From positions 3,348,001 through 3,412,000 of the forward strand of contig CM007991.1 of the NCBI GenBank assembly GCA_002189035.1: a DNA stretch of 64,000 bases. The letters are read 5' to 3'. Of this stretch, positions 1-64,000 are shown one piece after another (positions within the stretch are counted from its first letter, which is position 1; each line of letters starts with the position of its first letter). The position numbers were made by a program, and so were the translations under genes. The notes under the pieces were generated by a model. That model was not told the DNA's origin and searched no databases. It worked only from the letters and a program-made list of their open reading frames with translations. The DNA is from Utricularia gibba. Lineage: Eukaryota > Streptophyta > Magnoliopsida > Lamiales > Lentibulariaceae.

Positions 1-660
1 GCGTGTACTAACAGCTCTTAACAAGAAAGCGAGCTCCATCAGCAACAAAGGCCCACCTAAAACAAAATATATGCAAAACAAAAAATGGATCAGTAAAGGA
101 ATGCGTGGAGCAAGCTAAAAGGCCAGGGTTAGTTCAAAATCAAGCGATGAAAAAGTGGGTACGACCCTACTAGTGTGGGAATACGTCAGAAACGCAGGCC
201 CAGACTCCATAGCCACCACATTAGCCTTTAAAACTAAAAAAACATCCATGCTGCTATGAAGATCGATAAAGTAGTAATTCTATCTTTACAATTTCCATAG
301 TTCTCATCAGTAATGTTAAAAGGCTCCAAGGCTTGATCTGGTTCAGAAACCATCAGCATAAAAAAACACTCTTCAAAAAATGGAAGAAAGACACGGAAAT
401 CAAGTACCAGAGAGCGACAACTCGTGCGAAACCATGAGCACAAGCTTTGATCTCATGAATTCTAGCGAGTTCTCTCCTTCCCCTCTAGATCTACTGCCTT
501 GAAAGCCAGACAATGGAGCTGAAATCGATAGATTCTCTTCATCACGAACATAACCGCGGCCGCAGGAACTAAACGAGGATCCGATGAGAAATGCCACCGC
601 CGTTGAGAAAGCGATGCACAGCAAGAAAACCAACCGCTGTTTCTTAGTCACTACGCCCAT
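1..660 (-). CDS. Glycosyltransferase (UDP-glycosyltransferase superfamily), 5' part only
   Basis: Two exons are visible: 408–660 (start codon at 660) and 1–56, where the window ends. The intron has a GT donor after 408 and an AG acceptor before 56. The joined reading gives SLSGGPLLLMELAFLLRAV across the splice, which I recognise as the start of the catalytic region of a plant family related to Arabidopsis At1g75420/At1g19710. Residues 1–30 carry a short basic N-terminus (VTKKQR) and one hydrophobic segment, typical of a type II Golgi membrane protein. The stem after it is hydrophilic. The catalytic domain itself lies outside the window, so substrate and linkage cannot be judged. The gene is the first of three consecutive minus-strand genes. 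Confidence 0.75.
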
Positions 661-1014
661 GATCGAACAGGATCAAGAACCAATTCGTGAACTAGGGCAC
701 CACATTGTTAATTTGAGTACCACCCCTCCAAAACCTGACTCCCCAATCCCCAATTCATAGCTTTGCTAAACGGATCCATTTTCCCTAATAATTACCAAAA
801 AAAACCTCAATTTGGCTTATTTAAAAAAATGACCAAAATGCCCTCAATTTGGCCCATCGAAGCTCAATAGAAGAGGAAGAAGAAGAAGCTCAGTGACGAA
901 TGAAGAAAAATTCACAGCATCTGTGAGTGGCAGTAGCAAGGAGACAGGTCTGCTATTTCCAGTACATGAAGAAAAAGAGACACAGAACTCTAGAAAAATC
1001 TATGGCACATCATG

Positions 1015-2756
<1,742 letters not shown>

Positions 2757-3181
2757 CACCTTCCAGATTGGCTCTCGAGTTTCTGGGTTCTCGAGAAATC
2801 CTTTTGTATACACTATTCGCCAGAAATGAAACGCCACACACTTTTCAGATGACGTGGCCGTTCCGCTGATGAGGACTCATTACTCCATTCCCAGCCATTG
2901 GACAGAAATCGCTCTTTACCCTGCAGCTGTACACGAAAATGGTTGCCTTTCAGAGCCCAACACGTGGACGCGGGGACGCGCACAGCGCACGGACAGATGA
3001 ACAAATGGGCCTTACATGGGCTTTCTATTGAATTTAATATTGTCAATGTCCATGGGCAACCTTCCATGTTTAGATATTTTCAAAATTCAATATATTTTTT
3101 TAATTAGAATTTCTATATCAAAGATCCACACTTCAGACAAGGAATACTGCTATAAACCCATCAAATCGAAGTTTCTAGAAT
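2757..3181. other. Spacer between XBCP3 and WAT1
   Basis: This 425-bp stretch holds the promoter and 5' leader of the XBCP3 gene and the 3' flank of WAT1. I see no credible coding sequence in it. Confidence 0.6.
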
Positions 3182-4731
3182 TCAAACACTCAGTGACTCG
3201 GCAAGAAGGGGCTGAGTGATCGGGGCGGCATCCATCGGCTCTCTTCCGCCGCCGTTCATATGCTCGGCGCTGAGTTTCCTCTCCTCGTTCTTCCCCCACA
3301 GCACGAGGTACAATCCGGCAATGATTAGTGCTGCTCCGATGATGCTGTCAATGAGTTTGTGGAAACCCCATGTTAGTAATGTTTTGTTTCACGTATGTAT
3401 TGGGGCATGGATGTCTTAAGGAGTTGAGGTAAGAACAGACTGGTACATACCCCCCGAGATAGAACTCCTCTCCGAGAAGAAGAGAAGCCATGATTGCCAC
3501 CACGAGCGTTTGAACCGGTTGGTACACCGCCACGAACACCGGTCCGCCCCGATCGATGCACCAGATTTGGACCGCAAAGCCTGTGCCTGATGCCACCACT
3601 CCCTACATACAGTTCCACAACTTGCTGGTTTTTACTTGTGCTATTTTTGTGGTACAATATGAAGATAAAGGGGGCACTTACAGCGTACATGACGCTGAGG
3701 AGCTCGCCGCCGGAGTGAATACGCCACGCCTGAGAATTGGTCTCCGTGAAAGTGGCGATCAGTAGAAACTGGATCACTCCAAAGAAGCACTGATACGAAG
3801 TGAAGGAGAGCCGCGCCGGGTACTTTTTCAAAACCGGCGACTGAAGGACAAGCCACCCGGACCAGGAGAGGCAATGGCCGATCAAAAATATGCACCCCAG
3901 TGTCCAGTTCTTGCTTCCGGCAGAGGAAACGGCGGCGGCGAGATTCGGCGAGATCGCGGACACCGTGCTTCGAAGCGGCGGCTCTGGATTGTAGATAGTG
4001 GGCCCTTTGTAGAGTGTTATCACCGATGCGCCTGCGACGCAGAGTACTGTTCCGGCTACCTTTGAGACCCCGTCCCTACGATTGAGCCTCACTTTTTCAA
4101 TCCTGCAAATCGGTTTGGAGGAGTGATCAGTTCAAACCCCTCTCAAATATCAAATTCTTCTGAAATTTTCACGAAAGTCAACTCTACCTAAGAATAGCTG
4201 CCATGAGAAATGTGATCGCTGGAACCGAGTTCTGAATCGCGGAGGCGAAGGTGGGAGAAGTATGTTCTAAGCCAAGCAAATAAAATCCTTGATTCGCAGT
4301 GATCCTGTTACATTCCAACTGTTAATTCTCAGTTCTTACACAGGGAGGGCTCTGTTCTTAGCAATAAAAAAACACTATACCCAACAATGGCAAGAAGAAA
4401 GAACTGGGTAATGAAGCTCCACGAAATGGGCGGCCTCTCTTTCCTGTCCATGCATCGTCACCAGTTCAGACGAAAAACACGGGGAAAAAGAAAGATATTT
4501 TACAAGCAAACACAAGAGAAAGAAAAGCTCATACTTCTCTAGAAAGTAGGCGAAGGGGAGAAGGAGGAAGAAGGCGAGGATATTCCGGTAAACCGGGAAG
4601 ACTATTTTGCTCATCCCCATATTGAGGGCGGCGCGTGACACCACGTGGAAACCGGCATAGCCAAATTGCATCGCGAGCATCGCGATGTGAAGTTGAAACT
4701 TCTCCGGTACGGAGCAAAAACGGAAACCCAT
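3182..4731 (-). CDS. WAT1: WAT1 (WALLS ARE THIN 1) EamA-type vacuolar auxin transporter
   Basis: Six exons: 4535–4731, 4381–4443, 4188–4304, 3682–4102, 3451–3602, 3182–3344. All phases agree and give 370 residues; Arabidopsis WAT1 has 389. The start at 4731 was chosen over the in-frame ATG at 4809 because family members begin close to the VPEKFQLHIAMLAMQFGYAG segment. Ten transmembrane helices in two EamA halves are expected and the hydrophobic segments fit. WAT1-specific stretches include FHVVSRAALNMGMSK, SPTFASAIQNSVPAITFLMA, NWTLGCIFLIGHCLSWSGWL and RGGPVFVAVYQPVQTLVVAI. Known role of the family member: tonoplast auxin export needed for secondary wall formation in fibres. The C-terminal tail (about 35 residues) is hydrophilic and shorter than in Arabidopsis. 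A WAT1-related paralogue cannot be fully excluded, but match to WAT1 itself is closest. Confidence 0.9.
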
Positions 4732-7727
4732 CCTTTCTCCGATCACTTGCTGGGTGGCTAGAAAGGAGGAGAGCATAAGAAAGTGAGGAGAGCTGTGGAG
4801 AAGACACACATATAAATAAAAATATAGGATACTTCAGGACAAAACCACCTCGCAGCCATTCGGGCCCCATCCCATTAGGTGTAATAATAAACAATTTTAT
4901 ATTTAGTTTTAACTTTTTTATAATAGTTTAAATCTAATTAATTTTTAATTATATTTAAGAAATATTTCTAAAAAAAAATTATTTAGAACATTTTGAATCT
5001 ATTTTTCGATTCATTCGTAGTTAAACCTATAATTTTAAAACAAAGAATCTTCTAATTTTCAGTAAAATTATTACACAAAACATAAGTGTTTTAGAAAAAT
5101 AAACACTCCTTTGAAACTGTGTGATAAAAATTATCACTTCATATGTAATTTTTTTGTTTTACTATATAAGATATAAAGTGACCGTACCCATTTTTACAAA
5201 TGAGATCATAAAATACAGTAATTTTCAATGGCTAAATATGAAAATAAATTTAAATCTTTTTTAAAATGACATCAATTATGTAAGGTGACGTTGACACTAG
5301 AGCCGTGTGGGTAGTGTGTGTTTTCTAATTGTCGTCCTTTTTTTATTCTAAAAAAACCATAAATCTCTCCAATTCCCATTTTTCTTCAATTATTTCTCCC
5401 GATCAAATCCTCATATTTATTATTTTGCACGTGGGTTTTGTTTGGTTTGGTTTCCCACGTGTTGCCAACACACGATGATTCCGAAGAGGAAGGGCGTGGA
5501 ACCGGTCCCCAAACACAATGATCGAATGAAAGCTGGTCCTGGCCAAGTATAATTAAGGGTACGTGAACAGAAGACACAAGGGGCCGCCGGTGCGGTGGCG
5601 TGACGGAGAGCGCTCGCCGGCACCGTGTACCCGCTCCACTTGATTATGTCGTCCGCTATCCAACCGTACAGATGTGCAGCCACCCATCGTCACTTCTATT
5701 ACATACAATGCACATTAAAAAACAATCAATATTTGATGAGTTAGTGTATTTTTTTTAATGTGGGAGTTGGAATGGAGCCATCATCGCCTAAGCATTAACG
5801 ATTTAAATCCATAAGAAGGATGATGATGGCATAACATAGGTGTACTGTCGGTATAGTAAGGCAGTGTTTAATTGAAGATATAAGGAGGATTAATTAATAT
5901 GTATTAGATATTAATGTGTTTGGTTTGTAAGTTTATATATTTTGAATTTATGCACGAATTTGATAAACCCCTGTAGATGGATTTATATAAAGTAGACACC
6001 TCATTTACTTTATCTACTAACTAACCAAACAAATTCATAAATTATATACCAATTCGTCCTATTTTATCTAATCCTCATTAATATAAACACATCTCATCAT
6101 ATTCTTGCCAACTAAATGCTGACTTCAAATTCTATAGCAATATATATTTTAAATAACGTCCGTTTCGAATATCAACAACTCATGATTTGCCTTTTGAAGA
6201 AAAAATTTCGCTCAACATTAGAAAGATTCATTTATTTAAATATATTTATATTTATTCATAATTAGAATGAGATATCATCATTAAATCTTTAATCTTACAT
6301 ACTCACTTAGCTCGGCCTGGTTTTTTCTGTGCGCCAAGGTCAGCCTCTTCACTGGCAACCTCGCCCATCGAGAATATGATATGTACCCATAAGGATCTGG
6401 TGGCTCTGGATGATTCATTTTTTTGAAGAATCAGAAGTTTCTTGTGTGAGGATTCCTTTATTTAGCAGATAAAATAACCTATCTACACCATGTGCGACAT
6501 TAAATCTGTGTTGCATTGCATAGTTGTACTGTCTCTACTCAACTGGATCCGATTCTCCAGACAAGGATTTAAGTACCACATGTAAACGAAAAAAAAAAAA
6601 AGATCGTGGTGATGGATGGAAGGAGGCAGGAGGGGATGTAAAGCGGATTCGTACGCGAGTTTGTGTTGTTTCGTATTACACACTTTGTTCTAATGGGTTC
6701 TAAACACGTAAACTAGTTGGTTGATGCATGAATATTACACATATAATTATGTGATACATCGAATCCTTAATTTCAATATAAGAATCAATTTGGATTGGGA
6801 GTATGAGGTCACAGGTTGATGCTCGGAAAATTGATCATCGTGCAGATGTGGTGATGCACATGCGTGGTCTTGGATCGCGATGGTTTCGTTGTGCCGACCT
6901 AAAAGAAAATAGTTCTATGGAATTTTGAACTGAAATGATATTTCGATTTTAATTTTTGAATTTTGATATGGATTCGATTATTGATCATCCCAACGACCTC
7001 TCAGAACGTTGGACAAACGTGGCCGTGACACGTGTCGGGAAAGCTCTGACATCTGAAGTGTCTTCTTTGAGTTCCGAAGGGGCCGCTTTTTTTTTTTTTT
7101 TTTTTCTGCTGAGCCAAGTGTGAGATTTGGGCCTCTGCCAGCCCAACTCCGCAGGATCGTCTTGCAGATGGTTAGAAGTTCCAACAGCGTGATACATGGC
7201 CCGACACGCCTTTCACTGGTCGCATGAGGGATGGCATCTCTTCAGTTTCGAATGGTATTGTTGGAAAATTGAGCTGGATACATTTGCGATATTTTGGCGC
7301 GTAGATGGATGGGATTGAACCTGATCACTGAGTTGGATTGACCGAAACTGTTGTAGTTGGGTAGTCTTCGTTCCAGGCGAGAAGGGATGATTGCACCACA
7401 GTTTCATTTCCCACGAAAAGGTTAGTGCTTTTCGGATGGTGGGTGAGCAATAATTTCATTTTCATGGCGATGATTTCAGAATTGTAACGGCGACGGTTTT
7501 CATGTGATTTCGAATTGCCGACGGCCCAATGTTGATTTCTTGATGACGACGGTTTATGCTTAGAAATACCACAAAATCACTTGAATTGCCGACGGCCAAT
7601 GTTGTTGATTTCTAGTATCATTTTGAACTCCGTACTTTGCTCTCGTAGGCCAACCCAAATCCGCTTTAAACTACCTCCTCAAGACGTAGAAAATTTCATA
7701 GAAAGACCAGTTTGTTGATTTAGAAAA
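4732..7727. other. Long AT-rich spacer without a supported gene
   Basis: About 3 kb. It holds very AT-rich DNA (4900–5400), a candidate miniature transposon (5860–6123), a poly-T run (7087–7105) and scattered short open frames. The longest open frames (5420–5683, 6978–7407) have no recognisable domain and no splice context. The right end merges into the remnant MAP70 gene. Confidence 0.6.
5860..6123. mobile_element. Candidate MITE (imperfect palindrome)
   Basis: The left end (GGCAGTGTTTAATTG) and the right end (CAACTAAATGCTGAC) are imperfect inverted copies. The similarity continues inward: GGATTAATTAATAT near the left end and its partial complement ATCCTCATTAATAT near the right, then GTTTGGTTTG against CTAACCAAAC. 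A roughly 260-bp, AT-rich, foldable element without coding sequence fits a non-autonomous DNA transposon. I found no clear target-site duplication, so the class is undetermined. Confidence 0.4.
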
Positions 7728-8519
7728 ATGCCGAATCTGGACAAAGTTTGTGTGGATGATGTTTCTCTTCTTTCTCACTCAGACCCTGTTGTGTTGGAAC
7801 TCAACAGGTTCCATAATCAGATTACAGGTTACACAGTTTGTGTTGGTTGACGCTCATTCCTCAATTGTTTCACTCTGTATTTTCATATGATTGTTACAGA
7901 GACGGAAAGGGAAATTGGGAAAGCTCAAAATGAAACTCGTGCACACTGCACTAAAGCCAGTCAAAGTTGAAAGGATAAAGCTGCTGGAAGGGTAACTTCG
8001 ATATATCAGATAGTTTGAACTTGGAGTTGTTACTCATGTGATGCCATGAAAAAGTGATGTCTTTGTGGAGCTTGTGTGGGACGTTGAAAGTTAGGATGAA
8101 AAGCCAAACTAGATGAAAAGGAGATAGAACAAAAGGTGGGGTGATTAAGCTTCTGTCTGCTTTTTCTTGAAACTACATGTGCATCATAATTTGCATTTCT
8201 TCCTTTGAAGCAGAATCTTGAGATCAAGAAGGCGATACATGTTAAAAAAGAAGCACTGGCAACACAATATGCACTCTTGGCAGACTGTATGCTGATGGGA
8301 AGCATTATGATCCGGTTCCCATCGAATCAACCATCGCCCCTCTCCTGGCGGATCTCATCCTTAGACACACGGTTAACTGCTGCTCTCCTGCAAAAATTGC
8401 CTTTTTTATACTTCTGTGATTCATTCGTGCTTCGAGCTCATTTTCTATTGGTTTTTATGGCTGTTTGCAGCAGGCAAGAAGATGAAAGGGCACTGGAGCC
8501 ATGTCTTCTTGAATCTTGA
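7728..8519 (+). pseudogene. Decayed MAP70-type microtubule-associated protein gene
   Basis: Short translated stretches follow the N-terminal coiled coil of plant MAP70 in the right order, separated by intron-like gaps. At 7728 the frame reads SLLSHSDPVVLELNRFHNQ. Near 7900 a degenerate copy of the 'DRELGEAQNEIRAL' block follows, then a scrap of the 'LDEKLK' block near 8095–8140. At 8214 NLEIKKAIHVKKEALATQY appears, followed after a frame change by PIESTIAPLLADL. Near 8472 there is QEDERALE with LLES, then a stop. GT…AG-like intron ends remain (for example 7829 to about 7898). It is therefore a duplicated genomic fragment, not a retrocopy. Several frameshifts and stops rule out a normal product. 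MAP70 proteins bind cortical microtubules; this copy cannot be full length, and no C-terminal part is seen. Confidence 0.7.
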
Positions 8520-8685
8520 ACACAAAATAACAGTACATGGAACACACATCAGGCGTTGAGCAATGAGTTACGTTACAGTTTGACATAAATCAACGGGTAG
8601 GATTTCCCGGGTATACGGGTCAGGCCATACCCGGCTCTTATTTCTTGTGTATGTATTGTGTACCATATTTTACGAGGGACGATGA

Positions 8686-9954
8686 TCACATGATGGAGCA
8701 GCCATTGGGATTCTCATCACTGAAGTAGTAGTCGCATCTGCTGCGTCGCTCTCGGATTGGGACTGGGACCTTCTCGGACGCATATCCATAGTCATACACG
8801 TACCCTTCGTATTGGGGCTGCGGCGGATCCGGAGCCCCGAAACCGTACCCGTGAGTGCACGGGCCGCCCCCGTATCCGTTGTAGCATTCCATGCAGCAGT
8901 TTCTCCTGTCCGGACCCCAGGAGCCGAAACCTTGATAACATGGGCCTCCGCCGTGTCCGTGATAGCACTCGGTGCAGCATGTTCCCCATGGTCTCGGGTA
9001 CCCGCTTACGAAATCCGGATATGGGTATGGATCCGGATCGGGATCCTTCTCTGGTTTTTCAACTACCACAACCGGGGGTGGTTCAGGGTCCTTGGGTGGC
9101 TCGACCACCACGACCACAGGTTCAGGATCCCTTTCAGGTTCAATAACCACAACTGGGGAGGTTCAGGGTCCTTGGGTGGCTTGAACACCACGACCACCGG
9201 TTCAGGCTCCTTTGGCGGTTCAGGAACCATCACAACAACTTGAGGCTCAGGCTCGTTGGGTGGCTCGGGAACCACCACCACAACTGGCGCCTCCGGCTCC
9301 TGGGGTGGTTCTAGAATCACCTCCGCAACCGGTGGCTCCGGCTCTGGTTCAGACTCTTCCTGTGGCTCCGGAACAACCAAGATAACCGGAGGTTCAGGCT
9401 CTTGCGGTGGCTCGGGAACCACAACAACAACCGGTGGTTCAGGCTCCTTGGGTGGTTCCACTATGACCACCTTCTTTTTTGGCTTTTTAGGCTCCGGTTC
9501 AGGATCTTTGATCAGAATGCTCTTGATGACATTAGAACCTTTGCAACACAATTTATCTCGAATTCCCTCAGGATCGCAGCAGAAAACGGAGATGGTAATC
9601 GTGTTCGCCTTTTCATCGAACACCTGGTCTCTGATTTCTTTCGTCCACAACACATTTTTTCAACAGGAAAGAAAAAAAGAGAACCAACCTCAGTCGACTC
9701 CAATCAAAATAACTCTCCCTTCAAGAACAGGGGATCACGCACCACCCCCATAACTATACACAGAAGCAGAGAAGAAACTCACGGGGAAATCTGCTGAGGA
9801 TCTTCTTAACCTTCTTGTAGCATGTAACGCACTGGAGATCAACCTTGAGAACCATCGTCGTCATCCTCTGAAACCACAATTAAAAAAAAATCACCCTCTG
9901 ATTGACTGAAAAACAAAAAACCAAGAATCATGTCACAGCTACCTTGTACGCCAT
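8686..9954 (-). CDS. Heavy-metal-associated isoprenylated plant protein (HIPP), Pro-rich (one-base frame break)
   Basis: Three exons: 9943–9954 (MAYK), 9783–9867, 8686–9637. The HMA domain starts with MVLKVDLQCVTCYKKVKK, with the metal-binding CxxC at residues 17–20, and continues FPQIRDQVFDEKANT across the second splice. A long central region is built from repeats of the type EPPxEPEPPVVVVVPEPP. The tail is rich in Cys, Gly and Tyr. The last four residues, CSIM, form a CaaX box, so farnesylation and membrane attachment are expected. Family role: heavy-metal binding and stress or plasmodesmal functions. Phase arithmetic (952 nt in exon 3 where 953 is needed) and the switch of open frame place a missing base in the GGGG run at 9155–9158. 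With it restored the protein would be about 349 residues. Without it, the tail and CaaX box are lost. Confidence 0.82.
9063..9500 (-). repeat. Degenerate minisatellite coding the Pro/Glu/Val repeats of the HIPP gene
   Basis: Units of roughly 45–54 nt, each starting with a variant of GGTTCAGGCTCC on the plus strand, repeat about nine times. In the protein they give alternating acidic proline blocks (PEPPxEPEP) and valine runs (VVVVV). Such arrays change copy number easily, which may also explain the frame break near 9155. Confidence 0.75.
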
Positions 9955-12552
9955 GAAAGGCTGATCCGGGAAAGGAAAGAAATGGTGAAGACGATAGAGA
10001 GACTGGTGGAAAAAAAAAAGGCGAGAGTAATAAATATACAATTTAATATTAAATTAAAAAAACAAATCTGCGCACCGCACTAATTTCAATGCCCGCAGAC
10101 AATTAGGGTTAAATTATTTCTTACGTCAGGAAATTCCTTAATGTCCAAAGGTGATTAAATGACATTAATCAGGATTAGGCCGGTGTCTAATCATGTGGCT
10201 AAAAAATAATTCCTAATAGTAAGCCCAGCAGTTGACCCATAAAATTAAAAAATGTATACGAAAAGACATTCTTGCCCTTGGGGATTATATAATTTTTTGA
10301 AATAATTTATTTGATAGTAGAGATTTTTCCATTTTTTTTTCGAATTTGACACATGGATAGTAGTAGGGAATTAGGACCCCAGTCCAAAAGGGCGAGCTGC
10401 GTCCCCCACTAGGGCTCCTCTCCTGTAATGACTATTTTATCCTTGCGGCTTTTCCTAGAAAGACTGTTTTACCCTTTCGGGTAATAATCGTGTCTGTGTG
10501 TCTGTGTCTGTGTATGGGATCCATTTATGCATGAGTGTTGATGAGGAAGAGCAGGGTCTGAATGGGGCACTGGGAAGTTGGCAAATGCTAAAGGGAGGAG
10601 GAGGGCATGTGCTCGGGAGGGGTTTCGATTGTGTCGGCAAATTGCGACCGTGGGGGGCCGCAGAATAGTGACCAATTAGCTGGCGTTGATGGGCACTTCC
10701 CAACGCCCGATCTGGATGACAGGATCACTAGTATTCCAACGCCCTTCCTTCCTTTCTTGCACAGCACCCGCAGACGAAGAGCTCCCCGCCCACGCACGCC
10801 CTCCCCAACCAGCGAATTCGGTGGCAATAGAGTGCTCTTCTCTGTCTGATTGTTGGTGAAGGTTTTACTGTCTCGTTTGATAGGATGATTTGTTTTACAG
10901 TAAAATAAAGGATTTGAAAAGATTGATGTATTTTGTAATAAATGTTATTTAATTTACGTATTTAATAAAACAATTTTATAATTGGATTTATGTCTAAATC
11001 ATTAAAATATCTATATTTATATATATATTTAAATAATTTATAATAAAAAAATCTAATATATTATCATTATTTTTAAAAAATAATTTAATGTATGTCAGAT
11101 TATTGAAGTGATTCATTATCTTTTATGCATTAATAATAAATAAATAAATTTATTTAGGCTCAAATGCGTTCAATTCATGCCTAACTCAAGCACTATCAGG
11201 TACAAATTTTCAAATCCAAACATAATTGAATTAAATGGGTCAGGTTTAGGGTTAGGGTTAGGTTTATCTAATCCATTTGCACTCCTAATTAAACCAACAC
11301 AGGGGATTTTTTTTATGTATTTTTTGGTTGAATCCATTGAAGTACTGAATATCTATCGACCAGGAAATGTAAGGGAATGACTGTTGAGCCTGTTTGTCAG
11401 TGACAAAACAAAGCAGTGATGTATCAGAGAAGCATGTTTGGGAGTTTTGGTTAGAACTCACTTTCAGGAGATGTTGATGGGAAGCAGTATTTGATGACCC
11501 CACGACCATCCTCCCGCAACTGATGGGTTTTTTGTAGTACTCCACTTGATCCGCTTTAGATGGCTGGAGGTCCCCTTCTCTGAATCGTTCTTATTTCTCT
11601 GCAACTTAAATTTATAGAGTCTATTGATGTAGGACTGAGGCACGTGTTGGGTGGAGTCTTTTCCTGATCCCTGCCTGCAAGGTACAACACCTGTGGAGGA
11701 GAGTGCTCATAAACCATGATGCTTAAAGAGTGCGTGAAAGCCTTCTGAGTTCTGTGCAACTACAGTTCAGGGGATGCTCATAAACCATCATGGATAAGGG
11801 GTATGGGGAGCCATCAGCCTTCTGCTGTTCCTAAGAAGTGGTTTCATTCTGATAGGCCTTCAGGTTTCCAGAATTCTGCATCAGAGATTGAGATTAAAAA
11901 AAAAAAAGTGTTTAGAAAAGTGAAACCATCAACGATTGCAAATGTGAGGTAGCAGTGGTAAGTGGTGTAGCCATGTATTACTCAGTTCCATGAAGCAAAG
12001 AAAAATACCACCGGTTCAATGCAGATACTGAGAAGAAAACCAAAGGGATTCTCCGAAAGTGTACAGCAGCTGGAAGAGAAAAGAGATAACTGCTCTGCAT
12101 CATGAAGAATTGGAGCTTCCATTTTCGCTTCCCGCATCACATTCATGGCTTCCACCTTGGTTCTAAAAGTTTGTTTCATCTACACGAGATACCAGAGTAA
12201 TGGGGTCTCAACAGCATAAACCTTTCAAATTGATGTGCGTTGCTCGTTCAGATGGGGATAGCCAACACACGACGAATCCGGGGCATCATAAGAAATGATT
12301 GTAGAACAAGATTACACTTCTTTTGCAGATCATATGATGACTGGGGATGCAGTTTCACTTGCTTATTTCAACCTCTAAACCAGTGTTGGAATCAGAACAC
12401 AAAACACAGAGGCAGCCTCATCTCAAATATAATCATCTCAATCACAATGTAATACTAAAGGAACAAAAACATATGCTAAAAACTACGTGCAAGGAAGCAT
12501 TCAGAAATAAGAGGAAACAGCCACTTGTTGAAAGGAGGAACCGCAAATCTGA
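9955..12552. other. Spacer between HIPP and TMCO1 without a supported gene
   Basis: About 2.6 kb. The left part holds the HIPP promoter and AT-rich DNA. 10480–10850 is more GC-rich and has overlapping short open frames on both strands, none with a recognisable domain. 11160–12540 has no coherent coding frame. Part of 12180–12550 is likely the 3' untranslated region of the TMCO1 gene. Confidence 0.55.
11244..11262 (+). repeat. Short interstitial telomere-like repeat
   Basis: The sequence TTTAGGGTTAGGGTTAGG contains one plant telomere unit (TTTAGGG) followed by TTAGGG units. It is only about 19 bases and may be a relic of break repair or a telo-box. Confidence 0.5.
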
Positions 12553-13146
12553 TTAGCTAGCTTTAGGATCAGGCATGGGGAAAAGTCCAGCACCAGCAGC
12601 ACCCCGCGGCGGCGAGAAACCCAACAGTTTCTGCAGGTTAGTCCTTATACTGATAGAACACAGCAAGTATAAAAACGCCATGGAACAATCTGTCATGTCG
12701 TTCCCGAGCAAACCCCTGTGGGTCATCTTCTGTATCAATCTAATGGGTACAAATGGGATCTTGGCTACAGGTTTACCGTCAAACAAACTGTTGAGCAACC
12801 CAAACACCATGAACAGAACCAGGGCCACGACGGCGCCGGATTTGAATTTGAACATAGACAGATCCCGACTGGATTCTTTCAAAGACGTCTCTACCCGGTC
12901 CATCTTCTTGGTTTTAGATGATTTCTTGAGAAGATTTGAGGAGGACGAAGAATTTGAGTCGGTTGTCTTCATCGTCTCCAGCTTTTTGGAGGCTTTGTCG
13001 ATGGTTGACTTGAGAGATTTGTACGAGGATGTTCTGTATATCAGCACCCAAGATATGGCTTCGCAGAGCACGGCGGTGCACATAGATATTCCGACGACGA
13101 CCAGCGCATCCGAGTACTTCGCACCGGCGAGTAGTTGGGCCGCCAT
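12553..13146 (-). CDS. TMCO1: TMCO1 homologue, ER Ca2+-load-activated channel family (DUF106)
   Basis: Single-exon gene of 197 residues; animal TMCO1 is about 188–239. It has the expected order: hydrophobic helix 1 (about residues 12–36), a basic and serine-rich coiled coil (about 45–95), helix 2 (about 103–120, SGAVVALVLFMVFGLLNSLF), the conserved GKPVAKIPFVPI loop, then the MTHRGLLGNDMTDCSMAFLY segment and a C-terminal helix ending FSPPRGAAGAG. The family belongs to the Oxa1 superfamily. In animals it acts in the ER membrane with the ribosome-associated multipass translocon and is reported as a Ca2+ leak channel. The conserved core is intact, so the gene looks functional. Its promoter lies at 13150–13400. 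Confidence 0.9.
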   Translation of the reverse strand: MAAQLLAGAKYSDALVVVGISMCTAVLCEAISWVLIYRTSSYKSLKSTIDKASKKLETMKTTDSNSSSSSNLLKKSSKTKKMDRVETSLKESSRDLSMFKFKSGAVVALVLFMVFGLLNSLFDGKPVAKIPFVPIRLIQKMTHRGLLGNDMTDCSMAFLYLLCSISIRTNLQKLLGFSPPRGAAGAGLFPMPDPKAS

Positions 13147-14542
13147 CGAGAGAGATCACAACGCAGGAGAACCCTGTGACGAGGCCGAATAATAAGGACC
13201 CTCTGCAATTGTGTCCTTAATGGGCCTTAGACCAATTACCGGCCCAATATTCAATCAAACACCCAAGCTTCATTAATAAATAGTACTTTTGTTAGGATAA
13301 TTTAATTAATTATATATTTAATTTTTTTATATTTAGATATGCATGCATTACGTCATCGAAATTGAAAATATATTTATTAAAAAATTTTATGAATATATAT
13401 TTAAAATATAATTATGTTTAGTAAATGTGCTCAAAATGAATAAAAAAATATAAAACTCAATTGATTAAAAAAATGTGAAATAATAGTTTTAATAGTATAT
13501 GGATAACAATCATTTTATAAATCGTGTATATATTAAAGAAATATCTATTAAATAAATATATTTCTTAAGATATGCATATTTATAAATGTACATAGGCGTA
13601 TAAAATATGATCAATAATTTAAATTATCGAATATTGCAATACATTATCATATAAAATTCATATGTTCAGGTATATTTATCTAAATATCAATAATTACAAT
13701 ATTTTATCACATCAAATGTAACAACTCATCTTATCCTATATGTTTTGGGTAATCAATTCTTACAAATTCATGTTCTCTTTTTTCGTAAGATCATCTTTAA
13801 TTATTTTCAGGAATACTGATGTGGTACTTCTAAAAATGGGATAAATGTTTACGAAAATGGATAAACTTGTTTACCAAGTTTTCTTTCAAAAATGATTTAA
13901 AATATAATTTTTAATATTTTATTTTAAATTTACGATTTTTGAAAATAGATACAAATCTAAATAAAACTTAATAATTCAATTTTTAAAAATATCATGTCAG
14001 TATTTTCGAATATTGTTAAAGATGCTCTAACTCATGTAGAATTCCATTCTTACTTGGGTTGGATCCAATTGGATTATTTCACTTCTATTGTAAAAAATCC
14101 AATGAACCTAAGCGATTAGAGAGATTCGAAAGCTACAGTGAAGCCGAAGCTTGGCCCTAGAATTCGCATCCCTAAGGAGAATCCAAGCGCAACGCGTGGT
14201 TGCCATTTTCCAGGTTCAGATGCTTGCATGGTGGTTGGAGGAATGTGAACCTACTAGGGGTCAGGGGTTAGGACCCTGGTTCCAGAATCTTGAATCGGCA
14301 GGGCTGAGTTGATAGCATAAATGGGTTGGTGGGTAGTAGTAGTAGAAGCCTGTAGCCGGTCAAAGCCCTCCAATCCTGAGTGCTGCCCAACTGTGAAAAA
14401 CAATTAACAACGCCTATTCCCCACGGGCGAATGCCCTTCTCTCGTTCTCCCCGCCTCTTCTTTCTCTCTATAAATCAATTACTCTGCTCACACGCTACTG
14501 CTACTTCCAACATTTTAAACCCTTCCTTCACTCTCAGTGGGG
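13147..14542. other. AT-rich divergent spacer between TMCO1 and the LEC1-type gene
   Basis: About 1.4 kb, strongly AT-rich from 13270 to 14030. It serves as 5' flank for both neighbours, which point away from each other. No coding frame is supported. Confidence 0.6.
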
Positions 14543-15733
14543 ATGGAGCTCGGTGGCAACAATGGAGTTGGAGGAAACTCCAGCAGCTTCCATGGCTTCC
14601 GCAGCCTCTCTGCACCTGGTATTTTCAGTCCACTTTAGGGTTTTTTCTTCTTTCTGTATTACTTTCTTCTCCCCTTAAACCCGGGTAGTGATCTCGCTAT
14701 TCAGTTTGGTCTTCAGAATTAGGGAATCGTAGTGTAAAATTGGTTGCCAATGCCTGAAGAGAAAGATTCCTCAATCTGGGGTTGAAGATGAACTGATTGC
14801 CATGTAAACGAACAAGTGTCATGCCATGCATGCCATTTTTGTCTTGACTCGTGGCCCAATTATTTATTTTTTTATAAAAAAAAGCCAGAAATTGCTTGTC
14901 TATCCCATTCTTTTGTCTTTGTTCATTACACACACGAGATTTGTGTTGGTTTTCAGTTTCAAATATGGGATTTTACAGAGTCGGCACTTGTGTTTTTTGT
15001 CTGATAATGGAAGTCTGAAAGGGGGTTTTGTCGAGATTTGATGCTATTTTTCTGGGTCACATTTGTTAATAAAATTGTAGAACACACTTCAGGAGGCATA
15101 TTGTTTTCTACTATGTCATGTTTATACCTGGATTTTTGTGTTTACTTTTAAAAAAACAAAATGGTGTAAATAGTGATGCACTCGCCGGAGATCGCTAGGG
15201 GCCTCCCGGCGCTGCCGTTGCTTCCCCAGAACAGCGAATGCATCGTCCGCGAGCAGGATCGCTTCATGCCGATCGCGAACGTGATCCGAATCATGCGCAA
15301 GATCCTTCCGCCGCACGCTAAAATCTCCGACGACGCCAAGGAGACCATCCAGGAGTGCGTCTCGGAGTACATCAGCTTCATCACTAGCGAAGCCAACGAC
15401 CGCTGCCAGCGCGAGCAACGCAAGACGATCACTGCGGAAGACGTGTTGTGGGCCATGAGCAAGCTCGGGTTCGACGACTACATCGAACCCCTTACTTTGT
15501 ATCTTCATCGCTACCGCGAGTTCGACGGCGGGGAGAGGGGTTCGGTGAAGAGGATGGTTGAGCATTCCGGCGGAATGGGGTTCCCCCTCTTCCACAATAC
15601 GCCGCCGTTTCACAGTGGCACGCATCATGGGTATTTTCCGACTCCTCCGGCGATGAATTTGTTCAAGGATGCAGGGCCGGGGATGGAGGGGCCGCCGGGG
15701 TTTATGGACCGGTTTCCGCCGCGGAAGGAGTAG
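14543..15733 (+). CDS. LEC1-type NF-Y subunit B (embryo regulator)
   Basis: Two exons: 14543–14618 ([19 protein letters not shown]…) and 15174–15733. A GT–AG intron of 555 bp joins them in phase, giving 211 residues. A shorter product from the ATG at 15176 would also hold the whole domain, so exon 1 is less certain. Residues about 48–140 are a histone-fold B domain: [20 protein letters not shown], then [19 protein letters not shown], then [20 protein letters not shown]. The Asp pair in SDDAKE, where ordinary NF-YB proteins have K, marks the LEC1/L1L class. These factors pair with NF-YC and NF-YA on CCAAT boxes and drive embryo and storage programmes. The C-terminal tail is Gly/Pro/His-rich. 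It lies tail-to-tail with the next gene, 187 bp apart. Confidence 0.85.
14825..14832. promoter_or_regulatory. RY element (CATGCATG) in the intron of the LEC1-type gene
   Basis: A perfect palindromic CATGCATG. This is the binding site of B3 factors of the ABI3/FUS3/LEC2 group, which act in the same embryo network as LEC1-type factors. It lies about 200 bp into intron 1. Function is inferred from the motif only. Confidence 0.45.
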
Positions 15734-15920
15734 TTGTGATGCCTAGTCTTCCATCTTTTGCAGGTGGGATTGTTGATCTTATGCTTCTTTTTTTAAGATA
15801 ACTGTCGTTCTCCTTTCTACTTTCCTATGGTTGTCTGGCCTCCCTGGACTAGGTGTTTTTTCTGTCAGAAATGTGATGGATAATCAATGAAAAAACCCAG
15901 TTATTCGAAGGTAACTCATC

Positions 15921-18900
15921 TCAGACAACGGAATAAAAACCAACAGAATTAAGAATATGCATTTGCAGGGAAGAGTAAAGCTCCATCTCATCTTTCTCCT
16001 CTAACCTTTGAACGGCCGAAACAACGTAACTAAACCGCGGCCCGTAGATGTATGAAGCAACTGCTGCTTTGTGCGTCAACATCTTCAAGTCGTCTGCAAT
16101 GAAGGAATTATAAGAACCTGATTCAGTGGTTGTATGAGCCACTGGTTTCCACGAATCAGCCTACGGTGCGAAGAACAAAACTAGCTGTGAGTTGTGAGTA
16201 CCTGATGATATATCCTTTTGAAGATTTTTGGGGTGGAAGTGGCGGTCAAGCCACCATCTGGCACGAACTTTCCATACGCGCCTAGATGCAGGAATTGTGA
16301 ATAGCTCGGGGATCTTATTGTAAGAATCAGTGGCATCGTAACAGGTAGAAACTCTGTCTACTTCACAGTCGGAAAGTTTCAAGAGGCATGAAGCTAGGCA
16401 TTGCCATGCGTTGGAGGCCCCAGGTGAGGCATCCAAGTGGAGTGCTATCATTTTCACCAAATTTGTTGTGTCATAAATTCCTGGCAGAAAGAAAACAAAA
16501 AGAACTGAATCTGTTACTCGGTGAAGGCTAGACTTTTGACTGCTTGCACACAGCTTGGACAGTGGAGCCTCAACGCGTCATATATAACAGAGAAACAAAC
16601 CTTGTTGATGCATGTTGATCAGTCGTTCCAAGGAGTAGCTACAACTAGGCTTCTTCATCAAAATGCTCTCATAGCACTCGCGAAGTTTGGAATGCTTACC
16701 ACCATCAAAATGCTCCAGGACATGCGCCTTGACTCTACACATTGGGGGCATGCAAGATGAACATCAGTGATCAGGAGCATACATATGATGCATTCCTGGG
16801 CATGGCACATTTTCGTAACTTGCCTAAATTATGGGAGGACTTCCCATCCAAATGGTCTAGCGAGACAATTAAAAGAGCGACATGACCATGTTAGAGAAAC
16901 TATGTGCCCTATTACCAATTTCAAGCAAGCAACTTAAAAGAGAACATCTATATAAACCACATCTCAACCCAAGGAATAACAAAATGGGGTACGACAATAC
17001 CTTAAGTGACATTCTGAGGCAGTGCTATTGCATACTTTTTCAACCTCATCAAGGGCCTCATCCACCTGATCTCCCAAAAGCAGCATCTGGCCAAGGAACC
17101 AGTTAAAAAACGTTTCAAGCAAAACCAACTTGAAGACTCCCAGCTCAGAACTCAAGTGAAATAATGTTTACAAGAAATACCTACATGGCATAAAGAAAAG
17201 GAGACTTCGGTAAAAATGACATTACAATGAAAAAAATGACAGTGGCTGTTTGAAGACAAACAGCCAAGGAAAATGTTCAAATAAATCCCCATTCTTATAT
17301 TCCACGAAAATCATGCATATCACGATAAAATTTTGACCATTAGACAAGACAGCAACATGTCTTCAAAAGGAAACAGTTTTTTTTTTTTTTTTGCTATATG
17401 GGTCTTAGTCCTTATAAAATACCTGTATGAGTGGAAGAAATGCATCAATTTTGTCTGGTTTCAACTCCACAGTTGCACAGAGGTGCTTCAAAGCACTTCT
17501 ATAGTAATCAGTGTTCAATTTCCCGCGCGCGTATCGTGCAGCTTCCAGATCTCCATCCGAGCTTGGTAATTCCACAGGTAATAGCCATAGAGGTAGCCCT
17601 AAATTTTAGGAAACAAATAGGTAGCCCCTAAAAAGAATGAAGAACAAAAGACTCCTACTTTGAACAACTGAAATAGGAAAATTAAGCCCTCATTCTGACC
17701 TTGGGTGCAGAAAATAGAAGCATGCGGAGGACGAACCTCATGATCTGAACTTTGACTATGCTTCTCATATGATTTCATATTAAATGGCTCCAAATTCATC
17801 TGAGTTGTTTCTTCTCTCAAATCACTATCTCTAAACATTTGCTCATTTTTTTCCTCGTTATCACTGTCTTCATATTTTTTATGAAAGGCGATGGATGTGC
17901 CAGAGTCATTCTTTGAGCGAAAACTAGCAGTTCCTTGATCAGAGACACTATTAGGTGCAAAAATAAAATCTGGAGGAGCTTCAGATAATGTATGAACAAA
18001 TGATGAACCCATTTCTCTCAGCTGTAGCTCATCAGGAATTCCAGAATACAGAAGCCGACAAAATACTAGGCTAACAACCCAGTTTGCATAAGGGTCGCTC
18101 TCAAAACCACGTTCCTGGATGAGCCTATCAATAGCAAATGTAGCATACAGAAGAAGATGAAGCATGAAAACTACTGAAGGATAATGGTAGCTTATTCTCC
18201 TGAAGGTGAAGTTGGCATACATTTTCCTGGGAACAATGAAACTAAATCAGAAAGAGCCTCACCCAAGAGCAGCTTCACGTGCACCCTTGATTTCTCCAAG
18301 TTGAAGGCAATGAATTATGGACTCTGATTGAACTAAACGCCTCCCCTGTCCAAGAATCAGATCTAATCATTGTACGGAAAAAGAAGAAAAATGAACTATA
18401 CACAACAGAGATGAGACATTCTCTTAATTCATATCCTTATTATAGTACAAACGTACTAAAACAACTCCATCTGTAAAAACCACAGAAGGCAAAAGCACAT
18501 ACGAGAACATATAAACTCTCCTGCTCTTATTATGCACTGATAATATTGGGATGGAAATCAAATAAACAAGTCAACAGAGGCATCGCTCGTTGTAGGTTAT
18601 CAATGATGCCTCCATTTCAATATTAAACCTTCGTATCAAAAGATGAAAGCTTTGTGCACCAAAGATCATAGATTTTCCAAATTTCTTGAAAGCTGGTACG
18701 ATTGGTATGGAAAAGAAGCTGGAATATGGCCTGCAAAAGCATAAGATGAAAGAAGTTTCCTTAAAAACTAGAACTCACAAAGAATAATAAAATATAACAA
18801 AACAGGCCAAATGTTAGGAAATGAAAAGCATCCGACTTGCATCTTCCAACATGAAATAGGTTCCACAAAAATCAGGCGAGATAAGGCAGAGCTACTTGCA

Positions 18901-19441
18901 TTCAAAGGTTTGGGATTCCATACGGATAGAGAGTTTAAACAATAGCTAATAGATCAACAAAATTTAAGGTCTCGCTATTTCCTAACGACCAGATTTTTTC
19001 TTATTTGATTCAAGAATTAGTGTTTCCACAGGACCTAAAAAAGCAAATATTCAACTTCATGATGCGAACGAACAAAGTAACCTTAAACTTGATTCGATTC
19101 AGTGAAGGGGAAGCATCTCTGACGGTGGCTTGTAGTAGAACACTCAAAACGGCACACGCCTCTTCCCACATGTGCCGTTCCATGTACTTTTGGAGCAGAC
19201 GCAACAATCTATGCCTGTTCTGAGACCGAAGACTTCCATCTCCTTGAGAAAAGCTGCCAATCCCCGTCTTCAAACAATAGCTAGGCTTCCGAATAGCTAA
19301 GGACGCAGCTTTCACTTTTCTTGCTTCCAAAGATGGCATCTTGATGCCTTTACGCTTCCTAGACACTTGAATTTGCATCGGAACTTCAAGACTAAGTCCT
19401 TCAGGATCCAATGATAGCTCCCGCACGGGAGAAGGATCCAT
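15921..19441 (-). CDS. Probable TAF1A-like RNA polymerase I transcription factor subunit
   Basis: Nine exons fit one open frame of about 621 residues: 19082–19441, 18629–18730, 18263–18345, 17700–18124, 17423–17598, 17001–17086, 16601–16734, 16202–16480, 15921–16141. The start at 19441 (MDPSPVREL) is favoured; an in-frame ATG at 19510 is an alternative. The N-terminal part is basic (SRKRKGIKMP), followed by RLLRLLQKYMERHMWEEA, then a helical, TPR-like body (GEIKGAREAALG; YRSALKHLCATVELKPDKI). The C-terminal block reads DDLKMLTHKAAVASYIYGP. From memory this arrangement resembles plant proteins annotated as TBP-associated factor RNA polymerase I subunit A. That would place it in the Pol I promoter selectivity complex in the nucleolus. 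I am more sure of the gene structure than of the name. The last intron (16142–16201) is only 60 bp. Confidence 0.6.
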
Positions 19442-20511
19442 TGCAACTACTGATTTTTGCTCCCTACCATTTTCAACAAACAGCGTGGTTACATAGATGG
19501 TCGCCGACACTTCTATTCATTTATCCATGGTAGTGCAGTTAAGGAACCAAAAATCGTATTTCATCAGTAGAAAAACACATATTGTCAGTAATACCAATTA
19601 AACACATTGCAACGAAGATAAACTCTAAGCTAAAGATTAACTGAGTTAACACTTAATAAACCAGCCCTGAGTTTAAGAGCCCGGATTTCTTTGTGGCATT
19701 TCATCGAACAGGTGGAGCACACAGACGCTAAGAACAATTACATTGTTAAAAACATTACCCCTGTTACCTGTCTCTGTTCTTGCCTTCTTCTTCTACGTCG
19801 CCCTAGGATCACCGTCAACGGCACAGATGACCAGAAACAACGAAATCCCGCCCTCGGTGACTCGCTGGTGAAGAAACTAGCCTAACGGCCGTTGAAGGAA
19901 CTAAAATGGAAAAGAGGGAATATTCCTCTTATGTGGCATTAATAAATAAATAAATAAAACCCCGCCCAAAAGTCCAAAGCATTCCTAAGAATCTATTTGG
20001 CATAAACCCTAAATATTCGCATGAGGTATGCCACGCTGGATGCCCTACCCAAATAGGGCGCGACTTGGGCTGTTTTATAGGGTTTATTATTATTATTATT
20101 ATTTATAAATTATTTATTATGAAATTTAAAATCATTAAATTTTAAATTTGATAAGAATTGATATTTTAAATTTGCTTATTTAATAAATAAATTACTAAAA
20201 CACAAACTCCAATCACTTTAATTTTAACTGCATGATAATAAATGATTTCTTAAATATTATTATCTATTTAATTTATTAGTTTTAATCACATGTAAATTTT
20301 AATCTAAATGTATTTAATATAAAGATTATGGAAATTTCAACCAGGAAAAATGGCTTAAAGTGGGATGTGAAGTGTGAAGGCGTTGACGATGCCGAAGCCG
20401 GTAGATTTTTATTTCAAGAAGGGAAATGTGGCCAGAGTTGGCTGCCAGTATTCATTTCCTCTCCACCCCACAAAATTTCAGTAACCCCAAAGTGCAATCA
20501 TCGACTGTAAA
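19442..20511. other. Divergent promoter region
   Basis: About 1.07 kb between two genes that point apart. 20070–20330 is very AT-rich (a TTA/ATT run at 20085–20105). An open frame at 19691–19885 has no recognisable features and probably lies in the 5' leader of the minus-strand gene. Confidence 0.55.
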
Positions 20512-21762
20512 ATGGATGGGGACTATAGCCGGAGTGCCCCCGGGAAATCAACCTCCGGCGGAGATCCTACTGTTGGATCCTTCTCTGTCAGTAACGGAGA
20601 CGCCGTTTGGGAGATTGAGGAGGAGGAGGGAACTGCAAATGAGGAACCTCAAACGAGAACAAGGTTTCAAGTGGGGGACTTCGATTTTCACGGCGGTGGC
20701 GGAGAAGACGCTGTTTACGTGGCGGTGGGGCGACAAAAGGAGAAAACAAGCATGGATGCTTTGGTGTGGACGCTCGACAATCTGATGACTCCTTCGACTC
20801 TAATTTTTCTCATTCACATCTTACCGGAGACCAAATTCATCCCCACACCCTGTAAGTTTTTCGATTCATTAAAATTGATCAACTTTGCATCGGAGAGATG
20901 AAATGCCGTGTGGATTCAGCTCTGCATGTTTTCGTCTCCTGAACTTTGTGGCATCTTTCGTTTAGTCAAAGCTTCAGTCTTTAGCTTCAGGGTATCCCAA
21001 TCGCACAACAGTTGTTGTGTGTGTGTTTAGTCAATGGTTTAATGGATGCGTAGACATCGAAGGTAGTTCTTGGATGATCAACTTTGGTTTGGTGAGCAGT
21101 GGGAAAGATTCACGTCAGCCAAGTGAACGATGAGCAGAAGGCCAATCACAAAACACAGCAAAGATCTGAAACAACTGAGTTTCTCCAGAAGTTCATCACC
21201 GTGTGTTCTGCAAGGCAGGTACTTGAACAAACCCCAAGTTCTGTTCTTGTGCCCTGAGCAACGGCAATGAGGTGCCGCTACACCGTTCATCATGATTGAG
21301 TCCAGGAAGAACTTGTTTGGGATGATAGGTTGAAGTTGAGACGGCGGCGTTGGAGTCCGATGACGAAGCAAAAGGAATATCCAACCTCATCAACATCCTC
21401 AAGATCAGAAAGCTGGTCATCGGAATCGGCCGAGATGATCTTCGGTAAGTTTCAAGTTCATGGGCACTTACTTAGCGTAGCTTGCTATTCTCAATCGCAA
21501 CTTAATTGGTTCGATTTTAAGTAGGAAGCTTGAGAGGAGGAAAGGAGGTAGTAATGGAGTTGCGGACGAGATTATGAAAAGTGCAGGGCAGTTTTGTGAA
21601 GTTAAGATCGTGTGTGAGGGAAGGGATGTCTCTGGATTGGCGTTGGAGCCTCCTCGTCCTCCCACTCCGCCACCGGAGGACTCAGGGGCGGGCCACGGTG
21701 CAGAGGCCAGCCCTGAAAAGGATAAGAAGAAACCAAAGTTGGGGTGTTTCTTTTTCCGATGA
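20512..21762 (+). CDS. Universal stress protein (USP)-domain protein (apparent one-base insertion)
   Basis: Four exons: 20512–20851, 21100–21219, 21329–21444, 21525–21762. The N-terminus is acidic and Gly-rich. The domain starts VYVAVGRQKEKTSMDALVWT and resembles the USP domain found in front of plant U-box kinases (PUB/RLCK-IX type). It continues PTPLGKIHVSQVNDEQ across splice 1, LQKFITVCSARQ–VEVETAALESDDEAK across splice 2, and ILKIRKLVIG. A C-terminal Pro-rich, then Lys-rich tail ends in LGCFFFR. No kinase or U-box follows, so this is a stand-alone USP-like protein of about 270 residues. Exon 2 has one base too many: four T at 21180–21183 where three keep the frame. As written the frame is lost there. 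Because exons 3 and 4 and all splice sites are intact, a consensus error or very recent mutation is more likely than an old pseudogene. Confidence 0.75.
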
Positions 21763-23901
21763 TGGCGCCCGGTACGATGAGATTGAAATACTAAATGCAA
21801 AATACGTTTTTATGGTGTATAGTTATACTCGAATAAGCTATTGCCATGTGAAAGCATCCCATCGGCCCCGTTCGCCCTGTTTCAAAATTTACCTCACTGC
21901 TTTCATGATTTACCGACGGACCGGTGGGAGGCTGCAACCGTCGCTGCCACCGGAAGGATTTTCTGCAATGGCCTCGTCTGCAACCTCCCTACCGACTACC
22001 TCGACTTCCTCTGCGACAGCCGACAGGGCTACAGCGAAACCAAGATCCAGAAAATCCCCACTACCCCACTCCATTGTCCGAAGATTTACGAAATCCTGAA
22101 CTTGAATTACCCTCTATCTCCATTCCACAGCTCCCCGTCCGATCCATCCCCGTGGCACAAAAACCGACGAAAGTGGGCAACCACTCAATCGTAGCAGACC
22201 CGCCTCCGGGGCATTCGGCAACGGCTGCCCCGAAGCATAGACCTTTCAGAACAGAGAAAAGCTTCTTCCTCTGACCATCGGAAAAAACCAGAAAATCGGT
22301 CAAGAGGCGCAAATCCCCTGAAGCCTGGTTTGGTCCGACGGCATCCATTGTTCAAGCCCAATAGTCGAGGCCCAGGCCTATCGACTTCATTTCAATAAAA
22401 TTCAAAAACAATTCAGTATTTTTAAATATGTGACGGTGAAGAAAGGATGAAACCCAATTTCTACCGCGCAGTAAAAATTCGAAATGATAAAAATCCCACG
22501 GTCGTTCTACAAAGTGAAAAAGCGAAAGTAACCAACCCAGTCAATTAAAGGAAGGAAAGCACACATATATTCTCTACTCCCCGTCCACGCCGCGACTTTA
22601 TTGCAGATCCAATTGGGGAACCGGACCAGCTGGACATTTTTAAATATTTTATTCCCATCATTTTTTCAATAATTAAAATGTTTATTACTTAGTTACATTG
22701 CTGTAATCCACACTATACTATCTTTTATTCAAATCTAATAATAATATCATCATGCGAAACTCTACTTACATGATATTGTATACTTAGTACCTCCAATCCT
22801 CAAAATTTTACCATATTTGGCAAGGAGTTTGAAATTTCCCAGCATACTTAATTTTGGGGTTATTATCAAGTATTATCCACTGTAAAAGGGCTTGTGTAAT
22901 ATTTATGTGATCATTCTATTAAATTTCATTTTTTTTCTTGGTATGTAATTGATGTAAGATTTAATTAAATTATTTACTACTTACATTTGATAGTACCATT
23001 AAAAATAAAAATATATATTTGATAATCAACAAAAAGATATAGTTGATATCAATAATTTAGTAATTTTCTATATAAGTTCAATTTATGAAAATTTTCATTT
23101 ATATATAAATTAATCTCAATCAGATATAATATTTAAAGGAATTAAAGTATTTTTCGCACTTCTATATTTTAATTTAAAAGCCCCATGGCCCCACACGGGC
23201 CCCTCTGGTTCTTCTTTTGCTTTATTGATGGATCCTTTTTCGATTTGGACAAAAGTACGAATTTAAATTTTTGTAGGGTCTCCTTTTTCTTTTTCTATAT
23301 AATATAAAATAGGAAATTTTTAAAAAGCACAATAATTTGAAATTAAAACCGTTGGAATCTTAGGCCTGGGACAAACCTATGCTCCAAAAATAATTTCACT
23401 TAAATATATATGGGGTCGATTTGAAAGATGTGGTAAGCAGTGGTGCGCAAATAAAAATAAACTAATATATGGACCCTCGATAAATAAATATTAAAATGTT
23501 TTATTTATGGTTTAAAAAAAAAGGAATTAAAAAGCTGATATGGTCATTGAGAGCAGAGGGAGCGCGGTAAAAACCTGAGGGGAAGGGAAGAGTGATGTGG
23601 TAAAGCTGTAAAAACGCCATGTTTTTCACATACCCAGTAAAGCGAAGCATGTATGGGGGCAGAGAGTGGGTGAGGGAGAGAGTGATTCCTTCCGTATTTA
23701 TGAAGTTGATTTGGCAGTACGCGACTTGAATAAGGAATCGCGTACAGACAGGAAGGCCGAGAGTGCCTCAGAAACCTCCCACCATCAATCTCAATCACGG
23801 AGAAACCTTGACTGAGCAAAAGCGTTGATCTTGGGGAGCAATGGGTTTATATGTTCTTCTTGATTTGGATTCGTTTTTTGTCTAGTTTAGATTCGGTGGA
23901 G
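21763..23901. other. Spacer between the USP and WAV3-type genes
   Basis: About 2.1 kb. 21840–22350 is GC-richer and has overlapping open frames on both strands of 95–170 codons, none with a domain I recognise. 22620–23540 is very AT-rich. 23560–23900 is the probable promoter and leader of the next gene, with a short upstream open frame starting at 23841. Confidence 0.5.
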
Positions 23902-25695
23902 ATGGGCGGTGGAGGAGGGTCGTGGAGGTGCAAAAGGGTAGCCAGAAAGCTGTTTTTGAGAACTTGTGCCTCCTTCTGCCGAGACCCTGCGGCTGGGGCC
24001 ATTGCCATTGCCGTAAGCTCCTTATGGATTTCTGCTTCTGGTTGTGTGAATTTTGTGTGATCTCAGATGCATTGTGGTTCTTTCACAGGAAAGTCGAAAG
24101 AGGGACGTTTCTTGCCCGAAGAATCCATTAGAGATTTCTGGGTCAGCCAATCCGACTATCAGTCCTGCTAATAAGGTATCCTTTCGTCAATTTTCTTACT
24201 TCGGGTGTATGGATACGGCCTGCATTTCTCGGATTTCGTATAATCTCTTGAATTGAAGCGAGTTGTGGCTTTTTGGGCTCTACTTTGTCTTTGTTGTGTG
24301 GGATGGATGAAGCTGAGATTGGCTTACTTTGTTCTTTGTGTGGTTTTTCTTCAGAGCTTGTGTACAATATGTCTGGATCCTCTGAACTACGGCTCCGGTG
24401 GGAGCCCCGGGCAGGCGATATTCACTGCGCAATGTTCGCATGCCTTCCATTTTGGCTGCATTTCATCCAATGTCCAGCACGGCAGCATAACTTGCCCCAT
24501 TTGTCGCGCCGAATGGACTCAGCTACCCCGCAATCTCCGCTTCCGTGGCTGCGCTCCTTCTGTTAAAGCTGATCCTGTTCTTCAGATCCTTGATGACTCC
24601 ATTGCCAATTCCCGGCTACACAGACGGTCATTCCTTCATTCAGCTCGCTATGATGATGATGATCCAATTGACTCTGATCAGATTAGTGCTCAGCCTCGTC
24701 TGCAATTCTCTCTCACCCCCGCTTGGAGTCACCATACCTGCTGCCTGAGTTTTGACTCCAGAGAGGGCTCAGGCCATTGTTCTGGCTCTTCTTCTAGAGC
24801 CGGATCGCCTCTTGCTGTAAAGGATTTTTGGGGCGAGGCATTTCATTGTTCTCCTAGCAACGTCGCTTATCTTCATGTCAAACTTGGTTATCGGCCCCCT
24901 GTCGATCTAGTTCTGGTCGCTTGTCCTGATGGACCACATCTCCGAATGATGAAGCAAGCAATGGCATTAGCTGTTTTCTCCCTTGAGCCAGGGGACCGTC
25001 TGGCCATTGTAACTCACTCTTCTTCTGCTGCCAGGATCTTCCCTCTCCGACGAATGACTCCACTGGGAAAGAAAACCGCGCTGCAAGTCATCGATCGCTT
25101 GTTCTATTGCGGACAAGCCGATCCATCTGAAGGGCTACAGAAAGGAGTGAAGATTCTCACCGATCGACTCCACATGAACTCCCAGTCCTGCATTCTGCAC
25201 CTGACAAACAGCTCAACCAGATCCTACCACCTTCCCGCCGTCGCAATGGTGGATGGTCAGATCAGCGTGCACCGGTTCCACCTCGCAGCATCCGGTTTCG
25301 GAGCTTCCATGGGACTCACTATGCATGAATTCGAGGAGTCTCTGAGGCAAATGCTGAGTGGCGCCATCCGAGACATTCAATTAAGGATCGAAGAAAGCTG
25401 TCGGATAATTCAAATTACAGAGCTGAGGGGTGGCGAGGAGCAGCAGATCCCGATTCACGGACACGAATCCTCCTGGCCTCTACATGTCTCGTACAGCTAC
25501 GTGGACCCTGCAGACGGCGGACGTATCAGGATGGGCAAAACCGAGGTGGGTTTCGAGGTCAAGGGCGAGGAGGGGATCGAGAATGCCGACGTTGCGACTG
25601 TGACCGGAAGGATGAGCTCCGGCGAGAACTGGGACTACTACGATCCCTTCATGGCCAGAAGATGGGCTAAGCATTTGCATGGACATCGACTGTAG
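23902..25695 (+). CDS. WAV3-family RING/VWA E3 ubiquitin ligase
   Basis: Three exons: 23902–24012, 24089–24175, 24355–25695, giving 512 residues. The N-terminus is basic and Ser/Gly-rich. A RING-H2 domain at residues 69–116 has all eight ligands: CTIC, then CSHAFHFGC, then CPIC. A VWA-like domain follows (about 215–400), with VDLVLVACPDGPH, EPGDRLAIVTHSSSAARIFPLRRMT and ADPSEGLQKGVKIL. The C-terminal part (VSYSYVDPADGG, YDPFMARRWAKHL) is also typical. WAV3 and its relatives (EDA40, WAVH) are ubiquitin ligases affecting root gravitropism and auxin response or gametophyte development. The metal-ion site that family members carry as DVSGSM is missing here (ACPDGPH in its place), so VWA metal binding is doubtful. 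Which of the WAV3 relatives is the orthologue cannot be decided by eye. Confidence 0.82.
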
Positions 25696-26103
25696 AATCT
25701 AGTGTTTGTGCCCAAATTTCACACATATTTGAGTTGCAGGGCACTGTTTTCTTGGTGGCTGGTTTGAAATGAAACAAACTCTTCATCCATTGAACTTGAA
25801 CAAATATGCTATCGGCATTGAAATCATGGAAAACGAGGAATGGAGTTGATACAAAATGATTATAATGAGACAATGGAAAGCGAGGAGTGGAGTTGTTTGC
25901 ACATATTTATGCATGGTAGCAGAGTTTGTTTATAGTTTTCAAGTGCATCAAAGATGAATAAAGAGCTGATTCCATTTCAAATCATTAGCAGACCACACAA
26001 CACACATTGCGGTCTTCTCTTATTGCAACAACTGAAGTACACAAATGCATCACGAGCAGGAGACGAAATAACTTAAAAACTCCCGCCAGTTCTTGCGTTC
26101 AGC
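25696..26103. other. 3' flanks of two convergent genes
   Basis: The left half is the 3' untranslated region of the WAV3-type gene. The right half is that of the first repeat-peptide gene, including a stretch also found next to the other two copies (CCACACAACACACATTG near 25993). Confidence 0.55.
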
Positions 26104-26430
26104 TCATCGGTTGGCGACCTCAAAGGGGGCGGAGGGAGAGCGAGGACGACCGGAGTTGGGGTAGACCACCTCAAATGGAGCCGAGGGAGAGCGAGGACGG
26201 CCGGAGTTGGGGTGGACCACCTCAAATGGAGCCGAGGGAGAGCGAGGACGGCCGGAGTTGGGGTGGACCACCTCAAATGGAGCTGAGGGAGAGCGAGGAC
26301 GGCCGGAGTTGGGGTGGACCACCTCAAAGGGAGCTGAGGGAGAGCGAGGACGGGTGGAATAACCAGGAGAAACGAAGAGGGCGACAACTAGGAGAAAGGC
26401 AAGAAATGCGAGTGCTCCTCTGGAAGCCAT
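26104..26430 (-). CDS. Small secreted protein with five tandem Pro/Ser/Arg repeats, copy 1
   Basis: Uninterrupted 108-residue frame. Residues 1–25 (MASRGALAFLAFLLVVALF…) are a clear signal peptide. The remainder is five head-to-tail units of RPRSPSAPFEVVHPNSG, the last one truncated to RPRSPSAPFEVANR. There are no cysteines in the mature part and no membrane segment. The DNA unit is 51 nt with only a few changes between units, so the array is young or kept uniform. A TATA box lies 55 bp upstream of the start, as in the other two copies. I do not recognise the family. It could be a precursor for several copies of a short peptide, or a small Pro-rich wall protein. The paired strand is also open over this region, which is a shadow of the repeat. 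Confidence 0.7.
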   Translation of the reverse strand: MASRGALAFLAFLLVVALFVSPGYSTRPRSPSAPFEVVHPNSGRPRSPSAPFEVVHPNSGRPRSPSAPFEVVHPNSGRPRSPSAPFEVVYPNSGRPRSPSAPFEVANR

Positions 26431-26484
26431 ATTCAGAATCTAGTAGTTATGGTTTTGCATGGATTGGAGTAGAATCGATGGCCA

Positions 26485-26490
26485 TTTATA
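26485..26490 (-). promoter_or_regulatory. TATA box of repeat-peptide gene copy 1
   Basis: CCTATAAATGG on the minus strand, 55 bp before the start codon. The surrounding 80 bp are nearly identical to the promoter of copy 3 and clearly related to that of copy 2. Confidence 0.6.
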
Positions 26491-27616
26491 GGATGACACC
26501 ATGTCCAAATTCGTTGTACAAAAAATGGCCGATCAGAGGGAAGTCTACGCAGGGGGCGGACGGCTACCAGACGTTTCGATCTTCACACACATTCGAGAAC
26601 GTGCGAAGAAAAGTCCAAGTGCCCGCTGCCTCGTCACCCATGAGCAATATACATAATTTTTTTCTATATTGTTAGATAAATTAAACTAAAAACTAGATAA
26701 ATTAGGCTAATATAAAGTCCAATTAAACCAATGAGAAATATTTTAAACCTTGTTTGATTTTATTTTTTAATTATCACAATTTGAAAAATATTGTATTAAA
26801 ATTAAATGATGCATGAAGTCATCATTTACTTAAGTGATCTCTTTAAGGACCGAATGCTCCCGAGGCAATGCATATAATCGTATCGAAAACTCCAAATTTT
26901 ACGTCATTTCATCATACTCGTATGTTTTGAAAAAAAAATTGCATTGACATCAAAATGGGATTCCCGAACCGCGTCCTACTGATCATTTATTAAGATACTA
27001 AATACTGGATAAATTGGGTTAATATATAGTCCGATTAAAGCACTGGGGAGGGTAAAAGAAAGACAAGTTTCACATGCCGCGGGAGCCTTATGCTTTCCTT
27101 TCCCGGCGGTTATTAGAAAGAAAGAATTGTGCACATGTTTTGGAATACAAAAAAATAAGTATTTAATAATTAATGTGTGAGTTTGTGGGTCCCATCCCCG
27201 ATTCAGTGAACCGTAGTCATTGGAAAAAAGAATTGAAAAAGAAGCATGGTGGGCGGTGAGAGAATGCCGACGTCCGTCCATCAAACTCCTGGGTGTATTC
27301 CTCGGTCCCAATCCCATAAAAAGAAATGGCGGCTGGAAATGGAATAATTTCTTCACGTTTATTGGGGTTGATTTTTTTTAAAAAAAATTCTGAATGCGTT
27401 GGAGCAGTTGGGGTTTCTGCGTGAGGTTGCAATGGGGATGGATTTGTACCTTGGATTCACAACGCAGAAGTCGCGCGAAAGTGCCCCCGCTGGCTGCACA
27501 GCACATACGGGATGGTTTCTTTATTTGAAAGGGAGTAAAAACAGGCAACATAAGTAGAGGATAGAAGAGCTCCGACGCCTGCCGGATCGGCCCTCAGGTT
27601 TCAGCTCCAGCCTCCG

Positions 27617-28080
27617 TCAGTTGTTGATGTCGCTGCCGGGATGCCCGGGGCGCTTAGCTTGGCCGACGCCATGGCTGATTCTGCCGAGGATGGTGGCCTC
27701 CTCACCTTTTTTCACTGACTCAAAGCAACAATATCGCCAATAAGAAGAAATCCATGATACATCGGCAAAAAAGGAAAGCCATAGCCTTCATTGTATCACC
27801 ATGCTCAACCAAGCCGGGATGCCCGGGGCGCTTAGCTTGGCCGACGCCATGGCTGATTCTCCCAAGCTCGGCGGTCTCTTCACCCTTTTTCACTAAAAAA
27901 ACGTATCATTAAAATTAACACCGCAAACCATTGGTTAAATACCCCCCATAACCAAAACTACTGGTTACATGCATCCATGGAGTTGAGGTCAAAGCCCTCC
28001 GCAGTGTCTCTACCAGCAGCAACTTCAAGAGAAACCAGGAGAGCAGCAACTAGGAGAAAGGCGACTACTTTGGAAGCCAT
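27617..28080 (-). CDS. Small secreted peptide gene with two alternative 3' exons
   Basis: Exon 1 (27969–28080) codes MASKVVAFLLVAALLVSLEV, a signal peptide, then a short acidic propeptide. A GT–AG intron of 76 bp leads in phase to exon 2a (27720–27892), which reads LKKGEETAELG then GRISHGVGQAKRPGHPG and runs on to a stop at 27720 (94 residues). A second copy, exon 2b (27617–27714), has its own AG acceptor in the same phase and ends RPGHPGSDINN before a stop (69 residues). The two exons code nearly the same core, so they look like mutually exclusive or spare exons. Exon 2b probably shows the ancestral end, because the decayed copy at 31060 also ends RPGHPGSDISN. The hydrophobic tail of exon 2a is read-through of intron sequence. 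A TATA box lies 47 bp upstream. Family not recognised; the basic, Gly/Pro-rich end resembles a processed peptide hormone only in style. Confidence 0.6.
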
Positions 28081-28126
28081 ATCTGTATCTTAAAGCTTGT
28101 GTGGATTTGAGAGGACTCCCGCAGGC

Positions 28127-28136
28127 TCTTATAGAT
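28127..28136 (-). promoter_or_regulatory. TATA box of the two-exon peptide gene
   Basis: TATCTATAAGAG on the minus strand about 47 bp before the start codon at 28080, a normal plant distance allowing for a short leader. Confidence 0.5.
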
Positions 28137-28150
28137 ACGAGACCCTAAAC

Positions 28151-29690
28151 AGTAGCATTTGAAGATACAGAACCATGTCACCATTTGAATGAACCAATGG
28201 AATGGATCCCACAGCTGCTAAAGGAACCGTCCAGATACACAGATGAGCTGACAACACTCCAACCCTCTCGCTCTTAGGTTGGATCGCCCACTAGCCGGGA
28301 GAAGCTGGATTCAGCTTAAGATCAACACCTGTCCCGATTTCCAGATCGCTAAACACCTGTCCATGTTTTCGGATATGGACGATAAATCAGCATACTATTT
28401 GCTATTTCGGTTTTTGTTGTTCGCTGTAGTTGATGAGATCTCCCAAGTTGGATCCACGCAAAGCCGCCCACGAAAATTATTGCATGTTGCCAAAACGGAC
28501 GGTGGCGTGAGAGGATTTCGGATGAGTGATAAAAATGATCATTCTAAATAAAATAATACGAGATTTCATAATTTTCCAAAATAAAATTGTTTTATTTTAT
28601 CATAATTTATCGTTATGTTTTTATTTAACAATATCTTTTTGTAGGCGTTGCACTCAACTTTTTTTATAATCATCTTCATTATAAAAATATTTACAAATAA
28701 TTTTTTTTTCTAAATTAAACGAATATCAACAAAATCATCATAGTTATTTTCAATTATTTTATACTACAAAGAATAGTAATTCCATCTTTATCTTTAATGG
28801 ATCCAATATATTGATGAATTCAAAATTATTTCCCAAGAGTTTATTTTTATTCATTTAAAAAAGAGAAAAAGAAAGAATAGTACATCAACTTTAAAAACCG
28901 AATTAATAAAAATAAATTATCCTTCAGCATGGAAATTCGAATGGGCTTGGTTGGGATATTTTGGGCAGGACTAGATTGAGGTTTTGGGCTCGATAGTGTT
29001 GGGCCTTGCTAGATGGGCTGGAAGAAGCCCGGCAAGCGGCCGAGGCATCGATGGGGCGCCGACAGGGATGGCCGGGGAAGCTCCACCGGTGGACAGGCTC
29101 CGGTGTAGATACAGTGGCGGTAACGCAGCGACGGAGGATCGGGTGACGATCGAGAAGTCAACAGCGGAGGGCGGCGCGGCGGGGGAGAGCTCAGGCGACG
29201 GTATCAATGGGAGTAAACTTGTGTTTTTAAATATAATTGAGGATTTTCAAGGCAATCTTCTCCAATTCGAATTCCAACACTATCTCGGCATCGAAATCAG
29301 AAACGCAAGGATGATGGCGAAATATTTAAATTTAATGTGGATAATAATACAGATAATAATGACGTAAAAATGAGGATGAATATTATGTGGAGGATAGAGA
29401 CTGTATTGAAAAATATTTAAATTTAAAATAAAAAAATTATGTATTGATAGATAAATTTTTGGAGTATTTTTTTTTTAATTCCATAGGGGTTCCATCTTGA
29501 AATCATACAGTTTTGATTACAGAATCTCGAAATGGAAAGGGTTATATGGTTTTGGTTCCAACTACGAGTTTGATTCGAATTGATCGAATAATTAATTTGG
29601 AATAAATTGTATTTATTAACTTTATTTACATTTTGAAATATGCTAAAAATTCTTTAAATTTTAAAATATTTAAAACACAACTGAAGATGG
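28151..29690. other. AT-rich spacer between modules
   Basis: Mostly AT-rich and without a gene. An isolated GC-rich block at 28980–29220 has an open frame rich in Gly, Ala and Arg (starting 28984) with no recognisable domain; it may be a captured gene fragment. A CAG run lies at 29777–29794 just to the right. Confidence 0.5.
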
Positions 29691-29843
29691 GATTCCATTT
29701 GAGATCACGTGGCAGACCAGACGACGCACATAAACACACTGTCGTCTTCCCTTGTTATTCCAGCAACTGAATTATGCAGCAGCAGCAGCAGCAGTAGACG
29801 AGACGATATAACTTGAAAACTCCACCGGTTCTTGGGGTTCAGC

Positions 29844-30203
29844 TCATGGGTTGGCGACCTCATGGGGAGCGGAGGGGGAACGGGGACGGTTGTTGGGGTA
29901 GATCACCTCATGGGGAGCGGAGGGAGAGCGAGGACGGAGGTTGGGGAGGATCACCTCATGGGGAGCGGAGGGAGAGCGAGGACGGAGGTTGGGGAGGATC
30001 AGCTCATGGGGAGCGGAGGGGAACGGGGACGGTTGTTGGGGTAGATCACCTCATGGGGAGCGGAGGGGAACGGGGACGGTTGTTGGGTAGATCACCTCAT
30101 GGGGAGCGGAGGGGGAACGGGGACGGTTGGAATAACCAGGAGAAATGAGGAGGGCGATGAGTAGGAGAAAGGCAGCGCAGGCGAGTGCTCCTCTGGAAGC
30201 CAT
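29844..30203 (-). pseudogene. Small secreted repeat protein, copy 2 (frame broken within the repeats)
   Basis: Start at 30203 with signal peptide MASRGALACAAFLLLIALLI. The first repeat reads RPRSPSAPHEV. Units here are 48 nt (16 residues), unlike the 51 nt of copy 1. Successive units from 29859 measure 48, 48, 48, 47 and 46 nt. Two missing bases in one unit shift the frame and give a stop at 30051, leaving about 50 residues. One more missing base in the next unit brings the frame back, and the original end (…EVANP, stop at 29844) is still present. The missing bases fall in G runs (GGG for GGGG, GGGG for GGGGG). Because the losses sum to three, the gene may be intact in reality and the breaks due to consensus error; otherwise it is a young pseudogene. 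TATA box at 30260–30265. Confidence 0.6.
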
Positions 30204-30259
30204 CTTCACACTCCCTCCACTAGTTAAGCAGCTTCAATGGAATGGAATGGAGGGGCCTT

Positions 30260-30265
30260 TTTATA
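30260..30265 (-). promoter_or_regulatory. TATA box of repeat-peptide gene copy 2
   Basis: CTATAAAAAGG on the minus strand, 57 bp before the start at 30203. The downstream promoter context (AAAGTCTACGCAGGCGGG upstream of it) is shared with copies 1 and 3. Confidence 0.55.
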
Positions 30266-31059
30266 GAGGGATGGCATGTCCAAGTTCATTGTATCAAAAT
30301 GGGGGATCGGAGAAAAGTCTACGCAGGCGGGCTGACGATGACGAGACGTTTCACTCGTCATACACTTCTGAGCACATGTGGCTGGAGATAAGAGGCAAAG
30401 GCCAAGCCCCGCTGCCGGATGTTCATAATTGCTGCAATCATTCATCGCTGCTGTGCTTTATCTAGAAACCTTACCTCCAAAAATTTCACACATGATCACG
30501 TTTCTAAATCTCAGACAAGTTATTTATGAGGTCTAAAACAATATTAGACCAGTTAAATTGGGTTAAGATGTTGTCGAATTGAAGCAGTGGGGAGGGTCCA
30601 AGAACGGTAAGTTTCACATGGCGCCGCAAATCTCAACTTTCCTTTCCCGGCGGTTGATCTCATGTTTCCGGGTATAAGAAGTGATTGATTAATTAATTAA
30701 TGCGTGCGGGGCCCACACGAGACAGTGGACCCGAGTCACGGGAAGGAGAAAAAAAAAGAAGCTGTGGAAACGTCGGGAAGGAGAAAAAAAAAGAAGCTGT
30801 GGAAAGGTCGCTGGAAATGGAATAATTTCTTCCCGTTTATTTGGGTTGATATTTCCTTGATTTTTTTTTCTAAATTCCGAATGCGTTGGAGCAGTTGGGG
30901 TTTCTGCGTGAGGTTGAGGACTGGTTGCATTGGGGAAATGCACAGCAGATACGGGTTGGTTTCTTTATTTGAAAGGGAGTAAAACAGGCAACATAAATAG
31001 TGGATAGAAAAGCTCCGACGCCTTCTGGATCGGCTCTCTGGTTTCAGCTCCACCCTCCG

Positions 31060-31717
31060 TCAGTTGCTGATGTCGCTGCCGGGATGCCCGGGGCGCTTAG
31101 CTTGGCCGACGCCACGGCTGATGGTGGCCTCCTCACCCTTTTTCACTAAAAAAAAAGGGGGTATCATTAAAATAAATATACGATGATAGCACTTGTTGAT
31201 GTGTGTGTTTTTGGTGATGCTGAGCATAAAACGAATGATGTATAGCCTTTTGTTCTTGGTATTGAGAAGATCTTTGATTGAAAACAGGCTCCTATTTTTT
31301 AAGTTGATTACAGGTATTTATACAGTCAGATTTACAACGGCAGCCTATACACTAGGAATTAACCGTTGTGGTTGCTGTAGACATCAAGCTTAGGGCCTTG
31401 GATAATCATGTGACTTGGTTGCTGGATCAACCTTGAGAGCCCATTTACTTGATTTTCGGTCCAATATGATAATTCCAAGTTCGTGTTGTACTCTTTTCTT
31501 CCTCTTGCCTCCTCCCGTCGTTTTCCTCATTTCAGCATCCGATTTTTCAGAGTTTCTTTCAGAATGCTGCTGACTCACCTTTTGTTCATCCTTAACCATC
31601 ATCATACGACACCAATGTCCAAATACCCTCATGTATAGAATGATAAAACAAAACTACTGGTTGCATTCATCCACGGAGTTGGGAAATAAGGAAAAAGGCG
31701 ACTACTTTGGAAGCAAT
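31060..31717 (-). pseudogene. Decayed copy of the two-exon peptide gene
   Basis: The second exon (31060–31145) is intact: after an AG acceptor it reads LKKGEEATISRGVGQAKRPG then HPGSDISN and a stop. It lacks 12 nt in frame relative to the copy at 27617. Exon 1 (about 31650–31717) has lost its start (ATG to ATT at 31715–31717) and most of its middle, but keeps GCTTCCAAAGTAGTCGCC. The intron carries an insertion of about 457 bp (31189–31645). The gene is therefore dead, although the peptide-coding end stayed open. Confidence 0.62.
31189..31645. mobile_element. Insertion of unknown type in the peptide-gene intron
   Basis: Relative to the same intron in copy 1 this locus has about 457 extra bases. 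They are bracketed by ATGATA at 31183–31188 and 31640–31645, a candidate target-site duplication. The insert has a minus-strand open frame (31390–31632) rich in Lys, Glu and Ser that I do not recognise. It could be a solo LTR or a small non-autonomous element. Confidence 0.4.
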
Positions 31718-33029
31718 CTCATCCCACCAATTTCATGCATGCCAAAGAACGATTATGTACTAGTAAAAACTAATGGTTGATGATGAATCAATTTTAAGCA
31801 ATCTCATCCGACCTGCCATGAACTCAGAGCTGCTGCTGGAACACATCGCGTGCAATGAGGAAGAGGGAAGAAGCCGTGAGATGAAGACATAAAATCAATG
31901 GGTTAAAATATTGGGCCTGCGATGCATGGGTTTGCAACAATAAGCCCGAAGGCCAAACCTATGTCTAAAGAGCAACCCAAACCAGACCGGCCCGACTACT
32001 GAACAACAATAACCTGCAACACTAATGCAAATCTATATCCTAGTTCCCACACCCGGTGCGCAAGTGTGGGGAATTTGCTGCACATTCGTTGTACGGTGAG
32101 TTTTTTTTTTTTTTAAAAAAACTATTTAATCAAATTCCAACTCATTCACTTGATTTTTCATATTTTAGTTCATATTCATCAATCGATTATTCAATCATCA
32201 TCATCATCATCCACCATTTAAATTACGATGATCATCATTTATAGATTATCGTTTTAATTTTCATTTGTTTTTTTTAATATTGATTTTTTTATTTGAAATT
32301 TATATTTCTAGATTTATGAATTTGATGCTATGATATCTTTAAATTGTTAATTATTTAATTCTAATCTATTTATGTTTACTTATTATTTGATCATGATTAT
32401 ATAAATATATTTTGTTTTTGGTAACAATGACATAAATAATGTATGAAAATTTATTTTCAAAATGCACATACTCCATACAATATATTTTTCATTAATTTTT
32501 TAGTTAAAAATTATTTTAATTTAGTATTTTTTTTAAAAAATAATAATAATATAACTTAAATATAATATTATAGGAAGGAAGGGATGGAATAATTCCAGGT
32601 GGTATAATACAATTTTATCCTTCTTTAATATTATATTACGATCTTCATGATTTTTTTCACCTCATTTTCGATAATTCCCATTCTTTCAAATAATTATTCC
32701 TTCTACAACCTTCTTTACTATTTGTTCAAATAAATTGATATTCGATGCGTATTTTGAAAAAGATGTATGTTTTCAATCATGATTTATTTAAAAGAATATG
32801 ATAATCCAACGCATTTTATACCATATTTTTTACTTATCAAACTAAATATGATATTTAAAATGCTTTTTTTATTTAATTATATCCATTTTCTATCTAATAT
32901 TCTTATTAAAATATTTCTTGGTATATCAAATTTTCCTAAAACAAATACACCCTAAGTGTATTTATATATTTTTACTATATTACTAATAACGTCAAGTGTA
33001 TGAAAGATGAATAAAAGAGCTGAACTGAT
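31718..33029. other. AT-rich spacer between modules 2 and 3
   Basis: No supported gene. 32100–32960 is very AT-rich with a CAT/ATC microsatellite at about 32197–32212. Open frames here are low-complexity Ile/Phe/Tyr strings. Confidence 0.6.
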
Positions 33030-33175
33030 TTTATTTCAAATCATGTGGCAGACCACACACACAACACAGACATTGTGGTCTTTCCTTCTTATTCCAACGA
33101 CAACTGAACTGCAAATGCAGAACGAGAAGCAGCACACAAAATAACTTGAAAACCCCACCAGTTCTTGGGTTCAGC

Positions 33176-33385
33176 TCATGGGTCAGCGACCTCAAAGGCG
33201 GCGGAGGGAGAGCGAGGACGGCCGGAGTTGGGGTAGGCAACTGAGTGAGATGGAGGGCGGCCGGCATTTGGGTAGACTAACTCACGGGGAAAGGATGGGG
33301 AAGGAGGGCGGGAATAACTAGGAGAAATGAGGAGGGCGACAAGCAGGAGAAAGGCAGCAAAGGCGAGTACTCCTCTGGAAGCCAT
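33176..33385 (-). CDS. Small secreted repeat protein, copy 3 (short)
   Basis: Uninterrupted 69-residue frame. The signal peptide (MASRGVLAFAAFLLLVALLI) matches copies 1 and 2. Only about two and a half repeats remain: RPPSPSFPRELVYPNAG, then RPPSHSVAYPNSG, then RPRSPSAAFEVADP. The units are more diverged than in copy 1, and the array was contracted. The frame and end (EVAxx, stop) are kept. The TATA box at 33440–33445 is 55 bp upstream. Function unknown, as for copy 1. Confidence 0.65.
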   Translation of the reverse strand: MASRGVLAFAAFLLLVALLISPSYSRPPSPSFPRELVYPNAGRPPSHSVAYPNSGRPRSPSAAFEVADP

Positions 33386-33439
33386 CTTCAGAATCTACTA
33401 GTTAAGCTTTTGCATGGATTGGAGTAAAATCGGTGGCCA

Positions 33440-33445
33440 TTTATA
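33440..33445 (-). promoter_or_regulatory. TATA box of repeat-peptide gene copy 3
   Basis: CCTATAAATGG on the minus strand, same sequence and spacing as copy 1. Confidence 0.6.
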
Positions 33446-33930
33446 GGATGACACCATGTCAAATTCATACTATCAAAAATGGCCGATCAGAGGGAAAGTC
33501 TACACAGGCGGGCGGGCGGGCGGCTACACATTCCAGCACGGCAGCACGTGAGATGAAATATCCAAGGCCCGCTTAGCCAAACTCAGTTAAAATGGAAAAA
33601 AAAAAAAGGTTTCTGACATAGTTGCTTTGAGCATTTCTCGTCAGTGAAAAGGCGGCTGGGAATGGATTAGTTTCTCCCTCACGTTTATTCCCGTTGATGC
33701 TTTCTTGAAGTTTTGTTTTTAATTTGGAATGAATTGGAGCAGGCGGCGTTTCTGCGTGAGGTTTGAGGACTGGTTGCAATGGGGATGGAATGTACTTTGG
33801 ATTCAGATCGCACAAGTACCTCCCTGACTTGACTGCCCACACCGGGTGGTTTCTTTATCTGAAAGGGATAAAAAACAGGCAATAGAAGTAGTGGATAGAA
33901 GAGCTCCGACGCAGCCCGCAGATTTAGCTC

Positions 33931-34394
33931 GCTGTATGCCAATGGCGGCAAATGGTCGTTTAGGGCTTTTATATATTTTATATTCTATTTTTTATTAATT
34001 TTACATCTTTACGATATTTTTATAGAAAAAAACATATTTTATGAATTTTTAGTTCATTTTTTGAATTAATTTAAAAATAAATCAAGTCTCTTAAAATTAT
34101 GTATTTAAAAGTACATGAATTTGAGTACTATTATGTAATGGTTAGTAACCGTCACAAAGTTCGATTAGCCAAGCTGCATATGGGAGTCCAAGTGCTTATT
34201 TCAAGGGTTGTTCGCTGTGTTATGATCAGGTGAATACGTTATATATCTGTCGTCTATGTACATAACCCAGTTTGCTTGCATCAAGATGTCCCTACGGTGA
34301 ATGCGCTTTCTCTACTCCAGTGAACAAAAAGAAATTGTCACAGCTCCGGGATTGCCAACCAGGCAGGTTTGTATGCAGACTGCGGAGCACCCAA
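33931..34394. other. Spacer and 3' flank of NHX6
   Basis: AT-rich DNA (33960–34130) and the 3' untranslated region of NHX6. No coding frame supported. Confidence 0.55.
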
Positions 34395-37300
34395 TTAGTG
34401 ATAACCTCTTCTCCGGGAAGAATCGCCGCCGAAAAGCGCCTCTGCACCACAACCAAAGCTTATTAGAACCGGAAGTATGTTTTAACTGCATGTAGAACTT
34501 CTAGAAGAAGATCGTAGATCCGGGCATCCATCAACCTACCGGTCTCTTCATCGTCATCACCGCCTTGGGACGTGAAAAAGGGGGTCAGGAAGTTCTTATC
34601 TAGGGCCGTGAACGACGGAGTACTGCACAGCACGACACCACAGAATAACTCACTGGGAAGATAAACAAGACCAAAGGTGGAAAAAAAAACGCAGAAGTGA
34701 CTGTAGGCACCCCCACCTCTTGCTCAACTCTTTAAGTTTCATCTTGAACCGGTTTCCTGAAGATTGCTCACCATCGTACGAAGGAGGTGTATACCCATTG
34801 CTTGACTCCAAGCTCTGAAAAAGAAGCACCGGCATGAAATTGTTTCAACTGAAAGATAAATGGACCAGGAAAATATGGTGATGTGAATACGTACTTCAGC
34901 TATGGGACTGTCATGGCTTCCACCTACAACCTCCAAAGCTTCCAACATGGTTCCTGTAGATCCACCTATCAGCAGGACCTACACAATCCAACCAAATTAC
35001 GTAACAAACCAAAACGCCTTAGCCTGCAAAAGTTATGGTCTAAAGCATCGGTATCAAGTTAAAACAACTAGTTAGCTGTTACTTGGTGCCCAAAAAATAT
35101 ATATATAGATCAGGTTTCATAGATAAGTGCAAGCATTTTGATCGAACATGTGCAAAGCCCTGTGCTGCAAATGCTTTCTTCTTTCATCCTATACTTTTGG
35201 CTTTTTAGTCCATTTCGAGACCCACTATGCAGAATATGGGTTTCAGTTCACTTATGCATATGCATGCCTTCTACGTCTCTGAAGAAATGCAGTTAAATGT
35301 AAACAATTTGGTGCTCACAGTCAAAACAACTATTGCAGTTGTGGCAGTGAATATCGTTTGACCATGGCCTTCTGGAAGATCATGTACTGATTGAAGAGCT
35401 AGTGCGAATGCCATAGCTCCTCGAAGTCCTGCAGAAAGATTTTTATAATGGTGCCTATATGACAATAAAATTATAGATACATGTCTCATTGGGTATCGCA
35501 AGAGAATACAATGCACCAACTTACCACTGTACCAAAGTGCTTTCTGATGCTTCATTGGTATTTTTCTCTCAAGAGGTCTCGCCAAATTCACCAGATACGC
35601 ACAAGAGAAAACATTTGCAGCCCTTCACATATAAAAAAAAAAAAAAAAAACACAAAACATTGCAATCAGTAGAAAAAAATAAAATAAAATAAAAGAGAAA
35701 TGCTAACGAAAAAAACTAAAAAATGAGCATACCTTGCAATTCCAATGAACAGCTAGTTGAATTACAAAAAGCATGTTAAGGAAAACCATCACATGAAAAT
35801 CTAAATATATCCGTCAGATAAGCCTAGTTCAACATTGACAAAGAGTAAGGATACAATTGAGAAGAAGATGAATCCAATGTGCGACCAGCTGTGGCGTTCC
35901 ATGGCTATGTCAAAACCCATGTATATAAATCTGAATGATAAGATGTTCTTCGGGCATAAGTTTTGCATATGTAAAAAGTAATTATTGCAAGACAAAGTGA
36001 ATGATTACTCACACAAAAGTTTCAGCCAAAGATGAAATCAAATGGAAAAATGCTGATACGAATTTCTGAGAATTTTCTGACAAATTGGAGTATGTGTAGT
36101 GCTTCATGACCTACAAAATATCAGGATAGAAACAGGGTTCCTATCATATAAGACGTACAATAGAAGCCACCCAGGAACCCAGGGGAAAAAATTAAAAAAA
36201 CTCACTATGCCAGTAAACAGAATAGATACGATGCCCGACAGTCCAAGCCCTTCAGCTAGCATGTACCTATCGGATGTAAAAAATCAGAGCACATATTCAG
36301 TCACAAAGAAACACGAGAAAATGGAATAACAGCATAGGTAATCTGTATCTTACGAGAAATACGGGAAAAGAACAAACAGACAGCATTCCAAGTTCTGAAG
36401 GCTGCAAGCAGTAGTTGATGAATTGCAATATTCCTTGGCCAAATACGACTAAAACATGCATCCTCAATGAATAAATGCTTACTTGTCCACATCCAGACCA
36501 GCATACTTGAAAAGGTTCAGAAAGTTAAGGCTTCACATAACTAGACATGAACTCCAGAAGAACACAAGGTAAGCATTGATTATCTTATACTGTAAGCATC
36601 TTAATAAAGGATATTAAAGCAGAAGTGAACCCAACGCCAACACCTGCAAATTTTTAGACAAGTTAGATTCACCATGCCAAAAGGACGTGGAATCCTTTTA
36701 CATGTATTAGAATTTACCCGGAAATTTTACATGTATTACCCTAGAAATAAGAACCGAAAGCTTAAATGACTTATAGTTATAGAAACAAACCCGCTGACAT
36801 AGATCCAACGAAAGTCTCAAGAAATCTGACCACCACCCCAAGAAGGTTTTGGTCTGATGACATATGTCTCCTCACCATAGACATTGTCCTGTATAAAACA
36901 ACGAATATGTCACCAGATACTTCTACAAGTTTATAACCAATAATGTGAAAAAAAAGGACTAACCTGTACAGTGATATTGCCATCTTGAGAAATTTAACCA
37001 GGGAATCCAACAAAGAAAATCTTTGAATCAATAAATAACTAAAAAAGTACATCAGTATACCCTAATGCATGATATTTAAAAAAACAACTCACCGCATCAT
37101 TCAGCACAGATTCACCAAAGACTAGTGCGTAGAGATTCACATCAGTGCCAAGCTCCTAGAAATATCACAGAAGAGACAAGGTTGCCAAAAACTGAAGAAA
37201 AAGGCTAAGGTACGTACAAGGAAAGGAGATTGTATTTCTGAGAATATAAGTATCAAGCATAAAAATTTATTCATCAGACTTCAAACGAGCACATGCAGCC

Positions 37301-38903
37301 TTGATCTTAAACACCCGTTACACCATAAAGAAAAGAAACTACCAAATTTAAGCCATTTTATAATCCTACAAACAGAAACCAAGATTTCACATTTTTACAA
37401 AGCAGAAAAAAGATTACTTATTACTTGAAACGTGGACGAGGAAAGTGTCTATTTTGAAAACACTTGTACACGAAGTGTCTGGTTAATAATAAAAAGTTCG
37501 CGGGTTAAACTGGAAAAGCAGGCAGGGTGAAGAGTTAGGCAGGATAAACCTAACTGCTGGTCACCTGAAATATAGACAGTACAGTGACTGGGTCTGTCGC
37601 TGATATGAGAGCACCAAACATCAGGCACTCCACAAACGGTAATCGATAAATTAGAAATGCTGCTCCAGCTAGATACCTGCATTAAGAACAAGTAATGATG
37701 TGTGCGCCCCTCAATAAGACGCTACAGCACATTCATCAATCATGAGAACAGCGAGATGATGCTCACACCAAAATGCCTGTGACGACAGACGCGACAAACG
37801 TGCCGAAGATTGCAAATGTTACAATGGCCCCAAAATTGGAAAAGAACGGCTTCTGAAAAATCAAATAAGAAAGAAAGAACTGTATTGGTATTCGTTCAGT
37901 GGTAATCATGTTTGATTTCAACATCTCAAAGCAGCTGCTTGGACATGATATAGTTGACACGAGTGTGCGCTCCCTCAACTTTCACACTCTAACTTCTATC
38001 TCATTTTTCAATATAGCTAGCCTCCTCCACAATCACCATTCACTCAGGGCAGCAGAGGATATTCATGGAAACAGTTTGGGATAATCGAAGAAAATGAGAT
38101 ATTGCAGATAACCTAGCAGATGACAGAAGCTTAAACAAGTGAACAACAATTCCCTACAATGACACTCGTTACTTCACATGCAACGGACATTGACGGATAG
38201 GCATAGAAAATGATGGGGATGATACGAATAAGAAATGCACAGAAGAGAGTCCAGAAATGTGTGCTTACAGGTTGCAGACTGAAGCCTGACTGAGTGGAAA
38301 CAACCAAAGAGTTAAGGAAACATTTCTCATTCTATAAGCATTATAAACGCATAACAATCTATCAAAAAAATGCCCTCGAAACAAGGATATAATATAATTG
38401 GGGGTAGCAGAAACAACAAAAAAAACTCCTCGTGGAAGTTGAACCATGCCCTGCCAAACATAGACACCATCGTCACACTAAAAACATAACCGTATACGAA
38501 ACAACTGAAAAAGAATATAGAACTGATAGATCAAAACCTAATGCTAGTTTCTGTTTTAGAAACATTAGCCAGAGTACCCACAACCAAACCTGCATGAAGG
38601 GATCACTCCATTAGACTACAGTGGCATGGCATGCAAACTCGCAAAGAAAAAAAAAAGAACCAGATACACAAAACGAAAATCAGAAAACAATAACTGGAAA
38701 AAAAAGTCAAACGAGAAATTACCGATCAAGAGTGAAGCGCTGGCTTCAGGAAGATAATAGAAGCGGTGACGGCGAAGTACATGTCCTAAAACAAACGACA
38801 AAACAAGCATCATAATCTGAAGAAGAATACCGACGCCAGCGGCCTGTTGGTCTTTCGCGGGGCTCCCCTTAGAAATGGCAGGAGACATCTGCGGCTTTTC
38901 CAT
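34395..38903 (-). CDS. NHX6: Endosomal Na+(K+)/H+ antiporter NHX6/NHX5 type
   Basis: Twenty-two exons in consistent phase give 526 residues (Arabidopsis NHX6 has 535). First exon 38723–38903, last exon 34395–34441. Others: 38538–38589, 38391–38450, 38269–38293, 37767–37852, 37565–37676, 37093–37155, 36964–36983, 36791–36888, 36615–36643, 36483–36514, 36354–36401, 36206–36266, 36013–36110, 35855–35930, 35733–35752, 35525–35622, 35319–35428, 34895–34978, 34717–34814, 34540–34622. Family landmarks: [18 protein letters not shown]-like amiloride segment, [21 protein letters not shown] with the catalytic Asp region, [10 protein letters not shown], and [21 protein letters not shown]. The hydrophilic tail ([15 protein letters not shown]…) is of the intracellular class. 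Role: Golgi/TGN and prevacuolar pH and K+ balance, needed for vacuolar trafficking. Two introns are AT–AC type. No frame breaks. Confidence 0.93.
36515..36614 (-). other. Second U12-type AT–AC intron in NHX6 (intron 10)
   Basis: Donor ATATCCTTT at 36614, branch-like GCCTTAAC (CCTTAAC at 36524–36530), and AC acceptor at 36515–36516. Splicing joins TSAL with [11 protein letters not shown] in frame. No GT–AG alternative fits. Confidence 0.85.
38294..38390 (-). other. U12-type AT–AC intron in NHX6 (intron 3)
   Basis: The intron starts ATATCCTT (perfect U12 donor). It has TTCCTTAAC at 38311–38319 (perfect U12 branch site), and ends in AC at 38294–38295. No GT donor could keep the frame. Splicing here joins ATA TT with T CAG to give PPIIFQSGFSL. 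Confidence 0.88.
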
Positions 38904-39447
38904 GACGAATCTTTCTGATTACTCCTCCGTCAACACGACCGAGGAAGAAAATGATCAGATTTCGGACTCAAGTTTCCCGATTTCACAGTGCGACGATCTC
39001 TACGAGTAGGAGGGGGGAGTTGCGGTTTGAATCCCCTAAAACTCCCTCAAATGGAAGATTCCGACGGACGGAATTGCAATTACGGGAGGGAGATGTGGAC
39101 CAAAAAAACGTAGCATTTTTTATATTAATATTAATTTCAACATATAAAAAAAGTACGCGAACAATTTAGAGGACGCACCAGGGAAAAGGTAAACGCCGCC
39201 CCTTAATTAATCAGGACTTGGGGGCCTAACCACAGGAATTTATTAATTTAATTACGTCGTAGATACAGCTACAAAACGCCCATAAATTTCATCTTAAATC
39301 AGTTCTAAGCATCATTACGTTTAATCCTCCGACTAATGGGCATTGTCTGTGAACAAGAAAAAGAGACGACGACATGGAAGCTGGATGGTTTATTGTATTG
39401 CAAACATTCCACAAGGAGGTGGGGGGTGATGGCTTGGGATGGAAGGT
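38904..39447. other. NHX6 promoter and 3' flank of the LEA-like gene
   Basis: About 540 bp. No coding frame with recognisable content. The left part should hold the NHX6 leader; 39110–39330 is AT-rich. Confidence 0.55.
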
Positions 39448-39687
39448 CTAGGCGCCGGTGCCGGTGGCGCCCAGGTCGGATTTATCCTCGTCCTTTCCGG
39501 CACCGAAAACAGGGCCGCCGCCGCCGACGGGGTCTTTCACCTTCTCCTGAAGCTTCTCGACCTGAATCCCTCCCACGTCTTCCATGGAGTGAATGTCCGT
39601 GCGCGTCTTGTTCTCCCCCTGCTCCACCGACTCGTACGCCGTCGCCGTGAATGATCCCGGCGGCTCCGCTCCCTGCGCTCCTGACAT
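39448..39687 (-). CDS. Small hydrophilic LEA-like, probably ABA/seed-induced protein
   Basis: Single exon, 79 residues, highly hydrophilic and rich in Gly, Glu, Asp, Lys and Thr. There is no cysteine, no signal peptide and no membrane segment. It begins MSGAQGAEPPGSFTATAYES, has EDVGGIQVEKLQEKVKDPVG in the middle and ends GKDEDKSDLGATGTGA. I recall plant proteins of the same length and plan (MSGAQGA… to …GKDDDKKDLGVTGTG), described as LEA-like or unknown stress proteins, but I cannot name a locus. The disordered, glycine-rich plan suggests a protective role in drying tissue. An ABRE-type G-box and a CE3 element lie about 140–170 bp upstream, which supports ABA control. Confidence 0.72.
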   Translation of the reverse strand: MSGAQGAEPPGSFTATAYESVEQGENKTRTDIHSMEDVGGIQVEKLQEKVKDPVGGGGPVFGAGKDEDKSDLGATGTGA

Positions 39688-39825
39688 TGGATGCACTGCA
39701 AAACCAAGTTGAACAACGTGCTGTATGTGCCGGCAACCAGCCTGTGTCGAACTCATAGGGAGCTTGTTAATTCATCATTGGCATGGTTCTGGACGCGAGA
39801 TTGTGCCACGTCGCTACAACCACAT

Positions 39826-39858
39826 CCACGTGGGAGCCTCTTTGTTGGACGCGTGTCC
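39826..39858. promoter_or_regulatory. ABRE (G-box) plus CE3 coupling element
   Basis: CCACGTGG at 39826–39833 is a palindromic ABRE/G-box. ACGCGTGTCC at 39849–39858 matches the core of the CE3 coupling element known from ABA-response complexes. A further ACGT site (GCCACGTCGC) lies at 39805–39814. All are upstream of the LEA-like gene on the minus strand. Confidence 0.6.
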
Positions 39859-39914
39859 TATGATGAATACGGGTGGCCCAATCAGTAAAGTGGCCCGGCC
39901 CACTATCAGACTGC

Positions 39915-39957
<43 letters not shown>

Positions 39958-41379
39958 TAGATTCTATTATTTGTTAAATTAAAGATATAGTCTTTTTTTT
40001 TACAAATAAAACAATTTCAATAGAATTAAAATAATTTTAAATACAAAATAAATAAAAAAATATGAACAATAATTTTGGCATAAAATATAGCCAAAATTTG
40101 ATTTCACAAGATAACAATAGTTAGATATTTTCTAAAGAATTGAACAAATATTAATTTATTGGATTGCAATTTGATTTATACAATTTGTTATCAATCGAAC
40201 AAAATGAATTCAAGATTGAAATTTTAAAATATTATTCAATTTAAGGAGAAAATACATAAATTAAAATCATACCATAAAAGAATCAAATTTTTAAATTAAT
40301 TTATATTCAATTTAGAACTTTTAAATAAATAATTATATATTCAATATACACAGTACTAAAAAGAAAAGCTCGCTATTTTTCTAACGAGAATCTCTTTAGC
40401 CGTCATCGCTTGACCACACTTTTTCCCAAGCCACGTGTTCTGGGCCAGTGAATATTTACACAATTCCATTCCATGCATAATAATAATAATATCTCAAAAA
40501 AACAACTAATAATTTAGGACCATTTTCCAGTAGGGCTTATCTCATTTCATTTTTATTATATTAAAATAAAAGTTATTCTTATTAAATAATCAATTTATTA
40601 CACATGTATCACAAAATTTGGTCGAATTTCTGAATAACATTAATAAACTCTATTTTTATTATAAATTAATTGAATATTTATACTTATTATTTATGAAAAT
40701 ATGATTGCTATTATTTAATTTGATTTCAAATCTTATTTTATTCACCATCAATCAAGATTCAGATCTTCTTTTTTTTGTTTCAGTTAATGTATTTTAGAAA
40801 AAACGAAGAAAACTTGTAAATTCATTAATTCTTTTATTTATAATTCGTCTTTTTATTTATTTATTTTTCAAATTCACTTTGTTTTGATTGGATAATATGT
40901 GGTCATATACGATATTTTTAATTTAAAAAATAATTTTGAATAATACTTTAATAATAATAATAACAAAATTATTGTAATTCTTTGCACTGAGACGTATTTC
41001 CAGAGTGTGGACATATTCATTGCCGGTTGGATTCTTGTCATCAGCACGATGCATGCATGCATCGAGATCATTCATGGCTGCCTGTCACTGGCTAATGTGA
41101 ATTAATTAATTAATTAAATTAATGTAGAGCATATGAATGATTACAACATAGAGGCTTCAGGACTAATATGAGTGAATTAGACAAGAAACACACGTGATTA
41201 TCGCTGTAATTAGATTTGGTGAAGGGAAAGTGGCGTGGGGGGCCAAGCTACTTTAATGGCGGTTAACGCTCCTAACACATGAGCTATAAAACGTAGCAGA
41301 ACTCCATACTCGTTTATCATCAGCAATTCCTTTCCTCTGTTTTGTTTTTCTTTTATCTTGCGTTTCTCTTCTCCGCGGA
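39859..41379. other. AT-rich spacer upstream of the NAC gene
   Basis: About 1.5 kb with no supported gene. It contains an (AT)n microsatellite (39923–39950), long AT-rich runs, and a GCATGCATGCATC string near 41051–41063, which holds RY-type sites. The last 100 bp are probably NAC leader. Confidence 0.55.
39923..39950. repeat. (AT)n microsatellite
   Basis: About 14 uninterrupted AT units following an A run. Confidence 0.9.
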
Positions 41380-42572
41380 ATGGGACAGATGACGCTGCCG
41401 CCGGGGTTCCGGTTCCATCCGACTGACGAGGAGCTTGTTGCGTACTACCTCTACCGTAAAGTCACTGGCCGGAAAATTGAAATTGACGTGATCCCGGAGG
41501 TTGATCTCTACAAATGCGAACCCTGGGACTTGCCAGGTACGTGAAGACTGGTTGTTGATCCCAGTTCACGGGTTTCAAGGAGTTTGTCAATTCTGGTTTT
41601 ACGTTTTCCGGTAGATAAATCTTTCTTGCCGAGCAAGGATTTGGAATGGTACTTTTACAGTCCCCGAGATCGGAAGTACCCGAACGGCTCGCGAACAAAT
41701 CGGGCGACGAGGTCTGGTTATTGGAAAGCCACCGGAAAAGATCGGGCCGTTGAGTCGGGGAAACGGACAGTGGGGATGAAGAAAACTCTGGTTTACTATC
41801 GCGGGAGAGCACCCAACGGAATCCGTACAGATTGGGTTATGCACGAGTACCGCCTCGCCGCCGATTCTCCTTCCGTCCGTTTCCTCTTTTTTTCCTCCCC
41901 GAATTTTATCATCTGCTCGATTTCAATACTCTGACTTCCGATTTCGATTCAGGATTCGTACGCTCTGTGCCGCGTTTTTAAGAAAAACATAGCGATGACC
42001 AATGACGTAGAAGCCAGCGCCGCCGCAGTAAAAATCACCGAAACTACACCCACCACCACGCCGGAGATGAGTGCCAGTAACTTCTCCCTGGAATCGCCTT
42101 TCACCCAGGTGAAAATCTACCTAAATTTCACCATCCCGGTCCCAGGAATGATCCCGGTTTGGATTTTCTCCCTTCCACAACATGATTCTCGTTTCATCTT
42201 TCCGTAAAGCTTCTGGGGCCCATCCGCTTTCTCCTTCTCCTTCTCCTTCTTCTTTGCGACTCTCGATGACTTCTTTTGACTGCCTAAATTCTCGCCATTT
42301 CTCCTTCTCCTTCTCCTTCTTCTTTGCGACTCTCGATGACTTCTTTTGACTGCCTAAATTCTCTTTCCGCCATATTTCTGCAATATTTTCTTTCCCGCTT
42401 TTTTCAATAAAAGAATAAACACAAATTTAATCTTTTTTTAATTTTAAAATTCTTGCAGGATCGGTACGAGACGGTGACGACGGTGGAGGAGTTTCCACTA
42501 GTAGAGTATGAAAATATAGGGTTGGAGGAGATATTTTCCCTTCCTCCTTCCCACGAATTCTTCTTACATTGA
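41380..42572 (+). CDS. NAC-domain transcription factor
   Basis: Four exons: 41380–41536, 41615–41874, 41953–42108, 42459–42572; 228 residues. All five NAC subdomains are present. A is [20 protein letters not shown] is [21 protein letters not shown] is [20 protein letters not shown] then [17 protein letters not shown] is [17 protein letters not shown] then WVMHEYRL, and E is [12 protein letters not shown]. Introns sit at the usual NAC positions. The C-terminal part is short (about 90 residues), Thr/Ser-rich, and ends with an acidic and aromatic stretch ([20 protein letters not shown]) that could activate transcription. The domain resembles the NAC045/086 and ANAC071/096 neighbourhoods; I cannot decide which. 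The gene lies on the plus strand ahead of DUF620. Confidence 0.9.
42228..42368 (+). repeat. Two-copy tandem duplication (period 70 bp) in NAC intron 3
   Basis: CTCCTTCTCCTTCTCC… to TGACTGCCTAAATTCTC occurs twice with an exact 70-bp offset (42231 and 42301). The copies are nearly identical, so the duplication is recent. It lengthens a pyrimidine-rich intron and does not touch the exons. Confidence 0.9.
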
Positions 42573-43269
42573 GATATTTATTGATATTTCTATCCTAACG
42601 AATTCAAAGGTAATTAATTAGAGATGATTGTTGCTGTAAAGAGAATTAAGGAGTGTTTTCCAAGGGAATTAGTGTTTGTAATGATGGTTTTTATAATATG
42701 ATTGAGATTAACCCTTTTTTTTCCTCTACCAAGAAAATAAAATAAATAAGAAATTGGAAGTAAAAATGTGAAGTGACAAAAGGAGGGAATAAAGGGGGAG
42801 CGGGTAGGGACCACACAACTCCAATCCCGATACCCGCGCATTATACGTGTACCTGACGTCATATCCGAGTGTGAAATTTGTTATTTTTTGAAAATTCATA
42901 TTCATCTTAAAAATCAAGATTAAAAGAGTATAATATTAATAAATATTCTTAAAAATTCATATTAAAATTGAAAATATTAATTTTTGGTAAATTGAGGAAT
43001 GAAATAAATGAATGATTGGTTGGAGAACATCCACATCAGTCAGTTATAAGGGGGCGGGGGAGGGGGTGAGGGAGTTAAATGCAAATAAAGGGAAGCTTGG
43101 GGAGCTAATTTGAAATATCTGCTGAAATGTAAACGCTGTTGAAGTTGAGGGAAGATGGGCTGTCCCTTTTGTCTCTTGCTCCCACAGGGTTCGATCTTCC
43201 GATCTCGTGCCCTGTAAATCTCGCAGCTCACGCCAGCATTAGTTCGGTTCACAATACAGATTTTCAGTT
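42573..43269. other. Spacer between NAC and DUF620 genes
   Basis: About 700 bp, AT-rich at 42880–43010. No supported gene. The right end is the probable leader of the DUF620 gene. Confidence 0.55.
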
Positions 43270-44842
43270 ATGTCATCGGCTAGTTTTAGGAGGAAGCAGC
43301 GGTGGTCGCCGCAGCCGTTGACGCCGTTGATGGAGGGTCCCGATTTGGGAATGGAGGAGTCCGAGGGAGTAAGAAGGAGAGTTCATGGGATTTGATTAGG
43401 GATTGGTTTAAAATGCAGAGGATTGTTCCGGGAGGTGGAGGAAGCAATTCTTCCTCCCCGATGTCGTCGATGATGGCTAATGCTAAAACTCAAGATTTGA
43501 GGCTTTTACTCGGTGTTCTTGGGTGCCCACTTGCTCCAGTTCCGATTCCGAAGAAACCTGTTTCCCCGATTCACATTAAAGATATCCCAATTGTGAGTAA
43601 GTTCATGCCGATTGCGGGCTGATGTGCGTTTATCACGATTCCCCCTGCTTGGGTTTCTTGAATCTCTTTCTCGTTGGGATTTTTACAGGAAGCTTCCACT
43701 GCCTACTACATCATTCAGCAGTACTTAGCGGCGACAGGGTGCTCGAAGCACGGAGGCGGCGCCAAGAGTATGTACTCTACAGGGACAGTGAAGCTGATCC
43801 GGTGCGAGACGGAGATCTCCACCGGTAAGAATGTACGGACATTGGGATCCAGAAGCAGTGAGAATGGGTGTTTCGTTCTTTGGCAGATGTCTCCCGGAAT
43901 GTGGTCCCTGGAACTCGCAGTCGCCGGTCACAAAGTAGTCGCCGGAAGCGATGGCAAGATCGTGTGGCGGCACACCCCATGGCTCGGTGCTCACGCCGCC
44001 AAAGGTCCTCAGCGCCCCCTCCGCCGCATTATCCAGGTAGCCCCCGTAGGAAGTAACCAACTGTTCAGTTCCATGAAAAAAGATTAAGCCTCCGATAATA
44101 TGGTGATTATATAATTAATTAAGTAGTTAATGCATTAGAAGATCTCCACCGTCCAGTGATCTCAGATCCGGACGGTCGAGATTGGCCGCTTTTCCTAGTC
44201 TTCTTGGGATTGTCGAGAAACGGACGCTTTAAAGCGCAGGAAGCATACAGGAGGAGGCTGTGTTTCAAAACCTGCTTTTGCTTTTTTTTTTTTAAATGAT
44301 GAATTGAATGAAGCAATCTGCGCCGTTGGATGCAAAAATAGGGGCTAGATCCACGGAGCACGGCGAGCCTGTTCGCGAAAGCGCAATGCCTAGGTGAGAA
44401 GCGGATCGGAGACGACGACTGCTTCGTGCTGAAAGTCACGGCGGATCGTGCGGCGGTAATGGAGCGAAACGAAGGTCCGGCGGAGGTGATACGCCACGTG
44501 CTCTACGGATACTTTAGCCAGAAAAGTGGCCTACTGATCTACATGGAGGATTCGCATCTCACCAGAGTTCATTCCGGGGAGAACGACGCAGTTTACTGGG
44601 AGACGACGATCGGGAGTAGCATCGGAGAGTACCGCGACGTCGACGGAGTCATGATCGGACACCAGGGGAGGACGGTGGCGACGGTGTTCCGATTCGGCGA
44701 GACGTCGATGAACCACAGCAGGACGAGAATGGAGGAGATCTGGACTATAAACGACATCGTTTTTAATGTTCCGGGGCTTTCGTCGGATTCCTTTATACCG
44801 CCGGCGGCGATCCTGGACGCGACGTCGGCATCCCCTGAATAA
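43270..44842 (+). CDS. DUF620-family protein (one-base frame break near the N-terminus)
   Basis: Three exons: 43270–43592, 43689–44036, 44342–44842. The first frame opens SFRRKQRWSPQPLTPLMEGP and changes into KKESSWDLIRDWFKMQR after the GGG run at 43365–43367. Exon 1 is 323 nt where 324 would keep the phase, so one base (probably a G) is missing. Later blocks are well kept: DLRLLLGVLGCPLAPVPIPK, EASTAYYIIQQYLAATGC, ENGCFVLWQMSPGMWSLELA, RHTPWLGAHAAKGPQRPLRR, LDPRSTASLFAKAQCLGEKR, and RTRMEEIWTINDIVFNVPGL. Length with the base restored is about 440 residues, normal for the family. DUF620 proteins are plant-specific, sometimes annotated as lipase-like, with no proven activity. It ends tail-to-tail with APL, 272 bp apart. 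Confidence 0.83.
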
Positions 44843-45114
44843 ATCTCTCAATATATATATGTGTAAGCTGTATATTTCTTCCTATTTCTGATAAATGGCC
44901 CGGCCCATTTATTTATACCCATGCCCAAATGTTTATTGGGCCAATAGCCTGAGGCACTTAGAGCTCCAGGCCCATTGGATCAGAAATTGATGATCTTTTT
45001 TATTTGTATTTCCTGGTGCAATTTTTTTTTTGTAATTCCCAATAAAAAAAGGCAAATTATTTCATAAATCCAACGACATGCACAACTGTACATGAATCAA
45101 AACTATAGCGACAA

Positions 45115-46463
45115 TCAGATATCATGCATATGGTGCATTCTTGCTTCACCCCGGCCCAGAGGCATACTGCCGGCGGTGGTGGCGGCAGGCCGATTTATCT
45201 TACCGGAACCACCAAACTTCTTCTGATCTCCGGTGAGTAATGACTTTGAATCATACATGTTGGAAACGGAATCCCCCTCTTCACAGGTAACTGGGCACAT
45301 TTTAATCCGGTGATGATCCTGCATCGAAGCTGTGGCTCCTCCAAGCTCTTGAAGCCGTAAATCATCGGTCCATATGAACGGACTTTTGCCAGCCGAATCG
45401 GCGGGATTGAAATACAGACACGGCTGCTTTTTGCCGGAGAAAGGGCCCTGGTGGTGGTGTAGTTGATCCGGAGAAGCATAGACATTGAGATCTTGCAGAG
45501 GTGGATGATGGCTCATCGGGATTTCAACTCCACTTGCCGCATCATTGTACCCTCTTGAAACCGCCGCCGCTGCCATGTCTTCTCCGGCGAGGCTCTGACA
45601 TGCTTTTTGCAAAATGCCTTGCATGTATTTCGCTTGGGCTTCAATCCTTAGCTGGAGATGCCTTTGCACCTTTCCACTCAAAATTAGTTAATACAACTAA
45701 ATACATTCTCCCATTCATATGAAAAATGATGCATACCTCGAGCTGTTCATGGAGTCTTCTGTTGACTTCCATCTGCATCCTGAGAGCATCATTTGATGTC
45801 AGAGTTTGTGCACGTAAAATTACATACGAGGTGAAAGAGGATGATCTCACTCGTTCATATCGCGTCCAAGCATTCGCGACGAGCTCGTGTTGCTCCGGTG
45901 GAGTTCCAGCGATGAACCTGCGCAATTAGAAGCAAAGCGATAACCCCAGAAACGAACACAATCTACAAAAGGAACGACGCCCAGTTCTTTCTGGGCTACT
46001 CCAGCACCGTTCATATGAGGTAACGCGGCTCACCATCTTTTAGGGAGGGATCGGAGAAGTCCTTGTGAGGCTGCTTTCCAAGCCTGAATTTCTGGAAAGA
46101 AAGTAGCAAGATTTAGCAAGATGGGAGCAGAGTCAAGCCAAGCGAGGGTTATCTAATTCTTCTGCTTCACCTGGAGATGGCTCTTGAGATGATACAGAGT
46201 CAAGCCCTTCACTCCCATAACCCTCATGATCGTCTTCGGCGTCGCCTCTGTAGAGTTTGACAGTGTGATTAAAACTGCGCGTAGAAGATCAGGATGCGAT
46301 CAATGCATATCATGTACATACTGTCGGGGCCGCCCAGCTGAGTCACCGCTTCCACGAAGCGCTCATGGAGCTCAACGGTCCACCGGAGGCGCGGCTTGGG
46401 ATCGGTGGTGAGCACGAGGCCGGAGTCACACATCGAGCTCTTCTTCTGTCCGCCGGGGAACAT
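45115..46463 (-). CDS. APL: APL (ALTERED PHLOEM DEVELOPMENT), MYB coiled-coil transcription factor
   Basis: Six exons: 46322–46463, 46171–46247, 46034–46091, 45851–45917, 45737–45779, 45115–45669; 313 residues. The N-terminus has DSGLVLTTDPKPRLRWTVEL, followed by the MYB-like GARP domain (HERFVEAVTQLGGPDKATPK, then VKGLTLYHLKSHLQKFRLGK). The coiled coil is MQMEVNRRLHEQLEVQRHLQ then LRIEAQAKYMQGILQKACQ. The QPHKDFSDPSLKDG linker and the LEL…RN-type block between the domains are typical of APL rather than of PHR/PHL relatives. APL specifies sieve elements and companion cells and represses xylem fate in the vascular strand. The C-terminal region is His/Asp-rich and less conserved. All splice sites are canonical and no frame break is seen. 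Confidence 0.9.
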
Positions 46464-48108
46464 GGCGGAGGAGACACAGAGATGCCGTGTGCAGTGCTAA
46501 AAAGGGGAGCTCTCCTTCTCCGATTCGTGAGAATGGGGAGGAGCTTTGCATCCGCCTCAAGCTAACTCCCACAAGCCTATAAAAGAATAAAGAGGAGATC
46601 AACTTTTTGGGTCGTTATTTCATGTTGGTTTTCCGAAATTGCGCATAGAATAGTGTCAGATAAATGGCCCCAAAGCACACCACACCATACACTTGGATTG
46701 CTCTTATGCGAAGCAACAGGGATTAAGCATTCAAAACCAAAGGGGAAAGTGCACTAACCCACCCTTTTCCATCAGATTACACTTCACGTCATCAAATTAG
46801 GGTCTTGGTCCGGATTGAAGGAAGCTTCGAGAGCATTCGAGTTGTTTCTAATTTTGAGTCCTGGTATACTATGCATGCAGACAACAATAGGGATGATTTT
46901 GGTGGAGGCGACAAGGTGTGGAGGGGCTGAAGCTACCTCCACATCTTTTTCTTGGAGCGGAATAAGTTCTTCCTTCTTTTGCCGACTAAAGCACACGATT
47001 CCCTCTCCCCTTCTCTCTCTCTAGACCCTCATCTTAAAGGCTAAGTGGGGATGGGGATCGTGTTAAGTTTGATATATTGATTTTTTTAAAAAATGATATT
47101 ATGCATTGATTATTATATTTAATAAATGAGAAAAAAATTTAATTAAAAACAAAACTTGTAGAAAGAATCAAGTGTGCTACAAATATATTTATTATCCAAA
47201 TATTGAAACACACACATTTCTTAAATGTATATAGTCATCATACTAAATTACAAATTTGATCATGTATCACATATTGTGTGAAAAAAATGATCACGTATGC
47301 GTTTCTTTTTTTTTATTCAAGTGTTTGAGAGATAATGTGACAATAGATACTTTTCTAAATGAGTCTTAGTTACCAACACATTTACTTTTAAAAATATAAA
47401 TAAAACTGTTCAATCTATTATAAAAAAATAAAATATTTTTTAGATTTAATATTTCTAAATATTAAATTTGTTACAAAAATTATTGAACTGAAACTAAAAA
47501 ACTATAGGTTTGGATTAAATCAAATCTAAACTCACATTCAACCCCGGATTTTAAAATATATCAAATACAAAATTTCTCTTGATTATAAATTCGGGTGGAA
47601 AGTCATATAACCTCTGGATTATTCGATTTTTTATTGTGGGTCCACCAAAAAACGGGGTATGTGTTTGGATCCAGGTCTAGGAGTCAAAAAATGGAAAGTA
47701 GTTTGTAACCATCTCCATGTCGTGTCCAAAGAAAATGTCCTGTTCCCTAGGGGTGAACTGGGGGCCCTTATTTGGGCATGCTTTCCTGTTCCATCTTGTT
47801 GCCTTTCCATTCAAAACCACAGTTCAGATAAATAAAGAAAGATGTTTTGGAACTCAAACCACACAGCAAAAGGAGCAAAAAGCATTTGTCATGGTGGCAC
47901 AATGACAAGCCGGCGCTTATTTAGATACCAAGGGTGAGTGGACTCATCTGATCCTTTGGAAACAACGTCTCCATCCCGGACGAGGATGGCGCAGAACACG
48001 AGGGGAGGATGCTGAGCAGTCACCATCTACCAGATGGGGGTGCTTTGACGATCTGTGTGTGCCTCGTCCATCTTCGGGCTACGTTATGTCCGGATTGGCG
48101 GTTGGAGT
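46464..48108. other. APL promoter and 3' flank of the SSADH gene
   Basis: About 1.6 kb. 47060–47600 is very AT-rich. Open frames at 46784–47024 and 47717–47905 have no recognisable features. A CT-rich tract (CTCTCTCTCTCT) near 47011–47023 is a common plant core-promoter/leader element, consistent with APL transcription starting near here or with an unspliced leader. Confidence 0.5.
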
Positions 48109-51100
48109 TCAGCTTATGTTCCCTTGGCATATGTATTTGACCTGCGGGGGAAGAAACAGGAACGCCATGGATGAGTAGAGCTTGAGTTGCTTGAGTAGAG
48201 AATTTAATGGAGGAGGAGGCGTACTTCCAGATACTCGTCCAATCCATATTTGGATCCTTCGCGTCCAAGGCCTGATTGTTTCACACCGCCGAAGGGAGCT
48301 ACCTGCATGGCGTGAAAGTGATTATCCACGAACAGATACCACAAACGTCTTCAACTATTGAATCGTGATGCAGACAAAATTGACCTCTGTGGAAATTAAT
48401 CCTTCATTGACTCCGACTAATCCGTATTCAAGAGCTTCTGGGACGCGCCAAGAACGCTGGATGTTAGTTGTAAAAATGTATGCAGCCAGACCTATAAGAG
48501 GGAGGATATTTTTCATCAAGGTATGTGTTAGGCAAGCAAGAGAAAACAATTGTTTAAGAGCAAGGCTTTTGAGAAGTTTAAGCTTCAGAAGAACCTGCAT
48601 TAGTGTTGTTGGCAATACGAATAGCTTCCTCTTCGGTCTTGAACTTCAGAAGCGGTGCAACAGGCCCAAAAATCTCCTCCCTGGAAGCCAAAATATTGAT
48701 ATTATATCAAAGGTAGCAAATATAAGGATACCATCCACTCTTGGGCAGTACTCATCCTATGGCTGAGGTGAAATATTCAATGAGTGTACTATATTGCTAC
48801 GACTTCCAGAAAGAGATACCTTGACAGAAGCATATCACTTTTGACATCGGTTAAGACTGTAGGCTCATAGAATGTCCTACCAAGACTGTGCCTCTTTCCA
48901 CCAGTAATCACTTTTGCTCCCTGAAACCAAAGAGATCATCATTGCAAACACAATGAGAGCCTTACAGTGGAAGGGGCCTTTTGCAATCTTGTGTTGAATT
49001 TACCAAAAATCGAAGGCAAAGCCTCAGAATTAACTTTTGTCACTTCCTAGGTTGTCGAAATGATCAAAAGTGCAAATGCAGGCTCATTTTATAAAAGATA
49101 AAAGTTACTCATTCTCTCAATCCATTACTATTTTAGCGCTAAATTAATGGAGACACACGATCAAACCTTTGAAATGGCATCTTGCATAAACTTTTCAACC
49201 TGTAGAATATTTCAAAAACAACTCAGTTTTAGGAATCTCCCATCTTGAGCTCATCCAATTCAGGGTGCGTTGACTTACCTTATGTAACGCAGCATCATTA
49301 ATTAAAGGTCCCTGGGTGAAATAAAAAATGAACATTAAGCTCTCTCTATTAGTTGACTAATAGAAGGTTCTGAAGATAAACATACAATAAATTATTAGCC
49401 TGTATGATACGGTGATGAAAACTCAAAATGCGTAATCCTTAAATATATTGAACTGCTGCATACCTGTACCACCCCGTCATCAAAACCATCCCCAACTTTC
49501 ATGCTCCCAACAGCAGCGGATAAGGCATTTGCAAATTTCTCATATATTCCTGCATTAGGCTGTCAATAGAATAAAAAAGATAAAACATAGCAATAGATTT
49601 CAGGATTACCAGAATGCATCTTACCTTCTTGAACTAGCACTCTATTTGCACACACACATGTTTGCCCACTATTCCGAAATTTGGTTGCTAACTGCATTAC
49701 CAGTTTTATCACTTGTACAATGTTCATAATCAGTGAACAACAGAAACAACAAGCATATTACTTCATATACAAATGATTTCAAAACATGATAGCAGCAGCT
49801 CCATTTTTTTCCATTTCATGCTATACAAAAAAAACAAAAAGCAACAAGCATATTATTCCATATACAAATGATCTCAAAAAAGAACAGCAGGAACCCCTTT
49901 ATTTTTTTTTCCATTTCATGCTATACCACATAACCATGGTGTTCAGAATTTTGAAAATCGTCCATCACAAAGGCTTAGTTCTTGTGTAAGAATTAGAGAT
50001 ACAAAGAAGGAATGATCGCACGGATCCTAATAAAGGGATTGCAATAACAAGAGAATGTGATTGACTTACAGTTCCCTTTACAGCAACATCAAGATCTGCA
50101 TCATCAAAAACAATGCATGGTGCATTGCCGCCAAGTTCAAGGGACACCTAGCATGATAGTAAAAGGAAATTCACACACTCCGGATTCTAAGGATACAGAA
50201 ATTTAAATCTTACCTTTTTAACAGTTGATGCAGCTCCACTCATTAGCTTTTTCCCAACAGCTGTTGAACCTGTGAAAGTAATCTTTCTCACCTATAAATA
50301 CAGAGTCTTCAACATAGGCTTTGAAATGGCAATCTAAGACTAATAAAAATATATTTTGAAAACCTGAGGGCTTGCCAGCAAAGCATCTCCAATCTTAGGT
50401 GCATCTCCCATTACAACATTTACTGCACCCTGTTGTGTAGAAAAAATGATTATAAGAAAAAATAAGACAAACAAGGAGAAAAATCATCCATATTTCGCCA
50501 AGCCTTATTGGTACCAAAAGCTAAGGCTAGCAACATAGCTCATGCTTTCCACTGAAAGATTCACCAGCCGAAGAGAATTAAAAAACCACACGTGTTTTCA
50601 CAAAAAAGTGATTACCAAATTATTGTGGATAGCTCAAGCCACCGCTTTCTTATTCCTCTTTAAGTTCATACCAATTTCAGAGAAACAAAATTTCCCAGTA
50701 TGTGTACAGCTCTTATCTGCATAAGGTGCTCAGAATTTACCGGTGGTATCCCAGCTTGGATAGACAGCTCAGCTGCGGCTAATGCTGTCAATGGTGTAAA
50801 TTCAGAAGGTTTAATCACAACAGTGCATCCACAAGCAAGGGCAGGAGCAACCTGGAAGATTTTGCTAAATGAATAAAAGGAAATCACATGTCAAAGAATT
50901 GTAATACAACAAGCCCTTTGACCTTCCGTGTTATCATCGCCAAAGGGAAGTTCCAGGGTGTAATAGCACCAACAACACCAACTGGCTGCAACAAAAATTT
51001 CCACTTTTTAAATCTAGCCATTAAATCAATGCCGCTCAAATTTTCCAAGCCACACAACATCAGTAAGGTAGCTACTCTATTCAGGATAAAGTAAAGGATT

Positions 51101-52743
51101 ATATTAAGCCAAATACAGATGCATACAGATTTCCTTATGCGGTAAAAGATAAACTAAAGAAGTATCTTCACGTATAGTGGAACGACCACAATTAGGAATG
51201 CTGAATGGGGATGTAAAATAATGATTTTGGGATTCCTGTAAGCATCTTTATCCATAGCTGACAGAAGCTAAGAAAACGTATCCATGTTTATGGTCAATCT
51301 AAGATGTAAATGTTTCACTTCGAGATCACATACCAAAACACTCTTTAAGGGGAATTATTCAATCAACGTTGGGAACCGCTTAACCTGCTTCAGGACAAAC
51401 AAACGGCGGTCAGATGATGTCGCAGGGATGATGTCACCATACACTCTCTTGGCCTCTTCAGCATAGAATTCTACAAAACTCGCCCCGTAGTTAACCTGTG
51501 AATCGCATGCTTTCCTAAAATGTTTCAACGAAAATAAGAATAGTAATTTTTTCTTACAAAATCAATAACTAATTCACCTCCCCAATGGCCTCTTTTAAAG
51601 GTTTTCCTTGCTCTAAGGTCATAAGTTGCCCAAGCTCTTCCTTCCGGCTAACTATCAAGTCATACCATTTCCTTAAGCATTTGCTCCTTTCAGCAGCAGT
51701 GAGCTTGCTCCAAGCTTCATTTACAGTTGTTGAGTGCAATCAATTGGATTGAAGAAAATATGTTCTCTCAACTTATCAGTGAACAACGATGTAGAAATCA
51801 GAATCTGGAAGCGAATTTATACACCGTAGAGTTCATTTTTACTTTCTAGTCAAGTCAATAAGGAAATTTTTTCTCCGCAAAACACAAATGATAGTTGCGC
51901 TAAGAATCTAACAGGTGTTCTAATACCTGAATGAATTATACAAAAAAAGAAAAAAAAATACTATAGCATCGGAAGGACAGGAGACTCACCAGGAAATGCT
52001 TCTTGAGCTGCCGCAATGGCATCATTTGTCTCCTTGCTGCCCATACAAGCAACATTCGTTATGACCTCCCCGGTTGCAGGATTGATAACCTGCAGCAAAT
52101 ATTGGATGAATGATGGTAGATAGGGAAAAAAATCAATAGTTCTTCTGTCGCACAACAGTGATGAGTGCCTAACCTCAAGACTTTTCCCATCATACGCGTC
52201 CACCCATTTCCCTCCGATAAAACCTTGACTTCGTATCAACCCTGCACTCTTCAGACGTTCAGCAGCGTTTTTTGATTCTGTAGACATCTGCAGTAAGGTA
52301 AACATAATCATATACAACTAAAATCACTAAAATGTGTAGCGTGAAATGGGATCAAGCAATTGCTAGTGATAGAGACAACATTATCATGAAAACATTTCAA
52401 ACTCACAGACAACATAAATAACTCAATCACCAAAGAAATACATTCTCCGATCAAAATTAGATCACAAGCCATAATAAAATCATGCATTACATCACCAAAT
52501 TGCGATCATAGAGAAGGCATAAAAATTACATTCTCAGATACAAAACAGCACTCCGAATCAAATCCCCGCACGCGATATTGAACCAAAAAAAAAACACAGT
52601 AACCAATCAAAACACGCCTAAAACATAACCTGGCGGGAATATATAGCAGCCTTTACAACGCCGTGGCGACGACAAGCTACGAATCGAGGAAAGAGAGATC
52701 TGCAGCGGTACAAGGCCATGCCGGCATCCACGCGTCCGCCCAT
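48109..52743 (-). CDS. ALDH5F1: Succinate-semialdehyde dehydrogenase, mitochondrial (GABA shunt)
   Basis: Nineteen exons in consistent phase give 531 residues, the usual length. First exon 52630–52743 codes a basic, Arg-rich leader ([20 protein letters not shown]) fitting a mitochondrial targeting peptide; in-frame ATGs at 52743 and 52719 are both possible starts. Last exon 48109–48141 ends [10 protein letters not shown]. Catalytic and cofactor motifs: [38 protein letters not shown], the general-base Glu in [20 protein letters not shown], the nucleophile Cys in [11 protein letters not shown] (49625–49691), and [13 protein letters not shown]. The end [20 protein letters not shown] is typical of ALDH5. 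The enzyme oxidises succinic semialdehyde to succinate with NAD+, the last step of GABA breakdown. No defects seen. Confidence 0.94.
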
Positions 52744-53187
52744 CGTCACTACACACAGACAAACGTAAGCCGCCTTGCTGTTCGAGTTTCACCACGTCGC
52801 ATCCGCTGTATATATATTTAATTGCACCTTCCAATTTATCATTTCATAACATTTTTAACCTTATCCGCATGAGCGACAACTGTGTGTGTGTGAAAATGAC
52901 ATAATTCTGCCAATGTTCCAAATAGGGGGTGTACAATCGGTGCTTGATTGATTCGTTTGAGCTGGTCAATTGGCCATATTAATAGTAATTATTATTATTA
53001 TAATTATATCAAATTTATATTGTGCAATTATTTGGGCCGGGCTTATTCTGAGGAGAAGATGGGCTTAAGTAGGCCCAAGACCAATCAACAAAATAGTAAA
53101 TCAAGTCCAGTCACAAAACGCATGCTCGAGGAAGGGATCAGCCTTTCAAATTTCGAGGTTCCCGAGGACTGTAACTCAGCCACTTGA
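52744..53187. other. SSADH promoter and 3' flank of the small coiled-coil gene
   Basis: About 440 bp with no supported gene. A CAGACAAACG-rich leader lies just before the SSADH start; 52980–53020 is an ATT-rich run. Confidence 0.5.
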
Positions 53188-53580
53188 TTAGGATGACGGC
53201 GACGAGGAAGTAGCCCGGCGAACAGCATTCCAAATTTGAGCCACTCCAGACCAGATACCAGCGGAGGCGACTCCGAGAGCAAGAGCCTGCGGATAACTAG
53301 GCTTCGAGTCCAGTTTCATTTCCAGATGGATCAATCGAGAATTTAGAGAGTCGATTTTCGCTCCGGTTGCATCCACTGGTTTTCTTCGGCGATTAGCGGC
53401 GACGCTACGAACCAGCGCTCCTTGGAGATCTTCAATGACTTTGAGAGATGCTTCTTGGTTTCCCATTCCTTGTTTCTCGTAGTAGGATACCATCTCTCCA
53501 GGTGTAGGCATTGATCTGCTCTTCCTCTTGTTGTCGTTCCGTTTACTCTCCTCCGGCGGCGGCGCTTGCTCTTGCTCCAT
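53188..53580 (-). CDS. Conserved plant protein of unknown function with coiled coil and C-terminal hydrophobic segment
   Basis: Single exon, 130 residues from the ATG at 53580 (MEQEQAPPPEE…); an in-frame upstream ATG exists at 53610. The first 30 residues are charged. Then comes MPTPGEMVSYYEKQGMGNQE, which looks like the conserved part. A helical stretch with heptad spacing (VIEDLQGALV… IDSLNSRLIHLEMKLDSK) follows. Near the C-terminus a segment (about 97–118, ALALGVASAGIWSGVAQIW) is hydrophobic enough for a membrane anchor. I recall similar uncharacterised plant proteins but no function. The gene is divergent from the SERAC1-like gene, with start codons 391 bp apart. Confidence 0.65.
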   Translation of the reverse strand: MEQEQAPPPEESKRNDNKRKSRSMPTPGEMVSYYEKQGMGNQEASLKVIEDLQGALVRSVAANRRRKPVDATGAKIDSLNSRLIHLEMKLDSKPSYPQALALGVASAGIWSGVAQIWNAVRRATSSSPSS

Positions 53581-53970
53581 GACTTGAGTGAATGAAATGC
53601 AAAATTGCAAAGTACGAAAAAATCGCCTCTACGAAGAAAAAACCCTAGCGTAAATTGCATTTATTTGGGGACTGTTTTCTGGATAAGGTAAGCATCAGGT
53701 GTAGCATGAGTGGGCTGGATAAATTCGTGATGTAGTTGGCGGGAAAATCGCCAAGGGCACAATACAAATCGGGCTAATGGGTCATCTCTGGGCTCATAAA
53801 GGGCCTTGGCCCAATAACGTAACCGCATATTCGCATCGTCCTGCGCGCCGAGTTTCTTCTCATTGAAGAGACGCGAGTTCTTTCTTCATTTTTTAGATCG
53901 AACTTCGCGACATGCCCCTCCTTCCTCTGGCCACGACACGGACTTCTCCGATTGACGACAACAGGATTGA
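53581..53970. promoter_or_regulatory. Bidirectional promoter region
   Basis: Two genes start in opposite directions from this 390-bp region. It has no clear TATA box on the plus side and a purine-rich stretch near 53780–53900. Shared regulation is possible but not shown. Confidence 0.45.
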
Positions 53971-56900
53971 ATGATGCTTCTTCGCCTCGGCGTTCGCCTT
54001 CCCTATCTTCGCCGCGCTGCCTATTCCTCATCTCCGATTTCCGGTAGTCCCTTGGATTCCCGCGCCGAAGCCAAGAATCAGCGAATTCCCCCTCTACCAG
54101 TTGTCAGTCGTGATCATCATCCTTATAAAATTCCAAATCGTCTTTCATTTTTACCCAAGGCCTCCATAGTGGCCGTCACCGTTTCTTTGGCCACCGTCCT
54201 CGCCGTCTACACATACAAGGATAACGATGGGTCCGAGACGCGGGAAGTGAAGAAATCATTTTATTCTGAAGTCGAAAATGCTATGGAGAAATCTAATGAA
54301 TCGGTTAACAAGTTATGGAATAAAATGAAACAAACCGGTGTGGCGGCGTCCGTCTTGTGGCAGTCATTGAGTTCGGTGATGTGGTCGGCGAACCACGAGG
54401 TTAGGGCTGGGTTTGAGCTGCGTGTAGCGGCGTTATTGGCTGATATTGTGGCCGCAAGCGAGAGCCGTCGGGCGGCGATTGTTGCTGCAGGAGGTGGTGC
54501 AGTGGTTGATTGGTTGTTGGAAACTGTTGCTGTCTCCAAAGACGGAAATGGAACCCAGTCTGAATCTGCTAGGGCATTAGCGTGCTTAATAGCTGACCCA
54601 AATGTGTGTGAGGCTGTTCTTGGGCGGCCTCATGCTGTTCCGAATTTGTTGAGGTTCATTTTCTCTGCTCAGCCTAGGCGGTCAAAGAAGGTAAAGTAGC
54701 TTTCAGCTGATGAGTTAGTCGAGTAAAATTTATAGTCTTCTTATTTAGTTTTGTGGATGTATCGAAAGGCTGATATATCTCAAAAAGGAGAGTAAATGGT
54801 TAGTATTTTTCATTTTAATATTTAGTTTAATTGGTAGATGTTTTCAAATACAAACGATGCACCATGCTGAAAACTCGCAGGTTACCTCTCATTCTCCAGG
54901 GTAGTATCACTAGTACGAGTCTTTGTTGTCACTATCAATGCGTGTCATGATGAAGATGAATTCTTTACGTCTTTTTTTGATGGGATAATTTCTGTTTTTT
55001 GGCTTTTCATTGTTGAAATTATGTGGTACTCTATAGTGTTTCATTGACGTACTATATTGACACAGAGCAGAAAATAAGACACAGCTCTCTTGTTGTCCCG
55101 GATAAGGGTAAGAGCATGCTTGTTGCTGCAATAATGGATGTTGTCACCTCTAGTTGCGCCAGTGTTGATAAAGTATCATTTAGTCCTCTGCTGCCTAAAA
55201 ATGCTGAAATGAGGGATATTGCAGCTGCTATTGAAGTAGTTGAAGAAGGAAACTTGCATTGGGATGAGCAACATGATGATGATGATGATGATGATGATGG
55301 GAACAAAGGGTTGAAGGGTATTGGAATTAAGGTCCTCGGTGGCACCACTGTCTTGGGCTTTCAGGTGCAGCTTCCTGGTCTAATGGGTGGAGGATGGTTC
55401 TGGTTTTTATGGCCCTATAGATGATGCGGAAATGCAAAATACAATACTGCTTAAGAAGGTGGTGGAAACACCCACAGCACGGTCGAATCTGTCGTCTGCT
55501 GTAGTTCCAGGACTATGGGATGATTTGCATTCTGAATATGTGGCAGTCCCATTTGCCACATGGGCTTTAGCCAATTGGGCAATGGCATCTGAAAAGAATC
55601 GTTCTCATATCAGAGAACTTGATCAGGATGGATTTGTCGTTAAGAATGCTTTATCAGCTCCAGAGAGATCAGTAAAATGGCATGGAAGTTGGCTTGCTCA
55701 ATTACTCTTAGAGGACCTGAATTTGCCCTTAAATGATTCTGTTTCAGATTGGACTTCTTCTCTTCTTTCTAATATTTCTCAAGCAAGCAAGGCTCAAGAT
55801 ATACCATTGGTTCAGGTGTCATCATCTGCATTATTGGTTGCCATTGGGAGATGCAGTGAAACTCATGAGTTGGTAATGGATGAAGATCTTTATTTGATCA
55901 GAGAAGCAGCGAAACAGACTGTTAAGCATAAATCTGTGCAAGAGACATTGGCAAAAGCTTTGGAGCTGTTGTGTTCCAAGGGGTTGCATATGTCACTTGA
56001 AGAGACCCAAAAATGGTCATCAGTTCTACTATCTTGGGTATTTGGTAACAACACGTCTGATAGAATCAGGTCATCAGCTATAAACATCCTTTCACATATT
56101 CTTGACGATTATGGGCCGTCCTCTATTCCAACTTCTCAAGCATGGCTGACTTTCTTGCTCTCTGAGGTTTTAATTTGCAAGAAATCATCATTAACCAAGG
56201 AGAATACTGAGGCTACAAATGATAAAGTAAAGGTAAGACTCTATGTTGAATGAGAACCTTGGTGAAGTTTTTGTGTGTTGTGTCTGTGTAGTGGTTTTTG
56301 GGATAAATTCTAAGCTTCTCCTTTACAGACACAAATTGACATGGCAAATGTTTCTTCAGCAACACAAACAACAAATCTGTTGGCAAACGCTGTTGTTAAC
56401 TTAGCCGGAATGCAGTTTGGAGCATCCACTGATGGTCCTGAGAAGTTTCCACTAGCTGATCTCCTCTCAGTTGAACCCTTTTCTGGACCATTCAAAAATC
56501 TGAAGAAGGTCAAAGCTCCAAAAATTACAGCTGCAGATTCTGCACTAGCCACTCGCAAAGGAGTAAAAGCACTAACTGAATTATGTGCTGAAGATCCTAT
56601 ATGTCAGCAGAAAATTGCCAATTTTGGTGTATTACATATAATCAGGCGTCTTTTGCTTGAAGATGATTATGAACAGCTTGCTGCAATTGAAGCATACGAT
56701 GCTTCTAGAGCTTTGGAGTCACGTGAGAGGACATCTTCACCAGATGGTGATTCTTCTGCTGTTGATTCTCAAGTGCCTTCAAATCGGGTGCCAGATACTG
56801 CTCATGTCCGGAGGCATGCAATGCATCTTCTTACTGTTCTTTCTGCCATTCCAGATGTCCAGAAAGCAATTGCAGCGGACAATTGTTGGTCTAAGTGGCT

Positions 56901-58809
56901 GGAAGAATGTGCTCGAGGGAATATTCCTGGTTGCAACGATGTTAAAATACAAAGTTTCTGCAGAGCAACTCTCTTGAATTCTTTTTGTTGCAATCCATCC
57001 AACTGGAATCAGAAAAGTGATTCTATTCAAGAAAAAAAGTCCTCAAGACAGAAAAGGAGGTGTCCATACTATGCTGACATGATTTTTCTAATTAATCCTG
57101 AGCTGGAACACTGGAAGTGTATACAACACGGGAAGCCTGAAGACAATGATGAATCATCTATCCCTGTTGACTCCTCCCAAAGGGAGAACATAGATTTGCC
57201 TACAGTTATGGGAGTTATAATAATGCTTCTACTTCGGGCCTACAAGTTCGAGCATTGAGATTCCTCCATTTGATGTTGTTTTTGTTCATGGCATCCGTGG
57301 AGGTCCATTTAAAAGTTGGAGACTGTCTGAGGATAAGTACTCAACGAAATCGGGGCTTGTTGAGAAGATTGATGAAGAAGCAGGGAAGCAAGGAACCTTC
57401 TGGCCTGGAGAATGGCTAGGAGCTGACTTTCCTCATGCCCGCATGTTCAGTCTTAAGTACAAGGTCAGTTTGGTTTCAGAATGCATGGTTTAAATGAGAA
57501 AACATAAAATCTTTCTTGATTCTCTGTTTGTGTACGTAAAAATAATTTAAGAACCGAATCAGAAAGCGTTTGCTTTCGAATCACTGAATACTCGAGTTCC
57601 TTTTTGTCGGTTCTAAATCCTTGCGCTGCTGAACAATGCAGACAAATCTTACGCAGTGGTCTGGAGCTAGTCTGCCACTTCAGGTCCGTAATTGTTTCAT
57701 CAATATCAAAAAATACTGAGCCCATTTACGGTAATTAACGAGTTAGATTAGCTCTTAAGTTCCTTGGTTTATCAGGAAGTTAGCTCTATGCTGTTAGACA
57801 AGCTAATTGCCGCAGGAATTGGAGATCGACCAGTTATATTTGTGACACACAGGCAAGATATATTTAAACCTGCATTAGATCCCATTTTCGTCAAGCCTCA
57901 TACATTCCAACCAAAATGTTATTTGCATGCATGAACCCGCAGTATGGGAGGGCTTGTGGTGAAGCAGATACTATCTCAAGCGAAGGCAGAAAACATACAT
58001 AATATCGTTGACAATACAGTCGGAGTTGTATGTTCTCTTCCAAATGTCACGTATCTTCATGTAGTTTCTTGCTGCTGATATTTACGAAATAGAGTTTATA
58101 TTTCCTTATGAGTTTCAGGTTTTCTACAGCTGCCCACATTTTGGCAGTAAGCTTGCAGACGTGCCATGCCGCATGGGTATTGTTTTACGCCCTGCACCAA
58201 CGGTAATTTTTTTTTTACATACCTGATTAAAATCTCATGTTCCATGATTCTCTTTCTGATTCAACACGATCTAAACAAATCTAGCACTAAAAGGGTCTTT
58301 CCTCTCAACCTTCCCTGAGCTTGTGAAAATGAATATGCCCAGATAGGAGAATTAAGGAGCGGATCTCCGCGGTTGGTGGATCTGAATGACTTGCTACGCC
58401 ATCGTTACAAAAAGAAGCTGCTTGACGTCCTGAGTTTCTGTGAGGTAACATACTGGTTGTCTTCGTTCTGTTTGTGGCACACATAAGTTGAGCACATCCG
58501 GAATTCTTCTCTGCAGACAATGGTTACCCCGATTGTGGAAGGCTACGGAGGCTGGGCTTTACGGATGGAGATTGTACCGATGGAATCAGCTTATCCTGGA
58601 TTCGGGGAACTTGTTGTATGTCTTCTTCCTCAACGTTAATCAAAACTCAATCCACTTTTCTCTCACCTCATCTTCTGTGGGTGCAGGTTCTGGATTCCAC
58701 AGACCATATAAACTCTTGCAAGCCTGTGAACAAATCAGATCCCTCGTATAAGAACACACTCGAGTTCCTGCAAAAGCTGAGGTCTCGCATGGCCGAAAAG
58801 GCATCCTAA
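53971..58809 (+). CDS. SERAC1-like protein: ARM-type helical region plus alpha/beta-hydrolase (two frame breaks)
   Basis: Ten exons: 53971–54690, 55071–56232, 56329–57463, 57642–57683, 57776–57852, 57943–58027, 58119–58202, 58343–58444, 58517–58615, 58687–58809. The N-terminus has a basic leader and one hydrophobic segment (ASIVAVTVSLATVLAVYTY). A long helical region resembling ARM repeats follows. The C-terminal hydrolase has DVVFVHGIRGGPFKSWR, the lipase box HSMGGLVV, FYSCPHFGSKLADVP and TDHINSCKP with the likely catalytic His. Animal SERAC1 acts in phospholipid remodelling at mitochondria–ER contacts; the plant role is inferred. The box is split by a GC–AG intron (57853–57942). Exons 2 and 3 each have one base too many (or two too few) for their phase, near 55360–55390 and 57205–57255. 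The rest is intact, so sequence errors are likely. An aspartate run is encoded by GAT repeats near 55275–55300. Confidence 0.8.
57853..57942 (+). other. GC–AG intron splitting the lipase box
   Basis: The donor is CACAG|GCAAGATAT and the acceptor is CCGCAG|TATGGG. Splicing here gives VTHSMGGLVVKQ in frame. GC donors with the otherwise perfect AG|GCAAG context are a known minor class of U2 introns. Confidence 0.85.
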
Positions 58810-58999
58810 ATTGGTAGGTGGTCATTGATCTGCCGCCCCAGAGCTACACAATTTGACTAATTTTTTTTCCCTCTCATGTTGTACATTAAACATATATATA
58901 TAAGCATTGCAATGTTTTCTATAGATTATATATATGTGTGTGAAAAGTATTCATCACTACTGTTGCTCAAAACTTGCTCTTGGCTCCGAGTTCCAGCTT

Positions 59000-59932
59000 T
59001 CAAGCATTTGTGGAGATAAAATGACAGCCATGATAACCTGAAAGAGATTTCAATCATCAGTCCTCAGGAGTTGGAAGAGATCCTAGAATAATGTGACGGG
59101 AAGTTTACTTGGATCCACTGTGACTAGCAAAGCTGTGCCTCCGAAGTCACACGTACCGCCGGCGGCCTTGGTGAGTTGCCAGTAGCTATTGAAAGCATAG
59201 GATGCATGAGCGAACAGTGTCTCCGGCTGGAAGCAGGGGCGTCCTGGGAGAATCTCGTTGCAGTCGGCGCCGGAGCCGCACGCGTAGTTCATCGCCTCTT
59301 GGATGATTGGGTCCGGGACCGCCGCCTTAGCCACGCACCACGTCGCTGTGAATGGTTCACTGTACGGCGGCGGTGGTGCGGACGGAGGAGTATAGACTAT
59401 CGGTGGTAGGAACCTCGGGGTCGGGGTTAACAGAGATGGCACGCTATAAGGTGGACTTGGTTCGTAGTTGTAAGGAGGGGGGCTCAAGGACGGGGGAGAC
59501 GGCGGCATGTTTATGATCCCTGGCGGACTCGATGGTGGTGTTGGAAACATCGCCGGAGGATTTGGAAGTACGAAAGGAGGAGCTTCGATGATTGAGGGTG
59601 GAGCGTTGGAGGAAGTAGACGGCGGCGGTGAGGGGCTGTAAACCGCTGCCGGAGAAGGAGGTTGAAGGGAGTCGTAGGGCGGGAAGTTGTAAGGTGAACT
59701 GATGTACGGTTTAGAGATAGGAGATTCGAAAGCTGCAAAACCAAGCTTCCGTATATCCATCGCCGCCTCTGAACAAAGAACATGCATACAATAATACTTT
59801 ACAGAGGAATAAAGAGACAAAAATCAACGTCTGTTGCCAGAAAAAAATGGTCGCCGAAATACTACCAGATGATCGGAGAAGGCGGAAAACCGTCGCCAAG
59901 GCAAGAAAGGAGAGGACCCGAACAGCCTTCAT
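59000..59932 (-). CDS. X8-domain protein with Pro-rich N-terminal region
   Basis: Three exons: 59866–59932 (MKAVRVLSFLALATVFRLL, a signal peptide), 59109–59768, and 59000–59037. The last exon is missed by a simple open frame, which runs through its donor site. Joined, the X8 domain reads ATWCVAKAAVPDPIIQEAMN, then YACGSGADCNEILPGRPCF, then GGTCDFGGTALLVTVDPS, and ends YHGCHFISTNA. All six conserved Cys are present. Residues about 45–165 are a Pro/Ser/Tyr-rich region with many SPPP and PPSPP motifs, typical of wall-located proteins. X8 domains bind callose-type beta-1,3-glucan. There is no clear C-terminal GPI-anchor signal, since the protein ends right after the domain. It is 254 residues. 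It starts divergently from cyclin B3-1. Confidence 0.88.
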
Positions 59933-60435
59933 ACCACTAAGCGCACCAATGAGGGGCGGCGGCGCGTGAGAAGGAAGAGGATTAAGCAGTGAGTGGTCAG
60001 TGAGGGAGACTGAAGATTATGTAGGAAGACGACGCGTGATTTGAGGGAGCAATACTTGGCTTTCTTTCTGTTAATTGGGTCGGCAGTGATCGGCGGGAAT
60101 CTCTACTTGCCTTGGCACCCGAGAAGTTTGGGGATTACGCTCGTTCTTTTTGATGGCTTTCTTCTTTCTTACTCAAAGGCTCCTGCCGCCGTCGCCGCCG
60201 TGATCAGTTGAGTTTCAGCGCCGACCGGACATGTGACCTTCATATTCTCAGGCCCATACATTAAAAAGCCCAGGCCCGTAAACATTTCAAATTAAAACAA
60301 TTTAAAATGACTTTCAGAATCCAACGGGCAAGTAAACGGACATATATATGGCTTGAACCAGAAGGAGACCGGCGATTTTGCGCTCGTGTTCTTGAAGAAT
60401 TCACACGCGTAGCTGGGATCCTGCCGCCGGGAGAT
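59933..60435. promoter_or_regulatory. Divergent promoter region between the X8 and cyclin B3 genes
   Basis: About 500 bp between opposite start codons. It holds the mitosis-type element described separately and a GCCGCCGTCGCCGCC run near 60187–60201. Confidence 0.5.
60320..60330 (+). promoter_or_regulatory. MSA (M-phase-specific activator) element
   Basis: TCCAACGGGCA matches the MSA consensus YCYAACGGYYA at ten of eleven positions. It lies about 106 bp upstream of the cyclin start, with a second AACGG core a few bases on (near 60335–60339). MSA elements are bound by three-repeat MYB (MYB3R) factors in G2/M genes. Confidence 0.6.
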
Positions 60436-63400
60436 ATGGTGGCAGTGAAGGTAAAATCTAATTTTTCCTTGGAGTCTCTCTACTTTCGCTTCCTTATTAT
60501 TTCATTTTTTTTTTTACTTCAGGTTTGTTCTTAGACTGTTGAAGTTGTAGAGTACTTTAAAATGCGATCTCAAACTTTCTTGGGTGTTGATCTGCTTTTT
60601 TTGGCAACGAATTGTTAAATTTCTTCGGCATTTAGGAGAGACTGAAGAGTGCAGCGAGAAAAGCAGTCAAAGATTTGAAAATGAATGAAATTGGTAATTT
60701 CTGGGATATGATGTTGAATACAGCTTTTGGTTTTAGTTTTTTCCTCTTCCACCAGTATGATTCTTCCGCATCGTTGTACTAGGCAGGGGTAAGGGTCTCA
60801 GTATTTTTGTGGAATCCGGGAAAGCAAACGATGCTCGTGTTTCTCTCAATGGCTCCAAGTAAGTTTTAGTGTCTTTAAGTGTTTGTGGTGTCTGGTATAT
60901 ATATGTTCTTCACTCCTCGCGATCTATATGTGCGGATTTACATTTATATGTTTAGTAAGTCCTACCTTTGATTTTTCAATGTATTGTGCCGCCATTATAT
61001 ACAACTTCATTTATAAATTTCAGAACAGCTACTGCACGTAAGAGTGGTGAACTTCTGTATGCCAATGCTTCAAAGGTGAATGTTTGTTTATTGTCCAGGT
61101 ATTTTATTCTACTTGCGAACTGATTTCTTGTTTATTTGAGTAGTTTTTTTCCTGTACGCAGAGTTGCATTAAGGAGTCTGAGAACAAAGGAAAACAGCTG
61201 GGGAATGGTGGTGAGCTCAAGTTCCTCTCCTGAAATCCCAGAAAATAAGTTTCAATTGACAACTTGAGAGTTTTAATTTTGAACTAGTTGAGAAAATTTC
61301 AGTGAAACCAAGTGCGGGTAGGAAAGTTTTGGCTGATATTGGCAATGTGAAGCCCAAAGCATTTGAATCTATAAAGGGGAAAAGCCCCTTACGCCTGTGA
61401 GTCATTTTAAAAATTTCATTCCCTGCAGAAGTTGAATGTCCATTCTATTTGTATCATCTCATTTCATTCCTGAAAATGTCTGCTGGAAGCCCAAGGCTGC
61501 GGGATAAGAGCAATGTTTCAAACTTGACACGGCCTTCTCTTGAGAAAAAGAACTCAGGTATGTTTCCATTCCCTATATCAAGGAAGTACATTTTTTGAGA
61601 AAGAGAGAGAGAGGGAGAGAGAGAGAGAGAGCCTTTTTAATTGTTTTTTTTTTTTTTGGAACTGGTCAGCAGTTGTTCTTAAGAAACTTACAGCAGCCTC
61701 TCATGGTGGAAATGCCAGTCTTCCTAGCCATACTTCAGAGACATCAAGGTCTGGTCTACAATTATGAAATTTTGATCTTCTCCAGCATTGATGGTTCTAT
61801 GAATTATGATCTTTTGGCGAAAAAATATGTTTAGTTATTAATTATCGCGTTTCCTTTGTTTATATTTGTTTCTGAAGGAAATCATTGCCAATATTACAAC
61901 AGGTTAGTTGGGTGGAATGAAGTTCATGGATTATGGTTTTTTATCTGTGATACTGTGCAATTTTCATGTGGTGAACTGAAGGTAGTGTGTTTTCTGGTCA
62001 CAACAGGACTATTCTTATAAGTCAGATGCTCTAAGAGGAAAAAAAGGATTCCCTGGTAGTAATTAATCCATAATTCTACTGTTCAGAAACATTTCTCTGT
62101 ATATATGATGATCAATACTCTGAATTTTGCCTCACGTAGTGAAAGCTACTGGGAAGAAAAGTATTGCGCAGAAGCCAAGAAATTTGGGTAGCCGTCCTTG
62201 GGGAAATAGAATGAGCGATGGTTTTGTACTAATGTAAGGTCTTACGAAACCATTAATGTTAATGGGCTTCGCAAGTATTTTTTCTCCTTGAGGACATAAT
62301 GTAGAAAGTTGTTTGTTTTTTTTTTTGGTTTTTCTAATGAACTATAACATCCTCAGGAACTCCAAAAACTACTCAGGAACTTTGCCAAAGAAGCTTCCAA
62401 GGGTAACTGAGCCAATATTTCATTCATATTTCATGTTTCTTGCGGTGTGAATTTTTCAATGTATTTCTTATTATCATTATAATTGTTCTTGTTCAATGGT
62501 ATTGAAAAATTTTTTGCTTCTTAAATCATATTGATGAGAGGTGTAGCTTCCATAATAAGACAAGTGAAATTTTCATGATGGAACAGGCATCATATACGAA
62601 GCATTCATTTTGTTGTTTGATGTCAGCCTGCAGGAAAAGCAGTTGTTACAGGTCAAAGAGCACCAACGAACTCTGCTAACTCCAATATTAAGCCTGATGA
62701 TTTATCAAAAGTAAAGAAGGTGCAAGGAAAGGGCTCTGAGAATAAAACAGCTCCTTCAGTTGTATCCCATGACGATTCATCGAAAGAAGAGTATATTGTA
62801 GATTCAAACCCTTCCCGTAGGAAATCTAATCGCAGGAATTCTTTTACATCCTCATTGATAATGTCCACACCAAAGGTATCCTTGCTAGCTCCCATAAAAA
62901 TCTTGCTTCAAGTGTCTAAGACGGCTTGATATATGGATTTTTATTTTGAAGTTGATGAGGGAAAGTATGAGTATTACTCCATCAAGTACTCTACCACAAA
63001 TTTATGATGAGAACAATCACCTTGAAGTCAGTGACTACGTAGATGACATATATCAATATTATTGGGTTATGGAGGTTAGTCAATTGTTTGAAATCAAGCA
63101 AGTCGATGTGTAAGCTTTTTTCAATTATATATTAATATCATGAATATCATTATGCAGGCGCAGAATCCTCTGCCTAAGAACTACATGGAAAATCAATCCG
63201 AGGTTACACCACAGATGCGTGGTATACTGATCAACTGGCTTATTGAGGTGCTCTGGCTTTGGAATTATGTTCTCTCTCTCACTCTCTCTCTGGTGTTATG
63301 CTTCATAAAACTAATCAATTTCACATTGTCTTGGAACCATTTGTATTTCAGGTTCACTTGAGGTTCGATTTGATGGAAGAAACTCTCTTCTTAACTATCT

Positions 63401-63951
63401 TGTTGTTGGATCGCTACTTATCACTTGAGACCATCAGGAAGAACGAAATGCAGTTAGTTGGCCTTACCGTTCTGTTATTAGCCTCTAAATATGAAGATTT
63501 TTGGCATCCAAGGGTACGTAATGGTTTTCATAGCGTCATTGCAGATTATCCAAAATCAATAACTACACATTTCCATTACAACTTCTTGATTAATCCATTG
63601 CAGGTTTCGGATTTGATAAGTATATCTGCAGAACCACTCACTAGGGATCAAGTGCTTAAAATGGTTCGTTCAGTCCCTTTCTTCATGTTCATTCGTACCT
63701 TCTTTTCCCTGACGTGCTCGTGAAAGTTTCATTCCTCTTTTGTGGACTTAAATTCCCATGAGAACAAAGCCTTTTTTTTTTTTTTTTTTTTGCCTTACAT
63801 GCGGAACTCTTCATGACAAACTAGCACTCTTTGAAACTATGGATATCAGGAGAAAACAATACTGAAGAAACTGAAGTTCCGTCTGAATGAGCCAACCACT
63901 TATGTCTTCATGCTCAGGTTTCTGAAGGCTGCTCAATCGAAGGTTAAAAAG
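60436..63951 (+). CDS. CYCB3-1: Cyclin B3-1, 5' part (cut by the right edge)
   Basis: Eighteen exons are visible and phase-consistent, from 60436–60450 (MVAVK) through 60636–60693, 60783–60858, 61024–61075, 61162–61210, 61303–61396, 61490–61557, 61670–61748, 61878–61902, 62007–62055, 62140–62233, 62357–62402, 62627–62875, 62952–63074, 63158–63247, 63352–63513, 63604–63663, to 63850–63951. The long N-terminus is basic and Ser/Lys-rich. The cyclin box starts DDIYQYYWVMEAQNPLPKNY and has MRGILINWLIEVHLRFDLME, LVGLTVLLLASKYEDFWHPR, and TTYVFMLRFLKAAQSKVKK. The SKYEDFWHP signature is specific for plant B3 cyclins. A canonical destruction box (RxxLxxIxN) is approximated by RKVLADIGN in exon 6. Role: CDK partner in mitosis and meiosis, including cohesion and cell-wall control in meiocytes. 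The C-terminal cyclin fold lies beyond the window. Confidence 0.9.
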
Positions 63952-64000
63952 GTATCCCCTAAAATGCTTAGAATACACACGTTCTTCTTACATTCATCAT

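Follow-up and report, generated by a model that had tools for sequence, protein, structure and literature searches.

Many of the small secreted proteins encoded in plant genomes are unannotated, and the birth of new peptide ligands is poorly documented. A tandem array in Utricularia gibba raises the question of whether its genes encode precursors of secreted peptides, structural wall proteins or no selected protein at all. The array lies in a stretch of 64,000 nucleotides of contig CM007991.1 (positions 3,348,001 to 3,412,000, forward strand), hereafter the window.

Organization of the array

Between 25.98 and 33.93 kb the minus strand carries one module in three direct copies (A, B and C), each comprising a repeat gene with a TATA box, a short 5' leader, a predicted signal peptide (SP) and a Pro/Ser/Arg-rich repeat, and, upstream, a second gene or its remains (Table 1). 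A first-pass annotation had proposed such a three-module array, and it is borne out by a direct-repeat search that recovered a 162-nt SP family at 26347, 30120 and 33302 and a 142-nt family at 27538/30981 with 93% identity, both far above chance. The tandem repeats gave TRF scores of 418 (51-nt unit, x4.6) and 412 (48-nt unit, x5.7).

Regarding the repeat gene, which has no intron, the copies share the TATA box, the SP and units of type RPRSPSAPFEVVHPNSG. Unit number and length vary as annotated: copy A has four 51-nt units followed by a last unit (GRPRSPSAPFEVVHPNS), copy C has one 51-nt and one 39-nt unit before the last unit, and in copy B the unit starts are spaced 47, 47, 47, 48 and 48 nt up to the last unit. 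Every unit length in A and C is a multiple of three. In copy B a single base has been lost from C-runs on three occasions (net -3), which accounts for the 47-nt spacings; the last units are back in frame with a stop in between, and as assembled the copy encodes the SP and one unit, damage that the annotation had left unmentioned. These losses may be true mutations or consensus errors of the assembly; the latter are plausible because the frame of another C-rich repeat gene of the window (8686-9659) also looks broken. The annotated TATA boxes are present, the distance of 55-57 bp given for them being counted from the end of the box, whereas the boxes start at the positions listed in Table 1.

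The second gene is intact once (27617-28080), dead through deletion damage once and missing once except for its 3' end, in agreement with the annotation. An in-phase duplication has given it two copies of exon 2, 178 bp apart; splicing at CATG/GTGATA would make the 93-nt copy phase-neutral and would give KKGEExxxLGRISHGVGQAKRPGHPG twice.

Table 1. Features of the module array, with positions in the window; a slash marks a splice site and distances are relative to the start codon.
Feature	Position	Strand	Remarks
Copy A, repeat gene	26104..26430	-	SP 26356-26430 and five RPRSPSAPFEV units of 17 aa; intact 108-aa ORF
TATA box, copy A	26485..26490	-	TATAAA, start at -60
3'UTR and AATAAA region, second gene	27495..27600	-	Three occurrences in the cluster (direct-repeat families)
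Exon 2b, second gene	27617..27714	-	KKGEEATILGRISHGVGQAKRPGHPGSDINN followed by stop; duplicate of exon 2a
Exon 2a, second gene	27800..27892	-	KKGEETAELGRISHGVGQAKRPGHPG...; 93 nt; phase 1-1 if donor CATG/GTGATA is used (donor inferred by eye)
Exon 1, second gene	27969..28080	-	SP and GRDTAEGFDLNSMDA; phase-1 donor GCAT/GTAA; homology to GRP exon 1 after the SP (z up to 13.9)
TATA-like box, second gene	28128..28133	-	TATAAG, start at -53
Copy B, repeat gene	29846..30203	-	About six 16-aa units; stop after 50 aa (ORF 30051-30203)
TATA box, copy B	30260..30265	-	TATAAA, start at -62
Exon 2 and 3'UTR remnant, module B second gene	30939..31147	-	Direct-repeat families
Dead exon 1, module B second gene	31650..31717	-	ATG to TTG, internal deletion, donor GT to GC; by eye against 27960-28080
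Copy C, repeat gene	33176..33385	-	SP 33311-33385 and three irregular units (17, 13, 14 aa); intact 69-aa ORF
TATA box, copy C	33440..33445	-	TATAAA, start at -60
3'UTR-only remnant, module C second gene	33819..33912	-	Direct-repeat family

Relationship of the two genes to GRP genes

The two genes had been annotated as two unrecognised families, a view not supported by the comparison of their SP DNA and of the second gene with genes of the glycine-rich protein (GRP) type. Across the promoter, leader and SP region, copies A and C match the second gene with z of 17 and 13 (dinucleotide shuffles). Because signal peptides resemble each other in composition, a control was used in which each SP codon was swapped for a random synonym at window codon usage (2000 replicates); the SP DNA scored 46-58 against the second gene, the resampled maxima were 40-52, and for A, B and C alike the observed score exceeded that of all 2000 replicates. 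The 5'UTR/leader alone gave a weak signal (z 1.4-2.3), and the evidence for a common origin therefore comes from the SP DNA. The repeat gene and the second gene are thus probably of common descent, forming a single group of paralogues whose mature parts have been replaced, with gene conversion between neighbours as the alternative.

Exon 1 of the second gene matches six GRP genes on contigs C402 and C505 after the SP (z 4.1-13.9), its intron lies at the phase-1 position of GRP genes (after DA, donor GATGCAT/GTAA), and the start of exon 2 resembles two C402 GRP genes (z 4.4-4.7). With the Pfam model PF07172 the second gene scored 14.6 bits, below the cut-off of 30, one C402 gene passed with 31.3 bits, and the repeat gene had no match. 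As this model includes the signal peptide and has known false positives (PMC2912341), a Pfam GRP match alone was distrusted, and the codon-resampled control and the comparison of post-signal sequence took its place. The post-SP matches, the intron position and the exon-2 start together indicate that the second gene is a descendant of GRP-type (PF07172-like) genes that has lost the glycine-rich part. It is like GRP genes, for example the tandem genes at 1.50-1.56 Mb of C402 and those on C505, also in its SP and in the post-signal stretch ending in DA, and the repeat gene is linked to them via the SP DNA common to the second gene; they differ in that the glycine-rich part is present in neither gene type of the window and in that the repeat gene is intronless with RPRSPSAP units. 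By eye the 3'UTR of the repeat gene seemed homologous to the 3' end of GRP genes (AAGAACTGG.GGGG), but the scores were not significant (z at most 2.9, mostly around 0-1) and the match was dropped.

Copies elsewhere, age and constraint

A search of the 100-Mb genome found three further repeat-gene copies (D, E and F), all on contig C4 (1920732, 2082933 and 2129035) and each with a single unit, together with a rearranged second gene at 1911104-1911968 of the same contig. D, E and F have lost the TATA/promoter stretch, their homology beginning at the expected transcription start; D and F have a common frameshift right after the start codon, and E keeps a 38-aa frame. A retrocopy origin, suggested by where the homology starts, was rejected, F being like B past the 3'UTR and without a poly-A tract.

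The window from 23.6 to 60.2 kb is collinear with 1527-1542 kb of contig C414 (blocks of 67-93% identity), which is evidently its partner from a whole-genome duplication (WGD). C4 was rejected as the syntenic partner, the closest paralogue of the neighbouring RING-VWA gene being on C414 (83%) and not on C4. The distance from the RING-VWA gene to the next gene is 8.7 kb in the window and only about 330 bp in C414, where the cluster is absent; the cluster was therefore either gained in the window or wholly lost from C414. Dispersal of the C3 and C4 copies looks younger than the WGD, since these are 77-91% identical, noncoding DNA included.

The annotated contrast between conserved coding parts and diverged spacers was only partly right: A and C resemble each other equally in the promoter (90% identity), SP (88%), last codons (90%) and 3'UTR (86%), and dN/dS of the SP (about 0.5-1 or more) is, with few changes, uninformative. 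Minimal changes were counted across the units of A, B and C (14 in all) with 33% expected to be synonymous, changes being treated as independent and p values left uncorrected. The RPxSPSAP core (first eight codons) had 10 synonymous and 5 non-synonymous changes (p=0.008, uncorrected), and the unit tail (codons 9-15) 6 and 11, which is not significant (p 0.15-0.34). This contrast, a modest signal and the sole positive sign of constraint at the protein level, fits a retained epitope flanked by a loose spacer.

These results bear on the possibility, a real rival although unlikely in our judgement and third in rank, that the array is the product of neutral birth-and-death of duplicated, GC-rich, repeat-bearing pieces of a GRP-type locus, with frames kept open partly by units that are multiples of three and with no selected protein function. 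It is consistent with the broken frame of B, the broken starts of D and F, the lack of a promoter in D, E and F, the death or loss of the second gene in two modules, noncoding DNA as similar as coding DNA, a sister block without the cluster, and long open frames on the other strand of the array as well. Against it stand the synonymous excess in the core, the SP of A, B and C, which is intact with only conservative hydrophobic replacements, and the frame of C, kept through several length changes.

Mature part, candidate mechanism and comparison with known systems

By residue rules and hydropathy, the SP of A and C has a 12-residue hydropathy maximum of 3.2-3.3 and G/S-Y-S at -3 to -1. In the AlphaFold model of copy A a helix is predicted only at residues 3-20, the remainder being disordered; the hydropathy, the residues at -3 and -1 and this N-terminal helix fit a signal peptide. 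The mature part (44-83 residues, pI 10-12) contains 23-25% Pro and 16-17% Ser, with S-P and A-P dipeptides. The repeat domain was unmatched in Pfam, NCBIfam, PDB sequences and literature-string searches, and the same searches gave nothing usable for the mature part of the second gene; the mature domains thus appear undescribed in the collections searched, which lack plant proteomes. The first-pass label "possibly undescribed" therefore holds for the mature part.

The reading that we prefer, tentatively and as plausible rather than probable, is a young, lineage-restricted tandem cluster encoding a secreted multi-unit precursor that would work like HypSys, SCOOP or multi-CEP precursors while belonging to none of these families. 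A multi-copy peptide precursor is the best match because the core is kept, the tail is loose, the unit number is variable and a predicted secretory signal is present. The annotation had likewise suggested that the small secreted peptides form a fast-evolving family, and the intact ORFs with an SP, the birth-and-death duplication, the absence from the sister WGD block and the synonymous excess in the core support this. The preferred reading draws in addition on the typical form of the SP in the two intact ORFs, their TATA boxes at a fixed distance, the in-frame units, the SP DNA link, the disordered, basic, Pro- and Ser-rich mature part and an architecture comparable to that of tomato pre-pro-HypSys (PMC11371470). 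Against it, the coding DNA of A and C shows no more conservation than their promoter and UTR, dN/dS of the SP is about 0.5-1 or more on few changes, and four of six copies are broken or promoterless. More doubtful is a peptide-signal family born after the WGD, in which the GRP mature part was swapped for RPxSPSAP units and the sister gene independently became a duplicated-exon precursor.

For a secreted multi-unit precursor, the cluster would have built on the promoter/signal-peptide end of a GRP-type gene and expanded as the two-gene module was duplicated and in-frame units were added or dropped. The repeat gene would yield a pre-pro-peptide with the SP cut at GYS/TRPR, prolines in S-P, A-P and R-P contexts may be hydroxylated and glycosylated, and cleavage between units would split the disordered, basic chain into several peptides of about 15 residues that share the RPxSPSAP core and act in the apoplast, their dose set by unit number. 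We infer transcription, secretion, modification, cleavage and a receptor or target for this product; no dibasic or other recognised cleavage site was found between the units, which counts against this reading. If expressed, the locus would be a compact case in which a wall-protein signal exon has come to serve new repetitive mature sequences, and in which intact, damaged and single-unit stages stand next to one another while the absence from the sister block is dated; an unexpressed locus would show how easily such arrays mimic peptide precursors.

Because of the GRP ancestry, the main rival, although somewhat unlikely, is that the repeat proteins serve, unprocessed, as structural or glycoprotein constituents of the cell wall, small proline-rich proteins replacing a glycine-rich wall protein, with the repeats as a glycosylated spacer. 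GRP genes are described as cell-wall related (PMC2912341), the second gene groups with them and the repeat gene shares its SP DNA; the Pro- and Ser-rich composition with its dipeptides, the variable repeat number and the predicted disorder would also suit a wall protein. The proteins are, however, very short, the units of C are irregular and E has a single one, the constraint lies in the core and not in the tail, and SPPPP, YXY, PPVYK and long AP/SP runs were absent by inspection. Set against the definition in PMC4769139, the units carry only single S-P steps.

That the repeat gene is a divergent member of a known peptide-hormone family (IDA, CLE, CEP, PIP, HypSys or SCOOP) is highly improbable. 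The PSAP core occurs in IDA too, and this likeness favours such membership. So do the SP, the mature part without cysteine and the S/G/P-rich units in multiple copies, which resemble the SGP-rich group (PMC6382344). There was, however, no Pfam or NCBIfam match, and C-terminal signatures were absent by inspection of the translations, both those of CLE, CEP and PIP (HN/HH end; PGHSPGVGH-like; SGPS..G.GH) and the single IDA/IDL motif ending in RHN or KHN, the C-termini being EVANR, EVADP and FANP.

Among known systems, tomato pre-pro-HypSys (146 aa) gives rise to peptides of 18, 15 and 15 aa in the apoplast, and HypSys precursors of Solanaceae and Convolvulaceae are like the repeat gene in being small SP-bearing pre-pro-proteins with several Pro/Ser-rich units of 15-18 aa (PMC11371470); they differ in that the window units are near-identical, head-to-tail and without PPSP-type runs, the families are taxonomically distant, and the Pfam/NCBIfam output did not include HypSys. 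The PROSCOOPs of Brassicaceae are clustered, lineage-restricted and sometimes have two motifs (PMC6382344), and the likeness extends to a tandem cluster of small secreted precursors without cysteine and to a motif off the C-terminus that is duplicated in some (PMC6382344); the motif itself is another one, and the window gene has five tandem units and a GRP-type origin. The LEED..PEED genes of Medicago differ in their acidic domains and nodule expression, the window genes having basic Pro-rich units. CLE precursors with several domains exist (PMC2254619), and multi-domain CLE/CEP precursors are like the repeat gene in combining repeated peptide units and spacers in one secreted precursor (PMC2254619).

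Duplicated exon and tandem elements

The core of exon 2 of the second gene, the two-exon secreted-peptide gene of the cluster, is almost identical across all copies, including at synonymous sites (AGCCATGGCGTCGGCCAAGCTAAGCGCCCCGGGCATCCCGGC), and is more alike between copies than the flanks are, reflecting either recent conversion or constraint at the DNA level. An AT-rich element, CATTGG.TTAATTGGACT.TATATTA.CC.AATTTATCTAGT, has several tandem occurrences ahead of the repeat-family genes and may have brought about the promoter deletion or duplication; it is common to the window sites and to the regions upstream of the single-unit repeat-gene copies D, E and F on contig C4. The perfect CT-rich duplication is evidently very recent.

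Coordinates of the features (window unless stated)
Feature	Position	Strand	Remarks
AT-rich element	26681-26767; 26990-27037		
Exon 2 duplication, second gene	27635-27911		copies 178 bp apart
CT-rich tandem duplication	42228-42363		70 bp, perfect
GRP genes L014, L015, L017	C402:1501322-1516045		tandem
Pro-Glu-Pro repeat gene	8686-9659	-	seemingly HMA-like; CaaX-type end

Frame changes in repeats

In the assembly, the glycine arrays of the three glycine-rich protein (GRP) genes on contig C402 pass into other GGN-repeat frames, with Val/Glu-rich or Trp/Arg-rich frame-shifted tails; these switches are either assembly slips or a real route to new mature parts. The seemingly HMA-like Pro-Glu-Pro repeat gene, ending in the CaaX-type terminus CSIM, is shared by two frames that overlap at 9063-9162 and break within the repeat. 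This apparent frameshift in a C-rich repeat, the second such case after repeat-gene copy B, hints at consensus errors or a pseudogene.

Collinear block

Window 23617-60199 and C414:1527-1542 kb are clearly collinear and clearly form a whole-genome-duplication block, in which more than one interval is several kb longer on the window side.
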